From a virus, in IMG/VR virus record IMGVR_UViG_3300049157_000025, positions 1-48,638 of that record: a stretch of 48,638 nt of DNA; one strand, written 5' to 3'. The translations under genes were made by a program, and so were the position numbers. Below are positions 1 through 48,638 of this stretch, one piece after another; positions within the stretch are counted from its first letter, which is position 1; each line of letters starts with the position of its first letter. The notes below the pieces were generated by a model. The model was not told the DNA's origin. It did not search any database and worked only from the letters and a program-made list of their open reading frames with translations.

Positions 1-609
1 CTCTGTGGTCTCTGGGGTGTCTTTTTTTTGAGGATTCTTCTGTCCATCTTTGATGAACTTTAATAAACTTCCAACACTTTTCTCCGACAAGCCAATTGCA
101 GCGGCAGTATTGTTCGGAGGATTTATTAGGTAAGGACATCCTACCCAGTCCCTCAGAGGATCTGTCTTACCTAACAGAGTCCACTGGGCCCATTTCCCTA
201 AACCTAGGATTACTTTTGCTTTGCTTAGACATAACTCCCTTTCCAATCTTGGCCAGCAACACTTTGTTGCTTTCTTCCACTCTTCGATAGTTAGTTCTTT
301 TTCCGGGCGACATTGCAGAGCGTTGTTTATATGTATCTTGTTCCTAGATATCCCGTGTTGAAATAAAATAGAGTCTAATTCCTTGCCGGATTCCCCTATA
401 AAATACTCCCCATTCCACTCCTCTTGCTTTCCTGGAGCTTCTCCTACGACAGCTAGATCGACTGGGTGTGTATAAAATTTTGCTGGCACCGCCGTGTTAC
501 AATCACCTAAAGGACAATTGTCACAGTCAGCGAAGTTTTCTCTTGGTCTGTAATCTGTGGCGGGCGATGGGTACTGGTTTACTACATGAACTTTTCTGAG
601 ACGCCGCAT
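1..609 (-). CDS. Uracil-DNA glycosylase-like protein (family 4 type), cut by window edge
   Basis: I translated 203 codons from the ATG at 609 down to position 1, where the frame is still open, so the C-terminus lies outside. The motif GEAPGKQEEWNG, followed by FIGESGKELD and NALQCRP, is the pattern of family 4/5 uracil-DNA glycosylases, which remove uracil from DNA. Cysteines in CDNCPLGDC near the N-terminus and in LQCRP and KCCWP could hold the family's 4Fe-4S cluster. Where family 4 enzymes have a His-Pro motif near the end, this protein seems to read YLINPPNN, so the catalytic His may be replaced by Asn. It is the last leftward early gene in view and lies beside recombination genes. Activity is uncertain; the fold assignment is fairly secure. 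Confidence 0.75.
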   Translation of the reverse strand, partial: MRRLRKVHVVNQYPSPATDYRPRENFADCDNCPLGDCNTAVPAKFYTHPVDLAVVGEAPGKQEEWNGEYFIGESGKELDSILFQHGISRNKIHINNALQCRPEKELTIEEWKKATKCCWPRLERELCLSKAKVILGLGKWAQWTLLGKTDPLRDWVGCPYLINPPNNTAAAIGLSEKSVGSLLKFIKDGQKNPQKKDTPETTE

Positions 610-630
610 TTATACAACCTTGTTTTAAGT

Positions 631-670
631 GCCCCACCCCCCTGAGTTGGTTAGTTCTAGGGGGTGGGGC
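631..670. promoter_or_regulatory. Strong intercistronic hairpin
   Basis: GCCCCACCCCC (631-641) and GGGGGTGGGGC (660-670) form a perfect 11-bp stem with an 18-nt loop. It lies between the leftward genes at 766-1458 and 1-609. No U-tract follows on either strand, so it is not a standard intrinsic terminator. An RNA-processing or mRNA-stabilising structure is more likely. Confidence 0.6.
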
Positions 671-765
671 TGCGCCCTCTACCGCTCGTCCGACAAACGG
701 GAGGCGCTTAGCTAACAAGCAGCAGGTCAGAGGAGAAGGGCCTACTACTTGCCAGCCTGGTAAAC

Positions 766-1458
766 TTAGAAGGGCGTCTTATTATTGTCTTTCTGAAACT
801 CCTCTGGCATCGCAACCCCAGACTCCATACAGTCCTTAGGGTCAACTTGCTCGAGATAGTTTCCTGTTCTATCCAAAGGAACTTCATCTCCTGGGAAAGG
901 CATAACCTTAACAAATTTACTATTGTCATCATGCCGAACAATACCCCAGAAAGGTTTACCACACATTTTTTGGAAGCCACCGCCTTCTCCAGACCTATCT
1001 TCTTGGTCTAAAGCGTCTGCAAAGTCCCCAGCTGCGTTTTCTGCTTCTAGAGCATATGTCTTCCACTCTGAGTCTTGGATTTCTTCGCCTTTGAAATAGT
1101 AAGGTTTTCCTCTTTTTTCTCTGTAAGGTTTACGGGGGCAGTCGTCAGGAAACACAGCAGAAGATAAGGGCTGCCATCGAGACATTGCCCACTTGCTAGG
1201 ATGATGACCAGCAAAGTCCTCATTGCAGATAGGAAGTTCAACCCATTGCATCAAGTTTGCGTTGCTGACTAAGGTTGACTCATCGTCAATGTTCTCTATA
1301 ATGCTGATTTGGATAGCAAGCTGAATTTCCCCAGGGTTCCTTACTTCAGGGCCCTCCTTCACTCTCCTCTCTAAGTCTATGATGACCATAGCGTGTAGAC
1401 CCTCTTTTACCTTCTGTTCTGAACTGTAGTGCTCGTTCAGTTTTCTGTTAAAAGCCAT
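766..1458 (-). CDS. Early protein of unknown function, candidate ssDNA-binding protein
   Basis: A 230-residue acidic protein with AGGAG upstream of its ATG. No family motif is certain. The middle has aromatic and charged stretches such as RGKPYYFKGEEI and PFWGIVRHDD, which would suit an OB-like beta fold. The last residues are NNKTPF, recalling the Pro-Phe tip of bacterial single-strand binding proteins. In many phages an SSB or a DUF669/DUF2815-type protein is encoded beside a Sak4-like ATPase, which is the situation here (next gene 1501-2427). The SSB role is inferred from position and the tail only. Confidence 0.55.
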   Translation of the reverse strand: MAFNRKLNEHYSSEQKVKEGLHAMVIIDLERRVKEGPEVRNPGEIQLAIQISIIENIDDESTLVSNANLMQWVELPICNEDFAGHHPSKWAMSRWQPLSSAVFPDDCPRKPYREKRGKPYYFKGEEIQDSEWKTYALEAENAAGDFADALDQEDRSGEGGGFQKMCGKPFWGIVRHDDNSKFVKVMPFPGDEVPLDRTGNYLEQVDPKDCMESGVAMPEEFQKDNNKTPF

Positions 1459-1500
1459 TGTTACTTTTTCTCCTGTGTTGTCATGTCCTTTTTAAGGACG

Positions 1501-2427
1501 TCACTTGCAAGCTTCTCGAACCTTTTCCAAAATTTTCCCTATGTCAGGGTCTTGTTTCCCCTCAAGAACAGACTCGAACCTGTTTTTCCCAAGTTGCTCA
1601 CTGTAGGTTGCCGGATAAATAAACCTCCCTTTTTGCGTTTTAACACACACAAGTTGAAGGCTGCATGTCCGTAGGTAAGAAAGTAGACTGTTTCCGGTAA
1701 TTGCCGGTACCAATGTTACGTTTTGATCTCCCATCTTCAACAATAGTTGCTTCTTTTCCATCGCCTTTTTCGAGACTATATCGACTTTGTTTGGTGGAGG
1801 CGAAATATCCTTTTGATGAAATAAGAAGATGTTAGACACATGGTTTGGCACACACAGAACTGTGTTTCTATATTCTTGGTGCACCCTTTTCATCTTGCCA
1901 TATGTACGCTGACCATCTATAAACACCTCGCCTGTGATCTTGTCACGAGATAGCTCTGCGTTCTCCATCCTAAAGCAGAAAGATTCAAGCAAATCATCCA
2001 TCTCTGTGATTGTGTCGTGCACAACGACTCTAATCTCAGGATGCTTCTTTACCATAGCGACAATACCATCGGCCACATCCGCCATTGTGTTAAACACGTC
2101 ACCTTTGTTTTTAAACAGCAGGTCTCGGAAGTGCAAAATAAAACCTGGCCTGATTCTAAACGGATGAACGCAGCTAGACCCTTCGTTGTCAATCTCTATT
2201 TGAAGTAAATCCTTCAAGAAAAGCTTCTTGCCTGTCTTTTTGTAGTTCTCGAGATGAGCTTCCATGTCTCTAGGCCAATATTTGGAAGCTTTGAAAGCTG
2301 AAGTTGTCTTCCCAACCCCCGGGTGACCATGAGCGTTGATAGTGAAACTGCCTTCTTTGAGTTGGGAACTACCTTCTCCTAAAATATCGAATAGCTCCGT
2401 TAGGTCACGTTTATTCGGCAATGCCAT
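1501..2427 (-). CDS. Sak4-like RecA-fold ATPase (AAA_24 type)
   Basis: A 308-residue ATPase with Walker A GHPGVGKTT at residues 34-42 and a Walker B-like IRVVVHDTITE at 132-142. Small phage ATPases of this layout (AAA_24, Sak4) are RecA-core proteins that promote single-strand annealing together with an SSB. It lies next to a Cas4-like nuclease and a candidate SSB, which fits a phage recombination and recombination-dependent replication module. The start is supported by a strong Shine-Dalgarno site (2433-2444). An inverted repeat lies just upstream (2450-2488). An oligomeric helicase-loader role cannot be excluded. Confidence 0.75.
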   Translation of the reverse strand: MALPNKRDLTELFDILGEGSSQLKEGSFTINAHGHPGVGKTTSAFKASKYWPRDMEAHLENYKKTGKKLFLKDLLQIEIDNEGSSCVHPFRIRPGFILHFRDLLFKNKGDVFNTMADVADGIVAMVKKHPEIRVVVHDTITEMDDLLESFCFRMENAELSRDKITGEVFIDGQRTYGKMKRVHQEYRNTVLCVPNHVSNIFLFHQKDISPPPNKVDIVSKKAMEKKQLLLKMGDQNVTLVPAITGNSLLSYLRTCSLQLVCVKTQKGRFIYPATYSEQLGKNRFESVLEGKQDPDIGKILEKVREACK

Positions 2428-2432
2428 CAGAT

Positions 2433-2444
2433 TTTCTCCTCTTG
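2433..2444 (-). promoter_or_regulatory. Extended ribosome-binding leader CAAGAGGAGAAA
   Basis: The 12-mer CAAGAGGAGAAA precedes the ATG at 2427 and recurs exactly before the genes at 6118 and 9502. In each case an AT-rich TATA-like stretch lies just upstream. It carries the Shine-Dalgarno core and may be part of a shared early-gene leader. Confidence 0.6.
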
Positions 2445-2449
2445 CTTTT

Positions 2450-2488
2450 ATATAAACCGTCCGACTGCTTGTAGCAAGAGGTTTATAT
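2450..2488. promoter_or_regulatory. Inverted repeat upstream of the Sak4-like gene
   Basis: ATATAAACC (2450-2458) is the inverse complement of GGTTTATAT (2480-2488), with a further CTTG-TAG-CAAG hairpin between the arms. It sits directly upstream of the leader of the 1501-2427 gene. It could be an operator or a 5'-UTR hairpin; nothing in the sequence decides between these. Confidence 0.45.
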
Positions 2489-2564
2489 CTCTCTCCGCAA
2501 AATTTCTGCTAGGTTTTCGTCGCTTGTGTAGTCTTGTATTTTCAATATGAGGTCACACACCCTG

Positions 2565-3425
2565 TTAATACCTTGTACATAGTCCAGACTTTAGAAACTC
2601 GCACGTCTTATTAAAGGAGAAACACCTATCAGGGTTAGCTTCAAAAGGTGGCTTGTGCCCCTTAAGAACCCTTAGGGCCTTTGCAGATGTTGCTTTTACC
2701 ATCTCTGTATCCCCTATTCTAGGTAAGTCAAGAAGCACGTGCTCTATTTTAGGCACTTTCGTCTTTGTTATTACAACAATAACCATCCCCTTTAGCGGTT
2801 TATCTGGGTAGGCCGCATTCCATGCCATCATATAATACTTTGGCTGCAGGTCATGCTCATAACGCTCTATAGCTATGTTGTTAAGCCAAGATACTGTCTT
2901 CCAATCCCATGCGTAGTATCCAGGCCCTCTTAAATTTAATGCGCATTTATTTCTAATATGCTCTATGTCCTCATCGTCTACTTCTGTTACCAGGTCTAAC
3001 CTTGCTGTGTACCCAGGAAATCCTACGGCTTCTCCTGCTGCTCCACCAATCACGTTATCATCGATAAGGTGTTCTACAGACTCTACTCGACCAAGATCTG
3101 TTGGTTTGTACTTAGCCTGGTAAGCAACGAACAGCCTTTGAGCCTCCAACCGGTCTTTGTCCTCCTCATCTATAGGAATGTTTGCAAACTTAACCCTAGA
3201 AGGAGGCATAAATCTGTCTTGCCCTTTGTGATACATCTCCATGAAAGCATGGAAAATGCTCCCCACCCTAAGAGGACCACTTTTACCAACCCCATCTGGA
3301 AACTTCTTAGACAAGAAATACCTTCTCTGGCAGCCATTTGCTAGCTGCCGGATTCCAGACTGCCCATTGGAAGTTCCAGTTCCTAATAGTGTATGGATGT
3401 AGGGCTTTAGTGTTGCTTCTACCAT
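2565..3425 (-). CDS. Cas4/RecB-like PD-(D/E)XK nuclease with Fe-S cysteines
   Basis: A 286-residue nuclease. Visible motifs in order are C32 in NGCQRRYF, H59 in GSIFHAFME, D144 in TARLDLV, D174-W175-K176 in YAWDWKT and Q194xxY197. The C-terminal cysteines are C268, C275 and C283. The order Cys, His, Asp, DxK, QxxxY, three Cys is that of Cas4/AddB-type exonucleases with a 4Fe-4S cluster. These enzymes process DNA ends to make single strands, which fits pairing with the Sak4-like ATPase next door. No cas1/cas2 or CRISPR array is present, so this is a phage recombination nuclease rather than part of an adaptation module. All key residues appear intact. Confidence 0.85.
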   Translation of the reverse strand: MVEATLKPYIHTLLGTGTSNGQSGIRQLANGCQRRYFLSKKFPDGVGKSGPLRVGSIFHAFMEMYHKGQDRFMPPSRVKFANIPIDEEDKDRLEAQRLFVAYQAKYKPTDLGRVESVEHLIDDNVIGGAAGEAVGFPGYTARLDLVTEVDDEDIEHIRNKCALNLRGPGYYAWDWKTVSWLNNIAIERYEHDLQPKYYMMAWNAAYPDKPLKGMVIVVITKTKVPKIEHVLLDLPRIGDTEMVKATSAKALRVLKGHKPPFEANPDRCFSFNKTCEFLKSGLCTRY

Positions 3426-3434
3426 ATAACAACC

Positions 3435-3713
3435 TCATCTAGATCCTGTAAAGTTGCAAATAATACCATCGATAGGATCAGCTTTCTCTTTGTCCACCTT
3501 TACAGAGAATTCCCCACCCAACTTCTCACACCCTTCTTTTTCCTTTAGAAGCTGCCTTTTTGTTTCTTCTTTGAGTACTAGCCCCCCTACCAAGTTGCCG
3601 TTGGACATTCCATGACCACAAGACGCTAAAATTACAAGCAGCAAGGCAAACAATAGAGATATGGCTATAGCGCCAAAAACAAAACCCATTTCGAAATCTT
3701 CACGACCTTTCAT
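3435..3713 (-). CDS. Small membrane protein or lipoprotein
   Basis: Two starts are possible. I prefer the ATG at 3713 because AGGAG lies seven bases upstream of it. The ATG at 3749 lacks a well-placed site. The 92-residue product has one strongly hydrophobic segment (about residues 9-31) ending in LASC, which fits a lipobox, so it may be a lipoprotein anchored at Cys32. The rest is charged, with three further cysteines. I recognise no family. It sits between the helicase and nuclease genes, and its role is unknown. Confidence 0.65.
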   Translation of the reverse strand: MKGREDFEMGFVFGAIAISLLFALLLVILASCGHGMSNGNLVGGLVLKEETKRQLLKEKEGCEKLGGEFSVKVDKEKADPIDGIICNFTGSR

Positions 3714-3759
3714 TAAAGTCTCCTTTTTCCAAATGTGGCTTTCGAACATATCACTCGTC

Positions 3760-5373
3760 TCACACTAAAGCACGCATCCTAGAGAAAAAGTCTTCTTCAG
3801 TCTCTTTTGGGCCTGTTAAAATTTCCCTGAGAGTGTCTTCGCTTGTCCCTTCTTTCATAATTTGAGAAAACTGCTCGATTTTTGGTTGCAGGTTGTCCAT
3901 TAAGAGATCGTCTAGTGTGCCCACAAGAAGCAAAAACGCGATCGTTACAGGCTTCAAACTACTAAGACGGTAGAACCTTCCCATTGCCTGTGTTACGTCA
4001 ACCGGCCTATAGGATAGCTCAACGAAAATTGCAGTTCCATACCCTGCCAAAGCATCCACACCCACCCCTATACTTTTCATCGAACATGTCAGTAAGTGAC
4101 TATCCTGTTTCAGACTGTTCTTGATTATCTCATGTCGTCTTTTCTCTGGAATTTGTCCTGTGATGCAGCTGGTCTCTAAACCCATCTTTTGTAGCAGCTT
4201 CTGCAGTTTCTTAGCTGTCGCTATGTGGTACGTAAGGGCGCAAACATGGCTTTGTCCAGTGTTCTTGATCCACTCAGCCGCCTCTTTTACCCTGCGGTCT
4301 GTGTATCTGGATAGATACTCTCCGTAACTGACTTTTGCTAGATCAAGGCTTTCAAGCCGGTCTTCTTTTTTAAACGGAACTTCGACTCTTGTCGTTGTAA
4401 GAGGTGGTAAAAGGTGCTCTACCTCTTTTTTGGTCACTCGTATAGAAACAGATGAAATCCTGTGCTTCAACTCTTCAAGAGTATCCTCCCTTAAATCTCC
4501 TACGGATAGTCCGCCATATTCTCCTTTAACACAGTGGTGGTATCTTTGGGTGAACTTCCATTTTCCTCCAAAGCGTCCCGGCCATATAGCATTCACTTGT
4601 GGGGCTAGCTGGGGCACCCGGTCAGGTACTGGGGTCCCTGTCAGACCTAATGTAATTGCACCTTCATTTTTATTCCTAATTCCTAGCCAAACAATACTTC
4701 TTTCGGAATTAGGGTTGGCCAATAGGTGACATTCGTCTGCAACTAAAACGTCCCAATTATCCCCTTCCGAATTTGAAAAATATTTCATGAGTTCGTAGGA
4801 AGTTACCACGTAGGTAGGTTTCTTTGGGCATACGTCTGCCTTCATCTCTCCCACAAGCTTCAAGGCATCAGATCCTCTTCTGATGATATGGACTACACAA
4901 TCTCTGTCATCCCACTTCGGTATTTCATCTTCCCACGTCCCTCTTGCGGACCCTTCTGTAACAACCAGACAGTTACCGGATTCAACAAAACATCGGAAGG
5001 TGTTAATAGCGACCAAACACTTTCCAAGACCTAAGTCAAAGTTGACCAATAAACTCTTTTCTCTTGAAATCCTGTCGAGAGCCTCCCTCTGATAAGGATG
5101 TATGCTCTTATGTAGAGATCTGAGAAAAGGTAGAGGACCTGAGAATTGATCGTCCTCTTTATTTCTGTTATCTTGAACTCCGTAACCTAGTTTAGCCGAT
5201 TCCTTTTTAAGAAAGTCAAAAGCTTCATTTGGGGACAACCAGAACCTCTTTCCATACTCGTCTCCTGCATATCTACACCCTGGGTATTTCTTGTAAGACT
5301 CTACGGCCTCCTTTGACCAAGGAAATGTAAAAACGCACATTCCTGGGTTTTCGCTTGTGTAAATTTTCAACAT
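3760..5373 (-). CDS. SNF2-like superfamily 2 DNA helicase/translocase
   Basis: A 537-residue protein with the full SF2 motif set: Q-like HPYQREALD (92-100), motif I DLGLGKC (113-119), Ia near VVTEGSARGTW (137-147), II DECH (213-216), III LTGTP (244-248), V SIGVGVD (434-440) and VI QAMGRFYR (462-469). The order and spacing match SNF2-like phage helicases that remodel or unwind DNA during replication and recombination. The Walker A motif has Cys119 where Thr or Ser normally coordinates magnesium, which is unusual. It lies in the leftward early block between the nuclease and the 5384-6118 gene. Confidence 0.9.
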   Translation of the reverse strand: MLKIYTSENPGMCVFTFPWSKEAVESYKKYPGCRYAGDEYGKRFWLSPNEAFDFLKKESAKLGYGVQDNRNKEDDQFSGPLPFLRSLHKSIHPYQREALDRISREKSLLVNFDLGLGKCLVAINTFRCFVESGNCLVVTEGSARGTWEDEIPKWDDRDCVVHIIRRGSDALKLVGEMKADVCPKKPTYVVTSYELMKYFSNSEGDNWDVLVADECHLLANPNSERSIVWLGIRNKNEGAITLGLTGTPVPDRVPQLAPQVNAIWPGRFGGKWKFTQRYHHCVKGEYGGLSVGDLREDTLEELKHRISSVSIRVTKKEVEHLLPPLTTTRVEVPFKKEDRLESLDLAKVSYGEYLSRYTDRRVKEAAEWIKNTGQSHVCALTYHIATAKKLQKLLQKMGLETSCITGQIPEKRRHEIIKNSLKQDSHLLTCSMKSIGVGVDALAGYGTAIFVELSYRPVDVTQAMGRFYRLSSLKPVTIAFLLLVGTLDDLLMDNLQPKIEQFSQIMKEGTSEDTLREILTGPKETEEDFFSRMRALV

Positions 5374-5383
5374 TTTAGCTTAC

Positions 5384-6118
5384 CTACAAAGGAGTCTTTT
5401 TAACATTAGCCCTGTGTTGTTTTATGACTCTAATCGCCCCTTCTAAAGTCTCCTCGGCCCCCAATCCCTGAGCTTTTACAATTGAGTCTATTAGTTCTTC
5501 GTTTGGTATTTTCTTCCAGAACTTCTCAGGTAGCTTTTTCTTGTTTACATAGGTCCATACTCGTTTTCCTACTATATAGAGCCCCTCTACAGGAGGTCCA
5601 CATTGGGTAGCATCTGCGACGTCAATTAGGGTACGTACCAAAGGCTCATTACCGGCCGCTTTTGCGTATACTGCTTCTTTCTTAGCTTCCTTCCTTGACT
5701 CCTCGCCATGTTTGTCAAGGTATTCCCCTATCTCATCTCTAAGATATCTTTCCAGTTCTAGACAGGGTTTGTTAATCTTTCGAAACTGACTTTCTATTCG
5801 GCGGACCGCCTCTTTCAGAGGCGCCAAGAAAAACTTTCGCTGCTCCTCCAAAGATCTCTTTATGTTTACTGTTCTACAAAGGACTCTACCAGCTTCGCCA
5901 TAAGACCTATCGTTCGTTACCGCTAGTTTTCCAACCTTCATCGAAATAATGTCCTCATGTACAGGACTTACTTGAGGTTCGAACCTTTGCAGCTGTTCGG
6001 CTACTTGCTCTTTTGAAGGGACTGCATGCAGGTTTTCTTTCCCAGCCTTGTAAGCTTCATACTCCGTAGACGAGTATCTAGGGCTCCGCCTTACGCTTTT
6101 TCTTTTTCCTTCGGACAT
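5384..6118 (-). CDS. Coiled-coil phage protein often found with recombination genes
   Basis: A 244-residue basic protein. Residues about 85-165 form a charged helical stretch with the pattern of the phage family that carries EERKxxxxPLKEAxxxIxxxF helices. Residues about 180-240 include VWTYVNKKKLPEKF and a final EGAIRV, like the C-terminal domain seen in the same family. Such proteins are commonly encoded beside recombinases or Sak4-like ATPases; their function is not known to me. The ATG at 6118 has the strong CAAGAGGAGAAA leader. Confidence 0.7.
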   Translation of the reverse strand: MSEGKRKSVRRSPRYSSTEYEAYKAGKENLHAVPSKEQVAEQLQRFEPQVSPVHEDIISMKVGKLAVTNDRSYGEAGRVLCRTVNIKRSLEEQRKFFLAPLKEAVRRIESQFRKINKPCLELERYLRDEIGEYLDKHGEESRKEAKKEAVYAKAAGNEPLVRTLIDVADATQCGPPVEGLYIVGKRVWTYVNKKKLPEKFWKKIPNEELIDSIVKAQGLGAEETLEGAIRVIKQHRANVKKTPL

Positions 6119-6122
6119 TTTT

Positions 6123-6134
6123 TTTCTCCTCTTG
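6123..6134 (-). promoter_or_regulatory. Extended ribosome-binding leader CAAGAGGAGAAA
   Basis: Second exact copy of the 12-mer, before the ATG at 6118, with TATAAAA-like sequence just upstream. Confidence 0.6.
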
Positions 6135-6209
6135 TTTTTATATTTCTAATACACACCAGGATTTCTGACAACAGTTTTTAACTTCCGTACAGAAGCTTAT
6201 TCGCCATTT

Positions 6210-7268
6210 TCAAAGCACCTTTACTGCTTTCGAACCTTTTAACTTGATAAACCCGCGACTCTTAAGCTTTGTCCTTATCCTGCCTGCTGCCTTAGGGTCT
6301 ACATCCCACAACTTTGCTAGCTCAGTTTGGGTGTAAGGGACATTGTCCTCTAAAAACTCTGCTAACCTTTCCAGCTCTTCCATGCTCTCCTTGTCTTTCT
6401 CTTCATCTGTAACGTATCTGAAGCTCAAGGAATGCAGATATTCTTCTTCAAAATCCTCCTCGTCTTCCGTTTTTATGATCCTTTTCCTATTATCAAAGGT
6501 CCATAGCATATCCCCTGGCGGCGGGACTTGGCCTCTACCCTCAAAAATAACCCTGGGAGGCTGTGCGTCATCTTTGTATTTTCTCAAGGCTATATGGAAG
6601 TCCATTACCCCAGGTAGTACATTGGACCCTCTTATCTGACTGCTCACAGAGAAGTCTGGATTTTCCCCGCGACCTCTATTCAAATGGACTAGGAGTAGAA
6701 CGGCGCAGTTCATTCTTTGCAGACCCTGCACCACGTTTACTATTGGTTTTAATTCTTCTGGTTGGTTTTCGTTAACATCATGAAGATAGAAAAAAGTGTC
6801 CAATATAACCAACACTGGCTCTTGAAGCTTTATTGCTCTTGTGATTGCTTTCACATGGCGCTCATCGTCCAGCTTGGTGCCTTGAAGGTAGTTGAAGCGG
6901 ACGTTGGGGGAAGGCTCCTCGACTCCCAACCCTCTTGTTGTTGCCCACACCCTATCTAAAACTTCTCTGTGTGGCATCTCCCCCAAAATGTACAACACTC
7001 CTCCTTTTTTTATGGCGTGCATTGAAGTGGTCTTCAGCCCTTCCGCTACGCACATAGCCAGCTGGAAAGCCAACAAAGACTTTCCTGCCCTTTTCTCGTG
7101 ACCTGACAGAATTGTGATACCTTGGGCTGGAAGCCATGCCTTCACAAGCCAATGATACCTAGGAGCGGGTTCCTTTACCCAACTTTTCCAGCTAGGAGCA
7201 TACTTTTCTAAGAACTCCTCATCACTTAGGTCTGAAAACTTGGCGGCGTTTCTTTTCAGACGTGCCAC
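6210..7268 (-). CDS. RepA/DnaB-like RecA-fold helicase ATPase (AAA_25) with winged helix
   Basis: A 352-residue protein. Walker A is GHEKRAGKS (56-64), a catalytic Glu lies in ILGEM (97), Walker B is VLVILDTF (152-159) and the sensor His is in LLLVHLN (195). This is the AAA_25 layout of RepA-type hexameric helicases. The last 50 residues (YTQTELAKLWDVD onward) look like a winged helix-turn-helix. It is the best candidate for the replicative helicase of the phage. No primase domain is visible in it and none was found nearby, so priming is probably encoded outside the window or taken from the host. Confidence 0.85.
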   Translation of the reverse strand: MARLKRNAAKFSDLSDEEFLEKYAPSWKSWVKEPAPRYHWLVKAWLPAQGITILSGHEKRAGKSLLAFQLAMCVAEGLKTTSMHAIKKGGVLYILGEMPHREVLDRVWATTRGLGVEEPSPNVRFNYLQGTKLDDERHVKAITRAIKLQEPVLVILDTFFYLHDVNENQPEELKPIVNVVQGLQRMNCAVLLLVHLNRGRGENPDFSVSSQIRGSNVLPGVMDFHIALRKYKDDAQPPRVIFEGRGQVPPPGDMLWTFDNRKRIIKTEDEEDFEEEYLHSLSFRYVTDEEKDKESMEELERLAEFLEDNVPYTQTELAKLWDVDPKAAGRIRTKLKSRGFIKLKGSKAVKVL

Positions 7269-7276
7269 ATAGACAC

Positions 7277-7516
7277 CTACTTGACTTTTTCTTTGGTGTA
7301 TTTCTCTTTAGCTCTCAAGATCTCTCCTCTACCTCTTAGCAAGTCGTTGGCTACCCTAATGGTACCATCCCCTAGATCTTCGACTTTGTTCTCTGGCAGC
7401 TTTATGGTTTCTCCATACATGTTTACAAGGATAATTTTAGTCCCATCTGTTGCTTCTCTCCACGTTTCCAAGATTTCTCCAAGAATCCGCGTTCCTGTCC
7501 AGTTGGCTTTGCTCAT
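7277..7516 (-). CDS. Small early protein of unknown function
   Basis: A 79-residue basic protein starting at 7516 and ending nine bases before the AAA_25 helicase start, so the two are probably co-transcribed. The middle (TKIILVNMYGETIKLP) predicts a small beta-rich core, followed by a charged helix rich in Lys and Glu. It has no cysteines or membrane segment. I recognise no family. Confidence 0.65.
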   Translation of the reverse strand: MSKANWTGTRILGEILETWREATDGTKIILVNMYGETIKLPENKVEDLGDGTIRVANDLLRGRGEILRAKEKYTKEKVK

Positions 7517-7572
7517 AGCTCTAGACCTTTACAACCATGTTTTTGTTTAATAATATGACATTACTATGCGTT

Positions 7573-7875
7573 TCAGCCTGTCTTGCGGGACTTTGGTGCC
7601 TGCTTTCTCTTGGCGATGCTCTTGCGGGGTTGAGTATTCTTCTCCCGCCGAACAGCTTCGCAAGGTAGGCAAGTGTCCGTTTTGTGGGAGGGTGTGGGAG
7701 CTGGATGCAGAAGACCAAGAATCCTCAAAATTTGCCGCGCAACAAAACAAGGTTGGCACTGACAACTCTTAGGATGAGCCCCACAGCCCGCTCCTTCATG
7801 TACCCAAGCTGTAGCTAGTGTTACAAAGTCTTTACAATGTAAAGGCTCTAGAATCTCTTCCTTCTCTTTTTCCAT
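7573..7875 (-). CDS. Small cysteine-rich early protein
   Basis: A 100-residue protein whose ATG at 7875 follows the stop of the 7877-8113 gene by one base, with AAGG upstream, which argues for translational coupling. Cysteines in GCGAHPKSCQCQPC and in TCLPCE could bind zinc. The C-terminus is strongly basic. The opposite strand also has an open frame (7566-7772) with CSCG and CPFCG. I prefer the leftward one because of the coupling and the direction of its neighbours. Confidence 0.55.
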   Translation of the reverse strand: MEKEKEEILEPLHCKDFVTLATAWVHEGAGCGAHPKSCQCQPCFVARQILRILGLLHPAPTPSHKTDTCLPCEAVRREKNTQPRKSIAKRKQAPKSRKTG

Positions 7876-7876
7876 G

Positions 7877-8113
7877 TTAAACCTTAAAAACCTTCTCACT
7901 ATTAGATACTAGCTTCCCAAGACGTGCGTAGAAAGCTTTGTTGTATATTTTCCACATTTCTCCCCAGAGCCCATACATTAATTCACGCAGGTCCCTTTCG
8001 CAACACTCTTCTCTGTACTCAATAGTGCTTTTTTTGGTAGTGTCGTTCCACTTTTCTGCGGCTAGAGTAGCCATGTCTATGACCTCTTCCTTTGTGAAAA
8101 CTCTTTGTTCCAT
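7877..8113 (-). CDS. Small helical early protein
   Basis: A 78-residue protein. The frame is open further upstream to 8245, but the ATG at 8113 has GAGGAG at good spacing, so I chose it. The sequence is mostly helical and charged, with ECCERDLRELMYGLW in the middle. I recognise no family. Its stop lies one base before the start of the next gene. Confidence 0.65.
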   Translation of the reverse strand: MEQRVFTKEEVIDMATLAAEKWNDTTKKSTIEYREECCERDLRELMYGLWGEMWKIYNKAFYARLGKLVSNSEKVFKV

Positions 8114-8210
8114 AATTTTCTCCTCTTTTTTGCTTGGCGAGATCAGTATTATCCCCGGTCGGCTCAATGTCACCGTCATGGATTTGGATTCGTAGGGTTC
8201 TGATATCTTA

Positions 8211-8711
8211 TCAGAAATCGAGACCTTCCCCCACCTTACCCGCAAGAAACCTAATCTTGCTTCTCATGACCATCACATGAACTCTTGGCACTTCGATATG
8301 ATCGAAGGCTTCGCTCAACTTTGTCATAGGGAAAAACTTGATATCTAGCGGGACATACACCCTGGAAGCAATGTTAGCTATGATCCTAGCAGCGGAGGCC
8401 CCAGCACCCTCAGAGATCCCTACAAACGCCAGCTTGATCCCAACTTTATGCATGATCTTCTTTGCAAAAACAGCCTTCTGCTTTGCGTCAAATCCCCCCC
8501 CAAAACTCAGCACCAATGCCCTTTTTATTTTGTCCTCATTACAAACCACCGAGTGCATGTAGTCTTCAAACGTTTCTGTGTCTACGTTATTTTTGTTATG
8601 GACTACAAGATGGGTGTTTTCTATCTCCATCCAAGCCATCGGCTTGTACTTTGAAACCTCCTCTTTTTTCATCCTCTTCAATTCTTTTGTTAGCTTACTT
8701 CCGCTCAACAT
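8211..8711 (-). CDS. STAS/SpoIIAA-like domain protein (tentative)
   Basis: A 166-residue protein. The stretch ALVLSFGGGFDAKQKAVF, then KLAFVGISEGAGASAARI, then FFPMTKLSEAFDHIEVP follows a pattern I know from STAS-like single-domain proteins of myxobacteria and relatives: a strand, a GGG turn with an Ala-rich helix, a second strand, then a short helix ending in LxxAxxHLxV. Such domains bind partners or lipids and do not catalyse a reaction. This is a recollection of pattern, not a database match. If right, it hints at a host in or near Myxococcota or Bdellovibrionota. It follows the 8717-8923 gene after five bases. Confidence 0.45.
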   Translation of the reverse strand: MLSGSKLTKELKRMKKEEVSKYKPMAWMEIENTHLVVHNKNNVDTETFEDYMHSVVCNEDKIKRALVLSFGGGFDAKQKAVFAKKIMHKVGIKLAFVGISEGAGASAARIIANIASRVYVPLDIKFFPMTKLSEAFDHIEVPRVHVMVMRSKIRFLAGKVGEGLDF

Positions 8712-8716
8712 CTGTT

Positions 8717-8923
8717 TTAATCCCCACGCTTAAACGTTTTCTCACATCTTTCGCATCTATTCAGCTTATCAACACACCTAGAATTCTTTAGGTGGCGGTA
8801 GTCCTCTATTTTTAGCGCACAGAATGTCAAAGAAACTTCCCCAAATAAGTCCTCTTTTACCTCAAGAATCCTGTGCCACTTACCTACTCCTTGGCTTGTG
8901 TCATCAAGCCTGACAAACCGCAT
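8717..8923 (-). CDS. Small zinc-motif protein
   Basis: A 68-residue protein. A C-terminal CVDKLNRCERCEKTF holds a CxxC plus a third Cys, and a fourth lies earlier (TFCALK), enough for one zinc site. The start overlaps the end of the MazG-like gene, and GAGAAAG precedes it. The family is not recognised. Confidence 0.6.
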   Translation of the reverse strand: MRFVRLDDTSQGVGKWHRILEVKEDLFGEVSLTFCALKIEDYRHLKNSRCVDKLNRCERCEKTFKRGD

Positions 8924-9269
8924 TTTCTTTCTCTTCTCTATTTCCTAGAACCCTACGCTCAATGCAGTTAATCCAGGTGACAATCACCGCCGCTGCCTGC
9001 ACCAACTCATTTTTGACCTTCTCAGGATCACTTTCTGCTAAGGCTTCATATACTTCTTCCAACAGGATGGTCTCCCAGGTCAAAACCCCTGCTTTGTCCT
9101 CATACTCGTTTGACATCTTCAAAAGGTCTGCTTGGTTTCTGTAGTACTCCCTAGCCGAGCACTCATATTCGACATCTCCGTTTGTTACATCCTGGTGGTT
9201 TTGCTCCCCCCATAGGTCTACCTGTCGACGAACTTCTTTCTCAATACGTGCATAGATTGTCTTGTTCAT
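8904..9269 (-). CDS. MazG-like nucleotide pyrophosphohydrolase
   Basis: A 121-residue protein from the ATG at 9269; a further in-frame ATG exists at 9296, but it falls inside the previous gene. The motifs KEVRRQVDLWGEQNHQD and WETILLEEVYEALAESD, then ELVQAAAVIVTWI, match all-helical NTP pyrophosphohydrolases of the MazG kind found in phages. The LLEEVYEA stretch carries the metal-binding glutamates. Such enzymes hydrolyse nucleoside triphosphates or alarmones and so adjust the host nucleotide pool. Confidence 0.7.
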   Translation of the reverse strand: MNKTIYARIEKEVRRQVDLWGEQNHQDVTNGDVEYECSAREYYRNQADLLKMSNEYEDKAGVLTWETILLEEVYEALAESDPEKVKNELVQAAAVIVTWINCIERRVLGNREEKENAVCQA

Positions 9270-9280
9270 TTTATCTTTCT

Positions 9281-9502
9281 TTAAAGTGCTTTGCATTTTT
9301 CAATTACTGAAATGACTACAGGCTCCTCATCTCCAACCTGTGCCATCAGAACTGTCTCCTCACCACCGACAAGGTTAACAAGGCACCATCTGGTGACGTA
9401 CTCTACTACTATTTCAACTTCTACCGGTTTTTCATACCCCTTATTTGAGTCCATCAAAGAAAACATGGACATTCCGACGACGAAAACCATTCTTCCAAAC
9501 AT
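9281..9502 (-). CDS. Small early protein, possible signal or membrane segment
   Basis: A 73-residue protein. The ATG at 9502 was chosen because the CAAGAGGAGAAA leader lies directly upstream; the frame extends to 9559. The N-terminus MFGRMVFVVGMSMFS is hydrophobic, and the rest alternates beta-like acidic stretches (VEVEIVVEYVTRWCLVNLVGG). The family is not recognised. Confidence 0.6.
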   Translation of the reverse strand: MFGRMVFVVGMSMFSLMDSNKGYEKPVEVEIVVEYVTRWCLVNLVGGEETVLMAQVGDEEPVVISVIEKCKAL

Positions 9503-9508
9503 TGTTTC

Positions 9509-9520
9509 TTTCTCCTCTTG
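9509..9520 (-). promoter_or_regulatory. Extended ribosome-binding leader CAAGAGGAGAAA
   Basis: Third exact copy of the 12-mer, before the ATG at 9502. CTATAGTAAA lies immediately upstream and could be part of a -10 element. Confidence 0.55.
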
Positions 9521-9580
9521 TTTACTATAGTGAACACTTCTGTCTGGGGGAGAAAACACTCTAATGTTCCCAACATCATG

Positions 9581-10171
9581 TCAGCTACAGTCTTCTGCAA
9601 AGGAAGGCCTTATCTCTTTCTCTATAGCTTTTATTAGTCTGTTTTCTATTGAACCGACGGTGAACTGTCCCCAAAACTTCTGTCTATCATGGGACCCTAC
9701 GCCGTTCATCATGTTTACGTCAATACTATGAAGGATCTCGTGCATTAATATGTAGTGTGCATAACAGTAATTTGGCTGAGGAGGATGCAACATTATCAAC
9801 TGATTAGCGTAGTCAATGAAACCTCTTACTTCTTTGTCACAAACATAAACGTTTCCACTCGCTGCACAATTAGTCACAAACCTTCTAGTCTCTCCATTAA
9901 CTACTATAACAAAGGTTCCCACACTTTCTAGCATACTTCTCACGTCTACTACCCAAGGGTACTCTGCACTAACCTCTTGCTCTATTCTCTCCACCATAGT
10001 TTCTACAACATCCTTATTAATCTCTTTGTCTGGCAAGTATTCAAGACAAAATGTCATTCCCCCCGCTTCAAAGTCATATAAACAGTTAAAGTCTGGCAGT
10101 CCATGTTGGAAGTCTCCGCCACTACACGAAACCACACATAGACCACAAAAAACACCTAATATAGCTTTCAT
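9581..10171 (-). CDS. Lipoprotein with HExxH metallopeptidase-like motif
   Basis: A 196-residue protein. The N-terminus MKAILGVFCGLCVVSC is a lipoprotein signal with lipobox Cys16. Residues 144-148 are HEILH, the zinc-binding core of many metallopeptidases, and His161 in GSHDRQKF could be a third ligand. At least seven further cysteines suggest disulphides, consistent with an extracytoplasmic location. A phage lipoprotein made from the early region could act in the host envelope, for example in superinfection exclusion or surface modification. That role is inference. It is followed after two bases by another exported Cys-rich protein. Confidence 0.7.
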   Translation of the reverse strand: MKAILGVFCGLCVVSCSGGDFQHGLPDFNCLYDFEAGGMTFCLEYLPDKEINKDVVETMVERIEQEVSAEYPWVVDVRSMLESVGTFVIVVNGETRRFVTNCAASGNVYVCDKEVRGFIDYANQLIMLHPPQPNYCYAHYILMHEILHSIDVNMMNGVGSHDRQKFWGQFTVGSIENRLIKAIEKEIRPSFAEDCS

Positions 10172-10173
10172 AG

Positions 10174-10545
10174 TTACCTCATTTTACCTGCCCACCCCAT
10201 CGGGATCGTGCAAACGTCTTCAAACCCATCACAGCGAACATAGCTATCTTCCCTGGACTCCTTCATAATGGCATACTTTTCATACGTTAGGTAAGCCCCG
10301 AGCACTGCCGGCCAAAGACACAAGTATTGCACCCTGTTTACTATCTTACACCACCATTGCGCATATACAGGCCCTGATGGTGAAACATCCGAGATTATGT
10401 CTGGTCTAGAAGGATCTTCGCAGTACACTGCTTGTCTGCAAGGGCTCTCTGTGTAGAAGTATATGAGTTCTGGATCTTCGCAGACCCCCTCCTGATATGT
10501 AGGTTGCATTGGGACTGCAACTAGCGCTGTAAAGAGCAAAGTCAT
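10174..10545 (-). CDS. Exported cysteine-rich protein
   Basis: A 123-residue protein. A short hydrophobic start MTLLFTALVAVP looks like a signal peptide, and eight cysteines follow (for example GVCEDPE, SPCRQAVYCEDP, WWCKIV, CDGFEDVC). An aromatic stretch QYLCLWPAVLGAYLTYE could be membrane-associated. I recognise no family. Its position two bases upstream of the HExxH lipoprotein suggests the two are made together and act in the envelope. Confidence 0.6.
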   Translation of the reverse strand: MTLLFTALVAVPMQPTYQEGVCEDPELIYFYTESPCRQAVYCEDPSRPDIISDVSPSGPVYAQWWCKIVNRVQYLCLWPAVLGAYLTYEKYAIMKESREDSYVRCDGFEDVCTIPMGWAGKMR

Positions 10546-10550
10546 TTTGT

Positions 10551-10909
10551 TTACCTCTTTCTTGGCTTTCTTTTCTTATCTAGGACTCTCTTTATTTCTT
10601 TCAATAAATCATATATTCCGTCTTCTTCACCTTCTGAATCGACTACTATGTACTGCGGAGGCACGACCTTAGGGTAGTTTGTGAAAACAATGAAGGGTAC
10701 TCTTTTTTTTTACACACCTCCGCCATGTTAGGTCCGTTATAGCTCCAAGGCAACACAACACAAGAGAAGCCGCTAACATCACATAGCGGGGCTTTAAGAT
10801 ACACAGATACTAAAGGAAACTCGTGCTTTAGCCTTTCCACAATGGCACTTCTATAAGGCTTTATACCTTCCACCGCCCAAAGCTCCTCTACAACAAGAAT
10901 TTTCTTCAT
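10551..10909 (-). CDS. Small receiver-like protein read through a -1 frameshift at A9
   Basis: The zero frame from the ATG at 10909 gives MKKILVVEELW and ends after 87 residues at 10646. Just after codons GTG TGT comes a run of nine A (10703-10711 on the plus strand). A -1 shift there continues as RVPFIVFTNYPKVVPPQY and ends at 10551, five bases before the next gene, with about 119 residues in all. The shifted tail looks far more protein-like than the zero-frame tail. The start (ILVVEE) and VVLPWSYNGP suggest a small alpha/beta fold like a response-regulator receiver, though a phosphoacceptor Asp is not clear. The cause is programmed slippage, transcript slippage or a sequencing error in the run. 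Confidence 0.6.
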
Positions 10910-11163
10910 TTGGTTCTCTTTTCCTTTATTCTACGTGTGGGCGTTATCGTAGCCCACTCCACCTACCCGAATAAATCGGACCTGTGACGTAGCAGAATTA
11001 GTGTCTGCCGGCACTTTCTTCGTGTCTTGTTGCCGCTTGTTATTTGTCGCTCACCTGCATGTATCAGGGACTCCCATCCTTGTGGGCGACGATGCGGCGT
11101 TGTCATCGTGCTGTGCAGGCTGTGCTTAACGGCCGTCCTGTTTCGGCCAGTACGTAGTCTATT
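10910..11163. other. Gap with several hairpins and a weak 47-codon frame
   Basis: No clear gene lies here, and the sequence is richer in GC than its surroundings. Perfect inverted repeats are GTGGGC/GCCCAC (10937-10957), ACGATG/CATCGT (11089-11109) and GGCCG/CGGCC (11131-11148). A leftward frame from the ATG at 11106 to 10963 encodes 47 mostly basic residues but has no Shine-Dalgarno site. A small structured RNA is as likely as a protein. I could not fold a tRNA from it. Confidence 0.4.
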
Positions 11164-11394
11164 TTAGCTCATCTCTTTGTCATATAGTTCTTGCCTCAGA
11201 AGGGCTATTGAAAAGCATGCCTCGTCTATAGCTTCCAACAGATCCATAGTAAGCTTTTCAGCCTTCTCAGTTTGCACACCTCTACCTTTGGCGACTTCTA
11301 AAACGTCCAAAGTGCCTCTTAGTTCTCTCCAAAAAGCCATCAAGGTGTTATCCAAGTTAAAAAGGTCTTTGTGTATTTCGTCAAAGGTTTTCAC
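11164..11394 (-). CDS. Small helical protein
   Basis: A 76-residue, fully helical-looking protein (FDEIHKDLFNLDNTLMAFWREL, with spaced Leu residues typical of a coiled coil or helical hairpin). It lies just downstream of the pentapeptide-repeat gene in the leftward operon. The family is not recognised. Confidence 0.6.
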   Translation of the reverse strand: MKTFDEIHKDLFNLDNTLMAFWRELRGTLDVLEVAKGRGVQTEKAEKLTMDLLEAIDEACFSIALLRQELYDKEMS

Positions 11395-11405
11395 GGCTCA
11401 CTACC

Positions 11406-12002
11406 TCAAAACCTGGCGCCTTCTGTAAACGCGAATTTTAGGTCTTCTTTTCTGTATTTGGCTCCGCGAAGATCTGTCCAGCAGAGATCCGCTTCTCCAA
11501 GATTCGCCTTTCGAAGATCCGCTTCCCTAAGATTAGCTCCTCTTAACTTTGCCCTTTTGAGGTTTGCCCCTTGGAGCTTTGCCCTTTCGAGGTTTGCCCC
11601 TCTTAGGTTTAACTTTTCAAGATTTGCGCCTTGGAAATCTACCTCGTACAGATTGGCCCCTAGGAACTTTGCCCCTTGGAGGTTTGAGTTTCGGAGATTT
11701 ACATTTCGGAGGTCTACACTTCGTAAATCTACATTTTGGAGATCTTTACAAGACAAGTCTCTATTTATAAAAGAAACTTCTGGTATTATCTTTACACAAA
11801 CTAACCAACTGTAATATGATCTAAACTCTTCATTTTCTAGTAATTTCCTAACTTCTTTAAAAGTCCATCTATCGCAGTAGAAACCCTTAGGGAACTTCTG
11901 TACAAACTCTGTGAAAGCTTTGCATGTTTCTCTTTCCTCAAAGGCTTTACAGATTTCTCTTACTTCGGCCTTTAGAAAATCTTCTTTAGTTATAGAGAAC
12001 AT
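11406..12002 (-). CDS. Pentapeptide-repeat protein
   Basis: A 198-residue protein. Residues about 1-80 are a non-repeat helical domain (EICKAFEERETCKAF). Residues about 83-190 are tandem pentapeptides of the A(N/D)LxX kind, such as LQGANLKRAKLRGANLREAD, which form a right-handed quadrilateral beta-helix. Some pentapeptide proteins mimic DNA and bind gyrase (Qnr, MfpA), but most have unknown roles and no gyrase-specific feature is visible here. It is a different solenoid class from the hexapeptide array on the other strand. Confidence 0.85.
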   Translation of the reverse strand: MFSITKEDFLKAEVREICKAFEERETCKAFTEFVQKFPKGFYCDRWTFKEVRKLLENEEFRSYYSWLVCVKIIPEVSFINRDLSCKDLQNVDLRSVDLRNVNLRNSNLQGAKFLGANLYEVDFQGANLEKLNLRGANLERAKLQGANLKRAKLRGANLREADLRKANLGEADLCWTDLRGAKYRKEDLKFAFTEGARF

Positions 12003-12012
12003 GGTATCGTCT

Positions 12013-12369
12013 TTAACTTACAAACTTTGTAAAGAGCGCTTCTCTTTTGTTGCAGTGGACGCAGTTTTGTATTGTCCCATCGACCATGTGGACCTCCCCA
12101 GACCCGTCGCAACCTACTGTGTTCCATAAGAAATGATCGACTAGTGCTACAAACTCTAGAAACATTCCTTGGAGTTCTGGGTTTCCGTCTACGATGGCGG
12201 CCCAGTACGAAGTTAGCTCTAGATAATTAGTTTGAGCATCTGCACACCCGTACAGGTTTCTGTACTCCGAAGCTACAGCCTTCGCCTCTTGAACAAGCTC
12301 AGCTCGATCTACGTGGTCTCGTGCTGATTTTATTCTGTAATAGGATGTTGTTTTACTTCGCTGTATCAC
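12013..12369 (-). CDS. Early protein of unknown function, GTG start
   Basis: A 118-residue protein starting with GTG at 12369; GTGA overlaps the stop of the small gene 12366-12506. It is mostly helical in the first two thirds. The C-terminal part has CDGSGEVHMVDGTIQNCVHC, whose three cysteines and one His could bind zinc. The family is not recognised. Confidence 0.6.
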   Translation of the reverse strand: MIQRSKTTSYYRIKSARDHVDRAELVQEAKAVASEYRNLYGCADAQTNYLELTSYWAAIVDGNPELQGMFLEFVALVDHFLWNTVGCDGSGEVHMVDGTIQNCVHCNKREALFTKFVS

Positions 12370-12506
12370 TGTTGCACATCGCCTATCTGACGCTTTATCT
12401 TTGCGTTATCTTTCTCAGTCCCCGAAAGCCTCTTTTCGAGGTGTCTCACGTAAGAGGCAATATTCCTAGCAACGGATGCTCTTTTCTCACTTGTTTTTAG
12501 ACACAC
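12366..12506 (-). CDS. Short coiled-coil protein (46 residues)
   Basis: I found this frame by reading the strand. GTG at 12506 has AGGGG eight bases upstream, inside the end of the 12487-12759 gene. The stop at 12368-12366 overlaps the GTG of the next gene as GTGA. The product contains VARNIASYVRHLEKRL and KDNAKIKRQIGDVQ, a charged heptad-like pattern. Overlaps at both ends argue that it is translated. Its function is unknown. Confidence 0.6.
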   Translation of the reverse strand: MCLKTSEKRASVARNIASYVRHLEKRLSGTEKDNAKIKRQIGDVQQ

Positions 12507-12759
12507 TAATAACGCCCCTAGGCTCTTTGTGAAGAATGGTTAGGATCCTCTGTGCATTCTTAACTGCAATGAAAAGGTATTGTACTAGAGCAGCGTCCCT
12601 TATCGCCTCTTTGGACCCTGTCTCAACCAAGCTATCAAACAGGTTCACAAGGTTTACCACTTCCATCTTAGTCCTAGTTAGTGAATCCTTTGTTGTCTTC
12701 AGAATCTGTGCCCGTTCGCAGGTTCCTACAGAAAATGTGTCGTGTTTTTCCTCACCCAT
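12487..12759 (-). CDS. First leftward early gene, helical protein of unknown function
   Basis: A 90-residue protein with GGAG six bases before the ATG. It is nearly all helix (TKMEVVNLVNLFDSLVETG, then VQYLFIAVKNAQRILTIL). It is the promoter-proximal gene of the leftward block, next to the divergent control region, a place where phages often put regulators or takeover proteins. Nothing in the sequence shows DNA binding. Confidence 0.6.
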   Translation of the reverse strand: MGEEKHDTFSVGTCERAQILKTTKDSLTRTKMEVVNLVNLFDSLVETGSKEAIRDAALVQYLFIAVKNAQRILTILHKEPRGVISVSKNK

Positions 12760-12877
12760 TTTTTCTCCGTTTGGTTAGTTGTTGATTTCTTTGCACGCCG
12801 CGTGCCATATTAAAGATTCCTGAGAACAATGACTTGCAAGCCAGAAATCTTCCGTATAGAGACTAGAAGCAGTTTGT

Positions 12878-12897
12878 CTATGACTTACGTGTCATAG
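12878..12897. promoter_or_regulatory. Operator-like inverted repeat, copy 1
   Basis: CTATGAC-TTACGT-GTCATAG, perfect 7-bp arms with a 6-bp centre. Confidence 0.65.
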
Positions 12898-12931
12898 TAG
12901 AAGCGACCGATTCTCCATGTAATTTTAATGG

Positions 12932-12949
12932 TATGACTTATATGTCATA
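12932..12949. promoter_or_regulatory. Operator-like inverted repeat, copy 2
   Basis: TATGAC-TTATAT-GTCATA, perfect 6-bp arms, begins 53 bp after copy 1. Confidence 0.65.
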
Positions 12950-12976
12950 GCTGAAATCAGAGGGTTGAAAGCGCGG

Positions 12977-12994
12977 TATGGCATAAATGTCATA
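12977..12994. promoter_or_regulatory. Operator-like inverted repeat, copy 3
   Basis: TATGGC-ATAAAT-GTCATA, one mismatch between arms, begins 45 bp after copy 2. Confidence 0.6.
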
Positions 12995-13064
12995 GTTGGT
13001 TTCAAGGGCGCATGTTTCTGTGAGGATTTTTTGTTGGCATGGATAGTGCATTTGGAGCTATCTA

Positions 13065-13412
13065 ATGTGGGATGAGTTTGAACTACCGCAGCTGCCGGAT
13101 GTCGTTGCGTGCCCATACTGCGCAGGAATCGGTACTTGTTACGGCCTTGCTCCTCATACGCATTATATGACGCGAGACTCAATATCGACGACACTAGACA
13201 GTAAAGACAAATGGCCAGACAATTTTCACGAAGACCCTGAAGTACCAGGATGCGGGGTTTGGGTTTGTGGCTTATGCGAAGGTTTAGGTACTGTAGAGCT
13301 GCCTATAGAGATTGCAACTGACGATAAGAATTTAGGTGAGCGGTACGAAGACTTTGGAGAGAAAGTAGATGTCGTTCTTTTAGAGTATCTACAGGGGGTT
13401 GGTGAAACATGA
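13065..13412 (+). CDS. DnaJ-type CxxCxGxG zinc-finger protein
   Basis: A 115-residue protein with two CxxCxGxG motifs, CPYCAGIG (near residue 16) and CGLCEGLG (near residue 69). In DnaJ, pairs of these form zinc centres that hold unfolded protein. There is no J domain, so it may be a stand-alone adaptor. GGAG lies upstream of the ATG. Its stop overlaps the start of the first hexapeptide-repeat gene as ATGA, so the two are translationally coupled, and the zinc protein may act on the repeat proteins. That link is inferred from gene order. Confidence 0.75.
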   Translation: MWDEFELPQLPDVVACPYCAGIGTCYGLAPHTHYMTRDSISTTLDSKDKWPDNFHEDPEVPGCGVWVCGLCEGLGTVELPIEIATDDKNLGERYEDFGEKVDVVLLEYLQGVGET

Positions 13413-14122
13413 CCAAAAAGTATGAATTCACTGGAGAAACTAAACAATTCCAGAACTCAACCTTGCGTCAGATCTGTAGGCTATCAGACGGCGAGATAGG
13501 GGGCTGGTTAGAAAAAGAGGAGAACTTAAGTCATAGCGGGGAATGTTGGGTAGGGGAAAACTCTAATATATCTGGAAACGCTCATGTGTCCGGGGACGCT
13601 AAGGTGTCTGGTGACGCTGAGGTGTTCGGAAACGCTCAGGTATACGGAAACGCTTGGGTGTGCGGAAACGCTTGGATGTACGAAAACGCCAAGGTGTACG
13701 AAAACGCCAAAGTGTTCGGAAACGCTCGGGTGACCGGACACTCTGAGGTGTACGAAAACGCCAAGGTGTATGGAAACTCCAAGGTGTCCGGAAAGGCCAA
13801 GGTGTCTGGTGACTCTGAGGTGTCTGACGACGCTTGGGTGTTCGGAAACGCTCGGGTGACCGGACACTCTGAGGTGTACGGACACGCTCAGGTGTGCGGA
13901 ACCACTAAGGTGTTCGGCGACACCAAGGTGTACGGAAACTCTGAGGTGTCCGGAGACGCTAAGGTGTCTGGAAACTCTGAGGTGTACGAAAACTCCAAGG
14001 TGTTCGGAAACGCTCAGGTGTCTGGAAACTCTAAGGTGTTCGGAAACGCCAGGGTGTTCGAAAACTCTCAGGTGTCTGGAGACGCTAAGGTGTCTGGGGA
14101 TGCCCTGAAGCTACATTACTGA
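13409..14122 (+). CDS. YdcK-like hexapeptide-repeat protein, array copy 1
   Basis: A 237-residue protein. Residues 1-47 are the shared N-terminal segment (KYEFTGETK, then GGWLEKEENLS, then GECW). From Val48 there are 31 unbroken hexads of the form V-x-G-N-A-x, then a tail KLHY. The hexad fits the left-handed beta-helix rule, with an inward aliphatic at position 1 and a small residue at position 5. The N-terminal segment resembles E. coli YdcK and single-copy phage relatives, whose function is unknown. There is no signal peptide. It overlaps the zinc-finger gene by four bases and shares a 78-bp identical block with copy 2. Confidence 0.85.
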   Translation: MTKKYEFTGETKQFQNSTLRQICRLSDGEIGGWLEKEENLSHSGECWVGENSNISGNAHVSGDAKVSGDAEVFGNAQVYGNAWVCGNAWMYENAKVYENAKVFGNARVTGHSEVYENAKVYGNSKVSGKAKVSGDSEVSDDAWVFGNARVTGHSEVYGHAQVCGTTKVFGDTKVYGNSEVSGDAKVSGNSEVYENSKVFGNAQVSGNSKVFGNARVFENSQVSGDAKVSGDALKLHY

Positions 14123-14141
14123 AGATTAAAAAGGAACAGCT

Positions 14142-14909
14142 GTGACCAAAAAATACGAATTCACAGGCGAGACTAAACAGTTACACAACTTAACCCTACG
14201 CAAAATCCGTAGGCTATCAGACGGTAAGATAGGTGGGTGGGTAGAAAAAGAGGAGAACTTAAGCCATGACGGGGGATGTTGGGTAGGGGGAAACGCTAAT
14301 ATATCTGGAAACGCTAAGGTGTACAGAGACGCTAAGGTGTACGGAAACGCTCAGGTATACGGAAACGCTCAGGTATACGGAAACGCTCAGGTGTGCGGAG
14401 ACGCTTGGGTGTGCGGGAACGCTTGGGTGTGCGGAGACGCTTGGGTGTACGGAAACGCTTGGGTGTACGGACACGCTAAGGTATACGGAAACGCTCAGGT
14501 ATACGGAAACGCTCGGGTGACCGGACACTCTGAGGTGTACGAAAACGCTTGGGTGTGCGGACACGCCAAGGTGTTCGGAAACGCTTGGATGTACGGACAC
14601 GCTAAGGTGTACGAAAACTCTAAGGTGTTCGGAAACGCTCGGGTGACCGGACACTCTGAGGTGTACGAAAACGCCAAGGTGTATGGAAACGCTGAGGTGT
14701 CCGGAAACGCTGAGGTGTCTGGTGACTCTGAGGTGTCTGACGACGCTTGGGTGTTCGGAAACGCTCGGGTGACCGGACACTCTGAGGTGTATGGAAACGC
14801 CAAGGTGTACGGAAACTCCAAGGTGTTCGGAACCGCCAGGGTGTTCGAAAACTCTCAGGTGTCCGGGGACGCTCAGGTGTCTGGGGACGTCCTGAAGCTT
14901 CATTGCTGA
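14142..14909 (+). CDS. YdcK-like hexapeptide-repeat protein, array copy 2
   Basis: A 255-residue protein with a GTG start after AAGGAACAGCT. After the 47-residue N-terminal segment come 34 hexads and the tail KLHC. It is rich in NAW hexads (several in a row around 14400-14480), which place Trp on the outer face. The blocks around the HSE hexads match copy 1 at the DNA level, a sign of exchange between copies. Confidence 0.85.
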   Translation: MTKKYEFTGETKQLHNLTLRKIRRLSDGKIGGWVEKEENLSHDGGCWVGGNANISGNAKVYRDAKVYGNAQVYGNAQVYGNAQVCGDAWVCGNAWVCGDAWVYGNAWVYGHAKVYGNAQVYGNARVTGHSEVYENAWVCGHAKVFGNAWMYGHAKVYENSKVFGNARVTGHSEVYENAKVYGNAEVSGNAEVSGDSEVSDDAWVFGNARVTGHSEVYGNAKVYGNSKVFGTARVFENSQVSGDAQVSGDVLKLHC

Positions 14910-14928
14910 AGATCGAAAAGGAACAGCT

Positions 14929-16311
14929 ATGGTCGACAAATACGAATTCACAGGCGAAACTAAACAATTCCAGAACTCAACTTTATGCCAAATCCGCAGA
15001 ATATCAGACGGCGAGATAGGGGGCTGGTTAGAAAAAGAGGAGAACTTAAGTCATGACGGGGAATGTTGGGTAAGGGAAAGCGCTAAGGTGTTCGGAAACG
15101 CTGAGGTGTTCGGAGACGCTGAGGTGTCCGGCGACGCTGAGGTGTTCGGAAACGCCAAGGTATCTGGAAAGGCTTGGGTGTACAGAGACGCTCAGGTGTA
15201 CGAGAACTCTGAGGTATTCGGAAACGCCAAGGTATCTGGGAAGACTCGGGTGTACGGAGACGCCAAGGTGTACGGATACGCCAAGGTGTCTGGAAAGGCT
15301 TGGGTGTACAGAGACGCTCAGGCGCACGAAAACTCTGAGGTGTACGGAAACGCTCAGGTGTCTGGAAACTCTGAGGTATACGGAAACGCCAAGGTGTCCG
15401 GAGACGCTCAGGTGTACGAAAACGCCAAGGTGTTCGGGCACGCTAAGGTGTTCTGGGGGGCTCTGGTGTACGGGGAGGCTCTGGTGTACGAGGACGCCAA
15501 GGTGTTTGAATATGCTAAGGTGTGTGGAGTTGCTAAGGTGAACGGGAACTCTGAGGTGTATGGAAACGCTCGATTGTACGAAAACGCTTGGGTGACTGGA
15601 TTTGCTTGGGTGTACGAAAACGCCAAGGTGTTTGGACACGCCAAGGTATCTGGAAAGGCTTGGGTGTACGGAGACGCCAAGGTGTACGAAAACGCCAAGG
15701 TGTTTGGATGTGCTAAGGTACACGGAAACGTTGAGGTGTATGAAAACGCTGAGGTGTACGAAAACGCTTGGGTGACTGGGTCTGCTCGAGTGTCTAGTAA
15801 TGGTAAGGTGTTCGGCGACGCCAAGATATCTGGATACGCTAGGGTATATGGAAACGCTGAGGTATTTGGGAACGCCAAGGTGTACGAGGACGCTAGGGTA
15901 TACGGATACGCTCAGGTGTCTGGACACGCCAAGCTGTTCGGGGACGCTAAGGTGTTCGGAGACGCTAAGGTGTACGAGAACTCTGAGGTATTCGGAAACG
16001 CCGAGGTGTACGAAAACGCTGAGGTATTTGGAGACGCCAGGGTACTCGGAAACGCCAGGGTATCTGGAAGGGCTTGGGTGTACGGAGACGCTCATGTGTA
16101 TGGAAACGCCAAGGTATCTGGAAAGGCTTGGGTGTACGGAGACACCGAGGTGCGCGAAAACGCTCATGTGTATGGAGACGCCAAGGTGTATGGAGACGCC
16201 AAGGTATCTGGAAAGACTTTGGTATACGGACACGCTAAGGTGTTCGGGGACGCCAAGGTGTGCGGAAACTCTGAGGTGTCTGGAAACGCTGAGGTGGTTG
16301 AAAACTCTTGA
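14929..16311 (+). CDS. YdcK-like hexapeptide-repeat protein, array copy 3 (longest)
   Basis: A 460-residue protein with an ATG start (MVDKYEF rather than MTKKYEF). It has 68 full hexads plus a partial one, roughly 23 coils if three hexads make a turn. It ends at an early TGA in CTTGAGCTACATTG. Compared with the CTGAAGCTACATTG tails of copies 2 and 5, one base is missing, so the KLHC tail is lost. It contains more unusual hexads than its neighbours (for example VFWGAL, VNGNSE, VSSNGK). Confidence 0.85.
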   Translation: MVDKYEFTGETKQFQNSTLCQIRRISDGEIGGWLEKEENLSHDGECWVRESAKVFGNAEVFGDAEVSGDAEVFGNAKVSGKAWVYRDAQVYENSEVFGNAKVSGKTRVYGDAKVYGYAKVSGKAWVYRDAQAHENSEVYGNAQVSGNSEVYGNAKVSGDAQVYENAKVFGHAKVFWGALVYGEALVYEDAKVFEYAKVCGVAKVNGNSEVYGNARLYENAWVTGFAWVYENAKVFGHAKVSGKAWVYGDAKVYENAKVFGCAKVHGNVEVYENAEVYENAWVTGSARVSSNGKVFGDAKISGYARVYGNAEVFGNAKVYEDARVYGYAQVSGHAKLFGDAKVFGDAKVYENSEVFGNAEVYENAEVFGDARVLGNARVSGRAWVYGDAHVYGNAKVSGKAWVYGDTEVRENAHVYGDAKVYGDAKVSGKTLVYGHAKVFGDAKVCGNSEVSGNAEVVENS

Positions 16312-16343
16312 GCTACATTGTTGAAGATCGAAAAGGAACAGCT

Positions 16344-17042
16344 ATGGTCGACAAATACGAATTCACAGGTGAGACTAAACAGTTACAGAACTTAACCCTT
16401 CGGCAAATCCGTAGGCTATCGGACGGCAGGATAGGTGGTTGGATCGAAAAAGAGGAGAACTTAAGTCATAGCGGGGAATGTTGGGTAGGGGAAAACTCTA
16501 AGATATCTGGAAACGCTAAGGTGTCCGGAAACGCTCAGGTATATGGAAACTCTGAGGTGTTTGGGTACACCAAGGTATCTGGAAACTCTGAGGTGCACGA
16601 AAACGCCAAGGTGTACGGACACGCTTGGGTGTGCGGAAAGGCTTGGGTGTACGGAGACGCCGAGGTGTACGAAAACTCTGAGGTGTACGGAAACGCTAAG
16701 GTGTCCGGAAACGCCGAGGTGTACGAAAACTCCAAGGTGTACGGAAACGCTAAGGTGTATGGAAACGCTTGGGTGTACGGAAACGCTAAGGTGTTCTGGG
16801 ACGCTAAGGTGTTCGGTGAGGCTCTGGTATACGGAAACGCTAAAGTGTACGGAAACTCTGAGGTGCACGAAAACGCCAAGGTGTACGGACACGCCAAGGT
16901 GTACAGAAACGCCAAGGTATCTGGGAAGGCTTGGGTGTATGGAGACGCCAAGGTGTACGAGGACGCTAGGGTATACGGATACGCTAAGGTGTTTGGGGAC
17001 GTCAAGGTGTGCGGAAACTCTGAGGTGTCTGGAAACGCTTGA
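16344..17042 (+). CDS. YdcK-like hexapeptide-repeat protein, array copy 4
   Basis: A 232-residue protein. The frame is open upstream to 16308, but the ATG at 16344 aligns with the other copies and follows AAGGAACAGCT. It has 30 full hexads plus five residues. As in copy 3, a one-base loss in the tail gives an early TGA. The N-terminal DNA shares the GTCGAC start segment with copy 3. Confidence 0.85.
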   Translation: MVDKYEFTGETKQLQNLTLRQIRRLSDGRIGGWIEKEENLSHSGECWVGENSKISGNAKVSGNAQVYGNSEVFGYTKVSGNSEVHENAKVYGHAWVCGKAWVYGDAEVYENSEVYGNAKVSGNAEVYENSKVYGNAKVYGNAWVYGNAKVFWDAKVFGEALVYGNAKVYGNSEVHENAKVYGHAKVYRNAKVSGKAWVYGDAKVYEDARVYGYAKVFGDVKVCGNSEVSGNA

Positions 17043-17074
17043 GCTTCATTGCTGAAGAGCAAAAAGGAACATCT

Positions 17075-17824
17075 GTGACCAAAAAGTATGAATTCACAGG
17101 CGAAACTAAACAATTCCAGAACTCAACTTTATGCCAAATCCGCAGAATATCAGACGGCGAGATAGGGGGCTGGTTAGAAAAAGAGGAGAACTTAAGTCAT
17201 GACGGGGAATGTTGGGTAGGAGGGAACGCTAAAGTGTTTAAAAACGCCAGGGTGTTCGAAAACGCCCATGTGTCCGGGGACGCTAAGGTGTCTGGAAACT
17301 CTTGGGTGATTGGAGCTGCTCAAGTTGGCGAAAACGCTGGGGTATATGGGGGCGCTCAGGTGTCTGGAAACTCCAGGTTGTATGGAAACGCCAAGGTGAC
17401 TGGGTCTACTCAGGTGTCCGGCGACGCTAGGGTATTCGGAAACGCCAAGGTATCTGGGAAGGCTTGGGTGTTCGAAAACGCTCAGGTGTACGGAAACGCC
17501 AAGGTATCTGGAAAGGCTTGGGTGTACGGAGACGCCGAGGTGCGCGAAAACTCTGAGGTATTTGGAAACTCTGAGGTATTTGGAAACGCCGAAGTGTACG
17601 GAAACTCTGAGGTATATGGATATGCTAAAGTGTTTGGAAACGCCGAGGTGTACGAAAACGCTGAGGTATTTGGGGACGCTAAGGTGTTCGGGGAAGCCAA
17701 GGTGTACGAAAACTCTGAGGTATTTGGAAACGCCGAGGTGTACGAAAACGCTGAGGTATACGGAACCACTCAGGTATATGGAGACGCCAAGGTGTCTGGG
17801 GACGTCCTGAAGCTACATTGTTGA
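17075..17824 (+). CDS. YdcK-like hexapeptide-repeat protein, array copy 5
   Basis: A 249-residue protein from GTG at 17075, preceded by AAGGAACATCT. It has 33 hexads and the KLHC tail. The early hexads (VIGAAQ, VGENAG, VYGGAQ, LYGNAK) depart from the standard more than the later ones, which are nearly uniform. That is consistent with recent expansion of the distal part. Confidence 0.85.
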   Translation: MTKKYEFTGETKQFQNSTLCQIRRISDGEIGGWLEKEENLSHDGECWVGGNAKVFKNARVFENAHVSGDAKVSGNSWVIGAAQVGENAGVYGGAQVSGNSRLYGNAKVTGSTQVSGDARVFGNAKVSGKAWVFENAQVYGNAKVSGKAWVYGDAEVRENSEVFGNSEVFGNAEVYGNSEVYGYAKVFGNAEVYENAEVFGDAKVFGEAKVYENSEVFGNAEVYENAEVYGTTQVYGDAKVSGDVLKLHC

Positions 17825-17843
17825 AGATCGAAAAGGAACAGCT

Positions 17844-19037
17844 GTGACCAAAAAGTATGAATTCACAGGCAAAACTAAACAGATACAGAACTCAACCCTA
17901 CGCCAAATCCGCAGAATATCAGACGGCAGGATAGGTGGTTGGATCGAAAAAGAGGAGAACTTAAGCCATTACGGGGAATGTTGGGTAGGAGGAAACGTCA
18001 AGGTGTCTGGAGACTCTGAGGTGTTCGAAAACGCCAAGGTGTCTGGTGACGCTGAGGTGTCTGGCGACGCTTGGGTTTCTGGGGATGCTAAGATATCTGG
18101 AGACGCCTTGGTGTTCGGTAAGACTCATGTGTCTGGAAACGCTCAAGTGGGCTCCCACGCTCAGGTATTCGGAAACGCTTGGGTGTACGAAAACGCCAAG
18201 GTATCCGGGTATGCTCGGGTGTTCGGAAAGGCTCTCGTGTCCGGCAAGGCCCAGGTATTTGGGCACGCCAAGGTGTACGAAAACGCTTTTGTGTCTGAAG
18301 ACTCTCAGGTGTACGAAGACGCTCTGGTGCATGGAAACGCCAAGGTGTACGAAAACGCTAAAGTGTCCGGGAATGCTGAGGTGTACGAAAACGCTGAGGT
18401 ATTTGGGGGTGTCTTGGTTTTTGCAGACGCCAAGGTATCCGGAGACGCCAAGGTGCGCGAAAGAGCTAAGCTTTATGGAGACGCTTGGGTGTACGAAAAC
18501 GCTGAGATATATGGAAGCGCTAAAGTGCTCGGAAACACTGAGGTATGTGGAAGCGCTAAAGTGTTTGAAAACTCTAAAGTGTTTGAAAACGCTAAGGTAT
18601 TTGGAAACGTTAGGGTGTACGGAGACGCTTGGGTGGGTGGAAGCGCTAATGTGTTTGGAATCGCTAAGGTGTATGAAAGCTCTAAAGTTTTTGGAAATGC
18701 TCTAGTTTACAGAAACGCTCAGGTATACGGAAACGCTCAGGTGTACGGAAACGCTCAGGTATACGGAAACTCTAAGGTATACGGAAACGCTCAAGTGTCC
18801 ATAAACGCTAAGGTGTCTGGAAACGCTCAGGTGTCTGGAAACGCTCAGGTGTCTGGAAGGTCTGAGGTGTTCGGAAAGGCCAAGGTATATGGGGATGCTT
18901 GGGTGTTTGGGAACGCTGAAGTGTTTGAAAACGCTTTTGTATACGAAAACGCTCAAGTTCTTGGAGATGCCAAGGTACACGGGTACGTCAGGGTGTCTGG
19001 AACCACCAAAGTGTCAGGGAAAAAGGAGATTTTGTAG
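17844..19037 (+). CDS. YdcK-like hexapeptide-repeat protein, array copy 6
   Basis: A 397-residue protein with a GTG start. It has 58 hexads and ends in VSGKKEIL, without KLHC. The N-terminal segment reads FTGKTKQIQN rather than FTGETKQFQN. It is the last copy before the methylase insertion, and its unusual end may be the left scar of that event. Confidence 0.85.
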   Translation: MTKKYEFTGKTKQIQNSTLRQIRRISDGRIGGWIEKEENLSHYGECWVGGNVKVSGDSEVFENAKVSGDAEVSGDAWVSGDAKISGDALVFGKTHVSGNAQVGSHAQVFGNAWVYENAKVSGYARVFGKALVSGKAQVFGHAKVYENAFVSEDSQVYEDALVHGNAKVYENAKVSGNAEVYENAEVFGGVLVFADAKVSGDAKVRERAKLYGDAWVYENAEIYGSAKVLGNTEVCGSAKVFENSKVFENAKVFGNVRVYGDAWVGGSANVFGIAKVYESSKVFGNALVYRNAQVYGNAQVYGNAQVYGNSKVYGNAQVSINAKVSGNAQVSGNAQVSGRSEVFGKAKVYGDAWVFGNAEVFENAFVYENAQVLGDAKVHGYVRVSGTTKVSGKKEIL

Positions 19038-19381
19038 TGAAAAAAATACCAACAGTCCTCTGTTGTCCCCTCAGCCCTTTGCCGCCCTCGTGGATCTTAT
19101 GACCTATTTTCAGATACTTACGGAGAGATGTTCCAGTTTACTGTACATTTTTGCGACTAAGTGTCTCATTTTGACATTAGGATATCTGCAAGTTGTGGAT
19201 ATTAAACGAGAATTTCCCACTTTACTTCTCACTTAAGGTATGCTACGCTCGTCTGAGTTCTCCTTCAGAGAACGGTGGGCCAAAGCCTAGCGGCGGCCCT
19301 CCGCCCTGCGGGCTCAGAAGTGACTCGTAAGTCCTTGATTTTAAAGACACTTTTTGTTTCCGATTGATACACTCAGAAACT
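19038..19381. other. Structured non-coding segment left of the methylase gene
   Basis: There are no hexad repeats and no gene, and the composition differs from the array. It holds a consensus -35 box TTGACA (19171-19176) without a well-placed -10. Nearby hairpins are GTTCTC/GAGAAC (19257-19273) and GGCGG-CCCT-CCGCC (19292-19305), bracketed by CTGAG (19253) and CTCAG (19317). This looks like a small folded element brought in with the methylase. It does not match an attC site or intron that I can recognise. Confidence 0.45.
19334..19347 (+). repeat. 14-bp direct repeat, left copy
   Basis: CTTGATTTTAAAGA, identical to 20177-20190 on the far side of the methylase gene. Confidence 0.7.
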
Positions 19382-20170
19382 ATGACAAGACCATTTCTTA
19401 AATGGGCGGGTGGAAAACGACAACTCCTGCCCGAACTACGCCGATCCGTCCCTAGGACGTTCGGTCGGTACTATGAACCGTTCGTCGGTGGTGGAGCGTT
19501 ATTTTTCGATCTTTGTCCGTGCCGTGCCACCTTATCCGACACCAATCAAGAGCTGATCCATACGTACTTGGCCATTCGAGACGAGCCGGAGAACGTCATA
19601 AATTATTTGGAGCTACTGGGGGAGAATACGAGAGAGAGCTTCTACACAGTCCGATCGATGGACGTCAGATTGCTACCCTACGCGCATAAAGCCGCAAGAA
19701 TGATTTACTTGAACAAAACTTGTTTTAACGGATTATACCGGGTCAATAAGAGGGGTCTATTCAACACACCATTCGGACAATACAAAAATCCGTTAATCTT
19801 GGATCGTCATACCCTCATGGAGGCATCCCGAGCGTTGTCGAAGGCTACTATCAAATGTCAAGATGCCTTCCAGATCGATCCGCACCCAGGGGATCTGGTA
19901 TACTTCGATCCCCCATATTATCCCAGGGATAACCAATCTTTCACTAGCTATACAAGCCAGGGGTTCACAGAAGAACAGCACGTACAGTTAGCAAACTTCG
20001 CCAAACAGCTATTAGAGAAAGGTGTGTGCATCATTCTCTCGAATTCCGACACCCCTTTTACTCGTAGAATCTACAAAGGATTGAGGGTGGAAGTTGTCAA
20101 GGCTCGACGATCGATCAACAGAGATGCAACGAAACGAGGAGTGATAACTGAACTGCTGGTTACCAGCTAA
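19382..20170 (+). CDS. Dam-type DNA adenine N6-methylase (D12 class)
   Basis: A 262-residue protein from the ATG at 19382; a TTG at 19364 is possible. Motifs in order are KWAGGKRQLL at the N-terminus, EPFVGGGALFF (AdoMet binding), CFNGLYRVNKRGLFNTPFG and the catalytic DPPY in VYFDPPYY. This is the layout of Dam/DpnM enzymes, which methylate adenine, usually in GATC. No matching restriction gene is present, so protection from host restriction or regulation of timing is more likely. It sits inside the repeat array between two 14-bp direct repeats, and its base use differs from the cassettes. Confidence 0.9.
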   Translation: MTRPFLKWAGGKRQLLPELRRSVPRTFGRYYEPFVGGGALFFDLCPCRATLSDTNQELIHTYLAIRDEPENVINYLELLGENTRESFYTVRSMDVRLLPYAHKAARMIYLNKTCFNGLYRVNKRGLFNTPFGQYKNPLILDRHTLMEASRALSKATIKCQDAFQIDPHPGDLVYFDPPYYPRDNQSFTSYTSQGFTEEQHVQLANFAKQLLEKGVCIILSNSDTPFTRRIYKGLRVEVVKARRSINRDATKRGVITELLVTS

Positions 20171-20176
20171 AGGGTG

Positions 20177-20190
20177 CTTGATTTTAAAGA
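20177..20190 (+). repeat. 14-bp direct repeat, right copy
   Basis: CTTGATTTTAAAGA. Its last base is the A of the ATG of array copy 7. Confidence 0.7.
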
Positions 20191-20621
20191 TGACCAAAAA
20201 GTATGAATTCACAGGCGAAACTAAACAATTCCAGAACTCAACCCTTCGGCAAATCCGTAGGCTATCAGACGGCGAGATAGGAGGGTGGATCGAAAAAGAA
20301 GAGAATCTAAGCCAAGAGGGGGAATGTTGGGTAGGAGAAAACGCTAAGGTAGCTGAAAACGCCAGGGTGCTCGAGAACGCCCAGGTGAACGGAGACGCTC
20401 AGGTATTTGGGGATGTCTTGGTGTACGGGGACTCTTGGGTGTCTGGGGAGGCTAAGGTGTACGGAGAAGCTAGGGTGTACGGAAATGCTTTGGTGTGTGG
20501 GGATGCTCTGGTGTTTGGGAACGCTCAGGTGTACAAGGACGCCAAGGTGTTTGGATATGCTAAGGTATATGGAAACGCTGAGGTGTCTAAAAACGCTGAG
20601 GTGTTCGAAGCACGCATGTGA
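20190..20621 (+). CDS. YdcK-like hexapeptide-repeat protein, array copy 7 (shortest)
   Basis: A 143-residue protein with exactly 16 hexads after the constant segment, ending VFEARM. The usual AAGGAACAGCT linker is missing. The start codon follows the right direct repeat, with only a weak AGGG upstream, so translation may be poor or coupled to the methylase, whose stop is 19 bases away. The N-terminal DNA is close to copies 1-6. The hexads carry more VL and EA variants. Confidence 0.8.
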   Translation: MTKKYEFTGETKQFQNSTLRQIRRLSDGEIGGWIEKEENLSQEGECWVGENAKVAENARVLENAQVNGDAQVFGDVLVYGDSWVSGEAKVYGEARVYGNALVCGDALVFGNAQVYKDAKVFGYAKVYGNAEVSKNAEVFEARM

Positions 20622-20688
20622 CCTGGACACGAAGTACCTAATTGGGTTAGAAACCGTTGATGGGCTCTAAACGCTAAGGAGATACTCA

Positions 20689-21294
20689 ATGAAAGAGGCA
20701 GAGATGAAAGTCCGTCAGTTGCAGAAGTATGAATTTACTGGTGAGACCAAGGAAATTCACGGTAGGACTGTCCGCCAAATCCGTCGGTTGGCTGACGGGG
20801 TCATTGGCGGGTGGCTTGAGCAAGAATCAAACCTGAGCCATCTACACGACTGCTGGGTAGGCGGGGAAGCCGTTGCTCTAGAGAACTCAAAGGTGTCTGG
20901 GGCTGCTGAGATGTCCGGCAACGCTATAGCCACCGGATGTTCCAGAGTTGGCGAGTTCTCAAAGGTATTTGAGGATGCGGTTGTTTCAGGCAATTCTACA
21001 GTGGCGGGATACGCAAGAGTCTCTGGCACTGCTAAGTTGTCAGGAGACACGCGCGTCTCGGGTGACGCGATGGTGTTTGGTAACGCTGAATGTTCGGGCA
21101 ATTCACGGGCCTATGGAAACACACGCATCTCTCAGAATGCTGAGCTGTCTGGCGACTCTCGAGCTTTAGATAATTCAGAGATCTTTGGGAATGCCAAGCT
21201 GTCTGGGAATGTGAGCGCCTTTGGGACTGTCCGGGTTGCCGGTGAAGCAGAGCTGTGTGGCGATTTGGCTGTCTTTGAAGGTGAGTATTCATAA
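20689..21294 (+). CDS. Diverged YdcK-like hexapeptide-repeat protein, array copy 8
   Basis: A 201-residue protein with a good AAGGAG site. It has nine extra residues at the start (MKEAEMKVRQLQ precedes KYEFTGE), then 24 hexads and a final Ser. The hexads are far more varied than in copies 1-7 (ALENSK, ATGCSR, AYGNTR, CSGNSR), and the DNA no longer shares the 18-bp consensus. It looks like an older member that has escaped homogenisation, or the ancestral form. Confidence 0.8.
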   Translation: MKEAEMKVRQLQKYEFTGETKEIHGRTVRQIRRLADGVIGGWLEQESNLSHLHDCWVGGEAVALENSKVSGAAEMSGNAIATGCSRVGEFSKVFEDAVVSGNSTVAGYARVSGTAKLSGDTRVSGDAMVFGNAECSGNSRAYGNTRISQNAELSGDSRALDNSEIFGNAKLSGNVSAFGTVRVAGEAELCGDLAVFEGEYS

Positions 21295-21308
21295 AGACCT
21301 TGCCTTCC

Positions 21309-21339
21309 CCGCCGAAAGGCGGACCGTCTCCTTTTTTTT
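21309..21339 (+). terminator. Possible terminator after the repeat array
   Basis: CCGCC-GAAA-GGCGG (21309-21322) forms a tight tetraloop hairpin. Eight T follow at 21332-21339, nine bases further on, which is more distant than usual. It separates the array from the late genes. Confidence 0.5.
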
Positions 21340-21449
21340 ACAGTTTTGCAGGAAAAAGTTGAGTCCTACGATGACGACCCTGGGGGGGGGTATGTTGGTC
21401 GGGATTGGAAAGGAAAGTGTGCGTACCTATCCCCACCAAATTTCAAATT

Positions 21450-21520
21450 TATACAGCCTCCATATATATTAAGTATACTAGCGATACCTTCTTGCCTACC
21501 CCATAATAAATATGTATACT
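21450..21520 (+). promoter_or_regulatory. Tandem late promoters before the small terminase
   Basis: P2 is TTGCCT (21492-21497), a 17-base spacer, then TATACT (21515-21520). P1 is TATACA (21450-21455), an 18-base spacer, then TATACT (21474-21479). P2 would start transcription about five bases before the ATG at 21532, and no Shine-Dalgarno site is visible there. Confidence 0.5.
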
Positions 21521-21531
21521 TTACATACCTA

Positions 21532-22161
21532 ATGCCTAAGCGAAGAAAGCCCAATGCTAACTTTGGGAAATACCAATTTGGAAGCACCGGCCGAAAGAGG
21601 ATCTACGCGCATAAGGTCCGACTTACGGCCAAACAGCGAGGTTTTGTTGAGGAGGTTATGGAAAAGGTTACGGATGGGGAGCCTTTTTTAGCCGCTGCGG
21701 AGTCTTCAGTAGGTAAGTTTTTCGGGCCGAATAAAGATTTCAGGGATGTTTTAGCGAATAAAAGGGTAGGGAGTTCTTTTGGGTACCAAAGGAGACGGAG
21801 TCTTTCAAATATGGTGAAAATTGTAAAAGAAGAACATATGACGAAGACTGAGAGGCGTAGCATCCTGGCTAGGGTAGCTCGAAAAGAGAAAGCTCGAGAC
21901 GGTGATGTTCTTAAAGCTGTTGAGCTTGATGGAAAAATTGAGGGGGATTTTGTGGACAAAAAGCATATTCAACACTCTGTTAACATAAAGCGCATTTCTG
22001 ACATGTCCGACGAGGAGCTGATGGAAATTGTGGCTAGCGGAGATCCAGAACTGGCTAAAGAGAGTGAGTCTTTTAGGTTAAGTGCTAGAAACGACAAAGA
22101 AAATAAGGATAATTTGGAAAATACTTCAGACGATGAGGTATTTGAGGTTCATTATGACTAA
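21532..22161 (+). CDS. Terminase small subunit (tentative)
   Basis: A 209-residue protein. The frame is open to 21346, but the ATG at 21532 begins the protein-like part (PKRRKPNANFGKYQFGS). The stretch LTAKQRGFVEEVMEK, then FLAAAESSVGKFF, resembles the helix-turn-helix DNA-recognition region of small terminases, and DMSDEELMEIVASGDP resembles their C-terminal tail. It would bind the packaging site and recruit the large subunit (24768-26423). No Shine-Dalgarno site precedes the ATG. Confidence 0.7.
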   Translation: MPKRRKPNANFGKYQFGSTGRKRIYAHKVRLTAKQRGFVEEVMEKVTDGEPFLAAAESSVGKFFGPNKDFRDVLANKRVGSSFGYQRRRSLSNMVKIVKEEHMTKTERRSILARVARKEKARDGDVLKAVELDGKIEGDFVDKKHIQHSVNIKRISDMSDEELMEIVASGDPELAKESESFRLSARNDKENKDNLENTSDDEVFEVHYD

Positions 22162-22378
22162 AAGGGTAAATTCCCCCCTTCCTGTGTGTCCAAATAGGCT
22201 CCAAATAGTTCTCGCCTTATGCAAGGGTTATGCCGGCCGAGGGGTTTTACCTAAAAACATCAGAGCTTCTTCCGAGGTTCTTGTATCCTTTGCTGATGCC
22301 ATTATTACGAGACTTGAAGAGATAGAGACCGGTTTAGAGCTGGCTTCTCCCTATGAAGACAACTATGAAGAAATGTGA
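22154..22378 (+). CDS. Small protein overlapping the small terminase
   Basis: A 74-residue protein from the ATG at 22154, which overlaps the stop of the previous gene, with GAGG upstream. Contains NRLQIVLALCKGYAGRG and a helical acidic C-terminus. The family is not recognised. Coupling to the terminase suggests a packaging or head role. Confidence 0.6.
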   Translation: MTKRVNSPLPVCPNRLQIVLALCKGYAGRGVLPKNIRASSEVLVSFADAIITRLEEIETGLELASPYEDNYEEM

Positions 22379-22453
22379 CAAAATCCGTCTGACTGGTTTT
22401 TTTGTAAGAGCATTGTTTTTTTCGCTTATATTTTTAGTGAGCTAGGGTTTGAT

Positions 22454-22819
22454 ATGGCTAGAACAGGCTACACATACCGCCGAGATTATCCTTTTCGAGA
22501 TAGGCAGAACAGAGATGCGATGACTTGGATTCGTTACAGACATAATGAAAAGGACACTTATCCTCTTGACATGTCTGGCAGGTTAGAGGGCGGAGAAACT
22601 GCAGATAGTATAGAGATTTTAGACCGTTACGGAGTTACTGTCGACAGTAGTTCAGTGAATTCTGCTGGGGTTATCTCTATTACAATTTCCGAAGGTATCG
22701 AAGGGACACTCAAAGCAAAAGTAACCACAAGCGGAGGGAGAGAGCTTATAGAACGGTTCCAATGGCGAAGCGGAGACAGAAACACTAGAGACACTTACCG
22801 ATATTATGGGAGATATTAA
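22454..22819 (+). CDS. Fibre-tail adaptor-like Ig-fold protein (tentative)
   Basis: A 121-residue protein. The second half reads IEILDRYGVTVDSSSV, then ITISEGIEGTLKAKVTTSGGRE, the pattern of small beta-sandwich phage proteins of the form W..G.T...S...V..G...Y.V.....TS.GR, known as fibre-tail adaptors. The N-terminus is basic and aromatic. Its stop overlaps the next start (TAATG). Confidence 0.55.
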   Translation: MARTGYTYRRDYPFRDRQNRDAMTWIRYRHNEKDTYPLDMSGRLEGGETADSIEILDRYGVTVDSSSVNSAGVISITISEGIEGTLKAKVTTSGGRELIERFQWRSGDRNTRDTYRYYGRY

Positions 22820-23220
22820 TGGCTAATGGGCCACGACTTAGAGCAGGCAAACTTCCTTCCGGGAGATCTGGAACAAGGCTTCGGATTGGTACTCCCCAAA
22901 TGGAACCCACTTCAAGGTACGAAGTTGGTCAAATCCAAAGGGCGCCCAGGCCACGAGGTTTGGTGATAGAACTCAATAAGAGAAAGAAGAAGAAAAATAA
23001 GTACGCCTGGATGGAAGATAAAAACATTCTTAGTTCAGTCATATCAGGTCTGAAAGCCAAAGGGGTTGTTGGCGAAGATGGTATGCCTACAGGGAAAATA
23101 GGGAAAACGAAGCTTTCGAAAAGAGAACGGGCCCTATATAACAGAATGCGTCTATCCGCTAAAATTAGACGAGGTGTAGAAAGTGCGACTTCAGCGGTCG
23201 AAGAAATTCTGAGCAAATAA
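22819..23220 (+). CDS. Basic virion-region protein of unknown function
   Basis: A 133-residue, strongly basic protein with a Lys run (KRKKKKNKYAW) near residue 55 and a helical C-terminus (RERALYNRMRLSAKIRRG). It may bind DNA or act in head assembly. It is coupled to the gene before by a TAATG overlap. The family is not recognised. Confidence 0.6.
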   Translation: MANGPRLRAGKLPSGRSGTRLRIGTPQMEPTSRYEVGQIQRAPRPRGLVIELNKRKKKKNKYAWMEDKNILSSVISGLKAKGVVGEDGMPTGKIGKTKLSKRERALYNRMRLSAKIRRGVESATSAVEEILSK

Positions 23221-23222
23221 CA

Positions 23223-23681
23223 ATGTCGAAAATCAAACTACATAAATCCTTACGTGTAGGTAGCACAAAAAACTTGAAAGCTGTTGCTAGGGAGCTTGCT
23301 TATGATGCCTTTATGAATCACAAAGAGGCTGTTGAGATTGCAGAGAGTTGTCTCCAGAAAGCTCTAACAGACACCCTAGATGCCAGCTCGTTTTTGAAGA
23401 TCGTTGTTAGACCAGTGCCACTAAGCAAAGGCCACGGAAACATCATTTCCCTTTGTCAGGAAGATCCAGACGTAGGTTTTATTCATCACCAAGAAATCCT
23501 TGTGGCTACACAGCCTGACAAACTCGAATGCACAGACAACGCAATTGGAACAGTGGTTGGATATACTACAAAGATGTGTACATTAATCCCAAACCCTGAA
23601 GGAGGGGTAGTGTTCTCTCAATTCTGGGAGAAGGGAACAAACAAAGCGGTCGGTATAGAGGCTGCAAAAACTGTCCACTAG
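23223..23681 (+). CDS. Virion-region protein of unknown function
   Basis: A 152-residue mixed alpha/beta protein. The N-terminal third is helical (KAVARELAYDAFMNHKE), and the rest alternates short strands (FLKIVVRPVPL, GTVVGYTTKMCTL). No Shine-Dalgarno site is clear and only two bases separate it from the gene before, so it probably depends on coupling. The family is not recognised. Confidence 0.6.
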   Translation: MSKIKLHKSLRVGSTKNLKAVARELAYDAFMNHKEAVEIAESCLQKALTDTLDASSFLKIVVRPVPLSKGHGNIISLCQEDPDVGFIHHQEILVATQPDKLECTDNAIGTVVGYTTKMCTLIPNPEGGVVFSQFWEKGTNKAVGIEAAKTVH

Positions 23682-23699
23682 GACAATAAGGAGTATCTA

Positions 23700-24086
23700 A
23701 TGCCAAAAGAATACGGAAAAGGTGCTATGTCATACGGAAATAAAGGAAGTAAATCAGGCAAAGGTTATGGGGCATCTAAGTTAGGCCCGCGGTTTGCGAA
23801 CACCCCAACAGCTTTGTCTCCAACAGCTATGTCTCCAAAGCGAAGCGCGACTAAATCAACTACCAAACAAATGTACAAGACCCCCAAGGCTGCTGGTAGC
23901 AAGGCTATTAGAAGCACCCGCACCCCTTATGGAGACAAAGGAGCTGGTAACACCACAACAAGGAGTTCTCACAAAACTAGAACGGCCGGCGGTAGCAAAC
24001 CTATGAAAAAGTCCTACATGGGCAAAAGCACAACCAATAGCGAATACAAGAGTAAGAAAACCCCAGGCAGCAAGATGGTATACTAA
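23700..24086 (+). CDS. Low-complexity basic protein
   Basis: A 128-residue protein rich in Lys, Gly, Ser, Thr and Tyr, with loose repeats such as KTRTAGGSKP and KSKKTPGSK. It has AAGGAG before the ATG. The composition predicts disorder and nucleic-acid binding, possibly as an internal head protein packaged with DNA. It has no detectable domain. Confidence 0.6.
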   Translation: MPKEYGKGAMSYGNKGSKSGKGYGASKLGPRFANTPTALSPTAMSPKRSATKSTTKQMYKTPKAAGSKAIRSTRTPYGDKGAGNTTTRSSHKTRTAGGSKPMKKSYMGKSTTNSEYKSKKTPGSKMVY

Positions 24087-24116
24087 GCAAGATGGCATAC
24101 TAAAGGAGTTCTTGTT

Positions 24117-24464
24117 GTGAGGATGACTGTAGAGAAGGTAAAGGACTGCAGACCACTAAGAGATATTGTAATTATAGAGCGCCTAGACGAAGGTAACATG
24201 AGTGAGGGTGGGATTCACATACCTGATTCTGCAAAAGAACATAGGCGTATTTCTTACGTATGGAAAGTAGGTCCTGACGTCGATGATTTTGGCGAGGGGG
24301 ATTATGTTCTAACAACCCTCCATAAAGGTGTTGACCTTCAGTGGGGAGAGCGTAAATGCCTCCTTATTGGGGCTCAAGACGTCAAAGTGGTTGTTAAACC
24401 TGAATATAGAGAAGAGCTAGATAGGTACTTCAATGGCAAAAAAACTAGCAAAAAAAGAGAGTAG
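24117..24464 (+). CDS. GroES-like co-chaperonin
   Basis: A 115-residue protein. The N-terminus RPLRDIVIIERLDEG and the following SEGGIHIPDSAKE are the GroES core and mobile loop (GGI.IP is the GroEL-contact motif). The middle GEGDYVLTTLHKGVDLQW follows the GroES roof and base strands. The C-terminal 25 residues are an added basic tail. GTG at 24117 was chosen because AGGAG lies eight bases upstream. Phage co-chaperonins such as T4 gp31 replace host GroES to fold the major coat protein, a role that fits the position among head genes. Confidence 0.85.
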   Translation: MRMTVEKVKDCRPLRDIVIIERLDEGNMSEGGIHIPDSAKEHRRISYVWKVGPDVDDFGEGDYVLTTLHKGVDLQWGERKCLLIGAQDVKVVVKPEYREELDRYFNGKKTSKKRE

Positions 24465-24627
24465 GTCCGGGTTACCTCCCCGTAAAAAAGTTAAGTCTTA
24501 CGCAAGGTTGGGTAAATCTGTAGGAGGAAACCCAGAAGTAGCCCGCATGAGAGCAAAGCTTAGAAAGAAGAAAGTAGGAATTCCGAAGAGTGCTATTATT
24601 GTCGCTCGAATCAAAAGGAAGAAATAG
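24433..24627 (+). CDS. Small highly basic protein
   Basis: A 64-residue protein, about 40 percent Lys or Arg, overlapping the end of the GroES-like gene. It contains GNPEVARMRAKLRKKK. The small size and charge suggest DNA or RNA binding. Its stop overlaps the GTG of the next small gene. Confidence 0.6.
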   Translation: MAKKLAKKESRSGLPPRKKVKSYARLGKSVGGNPEVARMRAKLRKKKVGIPKSAIIVARIKRKK

Positions 24628-24755
24628 TGCCTTTTGTTTCCAAACAACAAAGAAAGTTTATGTGGGCTACCAAGCCGGGTCTAGCAGAAGAGTGGGAAAA
24701 GAAAGACTCTCAAAAGAAAACAGAAAAGAAAAGGAAAAGAAAAGCTAAAAAGTAA
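24627..24755 (+). CDS. Short protein before the large terminase (42 residues)
   Basis: I found this frame by reading. The GTG at 24627 shares its G with the TAG stop of the gene before. The start MPFVSKQQRKFMWATKPGLA matches a pattern common in short phage proteins beside the large terminase (PF.S..QR.....P..A..W). The rest is a Lys-rich tail. Its role is unknown. Confidence 0.65.
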   Translation: MPFVSKQQRKFMWATKPGLAEEWEKKDSQKKTEKKRKRKAKK

Positions 24756-24767
24756 GGGAATGCCTAT

Positions 24768-26423
24768 ATGGGGAGCAGAGATTTCAACAAGGTCAGAGCC
24801 GACGCCGCCGCAGAGATAATCAGACGACGTAAGCATCAAGCAGAATGCCAAGAGGATTTGTTGAAGTTCGTCGTTAACACTCACCCAAACTTCGAAGTTA
24901 GCTGGCATCATAGGTTGATTTGCAAATGGCTTATGAAGCTAGAGTCCCCCGAGCATCCAGAGGTTACAAAACTAGCCATATTCACGGCACCTAGACATGG
25001 GAAAAGCGAGCTGGTCTCTCGACAGTTTCCAGCTTGGGTTTTGGGGAGAAATCCAGAATGGGAGGTTATCTGTGTCCAAAAAAACGACCGTCTATCTCAG
25101 GACATGGGGGCTAACGTAAGAGATATTGTAAATTCCCCTCCATACAAAACTGTGTTTCCTACCGTTTCGTTGAAGCAAGATGCAAAAGCGGCAGGTAGAT
25201 GGCTAATTGAGCATGAAGTAAAGAAAAAACAGGGTGTCTACTACGCCTCTGGTATAGGAGGCACAATTATTGGTCGAGGTGCAAATCTCCTAAACATTGA
25301 TGATCCTTTGGATAGCGAAGGGGCATCTTCGCAGCGACAAAGAGACATTGCTTCTGATTTTTATTTTGGGGATGCTATTCAGCGATTGATGCATCCTCGT
25401 TTGGAGCTATTTACAACGACCAGAAGGCACGAGGATGATTTAGCGGGAAGGATACTCCCTCCAGTTTCAAAATGGAAAGAAACTGGTGAAGAGTTTGTAT
25501 GGCAAACTGTGACAAAGCCTGTAGACTCTTCAGACCCAATAGTGTGGTGGGTAATAAAACTTCCTGCCATTATTGATGAAGGTCTCCCTACAGAGAGAGC
25601 CTTGTGGCCTGGGAAAGACAACAAACGTTTCCCTTTGTCTTTCTTAAAAACCCAGAGATCTTTAATCTTCGAACAGGGAAATTCAAGAGAGTGGTTTTGT
25701 CAATACCAGCAAGAAATGACCCCAGAGGAGGGTGTTTTTTGTAAACTTGAATGGTTTGCTGATAGATACGACAAACGAGATATACCAGAAGACCTTTGGA
25801 TTTACGCTGCGAGCGATTACGCTGTAACAGAGGAGGTTGGTAGAAAAGATCCAGACTTCACAGAGCATGGTATTTTTGGATTGGAAGGACTCCAGCAGGA
25901 GTATGACCACAATGGGAATGTGGTAGTTACTGCTGATGCTTTGTGGGTTCTTGACTGGTGGTATGGGAAAACCACCCCAGACAAGTGGATTGAAAGCATG
26001 GTCGCTTTGATCAAAAAGTGGCAGCCAAACACATGGTTTGGGACAAAAGGCCAAATCCACAATGCTGTAAACAGCTATATTGAAAGGGAAATTAAAAGGG
26101 AACGTGCCTGGTGTCGTTTTGAGCTTCTATCGGATATCAAGAAAAAGGGCGCCAAAGCAAAACCTATGCAAGGGATGGCTGCCCAAAGAAGAATTCTGTT
26201 CCCAAAAACTGTTTGGGCCGAAAGAGTTATTCAGAACGTATGTACGTTCCCAAATGCTAAACACGATGACGCTTTTGACACATTAGCCAATATAGTTCGA
26301 GCGATGAGTGAGATACCAGCGGCCTTTTCTGGTGCTCCGCACGTATCCAGAACACCTTTAAAATCAGACAGTTACGAGTTTTTTGATACAGATAGGAACT
26401 TTAAGAGTTGGAAATGCGCATAA
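24768..26423 (+). CDS. terL: Terminase large subunit
   Basis: A 551-residue packaging motor and nuclease. Walker A is APRHGKSE (about 74-81), Walker B is LLNIDDP (174-180), and an ATP-coupling TTTRR lies near 216-220. The C-terminal RNase H-like nuclease has D350 in YAASDYAV, a second acid in LWVLDWW (near 397) and the final HDDAFD (near 503). It cuts concatemers and drives DNA into the prohead through the portal encoded next. All expected residues are present. Confidence 0.93.
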   Translation: MGSRDFNKVRADAAAEIIRRRKHQAECQEDLLKFVVNTHPNFEVSWHHRLICKWLMKLESPEHPEVTKLAIFTAPRHGKSELVSRQFPAWVLGRNPEWEVICVQKNDRLSQDMGANVRDIVNSPPYKTVFPTVSLKQDAKAAGRWLIEHEVKKKQGVYYASGIGGTIIGRGANLLNIDDPLDSEGASSQRQRDIASDFYFGDAIQRLMHPRLELFTTTRRHEDDLAGRILPPVSKWKETGEEFVWQTVTKPVDSSDPIVWWVIKLPAIIDEGLPTERALWPGKDNKRFPLSFLKTQRSLIFEQGNSREWFCQYQQEMTPEEGVFCKLEWFADRYDKRDIPEDLWIYAASDYAVTEEVGRKDPDFTEHGIFGLEGLQQEYDHNGNVVVTADALWVLDWWYGKTTPDKWIESMVALIKKWQPNTWFGTKGQIHNAVNSYIEREIKRERAWCRFELLSDIKKKGAKAKPMQGMAAQRRILFPKTVWAERVIQNVCTFPNAKHDDAFDTLANIVRAMSEIPAAFSGAPHVSRTPLKSDSYEFFDTDRNFKSWKCA

Positions 26424-26480
26424 TATCTTTTGATTTTCACTTACTTGAAGGGTAAGCATTAATTAAGGTATAAATAGACA

Positions 26481-28874
26481 ATGCCAAGAGACCCAGCAGG
26501 TAGAGCCGGACACACAAGGTATGGGAGCCCTGTTCCGTCCCGAGAGTATCCGCATATGAAATTTCCGGAACAAGATGGAGCTGGGGGCCAAGCCTTGTTC
26601 GACGAGTATCGTAGGGATTTCACAGACTGGGATGACCAAACCCAAGATGACCGAGACATGAGTATCATAGCCCGCGACTACTTCGACGGTATCCAGTGGA
26701 CAGACCAAGAAGTTGATGAGCTAACGAAGGCTGGTCAACCAATCTTAACTACGAATCTCATAAAAAGAAAGATCAATTTCATTTTGGGCACTGAAGGAGA
26801 AAACCCGCACAGCCCCAAAGCGCACCCTAGAACTCCAATGCATGAAGAGGATGCCGAAGCCGCCACAGACGCTCTGCGGGCTGCTATGCTAGAGGCTGAC
26901 TTTGAGGACACCGGAGACGAAGTAGACTCTAATGTGCTGATTGAAGGGTACGGTGGGTCCTGCTTCTACATAGACGAGTACGAACATCGAGCCCCTGTGT
27001 TCCGGTGTGACCGAATTCATTGGGATAGGTTGTATTATGACCCAAGAAGTCGCGAATATGATTTCAGAGACGCTCAATTTCTCGGAATCATTGTATGGAT
27101 GCACCGATCAGAAGCTGAGTCCGAATTTGCCCATATGGACCTTTCTGAAGAAGATCGCGACCGCATCATGTCGGTTATACGAGTTTCTTACGCCAGAGAC
27201 CAAACTAGTGGGGATGCTACTCAAGACGCCCCCCGCAGGTGGCGCGACGGAGATGATAGAGTTCAGTGGTTCGAAACCTACAAAAAACATGATGGGATAT
27301 GGCACAAGGCAATTTGGTCCTGGGGAGGGTGGGTCCAAGAGCCCAAGCCAGTCGGTGGGATAGAAACCTATGAAGACTCAGAAACAGGGGAAGAAATTGA
27401 AGAAAGGTGGGGCTTTGTAGACGAGTTTGGAGACACTTGGTGTCCCCTAGTTTTAGAAAGCGCCTATGTAGACCGCAACAACGCAAGATATGGTCTTGTA
27501 AAAGACATGGTTTCTCCACAGGATGAGGTAAACAAGAGAAACTCTAAGTCCCTAAATCTTCTACACAACCGTCCTGTTCTTGCCGAAAGGGGCGCAGTTC
27601 TAAACCCTGATGAGTTTCAATCAGAGATCACCAAAGCAGGGGGGTTTGGAGAGCTAGCGCCTGGAAGACTTCGCGATAATTCCGTACAAGTACTTGATAA
27701 CATTCAGCTAACCCAAGCTCAGCTTGCAATGGGGCAGCAAGCTGCCGCGGCAATCGACCAAATTGGTCCTCATGGGGCTCTAGTATCTGCAGACCAAAGA
27801 ACTCAGTCAGGTCGAGCGTTCATAGCAAGGCTCCAGTCGGGCGCTATGGAAATCAAGCCTGTAACCAAACGGCTACGGAAGTATAGGTTGAGAATATTCA
27901 AGGGTTTTTGGAACCTTATTCGCACCTACTGGACAGAAGAGATGTGGGTCAGAGTTTTGGATTTTGAGCCCACCAAATCCTACCGATTTGCACAACTAAA
28001 TAGAAAGTTGGCGAAAGGGCAAAGACTTCAAGAGTTCATGAATAGAGGAGGGAGTCCTGACCAAGCAATCCGTCATGCTATGGGACAAGAAGGTGTTCGG
28101 CTGTTTCAAATGATTGTCTCTCAGCAACAACAGGCCCAGCAGCAATTTGAGCAACAGACGCAGATGCTCCAACAAGCTCAACAGAAGGCAGCCCAAGCAG
28201 GTCAACCACTACCTCCTGAGGTTCAGCAAATGGCGATGTCGATTCAGCCGCCACCTCAGATAGAGCCATTGCAAATGTTGCTCCAAAGTCCTCTTGCTGA
28301 AGAGTCATACACAGAAAATGATATTCCGAAGCTTGAAGTGGATATCATCTTGGATTCGGAGCCTGCAAGCCCTGTTATCAGAGATGCCCAATTTACCGAG
28401 CTTAATAAACTTCTACAAACAACGTTACCTACGCTTGGTGATCCTGCTCTCATACAGCAATTACTCCTACTTCAGGTCCGCCACTCCGATCTGCGTGCCG
28501 AAACAAAAAGAGAATTTTCTAAATCTTTAGCCCCAAAACCTCCAGATCCAGCTATGCAACAGGCGCAACAGCAGCAAATGCAGCTGCAAATGGCCCAACT
28601 ACAAGCAACAGTCGAAAAGTTACAGTCCGAGGTGGCCAAAAACCAAGCACAGGCCCAGAAGGCGCAGATAGAAGCGCAAGCTGGGGTGCCAGCAGCGGCA
28701 CAACTCGATCAGGCTCAGGCAGCCAAGGCAACAGTGGAAGCCCAGACGGAAGCAGCTCTGGCTACTTCTGAAGCCTCATTGAAAGAAGCGCAGGCGTTCA
28801 AAGCCCAGCAAGAAGGCTCCAAAGCGGCTGCAATACCACAAACAAAGGCGTTTGAAAACGTCGAAATAATTTAG
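26481..28874 (+). CDS. Portal protein, P22 gp1-like
   Basis: A 797-residue protein. The order after terL and the size suit a P22-type portal. The N-terminal wing and clip region includes DYFDGIQWTDQEV and TNLIKRKINFILG, a typical portal opening. Residues 380-420 contain QEEVNKR-like PQDEVNKRNSKSL and TQSGRAFIARLQSG. The last 200 residues are Gln- and Ala-rich and helical, comparable to the long C-terminal barrel of P22 gp1. It forms the dodecameric channel for DNA entry and exit. Confidence 0.9.
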   Translation: MPRDPAGRAGHTRYGSPVPSREYPHMKFPEQDGAGGQALFDEYRRDFTDWDDQTQDDRDMSIIARDYFDGIQWTDQEVDELTKAGQPILTTNLIKRKINFILGTEGENPHSPKAHPRTPMHEEDAEAATDALRAAMLEADFEDTGDEVDSNVLIEGYGGSCFYIDEYEHRAPVFRCDRIHWDRLYYDPRSREYDFRDAQFLGIIVWMHRSEAESEFAHMDLSEEDRDRIMSVIRVSYARDQTSGDATQDAPRRWRDGDDRVQWFETYKKHDGIWHKAIWSWGGWVQEPKPVGGIETYEDSETGEEIEERWGFVDEFGDTWCPLVLESAYVDRNNARYGLVKDMVSPQDEVNKRNSKSLNLLHNRPVLAERGAVLNPDEFQSEITKAGGFGELAPGRLRDNSVQVLDNIQLTQAQLAMGQQAAAAIDQIGPHGALVSADQRTQSGRAFIARLQSGAMEIKPVTKRLRKYRLRIFKGFWNLIRTYWTEEMWVRVLDFEPTKSYRFAQLNRKLAKGQRLQEFMNRGGSPDQAIRHAMGQEGVRLFQMIVSQQQQAQQQFEQQTQMLQQAQQKAAQAGQPLPPEVQQMAMSIQPPPQIEPLQMLLQSPLAEESYTENDIPKLEVDIILDSEPASPVIRDAQFTELNKLLQTTLPTLGDPALIQQLLLLQVRHSDLRAETKREFSKSLAPKPPDPAMQQAQQQQMQLQMAQLQATVEKLQSEVAKNQAQAQKAQIEAQAGVPAAAQLDQAQAAKATVEAQTEAALATSEASLKEAQAFKAQQEGSKAAAIPQTKAFENVEII

Positions 28875-28882
28875 GAAAAATC

Positions 28883-29995
28883 ATGAAAGCTACAAAACTA
28901 ATGACTGGGCTGTCTGTCGTTGCTTGCGCTGCGCTGGCCGACCCTGCAATGGCTGCTCAAGCCAACGCGAATGATGTACGTTGTCCCCGTAACCTAATGT
29001 ATAACCAAACGACTGGGGTTTGCGTTTCTGCGGATTCATCGGTCAATCCTCCCACTTTCTATTACAATGGAGAGCCCGCGCAGCTAAGTAACGTAAAAAC
29101 TGTCGGCGAATCATTTGATTATGGCGATGGGCTTGGTCTTATGTGTGAAGGCGTTAGCCAAACAGGGACTACCGGGTTTTCGGCAGCGGCTTCGGCAAAC
29201 CAAGCTTGTAACACCACATGCGGAAACAGTGCGTGTGTAATTGCTACAGACGGGACTGACCTTGTTGCGTGTACCGACGCAACCGCAGACTCTTGCTTGT
29301 GTCAAACTTCGAGTTTGGACCGAGTCTTGCTCGGGTGTGGCGCAAACTGGGAGGCCCCTGCTCTAGGGGTGACATTGATCACAACTAGCCGAGGCTTCAA
29401 ACTTGGTCATGTCGCATTGCTGGCCCAAGACATCGGTCCTGACATGGATGCGGCGGCTGATGGTCTGGATATCGCAGGCGACCAAACGGATGATGACGGA
29501 GTTGAAGTTTTTTCGGGGGTGCTGGGCGCCTCTGGGGCTCCTATGGTTCCTGGTGTAGACCCTGCGTTTCAACTTTGTGTCACCTTTGAAGCTGATGATG
29601 TCTCGGGTACTGATGAGCTTTGGTTTGGGTTCCGAAGTGTTGAAGAGCCAAACGCCACGTTTAACAGCTATGACACCTACGCAACTTTGGGCTTTGATAA
29701 TGGCACTGGAGATTGGCATTCAGAAACAGAAGATGATGGCGCCGGTCTTGATACCGACGATCTAAGCTTTGACGCCCTGGTAGACGACACCCAGGTTGTT
29801 GGCTGTGTTCGAGTGGATGACAACCGACGGGTTTCGTACTCTGTTGATGGTACTGTTATCACAGACCCTGACACCTTCACGTTTGACTCCGGGGAACAGG
29901 TAATCCCGTTCTTTCACTTCCTGCATGACTCCGACCTAATGGATGAGTTGTTCATCCAGGAATGGGAAGTCTCGTACTATAACGATGGTGACTAA
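28883..29995 (+). CDS. Exported Cys-rich protein with jelly-roll-like C-terminus
   Basis: A 370-residue protein. The N-terminus MKATKLMTGLSVVACAALA ending in AMAA is a signal peptide with an AxA cleavage site. Residues about 30-150 hold around twelve cysteines (CNTTCGNSAC, DSCLCQTS, LLGCGANW). Residues about 170-365 are acidic and beta-rich (LCVTFEADD, ELWFGFR, GCVRVDDNRRVSYSVDG), like a lectin-type sandwich. A secreted protein between portal and scaffold is unusual. It could be a head decoration that borrows a signal-like N-terminus, or be exported to the host envelope. Confidence 0.7.
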   Translation: MKATKLMTGLSVVACAALADPAMAAQANANDVRCPRNLMYNQTTGVCVSADSSVNPPTFYYNGEPAQLSNVKTVGESFDYGDGLGLMCEGVSQTGTTGFSAAASANQACNTTCGNSACVIATDGTDLVACTDATADSCLCQTSSLDRVLLGCGANWEAPALGVTLITTSRGFKLGHVALLAQDIGPDMDAAADGLDIAGDQTDDDGVEVFSGVLGASGAPMVPGVDPAFQLCVTFEADDVSGTDELWFGFRSVEEPNATFNSYDTYATLGFDNGTGDWHSETEDDGAGLDTDDLSFDALVDDTQVVGCVRVDDNRRVSYSVDGTVITDPDTFTFDSGEQVIPFFHFLHDSDLMDELFIQEWEVSYYNDGD

Positions 29996-30129
29996 GGGTT
30001 TGGTTATGAAACACCTTATTGTTAGCACATAGCCTTTAAGGCCTGCCGCCGTTGGGCAGTTCCCACAGCGAGTTTCCCGCTTTTTTGGGATAGGGCCGCC
30101 GCTGAATTCGGGCGTAGGAGAAAAAGAAA

Positions 30130-31071
30130 ATGTCTAAGGGTAATTTTTTAACTAGCGAAGACCTAGAAGAGGACTTTGTAGACGCTTCAACTGTAAACGA
30201 TCATATTGCCACCGAAACGTTGGATTCCGGTTATGAAGATATGGTTGATGCAGACTCAGAAGAAAGTGAAGATGCACAGGAGACTGATGACGTCCCTGAT
30301 GAATCAGAGGTCACTAACTCTGAAGAAGAAAGCGGCGGTGAGGACGTCAGTGATGATGCTCCTCCCAAGAAGACTGGAGATAAAGTAAAGGACGGACAGA
30401 ACAAGGCTATTTGGAAAGCCCGCCAAGCTAAGCGGGAAGCCGAGGAGCGATCTGCAAAGTTCGAAGTGCAGCTTGCCGAGTTGAGGGGCCGTATCGAAGG
30501 TATGGCTCAACCGGAAGCCGCTTTTGAGCCTGAAGTTCCTGACATTGGCCCTGAGCCAGAATTTGAATTGTCTGACATTGAAGACAGCATCCAGAAAATC
30601 ACTGACTATCGAGTTCGGAAGCGAGAAGCGCACTACATTACGGAGCAGCAAAAACAGATGCAGGCTCAGCGCCAGGCTATTTTGGATGCTTCTGTGATGG
30701 AGGCACGCAAGATTTACGAAGACTATGATCACGTTGAATCTGCTTGGGTTGCCCGGGCAAAGCTCCCAGAAAACAAGCATCTTCAAGATTTGATGAACGT
30801 CCAGCCAAATCCTGCAAAGTTTGTCTATGACAACCAGAAAGCTTTTGAAAAGCAGTCCGCTAGAGTATCTCCAGAAGTCCAAGCCGCAAACGATAAAATT
30901 GCTGAATTGGAAAAACAAATTAAAGAAATCAGCGGTAAAAAAGGTAAAAAGCCGCGCACTGAAGCGAGGTTAGGTAACGCCAGAGGCGCAGCCGGTAAGC
31001 CTCGGAAAGGTGAAACAAGGTTTGCGTCGCAAGAAGATGTATTTGCCGCTGCTTTCTCCAAAAAGAAGTAG
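30130..31071 (+). CDS. Scaffolding protein
   Basis: A 313-residue protein directly before the coat gene. It has a very acidic N-terminus (about 1-75), a long charged coiled coil (about 95-270, including KAIWKARQAKREAEERSAKFE) and a basic C-terminus (GKKGKKPRTEARLG), the usual layout of internal scaffolds that bind coat protein through a basic end. AGGAG precedes the ATG. Confidence 0.85.
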   Translation: MSKGNFLTSEDLEEDFVDASTVNDHIATETLDSGYEDMVDADSEESEDAQETDDVPDESEVTNSEEESGGEDVSDDAPPKKTGDKVKDGQNKAIWKARQAKREAEERSAKFEVQLAELRGRIEGMAQPEAAFEPEVPDIGPEPEFELSDIEDSIQKITDYRVRKREAHYITEQQKQMQAQRQAILDASVMEARKIYEDYDHVESAWVARAKLPENKHLQDLMNVQPNPAKFVYDNQKAFEKQSARVSPEVQAANDKIAELEKQIKEISGKKGKKPRTEARLGNARGAAGKPRKGETRFASQEDVFAAAFSKKK

Positions 31072-31112
31072 CGTCTTATTGCATTGTGTGAGGCGGCCTA
31101 GAAAGTAAGACA

Positions 31113-32186
31113 ATGGCAAATACAACTATTAATGCAGGACTAAAGGTCGAGCAATGGAGTAATAAGTTTTATCTCGAATATGTCAGAGAGTCTCGGTTCT
31201 ACCGATATATGTCTGACAAAGGAGATAATGTTATTTCCGTAGATAAGCAACTAACTGGAGTAGCTGGTGACAATGTTACTTTTGGACTTATCAATGATTT
31301 ATCCAACAGTGCCGTTGTAGGTGATGACACTCTGGAGAACAACGAAGAAAACTTGGGCAACCAGAGCGACACCGTTACGGTAAACCAGTTGCGTAATGCC
31401 GTAGCTGTTGGGGGCATGGAGCAAAAAAGGACTTTGCTTCAGGTCCTGGAAAGCGCCAGGGAACGTCTTAAGAAGTGGATTATGGCCCATCTTCGAGATG
31501 AGCTTATCGATCGGTTCCAGGGTGCTAACCTCGACGGTGTAACAAAATATGTCTCTGACACTGAAGCAAATAAAGATGCTGGGCTGGCCGCCAACACAGA
31601 CCGTTTTCTTTTCGGGGCGCTCCTGTCCAATAGGAGTGGGTCAGACCACTCTGCATCCTTGTTGAATGTTGATACTACAACGGGCACTTTTGATGAGGGT
31701 ATTGTGTCTCTTCTGGGTAGGATAGCTGAAAAGGCAGACCCAAAAATCACCCCTCTTACTATTTCGGAAGACGAAGAGCGGTGGGTTACCTTTTGTGGGT
31801 CTGACCCTTATAGGGATCTTAAAGCTTCTCTTGACTCTATTCACCAAAATGCGGCCCCTCGTGACATGGCCGAGAACCCCATTTGGCGCCAAGGAGATCT
31901 AGTATACGACTCTGTTATTATTAGAAAAATCCCGGAAATAGCTTCCGTTGGGAATGACGGTGCTTCTGGTGCACCAATCCACACTATTTCTTTTTGTGGA
32001 CAACAAGCCATTTGTCTTGCATGGGGTCAGTTGACTCGGGCAATTAGAAATGGGCCCGAAGGTAGGGACTATGGAAATATCAGAGCCGTTGGTATTTCTG
32101 AGATCCGAGGGACTAAATTAACTGTTTTCAACAATGTTTTCCATGGAATGGTGCACGGTTACGTGGCCGCTGCTGCCGATGCATAA
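31113..32186 (+). CDS. Major capsid protein
   Basis: A 357-residue protein after the scaffold. Its size, position and composition suit an HK97-fold coat. GDNVTFGLINDLSNSAVVG near the N-terminus and DPYRDLKASLDSI, APRDMAENPIWRQGDLVYDSVIIRKIPE in the middle resemble coats of the N4-gp56/DUF4043 kind more than P22 gp5. A strong hairpin follows the gene, as is common after highly expressed coat genes. Confidence 0.85.
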   Translation: MANTTINAGLKVEQWSNKFYLEYVRESRFYRYMSDKGDNVISVDKQLTGVAGDNVTFGLINDLSNSAVVGDDTLENNEENLGNQSDTVTVNQLRNAVAVGGMEQKRTLLQVLESARERLKKWIMAHLRDELIDRFQGANLDGVTKYVSDTEANKDAGLAANTDRFLFGALLSNRSGSDHSASLLNVDTTTGTFDEGIVSLLGRIAEKADPKITPLTISEDEERWVTFCGSDPYRDLKASLDSIHQNAAPRDMAENPIWRQGDLVYDSVIIRKIPEIASVGNDGASGAPIHTISFCGQQAICLAWGQLTRAIRNGPEGRDYGNIRAVGISEIRGTKLTVFNNVFHGMVHGYVAAAADA

Positions 32187-32200
32187 GATCGTTATGATAA

Positions 32201-32235
32201 GGAGTGCCTCAAAGCTTTGAAGCTTTGGGGACTCC
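32201..32235 (+). terminator. Hairpin after the coat gene
   Basis: GGAGT and CCTCAAAGC pair with GCTTTGGGG and ACTCC around a TTTGAA loop, with one bulged G and one G-U pair, 14 pairs in all. Only TTT follows, so it is probably a partial terminator or a 3' stabiliser that raises coat mRNA over downstream genes. Confidence 0.65.
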
Positions 32236-32259
32236 TTTCATAACTAAGGAGATTTTATT

Positions 32260-32739
32260 ATGGCTTCTGAAACAGTTTATGTTGTTTACTCAGGACTGGA
32301 CAAGAAAGTTAAGGACGCTCAACTAGCAAAGGTTAAGAATGTTCCTGTAGAAAACGTCCATATTGGGGACACTAACTTTTACCCAATTCCCGCAAAGAAT
32401 CAGCATTTCTACTACGACATGAGAAATGATTCTCACAGAGATATCAAAGTCAAAGTATCTAGGAGAAAGTCCTACTTAGAAGAGCGAAAAAAAGAGATCC
32501 AACAGAGTCTTGCAGACCAAGACGCTGTTTTGGGGGTTGCCGGGTTTGTGTTCGAGAAAGGAAAGCCTGTTAAGATGTGCTTGGAAGATATCCCTAGTGG
32601 GAAGGGTAAGGGGCCTGGTAAACGTGACATACGTCTAGAACGGGAAAAGATCTTAAGTTTTATTAACCTAGAAATTCTCAAGGTTGTAGACGGTCCAGGA
32701 CAGAACGTAAAACCAGCCCCAGTTTCCAAAAAAACCTAA
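32260..32739 (+). CDS. Head-region protein of unknown function
   Basis: A 159-residue basic protein right after the coat hairpin, with AAGGAG. The N-terminal half has short strands (TVYVVYSGLDKKV, NFYPIPAKNQHFYYD). The C-terminal half is charged and ends KPAPVSKKT. It could be a decoration or head-completion protein. The family is not recognised. Confidence 0.6.
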   Translation: MASETVYVVYSGLDKKVKDAQLAKVKNVPVENVHIGDTNFYPIPAKNQHFYYDMRNDSHRDIKVKVSRRKSYLEERKKEIQQSLADQDAVLGVAGFVFEKGKPVKMCLEDIPSGKGKGPGKRDIRLEREKILSFINLEILKVVDGPGQNVKPAPVSKKT

Positions 32740-32750
32740 CAGGTGATTTA

Positions 32751-33104
32751 ATGGCTACTTGGAACGAAACTGAACTAGCAAATGCTGTTCTGACACAACT
32801 TGGCGTCTTAGCTTCTGGTCAATCTGCAGCGGCTGAAGACGCCAAAGTTGTCACGGATACTTGGTCCTCTGTGTATCAGCAGCTACGTCGACACCAATTA
32901 GCTCCATTCTCCAGCTCTGCAATCGATGAAGAGTTTCAAGAGCCATTGGCAAAGTATATGGCCGGTCAAGTGTACGTTAAGTTTGGAATAACAGGGCCAA
33001 GAGAACAGAGTATTTCAGCAGATGCTATGCGTGGCTGGCAACAGCTCCAAGAACAGGCTGGAAGCGACAAAAGCGTCTCTTCTGTTAGACCAAGGTTTTA
33101 CTAA
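32751..33104 (+). CDS. Head-tail adaptor, P22 gp4-like
   Basis: A 117-residue helical protein. TELANAVLTQLGVLASGQ, then WSSVYQQLRRHQLAPF, then YMAGQVYVKFGI is the helix pattern of the short adaptors that dock under the portal (P22 gp4, T7 gp11 class). It lies between the coat and the gp10-like gene, as in P22. Confidence 0.7.
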   Translation: MATWNETELANAVLTQLGVLASGQSAAAEDAKVVTDTWSSVYQQLRRHQLAPFSSSAIDEEFQEPLAKYMAGQVYVKFGITGPREQSISADAMRGWQQLQEQAGSDKSVSSVRPRFY

Positions 33105-33122
33105 GGGAAGGTAGGTCCTAGT

Positions 33123-35117
33123 GTGAGTGACACACGGCTAAGTCCAATTCAGTTTGGTACTCAACTAGCACAACATCCTAGCGGAATTCTTACTAACGAG
33201 CTTGCTAAAAATCTTTACTTTGAAAAAGCTCCAAGTGGATCGAAGTCAAAATATACTCTTTTGAGTACCCCAGGCCTTAAAGCCTTTAGGACAATAGACT
33301 CTGTTGGTCCTGTGCGTGGGTTGTTGGAGTTTGCAGGGTCTTTGTTTGCTGTAGCAGGCACAACTTTGTACGAAGTTCTATCCTCTGGTGATCTTACTTC
33401 GATTGGATCTGTACCTGGAACAGGGTACACCCCAATGACTCATAATGGTACTTATCTGTGGATCTCCACAGCGCAAGGGAAGCTATATACTGCAAACAGC
33501 GAGTCAATTATAGATCTGTCTAGTGAAATAGGAGACCTAGTTATAGACGTTACTTCCCAAGACGGCTATAATATAGCGGCGCAAAGAAACAGCAATAGAT
33601 GGCATTTATCTGGATTAGACGCTGCTGGTAACACAGTTTCTGGGTTAAACACAACTGCCGATTCCCTCCCTGGAAACATAGTCGGTATTATTTCAGACCA
33701 TAGAGAAGTTTTAGTTTTTAAAGAGACAAGTATAGAAACCTATCAAAATGTTGGCGCACCGGACTTCCCTTTTAGACGGACTCAACTAATCGAGCGTGGT
33801 TGCGCAGCTACAAATAGTATAGCGAAATACAAAAATAGTGTTTTCTGGCTTGGCGAAGACTTGCAAGTTTATACAATGTCTGGCTACCAGCCACAGCCTA
33901 TTGCAACTCCCTCCATAGCTTCTATTATAGAGGGCAGAGAGTCTCAACAAACCGCGATTGGTTTTACTTACCAACAAGCAGGACAGGCTTTCTATGTCCT
34001 AAGCTTCTCTGACCTTACTATTGCCTACGGAATAGACTCTGGTCTCTGGCATCAAAAAGAAAGTCAGAACTATAACGGAAGGTGGAAGTGCGGTGTTCAG
34101 GTTTACATTCCAAGTTGGCGAAAACACATAGGAGGGGATATTGTTTTGGGGAAGCTGTATGAGGTGGATGTAAACACTTACGATGACGCTGGAGAAGATA
34201 TTGTAAGGCAAGCTCACAGTTCCCCCGTATGGAACAACGCGAATCGATTCATTATTGATGAATTTGTTTTGGACGCCGAAACTGGGGTTGGTATTCAAAA
34301 TATTCGCGAAACAGCTTGGGCCCAAGATACCGCCTACTCCGTCGGGGACTTAGTCAGCTCAAATGGAAATGTTTATAGGTGTTCTGTAGCAGGTACTTCT
34401 ATTTCTGTTGGAAATGGTCCTTTAGGAAGAGGTGCAGGTCTTGTGGAGGAGGTGTCTTTGACGAATGTTCTAGCGCTTCTAGAGAGCATACGAATTAGTA
34501 TGGCTGCCCACGTTACTATAGAATCTGGAGAGTTTCCAGGTCATTCTGTATCTGATGTCACAAGTGAATCTGCTCTTATAGCCTTAGCAAACTCAAACAA
34601 CAATTTCACGGAGGGTGTATCTCTAGCCTCATCAATCATTAGTATTCTCGCAGACCATAGAACCGACGTAAATCATGCCTCACACCCTACAGACGATACA
34701 GTAAACGTTACAGCAGCAAAAAACCCTGCAACGAACCACGATGAATTGATAACTTTGGCGGATGAGCTAAGAATTGATTATATGGCCCATAGTATAGCTG
34801 CTGCTTTTCACAGCGGAGGCAGCCCTCCCAGTGGAAATGTTACAGATATCCTGTTAGGACCGGTTCGGTGGGACTTTGTACAAACAGAGGTTTGGGGGGA
34901 AGACCCCGAAGTAATCTTAGATTGGAGTGATGATGGGGGGAAGGTGTGGAGTAACCAACTAAGAAGAAGCCTAGGGAAAATAGGAGAAAGATTAAAGCAA
35001 GTAAGGTGGCATAGGTTAGGGATGCACCGTAACCTCGTGTTTAGGATTAGAATTTCAGATCCTGTTCCTGTGAGGCTTCACGGGGCTTACATTAGAATGG
35101 ATCCTATGAGGTCTTAA
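33123..35117 (+). CDS. Tail nozzle protein, P22 gp10-like
   Basis: A 664-residue protein with a GTG start. VRGLLEFAGSLFAVAGTTLYEV, SIGSVPGTGYTPMTHNGTYLWIS, VLVFKETSIETYQNVG, PFRRTQLIERGCAATNSI and SVFWLGEDLQVYTMSG follow the gp10 (packaged DNA stabilisation) beta-propeller signature in order. A middle insert (about 410-600) with histidine-rich helices HVTIESGEF and HASHPTDDTVN is extra to the P22 protein and may be a host-contact or fibre-docking domain. Confidence 0.88.
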   Translation: MSDTRLSPIQFGTQLAQHPSGILTNELAKNLYFEKAPSGSKSKYTLLSTPGLKAFRTIDSVGPVRGLLEFAGSLFAVAGTTLYEVLSSGDLTSIGSVPGTGYTPMTHNGTYLWISTAQGKLYTANSESIIDLSSEIGDLVIDVTSQDGYNIAAQRNSNRWHLSGLDAAGNTVSGLNTTADSLPGNIVGIISDHREVLVFKETSIETYQNVGAPDFPFRRTQLIERGCAATNSIAKYKNSVFWLGEDLQVYTMSGYQPQPIATPSIASIIEGRESQQTAIGFTYQQAGQAFYVLSFSDLTIAYGIDSGLWHQKESQNYNGRWKCGVQVYIPSWRKHIGGDIVLGKLYEVDVNTYDDAGEDIVRQAHSSPVWNNANRFIIDEFVLDAETGVGIQNIRETAWAQDTAYSVGDLVSSNGNVYRCSVAGTSISVGNGPLGRGAGLVEEVSLTNVLALLESIRISMAAHVTIESGEFPGHSVSDVTSESALIALANSNNNFTEGVSLASSIISILADHRTDVNHASHPTDDTVNVTAAKNPATNHDELITLADELRIDYMAHSIAAAFHSGGSPPSGNVTDILLGPVRWDFVQTEVWGEDPEVILDWSDDGGKVWSNQLRRSLGKIGERLKQVRWHRLGMHRNLVFRIRISDPVPVRLHGAYIRMDPMRS

Positions 35118-35444
35118 ATGGCATTTCCAAAAGACAAACCTCCACAATTTGTTTCTTTAGTGGAAAAGGATCAATGGGAACTTAGTGTTCATTGGTCACA
35201 GTGGTTCAACGAGCTTCTTACAGAACTTCATCAAGGTTCTACGCCTCCTAGCTCTATAGTTGTTATCGACCCGTCTGTTGTGGATGTGACCACTGAATTC
35301 CCAGCTTCCAGAGGAGGTCTTGGCAGAGTTGGAGGGCCCTATGAGTGGTGGGCCCTGTGCGATGGAAACAACGGTACACCAGACTTAGGCGGAACAGAGT
35401 TGCCTGGTGCAGAAGGTCTCCTATACATAATGAGGACCACCTAG
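35118..35444 (+). CDS. Small tail protein with collar-like motif
   Basis: A 108-residue protein. The C-terminal WALCDGNNGTPDLGG is the phage tail-collar motif, normally part of a fibre. The N-terminal part is a short helix region. It follows the nozzle gene with overlapping TAAATG and may be a fibre attachment piece. It is shorter than typical collar fibres. Confidence 0.6.
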   Translation: MAFPKDKPPQFVSLVEKDQWELSVHWSQWFNELLTELHQGSTPPSSIVVIDPSVVDVTTEFPASRGGLGRVGGPYEWWALCDGNNGTPDLGGTELPGAEGLLYIMRTT

Positions 35445-35929
35445 TGAAAGTTAAAGTAAGACCAGCAGTTTTTGATGATATAACAGCTTTGATGAAGCTT
35501 GCAAAAGAGGTGCATTACGCCTACAGGGCTATTCGCTGGGTTCCATTCGAAGATAACATTGATGGTTGGATGGACTGGTTTATCCTGTGTATCGGAGATC
35601 CAGAGCATTTCCTATATGTTGCTGAAGAAAAAGAGGAGGGGAAAGGTGCTCTTGTGGGTCTTCTTTGTGGAGATGTTGGTCCTGTGTTTGCTGCCTCCTA
35701 TGTTACTAAAATAGCGTATGAAAAGCTTTTGTGGGTAACCCCTGATCATCGAGGGAAAAGAACAGGTGCCGCGCTCATTGAAAAGTTGTGCGAGGATGCG
35801 AAAGCTGCCGGATGTTCGGATGTATATATTGGGGTAAGTGCAAGGTTCAAAAACGCAAGAAAAGTCGATAAAATATACAGAGATCTAGGATTTAAGTTGG
35901 AAGAACGACATTACAGTAGGAGATTGTAA
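35444..35929 (+). CDS. GNAT-family N-acetyltransferase
   Basis: A 161-residue protein from GTG at 35444, sharing its G with the TAG stop of the gene before; the frame is open to 35345. VRPAVFDDITALMKLAKEV is a GNAT N-terminus, and WVTPDHRGKRTGAALIEKL is the acetyl-CoA pyrophosphate-binding motif A. KVDKIYRDLGFKLEE is the usual final motif. Acetyltransferases within tail genes occur in several podoviruses; the substrate is unknown and could be a virion or host protein. Confidence 0.85.
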   Translation: MKVKVRPAVFDDITALMKLAKEVHYAYRAIRWVPFEDNIDGWMDWFILCIGDPEHFLYVAEEKEEGKGALVGLLCGDVGPVFAASYVTKIAYEKLLWVTPDHRGKRTGAALIEKLCEDAKAAGCSDVYIGVSARFKNARKVDKIYRDLGFKLEERHYSRRL

Positions 35930-37369
35930 ATGCCAGTTGCTGCAGCAATCGTAGGAGGTATTGGGAGTTTAGCAGGCGCCATTGGTCAAGGGGCTGCTGG
36001 AGTTGGTGCTGCTAACGCGCAACAGGGTGCGGCTATGCAAGCAATGGCCGCTCAAGCCGCCATTAGAGAGCAAGCTTTTGGCTCTATTGGCGATTTAAAA
36101 ACAGAACTGAAAGATATTTTTGGTTTTTCCCAAGCCAACCAGAGAAGTGCTCTCCGACATGGGGTGTTACAAGGGCAACGGGCCATGCTTAGAGCAAGGG
36201 ATGATTTAGGGAGTTCTTATGGAAGATCTCTGGATGCTATTAAACGTGGGTCTGACCTAGGTACTCTTAGCGAATCTGAAGGTTTACGTGAAGGATTAGA
36301 ACACTTTGGGGGGGCCCAAGATGTTACAAGACGCGGGTTCTCAAGGGCACAAGAGTCTTTATCCAGGGCGGGTGCTGGAGCAAGGGGTGACATTCTAAGT
36401 GGGTCGGCTCAAGCGCAGCAAACTTTGAGACCTGGCTTGGATTTACAAAGGTATGCCCCAGGGGCAGCTCAGGCTGTTGGAGGTAGAGACGTAACAGGGG
36501 CTAGAAGTAGGCTAGGTGAGTTCTTCGAGGGCGGAGGTCAGATCGATTTGAAAGCCAACCCGGCATATCAAGCTAGGCGGGAGGCTGCATTAGAAGCCGC
36601 TGATATGACAGCCTCAGCAGAAGGTGGCCGGGGAGGTTCTGCAGCCGAGAGGCGCAGGATGCAGGTTGCAGACAGACTTGCTGCAAATGAGTACGAAAGA
36701 GCCTATGGTAGACAAACTCAGCTTGCAGGTTCTGTTGACGCTCAGCAACAAGGGCTTCTTTCTCAGCAAGCTTCTAGAGAGCAGCAAGCCAACCTAGCAG
36801 CCCAATCCAACCAGATGCGCCTAGCTCAGCAGGGATTTAACACTGCCGGCGCTTTGTCGGGCTTGCAAGCCGGCACAGGATCGCAGCTTGCTGGACTTGG
36901 AATGCAAGTGGGGCGTGGTATGGGCAATCTTCAAGCCCAGCAAGGACAAGCTCTTAGTGGTATATTTGGTCAACAGGCCGCAATGTCTCAGGCAGCCAGA
37001 TCTAGACAAGCTCAAATGATTATGCAGTCTGGGCTACAACAAGCAGGAACGTTACAAAATCTAGGCCGCGCTCAAATGGGTATTGGTCAGTTAGAGGCTA
37101 ATCTTGGGATGCAGGGAGCCCAGGCACTAGCTGGAACTTATGACCAAACCCACCTGGTAAATTCTCTTATGGGTCTACAAGGTATGAGCCAAAACTTGTA
37201 TGGGCAGAACATAGAGTCCCAAATGATCCCGGTTCAGTATGCAGGCGGGGATCTTGCGGCAATAGGCAACACTTTTGGGACCATAGGAAATATGGCAGGG
37301 TCCCTTATGGGAGCTGGTGTAGGGGGTGCTATAGGAAAAGGCGGCCGTCCAGCACCGCCAAGACCTTAA
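35930..37369 (+). CDS. Ejection protein, Ala/Gly/Gln-rich (P22 gp7/gp20 class)
   Basis: A 479-residue protein opening with a glycine-rich hydrophobic segment AAAIVGGIGSLAGAIGQGAAG, followed by a long helical body rich in Gln and Ala (AQQGAAMQAMAAQAAIREQ). This is the profile of internal proteins injected ahead of phage DNA. The third (39020-41521), second (37381-39018) and this gene form a set of three, as P22 gp7, gp20 and gp16 do. Confidence 0.75.
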   Translation: MPVAAAIVGGIGSLAGAIGQGAAGVGAANAQQGAAMQAMAAQAAIREQAFGSIGDLKTELKDIFGFSQANQRSALRHGVLQGQRAMLRARDDLGSSYGRSLDAIKRGSDLGTLSESEGLREGLEHFGGAQDVTRRGFSRAQESLSRAGAGARGDILSGSAQAQQTLRPGLDLQRYAPGAAQAVGGRDVTGARSRLGEFFEGGGQIDLKANPAYQARREAALEAADMTASAEGGRGGSAAERRRMQVADRLAANEYERAYGRQTQLAGSVDAQQQGLLSQQASREQQANLAAQSNQMRLAQQGFNTAGALSGLQAGTGSQLAGLGMQVGRGMGNLQAQQGQALSGIFGQQAAMSQAARSRQAQMIMQSGLQQAGTLQNLGRAQMGIGQLEANLGMQGAQALAGTYDQTHLVNSLMGLQGMSQNLYGQNIESQMIPVQYAGGDLAAIGNTFGTIGNMAGSLMGAGVGGAIGKGGRPAPPRP

Positions 37370-37380
37370 GGTTTAACACA

Positions 37381-39018
37381 ATGTCTTCAATATTAAATCA
37401 GTTTCGTTGGGCACAAAATCCGTGGTCTCAGTTGCCTGGAGCTGTGGCTTCCGGGCAGCAGCGTGCGCTACTGCGTCGCCAACTGGAGATGCAAGAACGT
37501 CACTCCCAGAGAGCAGATGATCGAGAGAGGCAAAGCATTGAAGCAGCCACCAACATGCGAACCTACAAGCTCATGGATTCTGCTATGGGAAAGGTTCAAG
37601 AGCTGTACCAATCGGATTTCCCAGAACCTAAAAAGCTTGAAATAGCTAACAAGATCCTACAGCAACACACCGCTGTTGCTCAACAAAACCCGGAGTTTTT
37701 CAACCAGGAAATCCTCCAGCAAGCAAGCGCTTCTCAGTTGGCTCCCTTAGGTTCTCCTCCTTCCGAAACCACCTTCACCGCCGAGCAGATTCCACAACTT
37801 CGGCAAGGGTTACAGACGGCTATGCAAGGGCTAAGTGCCGCTGTTTCCCCAGAGCAAGAACAGAAAAGGGCTATGGAGGCTGAAAAACTTAGGAAAGCCG
37901 ACATAGATGCCATTTCGGCAAGTACTGGACTCAAAAGTAAAACCATCAAAGCCCTTGATGATCAAAGAGAATTCGAAGATGGGTCAGTAACAAGAGCCCT
38001 GACGGCCTTGCGCCAGGGGGATATGAACTCTGTTGGAACAGAGGTTATAGGGCTGGCGCAAGCAGGCATCTTAGGAAAAGAGGAAGCTCTTGCACGACTC
38101 CAGCAGTTGCAGGAAGCGGCAAAAACTCCTGAAGGGGCACAACAGCTCGAGCAAATGTTGGTCCAGAGGAAAAACCAACTTTCAAACCACGATGACTTTT
38201 CACAGAGACATGCTTTGGCAGCCCAATGGATGCAGGACCAAGGCGTAGCTGGAACTGAGGTAGCCGAAAACCTCGGAGCCTTCAACTCTATGCGGCAAGA
38301 CGTCAAAGAGGGTGCCTTTGCCTTCGCCGATGAGCAGATACAGCTTCAACAGTCCCAGAGAATCCAGGAAAGAAGCGCTGGGGCGCCAAGAATCAATGTA
38401 GGTCGGGCAGAAGCCCCAACATCTACAAAGGTCAAGACCGCAGAACAGCTCCGTCATGCTCGAGAAACAAAAACATTTATCCAGGATATCAAGCGTCTTG
38501 GCGATCCCGGCCAGTATCTTGGGTACATGAACAGGGCAGAGTTTTGGCTCAGCGACCAAGAGAGAAAAACCCAAGGGATACCCGTATTGGAACAGGTTCT
38601 TGAAACTTTATCCCCTATGGAAAAGAAGCAGTACCAGAAAGCTTCGGAGTTCCGAGCCTTGGTTAGTAAATATAAGTCTGTGGAATTCAAAAACCTGATT
38701 GGAGCTGCTCAGACTAAAACAGAAATTAGCAATCTTGTGGATGCAATTTTGAATACTAAGATGTCTGATGTTCAGTTTCGTTCAGCTATGAAAATTTTAG
38801 AAAGACACACCAATAGGGTTATTGAGGCTTCGACCGACTTACTTGAACGTGGGATAGATCTAGGCACCCCGGAATACGAAGATGCAATGAGAGATCAGGT
38901 GGGGTTGCTACTAGACTTTGAAGCTAACCAAATTAGGCAAGCTTTGGAGTCGCAAACTATAACTCCTGGACAAGCCAGAAGTAGACTCTCTAACTTGGAA
39001 AACCTTATAGGACAGTAG
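37381..39018 (+). CDS. Ejection protein, helical
   Basis: A 545-residue protein, nearly all helix, with many Gln (RALLRRQLEMQERHSQRADD, EEALARLQQLQEAAK). It has no membrane segment and no catalytic motif. Its position between the gp7-like and large ejection genes supports a role as an internal virion protein that helps form the DNA-injection conduit. Confidence 0.7.
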   Translation: MSSILNQFRWAQNPWSQLPGAVASGQQRALLRRQLEMQERHSQRADDRERQSIEAATNMRTYKLMDSAMGKVQELYQSDFPEPKKLEIANKILQQHTAVAQQNPEFFNQEILQQASASQLAPLGSPPSETTFTAEQIPQLRQGLQTAMQGLSAAVSPEQEQKRAMEAEKLRKADIDAISASTGLKSKTIKALDDQREFEDGSVTRALTALRQGDMNSVGTEVIGLAQAGILGKEEALARLQQLQEAAKTPEGAQQLEQMLVQRKNQLSNHDDFSQRHALAAQWMQDQGVAGTEVAENLGAFNSMRQDVKEGAFAFADEQIQLQQSQRIQERSAGAPRINVGRAEAPTSTKVKTAEQLRHARETKTFIQDIKRLGDPGQYLGYMNRAEFWLSDQERKTQGIPVLEQVLETLSPMEKKQYQKASEFRALVSKYKSVEFKNLIGAAQTKTEISNLVDAILNTKMSDVQFRSAMKILERHTNRVIEASTDLLERGIDLGTPEYEDAMRDQVGLLLDFEANQIRQALESQTITPGQARSRLSNLENLIGQ

Positions 39019-39019
39019 T

Positions 39020-41521
39020 ATGGGAGCCTACGAAGATCTGAAAAAGCTTCTTGGGGAGACTCAGAAAAAAGCGGGCGAGGTAGTAGAAGCTACTTATCCG
39101 GCCGTTAATGAGCTTAAAACTCGTATTGAGGAGCTTTCTCAAGGCCCAAGGACTGCTACAGGTCTTCCTACAGAACAAGAAATTCGACAATCCCTCTCTT
39201 TGACACCTACCCAATACAGAGATTCCCAGTTTGAAAAACTGGCTGGTGCTATCCAAGACCAAGGTGAGTTTGATCTTCCTGAAATTCTCCTAGACCCACA
39301 AGGACGACCCTCTTCAATCAAGGCTTACCGAAAAAATATCCAAGGCCACTATTCTGACCCAGAGATTATCGAGCCGCCAGAGGGGTTTTGGGAGGACCAA
39401 GCAGCATTTGAGGAGCATCAACAAGGGCTAGTAAAAAGGCTTGAGGAGCATGGAGATACGATTTCTGGTTGGTCGAGGCTAGCTCGAGGAGTTAAGTACA
39501 CTCCAGAGGGATCATTCAACTACCTTGTCGACACTTATGGGAAGGAGAATGTGCTTCCTGTCTTTAATGAGGAAAAAGACTTAAAAAATATCATAATCAT
39601 GGACCAAGGGGTTCCAAAGCTTGTAGACAAAAGTGGTTTAGAGTGGAAGGATCTTTTAGATATAGCTCCAGAAGTAGCCAAGTTTGGCCTAGCTATGGGC
39701 TCCAGCATTCTTGCATCTCGGCGTGGAGGAGGGTTTAAGAAAGTTGCAGCTACCGAAGCGGGAGCCGATTTGTTTACTGAAGCGGCCCATCAGGCGGTGT
39801 CTAAGGTGCTGCCAGGGGAAGATTTCCCAGGTATGACGCCATCCCAGGAAGCAGCCACCAGAGGTCAAGCAGGAGCTGTGGCAGCAGTTATGGGTGCCGG
39901 AGCAAATGTTGCGGCCGAAGGTCTAAGGCAGATATCTCCGCTAGTGAGAGCTGAGAGAGCCATAGGGAAGCAGAAAATTCCTAGGACTCCAGAGGAGCTT
40001 ATGGCAGGGACTGGTAAGGAAGCCCGGAAACGGGCACAGGAGATCGCTCCTGCTCAGGAAATCACAGGGGTGCCACTAGATGTTCTCGAGAGAACAGGGG
40101 CTCCCCTAGCCTCAACTTTGAAGAGACTTTTTGAGTCTTTCCCAGGTTCTGTAGACGTTATGTCTTCTGCAAGAAGGGTGAAGCTACAAAAGTTTGGTGA
40201 TGCGTTGGATAACTTAGCTTCAGCAGCCGCTAAAGGGAAGCGAGCAGGTGCAGAACCTGCAACGGCTATGATAGCTAAAGCCTACAAAAAGATAGGTGAC
40301 GAGATTTACGAGGATTTTCGAACAAGGGCTGCCAAGCACTTCGACTCCGCAGATACTTCCGGGGCAAAGATCCCCTTGGAGAACTTCCATCAGACAGTGA
40401 CAGATATCTTAGAAAACGCTTCAACTCCAGCAAGAACGGGCCCTGTGCAAAGCATTTTAGATTTTGCAAAGACGCACCTAAATGAGTTAGGTCAAGCTGG
40501 ATCTTCTGCCACACCTAGACAAATGCAAAATATGCTTAGCGACTATGGCAAGAGGGCTTTAGGCAAAGGGAAGCTTTGGGCAGGAGAGATTTCCCACACA
40601 GAAAGCCAGCGGATTGCCTCAAAACTTGTTGCCTCCCTCCGTAAAGATTTGGACTCTGCTGTAGACAGTGGAGCAGCAGGGGCAGAAGCCTTGAGGCAGG
40701 CACGAGGTATCTACCACCAGGGTTTTCAGGCTTTAGAAGCCGCCAAAGACTCTGTTTTGGAAAAATCCGTAAAGCTTTATGACAAAGGTAATCCAGAAAA
40801 GTTTGTGGATTCCATTATGTCTAATGCTTTTAGTAAAAGCGATATAGCTAGAGCTATGGATACTCTTACAAACAGTGGGGCAGCTTCCGAAGCAATGGCC
40901 TTGCGAGGGGCTGTGTTGGATAAAATGGCTAGGGATGCCACCTCAGGTGTAGAAGAGACTGTTGGGCAGCCAGGCAAATTCCTAACGATGTACAAAAAGA
41001 ACAAGCCTCAGCTGGAAGGTCTTTTAGGTAACGATCCAAAGGCTCTTAAGCATTTAGATTCGATGGCTAGAATAGCTGAAAGGATACAACAAGGTGGGAT
41101 TGCTGAAGGTAGTAGATCTAATCCTGTTCTCACTTCGCTTTGGATGTTAGGACCAAAACAAGCAGCAACACTTGTTGGTCTTCTAACTCTTGGCAAAAGC
41201 TCAGATATGATGCGCTTTCTAGCTAGAGCGTTCAACAACCCAGAAGCCCGAGAAATGTTGCTAATGCCTCCGCCTAAAGGGTGGCTTCGCAAGGTTGGAG
41301 GTCTTTCGGCAAAGGGGGCAAAAATAGCTCTTTCTCGCCTTATAGCTTATGCCTCAAGAGATCGTTACTTGTTCCCTTTAGTGCAAGAGCCAGAAAGAGG
41401 GACTATAGGTCAGCCAGAACAGCAAGCGGAAACCCCGCAGCGACCAGAAGAAGAAGACGCAACTGCGAAACAAGCCGAGGAGTGGGCTAACTTCTTCTCT
41501 TTCGGCGGAGGAAAATTGTAA
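39020..41521 (+). CDS. Large ejection protein (P22 gp16 class)
   Basis: An 833-residue protein. The N-terminal 150 residues contain aromatic-acidic stretches. A hydrophobic segment VAKFGLAMGSSILASRRGGG (about 216-235) could touch the membrane. The rest is long amphipathic helix up to a hydrophobic LTSLWMLGPKQAATLVGLLTLG (about 698-720). No muramidase motif is visible, so wall cleavage is not shown. The stop overlaps the tailspike start (TAATG). Confidence 0.7.
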   Translation: MGAYEDLKKLLGETQKKAGEVVEATYPAVNELKTRIEELSQGPRTATGLPTEQEIRQSLSLTPTQYRDSQFEKLAGAIQDQGEFDLPEILLDPQGRPSSIKAYRKNIQGHYSDPEIIEPPEGFWEDQAAFEEHQQGLVKRLEEHGDTISGWSRLARGVKYTPEGSFNYLVDTYGKENVLPVFNEEKDLKNIIIMDQGVPKLVDKSGLEWKDLLDIAPEVAKFGLAMGSSILASRRGGGFKKVAATEAGADLFTEAAHQAVSKVLPGEDFPGMTPSQEAATRGQAGAVAAVMGAGANVAAEGLRQISPLVRAERAIGKQKIPRTPEELMAGTGKEARKRAQEIAPAQEITGVPLDVLERTGAPLASTLKRLFESFPGSVDVMSSARRVKLQKFGDALDNLASAAAKGKRAGAEPATAMIAKAYKKIGDEIYEDFRTRAAKHFDSADTSGAKIPLENFHQTVTDILENASTPARTGPVQSILDFAKTHLNELGQAGSSATPRQMQNMLSDYGKRALGKGKLWAGEISHTESQRIASKLVASLRKDLDSAVDSGAAGAEALRQARGIYHQGFQALEAAKDSVLEKSVKLYDKGNPEKFVDSIMSNAFSKSDIARAMDTLTNSGAASEAMALRGAVLDKMARDATSGVEETVGQPGKFLTMYKKNKPQLEGLLGNDPKALKHLDSMARIAERIQQGGIAEGSRSNPVLTSLWMLGPKQAATLVGLLTLGKSSDMMRFLARAFNNPEAREMLLMPPPKGWLRKVGGLSAKGAKIALSRLIAYASRDRYLFPLVQEPERGTIGQPEQQAETPQRPEEEDATAKQAEEWANFFSFGGGKL

Positions 41522-44232
41522 TGAGTCGTTTACCAGCACTTTTTATTGACATTGTAGACTCCACAGGCAGCCCTGTTAGTGGTGGCAAAGCTTTCTTCTA
41601 TGAAACCGACACGACAAACCTCCTAACAACGTACAGTGATCCAGCTAAGGCGGTTGCAAACACTAATCCTATTATCTCTGGGGCCGACGGGAAAATTGGT
41701 CCTGTTTATATGCAGGATAACACTGCATATACGGTTGTTGAGAAGGATGCTTCTGATGTTACACTGAGAACCCAAGATGGTGTTTATAGTGTTCTTCTGT
41801 CTTCTACTGTACTAGACAAGTTTGCGGTCTCTCCTCTTGATTATGGTGCTGTAGCAGACGGAGTTACTGATGATGCTTCAGCTATACAACAAGCTGTTAC
41901 TGCGGCTGGGGAAGGTGGTGTTGTGGATTTAGGGGGCCGCATTTATAAGTGTGACTCTACAATTTCTTTTGCTAACAATAGGGTTACTTTTGGAAATGGT
42001 AAGTTGGATGGTACAGACTGCCCAACTGAATTTCTAAAGGCATCCGGGTCACTAGGCGCTAACAATACTCTAACAGCAAATGCGGCAGCTGGAGATACAC
42101 TTGTTTCTCTAACCAATGTCACAGGCTTATCTATAGGAGATTTGTTAAACATACAAGATTCAGATACGGTCCCCGGAACAAACAGCACCAACGGAGAAAT
42201 AGTAGAGATATCTTCCGTAAGCTCTTTAGACGCGAATTTACAAGCACCTCTTTTTGGAGATTATGCAACAGCAACTTCCGCCATAGCTAATAAAATAACT
42301 GCAGTTGAGGACTTACATTTACATGATTTACAAATTATCGGAGGAGCAGACGAGACTATATCTCTTGTTAATTGTAGACGGGCTAAAGTGCAAAACGTCC
42401 ATTGTGTGAGTAACTCCAGTGATCCTGTATTAATGATTTCCGGGTGCAACATAGTAGACGTTAAAAATTTAAATATATTAGGTAAGTCTGGTGAAGATGA
42501 AGGCATAATAATAGCCCAAGCTTCTCAACACGTTACTATCGAAGACTATTATACAACTGCTATTGGTCCAACTGTCTATGTCTCTTCAAACTTCTCTATC
42601 CAAAAAACTGGGTCTGCTAAAGGGTTACAACGTTATATAAATGTCAGTCGAATGCGTACGGACTATTTAGCCGACGCAAGCTCAACAACAGGTGTATTTT
42701 TAGACGCTTCGGCACAATACGTAACCTTTGACAATGCTATTATACGAGTAGAAGATGAGGGTACAGGGTATAATGCCTTTACAGTAAACTCTTACTCCAC
42801 AGAACTTAGAAGCTGCGAAGTTTACGCCATAGGGGATGCTGGTACTATATTACCAATCACAGCTTCGCAATCCTCCGTAAATTTTACTTCGGTAAACAAG
42901 CACTACTTAAAATTGGTGAACTGTAAACTCTTCGCTGCTGAAGACTTTTCCTTACAGTTAGGGGCTCCAAATATGGATTTTGTCCTTTTGGACAATGTTG
43001 AATGCACAGGAGGTGGGAGACTTACCATAAACACCTTAACAGGTCTAAGTGCTGTTCCAGAACTACAAATTAGGGGAGGGCTGTATAAAGATTTAACAAT
43101 TACTGGAGGGTCTGGAAGAACGTTTCAAAAAGTAAAGATTTCCAACACTTCTATTGATGGAATATTAATTTGCACTTTAGCCGATGAGCTAGCACTTAGT
43201 AATGTTAGGGCAGATGAAATAGATCTAACATCTGTGTTGGACTTAAACATTTCTGATGTAAAAATAGATCAGTCGGCTATTTCAGGGGATGCCGCCCTTA
43301 GTGTTGATAATTCAGGTATAACAACTGTTTCTGCTTTTATAACAAGTTCACTAATCAAAGCCAATGTAGCCGACAAAAGCGCAGTTTACATGTCTGACAT
43401 GAATAATTTGTTTATTTCAAACTGCAAACTTGAGATGACATCCGGGGTGGGGTTTTACCCCCTAGAGCTTGCAGGTAATTGCCAAAAAGTTTTCATAAAT
43501 AATAATTTATTTCAAAGACTAAACATTGGAGACTTTGGTTTGGTAATTGAAGAAGTGGTCAATGGTATAGTAGATAATAATATTTTTTCGAATGGAGCTG
43601 TAACTGTCACAGGAACGAATTTTAGTTTAGCTGTCGGCACCAACAACATGTATAGTAATACTCTAAATACTCTACCTAGACTTGATGGTACTGTAGACAG
43701 AAACCCTGCAATTTACACACTTCATTTATCTAACGCTAGAGTTTGGGATGATTTCACATCTTTCTTACCGCTTGCCGCTGCATCCGACGATCTTGGTTTT
43801 TTTGGGTCTCCACCTATACATCTACGTAGTTTAGATTCCAACGGCATTTCAACAATTGGAGAAGCGTCGATCCCTTTTTCTTTACCGCATGAGGAAATCA
43901 GTCTTATAGACACTTCAACATTTCTAGATGTGGAATTCTTGGTTGATGTTGCCGTAACTAGATTAGCAAATACTAGCGCAGAGTTAGATTCAATAGTGTA
44001 TATGAAGACAGAAACCCTATCTACTATTACAGCAGATACATCTGCCCCTACAGGCGCAAATTTTGCCGATATTACAACTGTCACTTTAGCTCATACAATA
44101 CCGGCCGGCGCTTTTCATCACACTGAGTTTGTTTTAAGGCTGCGGGCGCATATTGATGATACTGGAGGGTCTGGCCCTATTTTCATGACAATTTATAGGG
44201 TAAGAGTTAGCTATAATAATACTTTTGATTAA
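41521..44232 (+). CDS. Tailspike with beta-helix domain
   Basis: A 903-residue protein. Residues 1-100 (LPALFIDIVDSTGSPVSGGK, GADGKIGPVYMQDNTAYTVV) match the head-binding pattern of P22-type tailspikes. SPLDYGAVADGVTDDASAIQQA (about 104) begins a pectate-lyase-3 type right-handed beta-helix that runs to about 700. The last 150 residues (LANTSAELDSIVYMKTE onward) form a beta-sandwich-like end. The helix would bind and perhaps cleave host surface polysaccharide. Catalytic residues cannot be assigned from sequence alone. Confidence 0.88.
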   Translation: MSRLPALFIDIVDSTGSPVSGGKAFFYETDTTNLLTTYSDPAKAVANTNPIISGADGKIGPVYMQDNTAYTVVEKDASDVTLRTQDGVYSVLLSSTVLDKFAVSPLDYGAVADGVTDDASAIQQAVTAAGEGGVVDLGGRIYKCDSTISFANNRVTFGNGKLDGTDCPTEFLKASGSLGANNTLTANAAAGDTLVSLTNVTGLSIGDLLNIQDSDTVPGTNSTNGEIVEISSVSSLDANLQAPLFGDYATATSAIANKITAVEDLHLHDLQIIGGADETISLVNCRRAKVQNVHCVSNSSDPVLMISGCNIVDVKNLNILGKSGEDEGIIIAQASQHVTIEDYYTTAIGPTVYVSSNFSIQKTGSAKGLQRYINVSRMRTDYLADASSTTGVFLDASAQYVTFDNAIIRVEDEGTGYNAFTVNSYSTELRSCEVYAIGDAGTILPITASQSSVNFTSVNKHYLKLVNCKLFAAEDFSLQLGAPNMDFVLLDNVECTGGGRLTINTLTGLSAVPELQIRGGLYKDLTITGGSGRTFQKVKISNTSIDGILICTLADELALSNVRADEIDLTSVLDLNISDVKIDQSAISGDAALSVDNSGITTVSAFITSSLIKANVADKSAVYMSDMNNLFISNCKLEMTSGVGFYPLELAGNCQKVFINNNLFQRLNIGDFGLVIEEVVNGIVDNNIFSNGAVTVTGTNFSLAVGTNNMYSNTLNTLPRLDGTVDRNPAIYTLHLSNARVWDDFTSFLPLAAASDDLGFFGSPPIHLRSLDSNGISTIGEASIPFSLPHEEISLIDTSTFLDVEFLVDVAVTRLANTSAELDSIVYMKTETLSTITADTSAPTGANFADITTVTLAHTIPAGAFHHTEFVLRLRAHIDDTGGSGPIFMTIYRVRVSYNNTFD

Positions 44233-44266
44233 GGAACATATCTAATATATACAAAAGGATTTCATC

Positions 44267-44680
44267 ATGAAAACATTCATCCAAAATCTACTTTTTGTCC
44301 TAGCCGGCGGATTAGCTGTCGGAATTGGAGTTTCTTTTGCCAACTCCCCTGGTCAACCGGCCATTGTTGAGCTATCCGAGCGAATTGCTACCAATATGTT
44401 TCGCCCATGCATCTACCCTACAAGCGGGTGGTCAACCATCGACTCTGACAACTCTGGAGCTAACCTGAGCGGTCAGATGGAGACATGGTCAACCTACGCC
44501 ATTCAGTGTGACGCTGATGCATATGTTTCTTGGGGAGACTCCTCAGTTGCAACAGACAGTAGCGATGGATGGCTAGCTGCGGGAGCCATCGTCCGGTTCA
44601 GCACAGGCGGAAATGACTACGTTAGCGTTCTAAACAAAAGTGACGCAACTGCCGACTGTCACTATATACAGTGCATGTAA
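44267..44680 (+). CDS. Exported small beta-sandwich protein
   Basis: A 137-residue protein. The N-terminus KTFIQNLLFVLAGGLAVGIG ending SFANS is a signal peptide or signal anchor. The rest alternates beta stretches (YAIQCDADAYVSWGD, GAIVRFSTGGNDYVSVLN) in a pattern common in small virion proteins, with four cysteines. A phage structural-type domain behind a signal sequence is unusual. Confidence 0.65.
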   Translation: MKTFIQNLLFVLAGGLAVGIGVSFANSPGQPAIVELSERIATNMFRPCIYPTSGWSTIDSDNSGANLSGQMETWSTYAIQCDADAYVSWGDSSVATDSSDGWLAAGAIVRFSTGGNDYVSVLNKSDATADCHYIQCM

Positions 44681-44692
44681 GGAGTTCTTACC

Positions 44693-46204
44693 ATGTCTGA
44701 AATGTTCCGCAAGTGGAATCTTCTTTTTGTCGTTAGCATAGCTGTCCTTATTGTTTTCTTAGCTAACCTAAAGGCAGATCCTGGTTATATTCAACAGCCT
44801 TCTGCAACTAGTGGTTTTGGACCTGTTACGGGCGCTATTTGCATGGCCGATGGGGTATATTTGGAATTTGGCGACGCTTGTGATCCAACCGTTGACGGTG
44901 GGATAGTTTGGTCTGGCAGCTCAATTGATATGTACCACGCAGGAAGCCGCAAGTTCTCTATTGCTTCAAGCCAAAATCAAACTTGGCAAGACCTTGTTGC
45001 TACAGCATCAGGTGGTCCTAGAATGTTGAATGAGGCCGCCACTAGAACAAACCCAGTCTTCACTAACAACGATCTAGATACAGGGGTGGGGTTTAACGGT
45101 ATAAGTGACACGGTGGTTTTGGTATCTGGTGGAACTACTATGTTTGAATGCGAAGAGGATACAGACGACGTTTGCGAAATGTCAGTAGGTCTTAGCTTGG
45201 CTCCTTCGGCAGATCAATCTTTAGCAAACGATGGGGCTATTGCATGCAATAGCAATGCTGTTGCTAGAGTAGCCGGGAGCGGCGGGGCTGTAACTCTCAG
45301 CGCAGACCCCAGCATTAGCGACGGTTACAGAGACGGTCAGTTTTGCGTAATCCAAGGAACAAGCGACGCAAACACCGTTACGATTAACAATGCAACGAAC
45401 GTTGACCTTAGGGGGTCCTCTTCTGTTACCTTAAACCAAGGCGCTACTTTGGTTTTCGTGTGGGATTCTGGAGACTCTCTGTGGTACAGGACCCCTCACC
45501 CACCAACAGCCGCATCAGCGTCTTTCTCCTCACTGTGGTATCATGGCGCTGTATCCACCACCACGATCGTAACTACCGATACCCTTACGAAGATCGCTAC
45601 TTTCGACAATGTTGGTGATGAAGACACAAACTTGAATGCGGTGGGAGATCCAACTACCGATGATGATATTACCATAGCTGCCGGAGCTAGTGGTGTCTAC
45701 AATTTAGGGCTTCAGTCTAGCTTTAGAACAAACACAGGAACAAACAAGGCTTTCAAGGTCTTAGTGTGTTTAGATCTAAACACAGCGCTGACGATCACAG
45801 ATTGTACTAACGCTACCCCTCCTGTTGTTACTTCCGCTTCCCACGGGCTTAGAGTCGGAGATGTTGTTACTATTTCTGGGGTCGGCGGCAACACAGCTTG
45901 CAACGGAGACCATGTTGTTGCAGCATCAGTAACTACTAATACTTTCACTTTAGACGATTTAGACCATTCAGATGTGGTGGGTAGCGGGGCCTACACAACT
46001 GGAGGCACAGTTGACAGAATATGCCCAGGGAACGCAACTATAGCAGCCATTGTAGACTCCTCAGAATTGGAGCGCGCAGCGGTTGTGGGTACTTACACCT
46101 TGTCAGCCTCTGATACAATAAGCGCCTATGTAGCTAACACATCGGATGCAACGGAGTTTGTTACACAACAAATTAATCTCACAGTACAAAGACTAAGTCA
46201 ATAG
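44693..46204 (+). CDS. Fibre-like protein with N-terminal membrane or signal segment
   Basis: A 503-residue protein. Residues 8-27 (LLFVVSIAVLIVFLANLKAD) are a hydrophobic signal or anchor. DTGVGFNGISDTVVLVSGGT and GQFCVIQGTSDANTVTIN are signatures of tail or fibre repeats found in many marine-type phages. Cysteine pairs in the C-terminal part (CTNATPP, GGNTACNGDH, RICPGN) suggest disulphides. It may be a membrane-tethered fibre or a virion protein. Confidence 0.65.
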   Translation: MSEMFRKWNLLFVVSIAVLIVFLANLKADPGYIQQPSATSGFGPVTGAICMADGVYLEFGDACDPTVDGGIVWSGSSIDMYHAGSRKFSIASSQNQTWQDLVATASGGPRMLNEAATRTNPVFTNNDLDTGVGFNGISDTVVLVSGGTTMFECEEDTDDVCEMSVGLSLAPSADQSLANDGAIACNSNAVARVAGSGGAVTLSADPSISDGYRDGQFCVIQGTSDANTVTINNATNVDLRGSSSVTLNQGATLVFVWDSGDSLWYRTPHPPTAASASFSSLWYHGAVSTTTIVTTDTLTKIATFDNVGDEDTNLNAVGDPTTDDDITIAAGASGVYNLGLQSSFRTNTGTNKAFKVLVCLDLNTALTITDCTNATPPVVTSASHGLRVGDVVTISGVGGNTACNGDHVVAASVTTNTFTLDDLDHSDVVGSGAYTTGGTVDRICPGNATIAAIVDSSELERAAVVGTYTLSASDTISAYVANTSDATEFVTQQINLTVQRLSQ

Positions 46205-46214
46205 GAGTTACGCT

Positions 46215-46772
46215 ATGGAGTCTAACAGATATGTAATAACAGCTGCCCTTGCAGCTAGTCTTGGCATCACAGGTACTCTTGTTGGGGCGGGTCTGACAGA
46301 AAAAGAAGGGTTTCGTTTAGACAGAAGTGTTGACCATACGAAGTCCCCAAGCGAAATATCTGGAGTTCAGAACGCTATCAACAACTTTGCTACAAATAGC
46401 GCTTGCCCTGCCCTTATTAATGAAGGGGCTCCATCATGCGTTGCTGATGACGTCTTCCAAATGCGTTTTTCTAGAAATTTCCGGGACGAAAATGGGAATT
46501 TCTTTGGACGTGTAGAAGCCAGCGTAAACGGGAACAACTATCAGGGGGCGCCTACCTTAACTGCTGGTCAAGTTACCCAGCTGAGAAATTTCCTAGTAAA
46601 TAACTTTTGTGAAGAGATCAGAGCCAAAGTTCCGGCTAGTTCATGTGACGCTTCCAATATCTTTGAAGCCAGATTTACCCGCCCTTACGCTTCTCCTCAG
46701 ACCAATGGTTGGTCTGCGAGGGCTGAGGGGATTTTCAGAATGACGTGTTCGGAGGGGGCGCCGGATACCTAA
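46215..46772 (+). CDS. Membrane-anchored or exported protein of unknown function
   Basis: A 185-residue protein. Residues 7-26 (VITAALAASLGITGTLVGAG) are hydrophobic, followed by a soluble domain with six cysteines and repeated FQMRFSRNFRDENG and FEARFTRPYASPQ motifs, which look like a duplicated small fold. It has AGGAG before the ATG and sits between the fibre-like gene and the lysis genes. The family is not recognised. Confidence 0.6.
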   Translation: MESNRYVITAALAASLGITGTLVGAGLTEKEGFRLDRSVDHTKSPSEISGVQNAINNFATNSACPALINEGAPSCVADDVFQMRFSRNFRDENGNFFGRVEASVNGNNYQGAPTLTAGQVTQLRNFLVNNFCEEIRAKVPASSCDASNIFEARFTRPYASPQTNGWSARAEGIFRMTCSEGAPDT

Positions 46773-46784
46773 CAGGATGTACCA

Positions 46785-47180
46785 ATGGAGTTTGTTGTCC
46801 CTCTTCTGGAGACTTTCGTAACACAGGCTGCAGAAGCCGCTAAAGTCGCTACGATAACACTTAGTTTCGGTGATGCTGTTAGCGGAGCTGTAGGAGGAGG
46901 TGTCCCTCTAACTGCTGTTCTAACTTACCTTGGTTTGAAGAAGTACAAGAATAGCAAAAACGGAACCGCAAATTGGAGGGAGGTGTTCAAGTATTCCTTA
47001 GAGAATATTTCAGATGAACTAAAGGCGGGTCGACAGCTCGCAGAGCAGCAACTAGAGCTTCAGAAAAAACAGCTAGATTGGATGATGAACTCAGAGATTT
47101 CGGATGCTAGAGTAGAAGACCGTCTGAAGCTTCTTAGAGAAGAGATTAGAGACATTCATACCGACCTTCGTCAACGTTAG
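46785..47180 (+). CDS. Membrane protein with cytoplasmic coiled coil
   Basis: A 131-residue protein. A hydrophobic segment (about 26-50, with a Gly-rich VSGAVGGGVPLT) is followed by a basic turn KKYKNSKNG and a long coiled coil (ELKAGRQLAEQQLELQKKQL). It lies just before the endolysin and could be a holin, antiholin or spanin relative. Nothing decides which. Confidence 0.55.
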   Translation: MEFVVPLLETFVTQAAEAAKVATITLSFGDAVSGAVGGGVPLTAVLTYLGLKKYKNSKNGTANWREVFKYSLENISDELKAGRQLAEQQLELQKKQLDWMMNSEISDARVEDRLKLLREEIRDIHTDLRQR

Positions 47181-47191
47181 GAAGTAGAATT

Positions 47192-47680
47192 ATGACAGGT
47201 CTTAGGAAACCTTTTGAGATCGAGGAAATTGTTGTTCATTGTGCAGACACCCCAAACGGATATGCTAGGTACACTATTGAAGATATTGACGAGTGGCACG
47301 CAGACCGTGGCTGGTGTCGGCCGTCTTCGGCTTCATCTGGAGGCATATGGCCTCATGTGGGTTACCATTACGTAATCCAGACGGATGGTAAAGTAGAAGC
47401 GGGTAGGGGACTGGATGAGATAGGTTCCCATGCCCTTGGTCATAACATAAAATCAATTGGTGTTTGCCTTGTCGGACAAACATCGTTTACAATAGATCAA
47501 TGGAAATCTTTGCGGAACCTAATTCATGTTTTACGAAATATGTTACCGCAACAACTTAGGGTACTTGGACATCGTGACATAGCAAGGAAAACTTGTCCTG
47601 GGTTCGATGTCAGTAGCTGGTTTTATGAAACAGCCCATGACCCTTTAGAAGGTCATGTGTGCAAGGAGCGTAAGAAATGA
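47192..47680 (+). CDS. Endolysin, N-acetylmuramoyl-L-alanine amidase (Amidase_2, T7 lysozyme-like)
   Basis: A 162-residue protein. Zinc ligands are His in VVHCADTP (residue 17), His in LGHRDIA (near 129) and Cys in RKTCPGFD (near 137); the Lys next to that Cys and the Tyr of GYHYVI match catalytic residues of T7 lysozyme. It cleaves the bond between muramic acid and L-alanine in peptidoglycan. It has no signal peptide, so release depends on the holin encoded next. Confidence 0.92.
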   Translation: MTGLRKPFEIEEIVVHCADTPNGYARYTIEDIDEWHADRGWCRPSSASSGGIWPHVGYHYVIQTDGKVEAGRGLDEIGSHALGHNIKSIGVCLVGQTSFTIDQWKSLRNLIHVLRNMLPQQLRVLGHRDIARKTCPGFDVSSWFYETAHDPLEGHVCKERKK

Positions 47681-47964
47681 GTGAATCTGTAGAAAAAGCA
47701 ACAAAGGGCGTGCCGAAGGATGATGGCCCTTGGAGCCGAAAATTCCTCACCACCGTAATTGGAGCTGGTGCCATCTGGTTGGTGTGCACTGTTCTTTTAT
47801 TTTTTGCTGTTCTCAACGTGAATGGGGCTGCTGACTCTGCCGTAAAGCTGGGTCTAGATGCCGCTTTGTGGTCTAGTCTTTCCAAGACTCTTTTACTTAT
47901 CGCGGTAGCAGGTTATGGAATCATCAACGTTGCTGAAAAGCATGTCTTAACCAAGAACAAATGA
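47677..47964 (+). CDS. Holin candidate, two membrane segments
   Basis: A 95-residue protein overlapping the amidase by four bases. It has two hydrophobic segments (about 28-50 IGAGAIWLVCTVLLFFAVL and 68-85 LSKTLLLIAVAGYGI), a charged N-terminus and a short basic C-terminus. This class II topology and its place after the amidase fit a holin. The sequence does not belong to a family I can name. Confidence 0.65.
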   Translation: MSESVEKATKGVPKDDGPWSRKFLTTVIGAGAIWLVCTVLLFFAVLNVNGAADSAVKLGLDAALWSSLSKTLLLIAVAGYGIINVAEKHVLTKNK

Positions 47965-48263
47965 AATCTCTTTGGAAAACTTTGACTGGCATGGTCGGCG
48001 TCTTGGCGGCAGCTGCAGGCGCCGTCCTAGCTCTTTTTTGGTGGAGAGATAACCAAAAAACAGCCTCTAAACAGCTTAAAAAACAGGCTAAGGAGCAGCT
48101 CGAGCAGGTAAAAGCTAGGAGCAAGAAGGAAATTGAAAAGGCAAAAGCGGAAGCAGACGAGCTTTGGCTTTCTGATCAGAATGAGTTTGCTAAAAAGGTA
48201 AAAAATGAGACACAGAACATGGACGCTGTCGAGCTATTTGATCGTCTTGTTAACAAGCAGTAA
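47961..48263 (+). CDS. Inner-membrane spanin candidate (Rz-like)
   Basis: A 100-residue protein overlapping the holin candidate by four bases. One N-terminal membrane segment (about 8-27) is followed by a coiled coil rich in Lys, Glu and Gln (QLKKQAKEQLEQVKARSKK), the layout of i-spanins. A second gene is nested in its last 59 bases in another frame, as Rz1 is with Rz. The partner would complete outer-membrane disruption. Confidence 0.65.
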   Translation: MKSLWKTLTGMVGVLAAAAGAVLALFWWRDNQKTASKQLKKQAKEQLEQVKARSKKEIEKAKAEADELWLSDQNEFAKKVKNETQNMDAVELFDRLVNKQ

Positions 48264-48638
48264 TTTATTCGCCCAAAAGTTACCTGAGTATCTAGACGAC
48301 ATGGTGCCTTCCCCTGATAGTCCTCTAAAACTAATCACCATACCTTCAGACGCCCCACTCCCAAAAGTACTGGATGATGGAACATGGTTGCTGTCTCCCC
48401 CAACTGTTGAAGGGGTGTCTACTATTCTATTGCATTATTCATACATGCCAGCCATCTTCGAAAGGTATCGGGATATAAATGACGCAGCTTGGAGAGTATC
48501 CATCAAGGCTGTGTCTGAAACTCTAAGAGCAAAACACAACCTTGACTTGGCAGAAGTCAGTTCTGATGCCGCTTCTAATTGGCCAACTTGGCAAGTTATT
48601 CTTTTAACAGCCGCAACAGCTGTGGTCGCCGCTACAAT
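48205..48638 (+). CDS. Nested gene with signal peptide, cut by window edge
   Basis: I read this frame from the ATG at 48205, inside the end of the spanin candidate and in the +1 frame. The start MRHRTWTLSSYLIVLLTSS, then NLFAQ, is a good signal peptide. It stays open for 144 codons to the window edge and ends in a hydrophobic segment (WQVILLTAATAVVAAT). The position suits an outer-membrane spanin, but there is no lipobox Cys and it is longer than usual with a second membrane segment. It is either an atypical spanin or another periplasmic lysis protein. Confidence 0.6.
   Translation, partial: MRHRTWTLSSYLIVLLTSSNLFAQKLPEYLDDMVPSPDSPLKLITIPSDAPLPKVLDDGTWLLSPPTVEGVSTILLHYSYMPAIFERYRDINDAAWRVSIKAVSETLRAKHNLDLAEVSSDAASNWPTWQVILLTAATAVVAAT

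Follow-up and report, generated by a model that had tools for sequence, protein, structure and literature searches.

The window, i.e., the whole stretch of DNA analysed, is a virus record spanning 48,638 bases. Its left part holds replication and recombination genes, encoded on the minus strand, and its right half the genes for terminase, portal, capsid, tail, and amidase, encoded on the plus strand. Situated between the two are eight YdcK-like genes, all on the plus strand (Table 1). Among named phages, the closest match to the terminase was found in Pseudanabaena phage Pam1 (37% identity); neither a near DNA relative of the window in the phage collection nor a relative of its major capsid protein in IMG/VR was found.

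The open reading frames have the lengths given in an earlier note on this DNA, and a search with the N-terminal segment over all 48,638 bases matched at the eight array starts. In each gene 88-100% of the hexads that follow this segment fit the xV...[AST]-type spacing, far above chance. The head-to-tail order described in that note applies to copies 1-6, which are contiguous (13409-19037) with spacers of 19-32 nt carrying a near-identical ribosome-site sequence (AAAAGGAACAGCT 5' of the start), but not to copies 7 and 8, which follow non-coding DNA and a methyltransferase gene. The array had also been credited with about 8 kb, but the genes sum to 6,546 nt (6.5 kb), or 13.5% of the record. An assembly artefact is unlikely, as the longest exact repeat measures 129 bp (14944/17090) and elsewhere the copies differ from one another (dS mostly 0.4-1.0).

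Table 1. Features of the array region and a further gene of the window.
Feature	Position	Strand	Remarks
Likely operator cluster	12879..12994		Three palindromes TATGAC-N6-GTCATA (12879, 12932, 12977) in the intergenic region between the divergent units, 5' of the rightward genes
115-aa cysteine-rich protein	13065..13412	+	First gene of the rightward unit; 4-nt overlap with copy 1
Copy 1, YdcK-like solenoid protein	13409..14122	+	237 aa, 31 hexads
Copy 2	14142..14909	+	255 aa, 34 hexads
Copy 3	14929..16311	+	460 aa, 69 hexads (23 turns); C-terminal LKLHC tail lost, 1-nt shift
Copy 4	16344..17042	+	232 aa, 31 hexads; LKLHC tail lost as in copy 3
Copy 5	17075..17824	+	249 aa, 33 hexads; 129-bp exact tract in common with copy 3
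Copy 6	17844..19037	+	397 aa, 58 hexads
Non-coding DNA	19038..19363		About 0.3 kb between copy 6 and the methyltransferase gene
Dam/D12-class N6-adenine DNA methyltransferase	19364..20170	+	268 aa from TTG (ATG at 19382); between copies 6 and 7
Copy 7	20190..20621	+	143 aa from ATG, or 147 aa from TTG at 20178; 16 hexads
Copy 8	20689..21294	+	201 aa, 24 hexads; ancient diverged paralogue, mixed codons
Tail-spike-like gene	41521..44232		Separate from the array

The three near-identical palindromes lie 45-53 bp apart within 116 bp, and no other match with up to two mismatches occurs in the window. Since three or more matches arose anywhere in 15 of 100 shuffles, it is their clustering that argues for a likely operator cluster. 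The cysteine-rich protein matches PHROG 5457 (E 4e-7) and shows a weak match to the antitermination Q-like PHROG 6060 (E 0.001). For the methyltransferase, PF02086 (E 7e-56) and TIGR00571 (E 3e-84, above cut-off) were matched, and PADLOC assigned it to the type II or orphan methyltransferases. PADLOC, which lists defence and not counter-defence systems, gave no match for any of the eight copies.

Copies 3 and 4 each have a 1-nt shift close to the 3' end (16296-16330 and 17030-17062) that moves the stop codon upstream and leaves the LKLHC tail, which copies 2 and 5 possess, out of frame. Antisense open frames of up to 395 aa that cross the array on the minus strand (15046-16233) are by-products of the restricted codons and not genes.

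Kinship, fold, and origin of the copies

All eight copies are matched by PHROG 5070 and 7964, both of unknown function, with E values down to 1e-166. The Pfam YdcK repeat PF18836 scores 48-106 bits in copies 1-7 (cut-off 30); copy 8 lacks this match, but not that to PHROG 5070. In the alignment with relatives the GG..E..NLS..W pattern of the N-terminal segment is kept. The kinship to YdcK proposed earlier was borne out by the best PDB sequence match, Salmonella YdcK (2f9c/2pig, E 4e-18 with copy 3 as query), and by the predicted structure of copy 8 (pLDDT 76), for which YdcK was the top VIA-align match (Z 12.7). This match stands about 2 Z units clear of the next entries, with a poor superposition (rmsd 10.9 Å), and a Foldseek search of the PDB and viral libraries with copy 8 found nothing at E < 0.001. 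The model consists of a small beta segment at residues 14-43 followed by strands every six residues. The predicted structure of copy 3 is of low confidence (pLDDT 59), and its PDB matches were left out. Sequence and structure comparison thus both point to a YdcK-like fold. Due to scores of 60-152 bits in the five copies tested with the NF040481 equivalog model, far under its cut-off of 350 bits, the array proteins are, as judged from sequence, relatives of YdcK and not YdcK itself. Two further statements of the earlier note agree with our results, namely solenoids of different length (approximately 5 to 23 turns) on a common N-terminal base, and a probable cytoplasmic location, in that no obvious secretion signal was seen in the N-termini when read by eye.

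Copies 1-7 share 82-98% DNA identity over the N-terminal 132 nt. The pN of 0.073 and pS of 0.412 of this segment show purifying selection among copies 1-7, which indicates that the copies are kept for a function. Over the same stretch, copy 8 shares 60-64% identity with the others and its synonymous sites are saturated; copies 1-7 are therefore in-paralogues and copy 8 is an old, diverged paralogue. A single 18-base repeat template is present in copies 1-7 and absent in copy 8. Its codon usage deviates from that of the genome, with V encoded by GTG in 75% (genome 18%) and N by AAC in 97% (genome 56%) of cases.

Sequence has been exchanged among copies 1-7. Exact tracts of 129 bp (copies 3 and 5), 79 and 66 bp (copies 1 and 2), and also 56 bp occur between copies whose N-terminal segments differ by up to 18%, and six 72-nt blocks are shared between copies, whereas none is shared when the hexads are shuffled.

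Repeat evolution and distribution of the family

Hexads were compared within 129 relatives, with positions 1, 3, and 5 taken as exposed. Four-fold silent sites mismatch between hexads at a rate of 0.14, as opposed to 0.69 expected from local codon usage, so that the units are homogenised; exposed amino-acid-changing sites, picked with the fold and their variability already known, mismatch at 0.53, i.e., 3.7 times the four-fold silent rate. Exposed mismatch exceeds silent mismatch in 119 of the 129 relatives. A test on all codons is near even over all relatives (68 of 129), but pN exceeds pS in 54 of the 55 least diverged genes, and in 59 genes with uniform silent sites 30,087 changing codon differences face 1,568 silent ones, the hexad pairs not being independent. 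Codons for the same residue mismatch at 0.10 in the relatives (0.62 expected) and at 0.21-0.43 in the window copies (0.65-0.67 expected).

The contrast is strongest for loci with one or two modules (silent 0.05, exposed 0.49) and weak for array loci among the relatives (silent 0.57, exposed 0.64). Due to this poor homogenisation, fresher examples are to be sought outside the multi-copy arrays. In this respect the window copies are intermediate (silent 0.26-0.52, exposed 0.53-0.62) and have pN at or below pS, except for the exposed codons of copy 2 (0.36 and 0.28, respectively). Diversification would be a property of the family, which is blurred by age in the window copies.

Codon optimisation as the cause of the silent uniformity was rejected, since the favoured V codon varies by gene (GTG 42, GTT 39, GTC 37, and GTA 16) and is the locally preferred one in only 51 of 132 cases. 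Adenine-directed diversity generation was dropped as well, because non-adenines are found among the variable bases and some of the adenines do not vary. Relaxed constraint is disfavoured since it would give equal rates. Turnover of 18-bp units combined with selection for different exposed faces would explain the hexad pattern.

For the distribution, the N-terminal profile was run on the whole records behind the relatives and on all fetched loci; presence of the family was the criterion for choosing these records, and the proportion of arrays among them should therefore not be read as a rate for the population. The view that relatives are normally single genes holds for 141 of 166 loci with one module, but clusters of three to seven occur in several unrelated viruses and in bacterial genomes. 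Tandem arrays as sought by the earlier note are thus present elsewhere, in at least 10 other viral or bacterial records, and their distribution is patchy. Clusters of at least three modules were found in L125, L160, L124/L128, L175, L180, L143, L153, L186, and L198, as well as in a Clostridia MAG (L116), a Synergistales genome (L118), and Bartonella washoeensis. Tandem arrays are seen in L160 with seven modules, six of them adjacent, IMGVR_UViG_3300001598_001256 (G044) with seven, 2900079676_000001 (G045) with 5+2, 2888055400_000002 (G068) with 5+5, and 2529293187_000002 (G071) with five plus one apart. Like the window array, these arrays are built of the same modules, on one strand per cluster and mostly with short spacers; unlike it, they have different neighbours and different N-terminal subfamilies, except for L153, whose three modules have the shortened N-terminal form seen in the window. 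No account of phage arrays was found in the open-licence papers searched.

In B. washoeensis (L109), 13 matches to the N-terminal module are distributed over several clusters on four contigs. Single frames with two N-terminal segments in a row (L180:918-1916, L109:1163-1906, and L118:10007-11920) indicate that modules also fuse. Two annotations of family members deserve mention. The CRISPR spacers annotated inside a YdcK-like gene of a Vibrio phage (MG592510, L200:720-859) have a period of 54 bp, equal to one solenoid turn, and are most likely a false call caused by the hexads. The name glycerol kinase given to YdcK-like genes of Streptococcus phages (MK448861, MK448905, MK448716, MK449004, and MK448933) is apparently wrong.

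Among 145 distinct loci with 508 neighbouring frames, no conserved partner gene was detected, the commonest recurring neighbour being present in four loci. The nameable immediate neighbours mostly belong to DNA metabolism (helicase, Erf, recombinase, SbcC, endonuclease, primase, and topoisomerase), whereas terminase, portal, and head or capsid genes occur among the control frames at distances of more than 6 kb. Unlike this trend, the window array adjoins packaging genes outside the replication block. A fixed link to an adenine methyltransferase was rejected, since one is present in only 9 of the 74 records searched, a set that includes the window. Due to the lack of a recurring partner, the DNA-metabolism neighbours, and the rarity of the methyltransferase, the family looks like a set of stand-alone accessory genes, often located in the early region.

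Possible roles and comparison with known systems

We tentatively propose that the array encodes cytoplasmic, length-variable, non-enzymatic binding or decoy proteins with fast-changing faces directed against host targets, perhaps in anti-defence. In this view a YdcK-family gene of the phage underwent a lineage-specific expansion: duplication gave rise to copies 1-7, among which tracts are still exchanged, copy 8 is a paralogue that has long been resident, and the methyltransferase is a neighbour and not a fixed partner. In each protein some 45 conserved N-terminal residues would form the beta segment that starts a left-handed hexapeptide beta-solenoid with 5 to 23 turns; the solenoid would evolve through turnover of 18-bp units while its outward residues change. 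Made together from one putative rightward operon, the proteins may bind or sequester changeable host targets with their variable exposed faces, and the likeliest target class would be host defence components. No record of anti-defence activity was found for the YdcK-like family. Of the three ideas of the earlier note, a fibre or scaffold, a decoy, and an intracellular polymer, the decoy appears the likeliest.

The main alternative to binding or decoy proteins, which we consider doubtful, is an intracellular scaffold in which the solenoids stack end to end or sideways into mixed filaments, like bactofilins, with a putative role in organising replication or the host envelope. Copies 1-6 exceed the Pfam bactofilin cut-off (PF04519, 29-62 bits against 27.9), their long regular solenoids run without interruptions, and several members made together could co-assemble; yet such a score arises from any regular hexad solenoid, the LpxA, LpxD, and GlmU models matching array copies too, and copies 7 and 8 remain below the cut-off. 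Moreover, diversification of exposed residues is unexpected where self-matching is needed. The same diversification bears on a neutral or weakly selected expansion, in which slippage of 18-bp repeats and ready duplication of whole genes would yield copies carried along as tolerated cargo: for neutral repeats, variation at changing sites should be no higher than at silent sites. Hexad numbers that vary freely from 16 to 69, two copies deprived of their C-terminal tail by the 1-nt shift with no other decay, and the patchy distribution would fit such an expansion, but with eight intact frames and strong purifying selection on the N-terminal segment at the dS values given above we regard it as unlikely.

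Gene context weighs on the idea of a virion component, e.g., a set of length-variable fibres or spikes, which is very unlikely. Weak repeat matches to tail-fibre and baseplate PHROGs and the position of the array just before the packaging and structural genes speak in its favour; these matches, however, cover repeat stretches only, the phage has a separate tail-spike-like gene, and the relatives sit among replication and recombination genes, their nameable neighbours being mostly of DNA metabolism, so that the fibre suggested earlier is not supported. Acyltransferases of the hexapeptide solenoid fold normally use a histidine and loop insertions. That the copies are such enzymes, modifying a sugar or cell-wall target, is highly improbable despite the annotation of YdcK and many phage relatives as putative transferases: the eight copies have no histidine column in common, copy 7 contains no histidine at all, and the hexads of copies 1-6 are unbroken by loops. 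DNA mimicry by an acidic rod was rejected, as the proteins are not strongly acidic (net charge -11 to +1, pI 4.9-7.7). Face-specific ladders were rejected as well, since neither charge nor aromatics recur consistently with a period of three hexads.

Returning to binding or decoy proteins, eight YdcK-like genes taking up 13.5% of a genome, recurring arrays, and units with fixed silent and changing exposed sites suggest that the outer face matters and changes fast. Hexad proteins of this type are scattered in phages of very different hosts. If they are counter-defence binders, they would constitute a large, unrecognised class with built-in diversification. A wider and rather uncertain extension, drawn by analogy, would regard the phage YdcK-like solenoids as a hypervariable modular recognition system whose 18-bp units, drawing on few residues at the exposed positions (mostly Q/W/R, Y/S, and N/D), are reshuffled within and between genes to yield arrays of binders that differ in length and in the pattern of their faces, an intracellular phage counterpart of receptor repeats with high internal conservation that acts against variable host targets.

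Among known systems, the YdcK family (Salmonella YdcK, 2f9c/2pig; NF040481; PF18836) shares with the array the GGW/F-x-E...NLS...W segment followed by a hexad solenoid, but its solved chain has 334 aa, whereas the phage proteins have 143-460 aa, occur in tandem, and reach only 60-152 bits. Members of PHROG 5070/7964, e.g., of Lactobacillus phage LfeInf and Streptococcus phages, are direct homologues, though mostly single genes; in the named phages with several modules, LfeInf with five and Bacillus phage KLEB27-3 with four, the copies are dispersed or only partly adjacent. Bactofilins resemble the array proteins in their regular beta-solenoid, and PF04519 scores exceed the cut-off in copies 1-6 but not in copies 7 and 8; the array proteins have an extra N-terminal YdcK-type segment and their filament formation is putative. 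The WD40 sensor repeats of fungal NOD-like receptors, an example of repeats with high internal conservation, show concerted evolution, hypervariable exposed sites, and length variation (PMC12222747). Although these belong to eukaryotic receptors of an unrelated fold, so that the relation is one of analogy and not of membership, the phage family resembles them in the homogenisation of its units, in its length variation, and, as far as its low-divergence members are concerned, in the variability of its exposed sites.

Follow-up and report, generated by a model that had tools for sequence, protein, structure and literature searches.

The DNA analysed here carries a tandem gene family, with seven close members and one divergent member, which is probably evolving in concert by exchange on genes of 18-bp periodicity. 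At the level of sequence, our comparisons demonstrate that after duplication tracts moved between adjacent and non-adjacent copies, in heads as well as in bodies, and that blocks of hexads were duplicated inside copies, in hexad register. The window, that is the whole stretch of DNA that was analysed, is an IMG/VR virus record of 48,638 bases in which terminase, portal, head-closure and tailspike-like genes are present. The array is located between a small Q-like antiterminator-like gene and the structural genes, and consists of seven similar genes, c1 to c7, and the divergent c8:

13065-13412: small gene, weakly similar to a Q-like antiterminator (phrog_6060, E 0.0012)
13409-14122, + strand: c1, YdcK-like hexad beta-solenoid gene, 237 aa, with a 48-codon head, hexads and the tail LKLHY
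14142-14909, + strand: c2, YdcK-like hexad beta-solenoid gene, 255 aa, with three TGHSEV blocks spaced by 126 bp and the tail LKLHC
14929-16311, + strand: c3, YdcK-like hexad beta-solenoid gene, 460 aa, with a head that is a c4-like/c5-like mosaic
16344-17042, + strand: c4, YdcK-like hexad beta-solenoid gene, with its ATG at 16344, whereas the ORF as listed begins at 16308
17075-17824, + strand: c5, YdcK-like hexad beta-solenoid gene, 249 aa from the GTG at 17075
17844-19037, + strand: c6, YdcK-like hexad beta-solenoid gene, 397 aa
19364-20170, + strand: D12-class adenine methyltransferase gene, between c6 and c7
20190-20621, + strand: c7, YdcK-like hexad beta-solenoid gene, 143 aa, past the methyltransferase gene and without the common linker
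20689-21294, + strand: c8, divergent member, 201 aa

Each of c1-c7 starts with a 48-codon head of the type KYEFTG.TK...GGWxEKEENLS...CWV and continues in 18-bp hexads such as YGNAKV. The Pfam scan covered c1, c2, c3, c6 and c8, and four of the five proteins exceeded the 30-bit cut-off of the YdcK beta-solenoid family PF18836 (c1 56.8, c2 84.6, c3 100.9 and c6 105.6 bits), while c8 returned no PF18836 row. A phmmer comparison of c1 with YdcK (2f9c) gave a match over 19-132 with a whole-sequence E value of 4e-17, and the alignment showed the head motif GGWx...LSxxGxCW to be common to the array heads and YdcK. Among the PHROGs, the family corresponds to phrog_5070 and phrog_7964 (c1 to phrog_5070, E 2.5e-108), both without assigned function, and "putative transferase" is an annotation name only. 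Short strands about every six residues appeared both in a single-sequence structure model (pLDDT 74, no PDB match at E<=0.001) and in an alignment-based model (pLDDT 49), neither of which was good for head and solenoid together.

Some further features of the region were recorded. The LKLHC-coding DNA of c2 and c5 is retained in c3 and c4 (about 16296-16343 and 17027-17074) downstream of an earlier stop, so that the 3' tails of c3 and c4 seem to have one common history. The methyltransferase gene at 19364-20170 looks inserted into the array, with c6 devoid of the LKLH tail and c7 of the common linker. Antisense ORFs of up to 395 aa, e.g. 15046-16233 on the minus strand, mirror the 18-bp repeats and are probably not genes. 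A pentapeptide-repeat protein encoded by 15-bp tandem DNA at 11406-12002 on the minus strand (PF00805, E 8e-50) represents a second solenoid-type gene of the phage. Rfam gave 0 matches across 13000-22500, promoter-like sites in the array region numbered 10, close to the mean of 7.6 in shuffles, terminator-like sites numbered 5, below their shuffle mean of 8.0, and PADLOC returned no matches for the three solenoid proteins scanned.

Since the heads are not repeats, they provide a clean test of exchange after duplication. Identical runs were clustered along the heads, with p=0.0002 over 44 variable sites and p=0.0012 over 16 silent codons. As many as 141 of 231 pairs of informative sites were incompatible with one tree, the fraction being 0.33 for neighbouring sites vs 0.61 (p=0.0002), and Rm was 6, i.e. 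at least six recombination intervals. A case in point is c3, in which a 48-bp stretch identical to c4 is followed by a 129-bp stretch identical to c5, the two matches overlapping by 11 bp only:

14907-14954, + strand: 48 bp of linker and c3 start, with an identical copy at 16322-16369 that leads into c4
14944-15072, + strand: 129-bp block of the c3 head, an exact match to 17090-17218
17090-17218, + strand: the same 129-bp block in the head of c5

This 129-bp block, shared by the heads of two non-neighbouring genes, is the longest exact repeat of the array and was absent from the earlier note on this DNA. The c3 and c5 heads have a silent divergence (dS) of 0.08, compared with 0.30-0.81 for the remaining 20 pairs.

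The gene bodies showed the same kind of sharing. The earlier note had reported a 78-bp identity between 13801-13878 and 14714-14791, which proved exact and extends one base further leftward to 79 bp, within a longer similar segment:

13800-13878, + strand: 79-bp block, c1 copy
14713-14791, + strand: 79-bp block, c2 copy
13657-13971, + strand: 315-bp segment of c1, 90% identical in register to c2 14570-14884
14570-14884, + strand: partner of the 315-bp segment, in c2

The two segments agree in 284 of 315 columns, with 31 differences. Further blocks around the HSE hexads, also claimed before, are real and measure 66 bp (13712-13777 = 14625-14690), 45, 44, 43, 42 and 41 bp. Silent changes between c1 and c2 amounted to 14/28 in the head vs 10/71 in their shared body segment, which was picked after inspection (Fisher 4e-4). 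Exact repeats of at least 30 bp touched no position outside 13409-21294. Certain tracts thus resemble each other more closely than the remainder of the two genes does, to a degree that codon bias does not explain, and conflicting histories occurred inside one gene, both being signs of concerted evolution. Repeats beyond the null models described below, mosaic heads and the 315-bp segment bear out the earlier suggestion that gene conversion or unequal recombination has left its mark on the array, and exchange between gene copies is well supported.

We then considered 156 related loci, 82 from viral contigs and 74 from genomes. All of them contained a head ORF and 33 had at least two, up to a maximum of seven; these counts are rough, as each locus reaches only to its 10-kb flanks or to the end of its contig, and duplicate contigs (e.g. 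L009/L096, L014/L015, L055/L128) were kept in the locus, contig-end and inter-copy-block counts. The relatives belong to the YdcK family (PF18836; structures 2f9c/2pig; phrog_5070, phrog_7964) and share the six-residue solenoid repeats and the GGWx...LSxxGxCW head, but they are mostly single, with one head ORF in 123 of 156 loci, whereas the window has eight genes and inter-copy mosaicism. An inter-copy match longer than in all 50 synonymous shuffles was detected in 10 of 34 multi-copy sources, the window included and with L043 and L045 being one locus in near-identical contigs. The remaining 24 of the 34 had no inter-copy block beyond their shuffles; exchange between copies therefore seems, on these comparisons, to be a recurrent and not a general or constant property of arrays. 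Near relatives of the window phage itself were not found, as neither the terminase nor the neighbouring gene identified any in the viral contigs. The nearest terminase in the phage collection was only about 37% identical, the 833-aa protein of the window had no match, and no match was found for the exact 20-base array pattern.

The strongest natural evidence for body replacement and block indel came from sequence comparison of three contigs' worth of one cluster of closely related phages, L073, L146 and L075/L168. L073 and L146 agree in the head (153/156), from the body end to the stop (238/240) and upstream (592/601), with 0 of 8 distinct hexads in common. The heads of L146 and L075/L168 are identical (156/156); L146 has 11 hexads, and L075/L168 has 24, obtained from 16 on the N side and 12 on the C side, of which 4 are contig overlap. 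As the last 9 hexads of L146 match L075/L168 in 159 of 162 bases, the difference between the two is a block of 13 hexads that leaves the frame intact. Parsing gave a single head ORF at each of these loci, so that, as far as the contigs go, body turnover needs no array. In L034, two copies about 2 kb apart are identical in head (138/138) and C side (98/98), with bodies of 24 vs 14 hexads, and the less close pair L092/L115 showed 90.7% identity in the head, 87.0% after the body and 61.4% in the body. The relatives would thus favour fast turnover of the body without need of an array. No paper on the turnover of this family was found in the open-licence PMC literature.

Bartonella chromosomal arrays have the same head family as the window, with up to 6 head ORFs per locus and 6-22 head-family copies in each of six genomes (L101, L102, L120, L129, L135, L164). 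They differ in that most orthologues retained their bodies and most arrays did not go beyond the synonymous shuffle, L122 and L135 doing so weakly; in L101 the longest within-ORF block was 33 bp, not beyond shuffles. A literature search on the Bartonella head-family copies retrieved nothing relevant.

The earlier note had gone further and proposed a possible self-shuffling diversity store driven by the candidate annealing ATPase and nuclease. Read as a cassette store, silent or reserve copies would feed variants to an expressed gene through the phage Sak4/exonuclease system. The several copies with block transfer among them fit this proposal, and so do the two candidate genes that it invokes, which lie on the minus strand near a helicase gene:

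1501-2427, - strand: candidate Sak4-like annealing ATPase (phrog_124, E 6e-8; below the Pfam AAA_24 cut-off)
2565-3425, - strand: candidate PD-(D/E)XK exonuclease (PF12705, 29.1 bits vs a cut-off of 22)
3760-5373, - strand: SNF2/DEAD-like helicase gene, near the two preceding genes

Both candidates named in the earlier note were thus recovered, and its idea of a store without a reverse transcriptase agrees with 0 matches to PF00078 in the record, which may be a fragment; with the same proviso, the site-specific recombinase families expected for a shufflon (PF00589, PF00239) had 0 matches in the record. The Sak4-like gene adjoins the PD-(D/E)XK gene, and the gene at 766-1458 had no phrog match and thus gave no sign of an SSB. 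According to PMC5928155, Sak4 of phage HK620 anneals single strands in vitro, stimulated by its SSB, and the two give low-level recombination in vivo; annealing proteins are described in PMC5499656 as able to recombine diverged DNA. A driver of the Sak4 type is plausible on the basis of these results. However, Sak4, RecT and ERF, the three recombination families searched, did not track block sharing in 13 records, a comparison of few genomes, several of them fragments, and the ATPase and nuclease are thus not supported as drivers of shuffling. The 54.9-kb contig of L034 has a 196-bp head-to-head block and no match to Sak4, RecT or ERF, while L010 carries Sak4 but shows no block that exceeds its shuffles; the Sak4 profile also matched 13 of 14 control genomes, so weak matches mean little.

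The state of the copies also bears on a store. All of c1-c7 are intact open reading frames, and c2-c6 are each preceded by the same linker, in which AAAAGGAACA sits shortly ahead of the ATG or GTG, a plausible ribosome-binding site. Runs of at least four consecutive hexads occurred nowhere in the window outside 13553-21075, leaving no recipient locus there. Changes in the heads were mostly silent, with a pooled pN/pS of 0.24 indicative of purifying selection. The start-less donors and one distinct recipient that define a silent-cassette store were not what we found, and the open frames, the common linker, the head pN/pS and the lack of outside hexads speak against a scheme in which silent donors serve one recipient; the copies are probably all expressed, as separate proteins. 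Considering, in addition, that single-copy relatives also vary their bodies, we regard a self-shuffling store as unlikely. Seven matched body segments gave a pN/pS of 0.61. Positions 1, 3 and 5 of the hexad account for 60.5 non-synonymous changes, compared with 20 at positions 2, 4 and 6. In the customary description of hexapeptide repeats, the inward-facing residues are V at position 6 and A at position 4. Relaxed constraint, rather than selection for diversity, could explain the variation seen at positions 1, 3 and 5.

Slippage by itself could lengthen and shorten bodies on the 18-bp repeats, with the sharing between copies inherited from whole-gene duplication. It would suit the 126-bp tandem blocks of c1 and c2, where TGHSEV hexads recur in 7-hexad steps (two in c1, three in c2), as well as the 13-hexad indel between L146 and L075/L168. 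It does not suit the mosaic structure of heads that are not repeats, the joining of c4-like and c5-like DNA in c3, or c1 and c2 heads in which silent divergence greatly exceeds that of their common body segment, and we consider it an improbable account of the whole.

The possible contribution of assembly was also evaluated, all data on this phage being historical sequence from one assembly. A short-read assembler might have collapsed or mis-joined repeat variants, the blocks then reflecting the assembly graph. The repeats near 127-129 bp are close to common k-mer sizes. Fifteen of 123 related loci end inside a hexad run, and 22 of 123 stop no more than 700 bp past the head, compared with 9 that begin in the 700 bp ahead of it (binomial p 0.015). 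In IMGVR_UViG_3300006131_000235 (end as L075, start as L168), both contig ends fall inside the solenoid gene, with a 77-bp overlap. Since the contigs of relatives break in hexad runs, linkage across the 79-129 bp blocks of the window may be imperfect. On the other hand, the c4-like/c5-like switch in c3 has just 11 bp in common, which usual assembler k-mer sizes exceed, and each block presupposes reads that contain both of its left and both of its right flanks; an artefact of this kind thus seems quite unlikely. As assemblies often break in solenoid genes, copy number and variation are probably under-counted.

Finally, the body repeats were compared with chance in four null models of 500 shuffles each. 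The seven gene bodies have a longest exact match of 79 bp and 21 exact repeats of at least 36 bp. With synonymous codons shuffled over all bodies, 0/500 shuffles reached 79 bp and at most 7 repeats of 36+ bp were obtained; with shuffling within each gene, 1/500 did (maximum 83 bp), with at most 9 repeats. When hexads were instead shuffled as whole units, across all bodies or inside each gene, 79 bp was never reached (0/500 in both cases) and the repeats numbered at most 4 and 5, respectively. High-scoring ungapped segments numbered 14, against at most 2 in hexad shuffles and 6 in synonymous shuffles (100 each), and the top score was 160 vs 59 and 126. Hexads found letter for letter in another copy were 76 of 269 (mean 36, maximum 54 in 200 synonymous shuffles), neighbouring hexad pairs recurring in another copy were 10 of 262 (at most 6 in synonymous shuffles), and all 79 of the exact body matches of 24+ bp were in hexad register. 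Codon choice and low complexity alone, with biased codons and few residue types producing long identities by chance, are an extremely implausible source of the blocks despite a strong codon bias (AAC accounts for 135 of 139 Asn at position 3). Block sharing by codon choice alone, which the earlier note had listed among the grounds for refuting its reading, does not explain 21 repeats against at most 9 in the nulls.

We thus return to concerted evolution of the array. Tandem-repeat genes evolve in concert by unequal crossing-over and gene conversion, and the array shares with them the block sharing, mosaic heads and in-register indels, the difference being that here a phage gene family with 18-bp units is concerned. 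Diversity-generating retroelements produce a variable surface on a constant scaffold by point changes at chosen bases. The array would give a similar outcome, but unlike these elements it has no reverse transcriptase match in the record and its changes are blocks. The BACON-domain tandem repeats of crAss-like phages are another phage repeat protein, evolving by domain duplication and horizontal transfer according to PMC6949934, where the units are domain-sized and the proteins tail-associated, whereas in the window the units are of six residues and the genes lie between the antiterminator-like gene and the terminase.

As to mechanism, gene conversion, unequal crossing-over or strand slippage could have produced the exchanges while the phage DNA was being replicated or repaired, with the 18-bp near-repeats supplying homology at many offsets and thereby aiding exchange. 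Phage annealing proteins or host RecA could perform the reaction. Selection would retain the head, the frame and the buried hexad positions, and let exposed positions and body length vary, the likely outcome being one conserved cap that bears solenoid rods differing in length and surface. On the best reading, the exchange is of the ordinary homologous or slippage type, and the phage may exploit it to diversify a surface. Hexad-solenoid genes would, as the relatives suggest, be able to keep their ends and rewrite the middle, which is a more general form than a diversity store and may represent either selected diversification or unchecked instability of the repeats. A more speculative extension, which we regard as doubtful, is that these genes constitute a reverse transcriptase-free diversification system of phages and prophages, in which the conserved head and tail DNA would act as homology arms, the 18-bp-periodic body would be rewritten from paralogues or other phages to yield new exposed surfaces, and arrays would serve as cis donors raising the rate.

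A widespread phage and prophage family thus appears to pair a conserved cap with a fast-turnover solenoid. If this turnover is selected, the solenoid surface would be under pressure, e.g. from a host or competitor ligand, and the family would offer a natural retroelement-free route to binding variety.

Follow-up and report, generated by a model that had tools for sequence, protein, structure and literature searches.

The analysed stretch of DNA (the window) spans the full 48,638 bases of an IMG/VR virus record. Its genes include those for a P22-type portal (PF16510, E 1e-78) and a terminase large subunit. Judged by the portal, which is 30-34% identical across roughly half of its length, the nearest named relatives are Pseudanabaena phages Pam5, Pan3 and Pam1 and phage CBW1004C-Prop1, and no closer relative of this virus was found in the phage collection or in IMG/VR. 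Eight solenoid genes follow one another in a row (13409-21294), with a Dam-type adenine methylase gene located between the sixth and the seventh. Features of the locus are listed in Table 1.

Table 1. Features of the solenoid gene array and of the methylase locus in the window.
Feature	Position	Strand	Basis
Array copy 1, YdcK-like beta-solenoid gene, no upstream linker	13409..14122	+	PF18836 E 9e-16, phrog_5070 2.5e-108
Array copy 2, with upstream linker	14142..14909	+	sequence comparison of copies
Array copy 3, with upstream linker	14929..16311	+	sequence comparison of copies
Array copy 4, with upstream linker	16344..17042	+	sequence comparison of copies
Array copy 5, with upstream linker	17075..17824	+	sequence comparison of copies
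Array copy 6; final 100 nt without 15-mer common to other copies, no linker after	17844..19037	+	
Non-coding gap, 344 bp	19038..19381	.	folding and Rfam comparison
Weak motif-like site, 14/18 specified positions	19188..19207	+	
Complete motif GTAAGTCCTTGATTTTAAAG, 18/18	19327..19346	+	complement holds AATCAAGGACTTA, perfect match to IHF consensus WATCAANNNNTTR
14-bp direct repeat, left copy	19334..19347	+	exact string search
Proposed inserted segment (methylase and one repeat copy)	19348..20190	+	composition change, repeat boundaries; inferred
Dam-type (D12 class, GATC) adenine methylase gene	19382..20170	+	PF02086 7e-56, TIGR00571 3e-84, phrog_56 2e-66
Partial motif AAGGGTGCTTGATTTTAAAG, 14/18, without TAA half	20170..20189	+	
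14-bp direct repeat, right copy	20177..20190	+	exact string search; last base is A of copy 7 ATG
Array copy 7, short (143 aa), without linker on either side	20190..20621	+	
Copy 8, divergent solenoid gene, no 15-mer in common with others	20689..21294	+	

A common head is shared by copies 1-7, all of them YdcK-like beta-solenoid genes, and copy 8 is their distant relative. The linker ctgaagctacattgttgaagatcgaaaaggaacagct, or a sequence close to it, is located upstream of each of copies 2-6. No trace of it was detected before copy 1, nor, above the level of shuffled sequences, after copy 6 or before and after copy 7. The near-identical linker in copies 1-6 shows expansion by tandem duplication. 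Change in the copy number of such arrays is directly evident in related contigs, one with three solenoid copies (L020) and its sister with two (L021). The head of copy 7 is 83-87% identical in nucleotides to those of copies 1-6, within the range found among the latter (79-93%), and copy 7 therefore belongs to the same expansion. The lack of the standard linker at copy 7, pointed out in the initial annotation, was confirmed, but copy 1, first in the row, also has no linker upstream. The end of copy 6, described there as abnormal, does lack the linker present after copies 1-5; this description has to be qualified, as the LKLH(C/Y) tail is missing in copies 3 and 4 too, yet linker DNA is kept there.

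The methylase gene codes for a product of 262 aa, which scores 282.9 bits against the curated Dam family model TIGR00571 (cut-off 114.85) and 190 bits against PF02086 (cut-off 22). Its nearest solved structure is the DpnII methylase (2dpm). Both the DPPY catalytic motif (D176 P177 P178 Y179) and the N-terminal glycine-rich region (G10 G11 K12) are intact, and they are invariant in nine aligned sequences. Presumably, the enzyme methylates GATC and in this way shields the phage from GATC-cutting host nucleases. D12 methylases were found in 8 of 47 solenoid-bearing viral records, and the two of them that aligned to the methylase of the window are 22-24% identical to it. In addition, the 11 records with a more similar methylase all lack a solenoid gene. 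The methylase is, based on these two results, not a fixed partner of solenoid genes. Near-identical D12 methylases were observed in two records of the same genome (L063:7986-9634 and L024:4221-8786), placed directly after a solenoid gene in one of them and about 3 kb before it in the other.

Composition sets the methylase gene apart. Among the 23 genes over 500 bp, it has the lowest codon-usage likelihood and the highest GC3. It contains 11 GATC sites against 2.1-2.3 expected, and represents the densest 789-nt GATC window of the genome, with 13.9 sites per kb in comparison to about 2.9 per kb genome-wide. Elsewhere in the genome this tetranucleotide is not avoided (observed/expected 0.90), and an excess among 14 other phage methylase genes was observed only in L013, where it is weaker. 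The density could reflect foreign origin, or self-regulation by methylation. In the part of the gap upstream of the left repeat (19038-19333), only one GATC or TCGA site occurs, compared with 7.1 expected at the rate of the segment (P 0.006, in a test based on few sites and with moderate codon and GATC anomalies). The compositional anomaly thus seems to have its edge at the left repeat, not where copy 6 ends. In sum, codon usage, GATC/TCGA content, loss of linkers on both sides and absence from the nearest named relatives support foreign origin and insertion of the methylase.

Inspection of the segment identified no transposase, integrase, homing nuclease or recombinase, the methylase being the sole sizeable gene in 19348-20176. 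No inverted pair that could represent terminal inverted repeats was found at the segment ends, and no convincing promoter or terminator of its own was found on the coding strand around the methylase gene. The 344-bp gap preceding the gene folds better than 100 of 100 shuffled sequences (z -3.3), with several adjacent hairpins at about 19250-19330. A known RNA in this gap was rejected because Rfam scores were at chance level. An insertion-sequence end was rejected as well: an 18-mer of the suspected end gave two matches in 257 Gb of genomes, equal to chance, and a distant blastn search of plasmids disclosed nothing real.

The exact direct repeat initially noted around the methylase was found in both copies as described. 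The sequence CTTGATTTTAAAGA occurs exactly twice in the window, bracketing the methylase gene, and no further site with up to two mismatches exists on either strand of the window. Between its left copy and the methylase ATG (19382) lie 34 bases; the right copy indeed runs into the start codon of copy 7 (20190-20192), overlapping it by its A. With the three preceding bases included, 16 of 17 nt agree, as GT[C/G]CTTGATTTTAAAGA. When the 22-nt right gap was resampled 20,000 times under a Markov model and compared with the 344-nt left gap, a match of 14 nt never arose, one resampling shared 13 nt, and eight shared at least 11 nt; this corresponds to P of about 1e-6 to 1e-5 for a 14-nt match between the two gaps, before allowing for gene choice. 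The methylase is the only one among 47 genes in the window with flanks that share more than 11 nt. At the same time, four direct repeats of at least 14 nt within 1.5 kb were detected outside the array, compared with 0.2 expected, so that the repeat is real although less extreme than the null model implies. It is unlikely that the pair arose by chance.

The left 14-mer proved to belong to a complete 20-nt motif, GTAASTNNTTGATTTTAAAG, of which it forms the 3' part, and the right copy holds the 3' part only. Motif positions account for 12 of the 14 shared bases. The left copy matches the IHF consensus WATCAANNNNTTR (PMC7581858) perfectly, and the right copy fails in its TTR half. When the flanks of the proposed segment are joined in silico, the resulting sequence GTAAGTCCTTGATTTTAAAGATGACC contains an intact motif abutting the ATG of copy 7. 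Another copy with 17 of 18 positions, GTAACTGTCTGATTTTAAAG, is present on the minus strand inside the 3' end of the terminase gene (26356-26375).

The motif is widespread. A query composed of the left junction and seven upstream bases, GTAAGTCCTTGATTTTAAAGA, was found in 12 viral contigs representing at least seven unrelated contexts, with a chance expectation roughly estimated as far below 1. The relaxed pattern GTAASTNNTTGATTTTAAAG matched at least 119 viral stretches (L118-L246), against four for the same pattern reversed, used as a control. Matches listed comprise 99 distinct contexts with unrelated flanks; the base preceding the motif is a pyrimidine in 94 of them, the following one is usually G, and about 91 of the 99 are intergenic according to ORF picking. 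No single gene family was found beside the motif among the matches listed; it is accompanied variously by primases, RusA, methylases, integrases, homing nucleases, terminases and T4-type proteins. A near-match is located in the gap after the primase gene in Pseudomonas phage Epa40 and in Salmonella phage KE25. A search of 299 Bacillota genomes gave no match, in too few bases to be informative, and no relevant report of the motif string was found in open-access literature.

Among the matches listed, 30 extra copies (at least 15/18) occur within 150 nt of the motif, in contrast to none in shuffled flanks; 26 of the 30 are on the same strand, typically at a distance of 34-118 nt. As extra copies are not forced by the search to be perfect, their conservation is informative. 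In them, conservation reaches 97% at the nine positions that make up YAANNNNTTGATW, which is complementary to the IHF consensus, compared with 74% at the other specified positions. Of 42 imperfect copies, 32 retain the complete IHF core, against about nine expected. Repeated 7-mers accompany the motif in 26 of the 99 contexts listed, compared with 7 of 149 control positions (P 2e-6). Copies are often arranged in tandem on the same strand, and often lie beside iteron-like repeats, for example in L169:917-1049 and in L197 at 707 and 1450. Judging by its core and surroundings, the motif most probably serves as a site for IHF or a related protein, which would bend DNA at origins and in regulatory gaps, and not as a dedicated recognition site of a transposase; such IHF-type sites would often occupy origin-like gaps. 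Because conservation exceeds the usual IHF consensus, with fixed S and T and a flanking A/T run, another protein may bind it.

Among the nearest named relatives, Pam5, Pan3 and CBW1004C-Prop1 have neither a D12 methylase nor a solenoid gene, but they are distant (portal 30-34% identical). An empty site without the methylase, anticipated in the initial annotation, was not found in IMG/VR or in the phage collection, and none is readable because no close relative was found. The right junction, CTTGATTTTAAAGATGACC, has no match in IMG/VR. Among ten related methylases, a long flank repeat was detected only in L012. This repeat of 19 nt (L012:5765 and 6867) was rejected as an insertion scar, being a promoter-like module that recurs in several gaps.

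The motif offers the best explanation of the repeat. According to the reading we favour, to which we assign about an even chance, a methylase of foreign origin came in at an intact motif upstream of copy 7, or by recombination through it, and the 3' part of this motif was duplicated. A foreign Dam-type gene of about 0.83 kb would have been added upstream of copy 7, in a place that already carried the complete motif GTAASTNNTTGATTTTAAAG. The addition would have split the motif, leaving all of it on the left side and only the 3' 14-17 bp on the right, and the 14-bp repeat would thus be a duplicated part of the motif. The duplication could have been made by staggered insertion, or by recombination of the resident motif with another copy carried on the incoming DNA. 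That the gene simply inserted between two members of the array is excluded: of the standard linker, neither half is left on either side, and linker DNA was therefore replaced, earlier or at the same time. Of the mobile cassette proposed initially, inserted with target duplication or by recombination, foreign origin and insertion are supported, and a mobile cassette with target duplication is a tentative label. The case for an arbitrary duplicated target is weaker, since the 14-mer forms the 3' part of a motif located between genes in many unrelated phages, and two copies can therefore look alike without such a duplication.

The full motif on the left and its 3' part on the right are what insertion into one intact motif predicts. 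On the other hand, since the motif anyway occurs as same-strand direct repeats, the right copy may be independent and decayed. The two 14-mers would then be ordinary intergenic copies, the methylase would merely sit between a complete and a decayed one, and the repeat would be uninformative about its arrival. This explanation, the main rival and less probable but to be taken seriously, agrees with the share of motif positions in the repeat, with the predominantly same-strand neighbours at usually 34-118 nt among the matches listed, and with the weak third copy at 19188. The L012 module around another methylase fits it too, as does L197, where two full copies 743 nt apart are on one strand, each in a repeated leader before a start codon. 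It accounts less well for the right copy, which lacks the TAA half usually kept by substituted copies, matches the left one at variable positions as well (the second N, A at +1, and GT before), and is located exactly at the start codon of copy 7. Coincidence of the two 14-mers is very improbable, even considering the other four close repeats outside the array, given the resampling result, the uniqueness among 47 genes, and the left copy being part of a motif common to many phages.

The order of events could also be reversed, with the methylase present first, copies 1-6 expanded by tandem duplication on its left, and copy 7 lying to its right as a solenoid gene of separate standing; no array would then have been split. 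Linkers are confined to copies 1-6, and copies 1 and 7, both without an upstream one, resemble array edges; moreover, array copy number varies, as in L020 and L021, and unrelated genes sit between solenoid genes in L025 and L037. We nevertheless consider this order unlikely, because the head of copy 7 falls within the range of copies 1-6, as expected for the same expansion, and the methylase is a compositional outlier.

Accessory genes such as methylases move between phages. An intergenic motif that occurs in many unrelated phages and is constrained at IHF consensus positions would provide a concrete landing or junction site, as well as a marker of phage origins. A broader proposal, which we put forward as speculative and rather improbable, is that GTAASTNNTTGATTTTAAAG acts in phages generally as an intergenic element to which an IHF-like protein binds, and as a preferred junction for gain and loss of accessory genes (methylases, homing endonucleases, integrases); at the methylase described here, one such event would have split the motif. 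The results also call for caution, as short direct repeats around a phage gene are not necessarily insertion scars.

Compared with known systems, the motif resembles IHF binding sites in its core, which is in exact register with the consensus, and in its position beside iteron-like repeats and, in two isolates, after the primase gene. As a predicted site, it differs in a longer fixed sequence (GTAAST..TTGATTTTAAAG) common to unrelated phages, the fixed S and T inside the spacer going beyond the E. coli IHF consensus. Transposon target-site duplications are similar in the short exact direct repeat at both gene ends, but the segment has no transposase and no terminal inverted repeats, and the duplicated sequence is itself a conserved motif. 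Like phage morons, the methylase is a single accessory gene, with composition unlike that of its neighbours, and absent from the nearest named, although distant, relatives; unlike them, it has no recognised promoter or terminator of its own, and is bounded by a repeat belonging to a shared motif. With phage orphan Dam-type methylases (phrog_56/TIGR00571) it shares the full-length D12 organization with DPPY and DpnII as the closest structure. It differs from them in showing no more than about 50% identity to any viral relative found, in its unusual GATC richness, and in being the only one seen within a beta-solenoid gene array.
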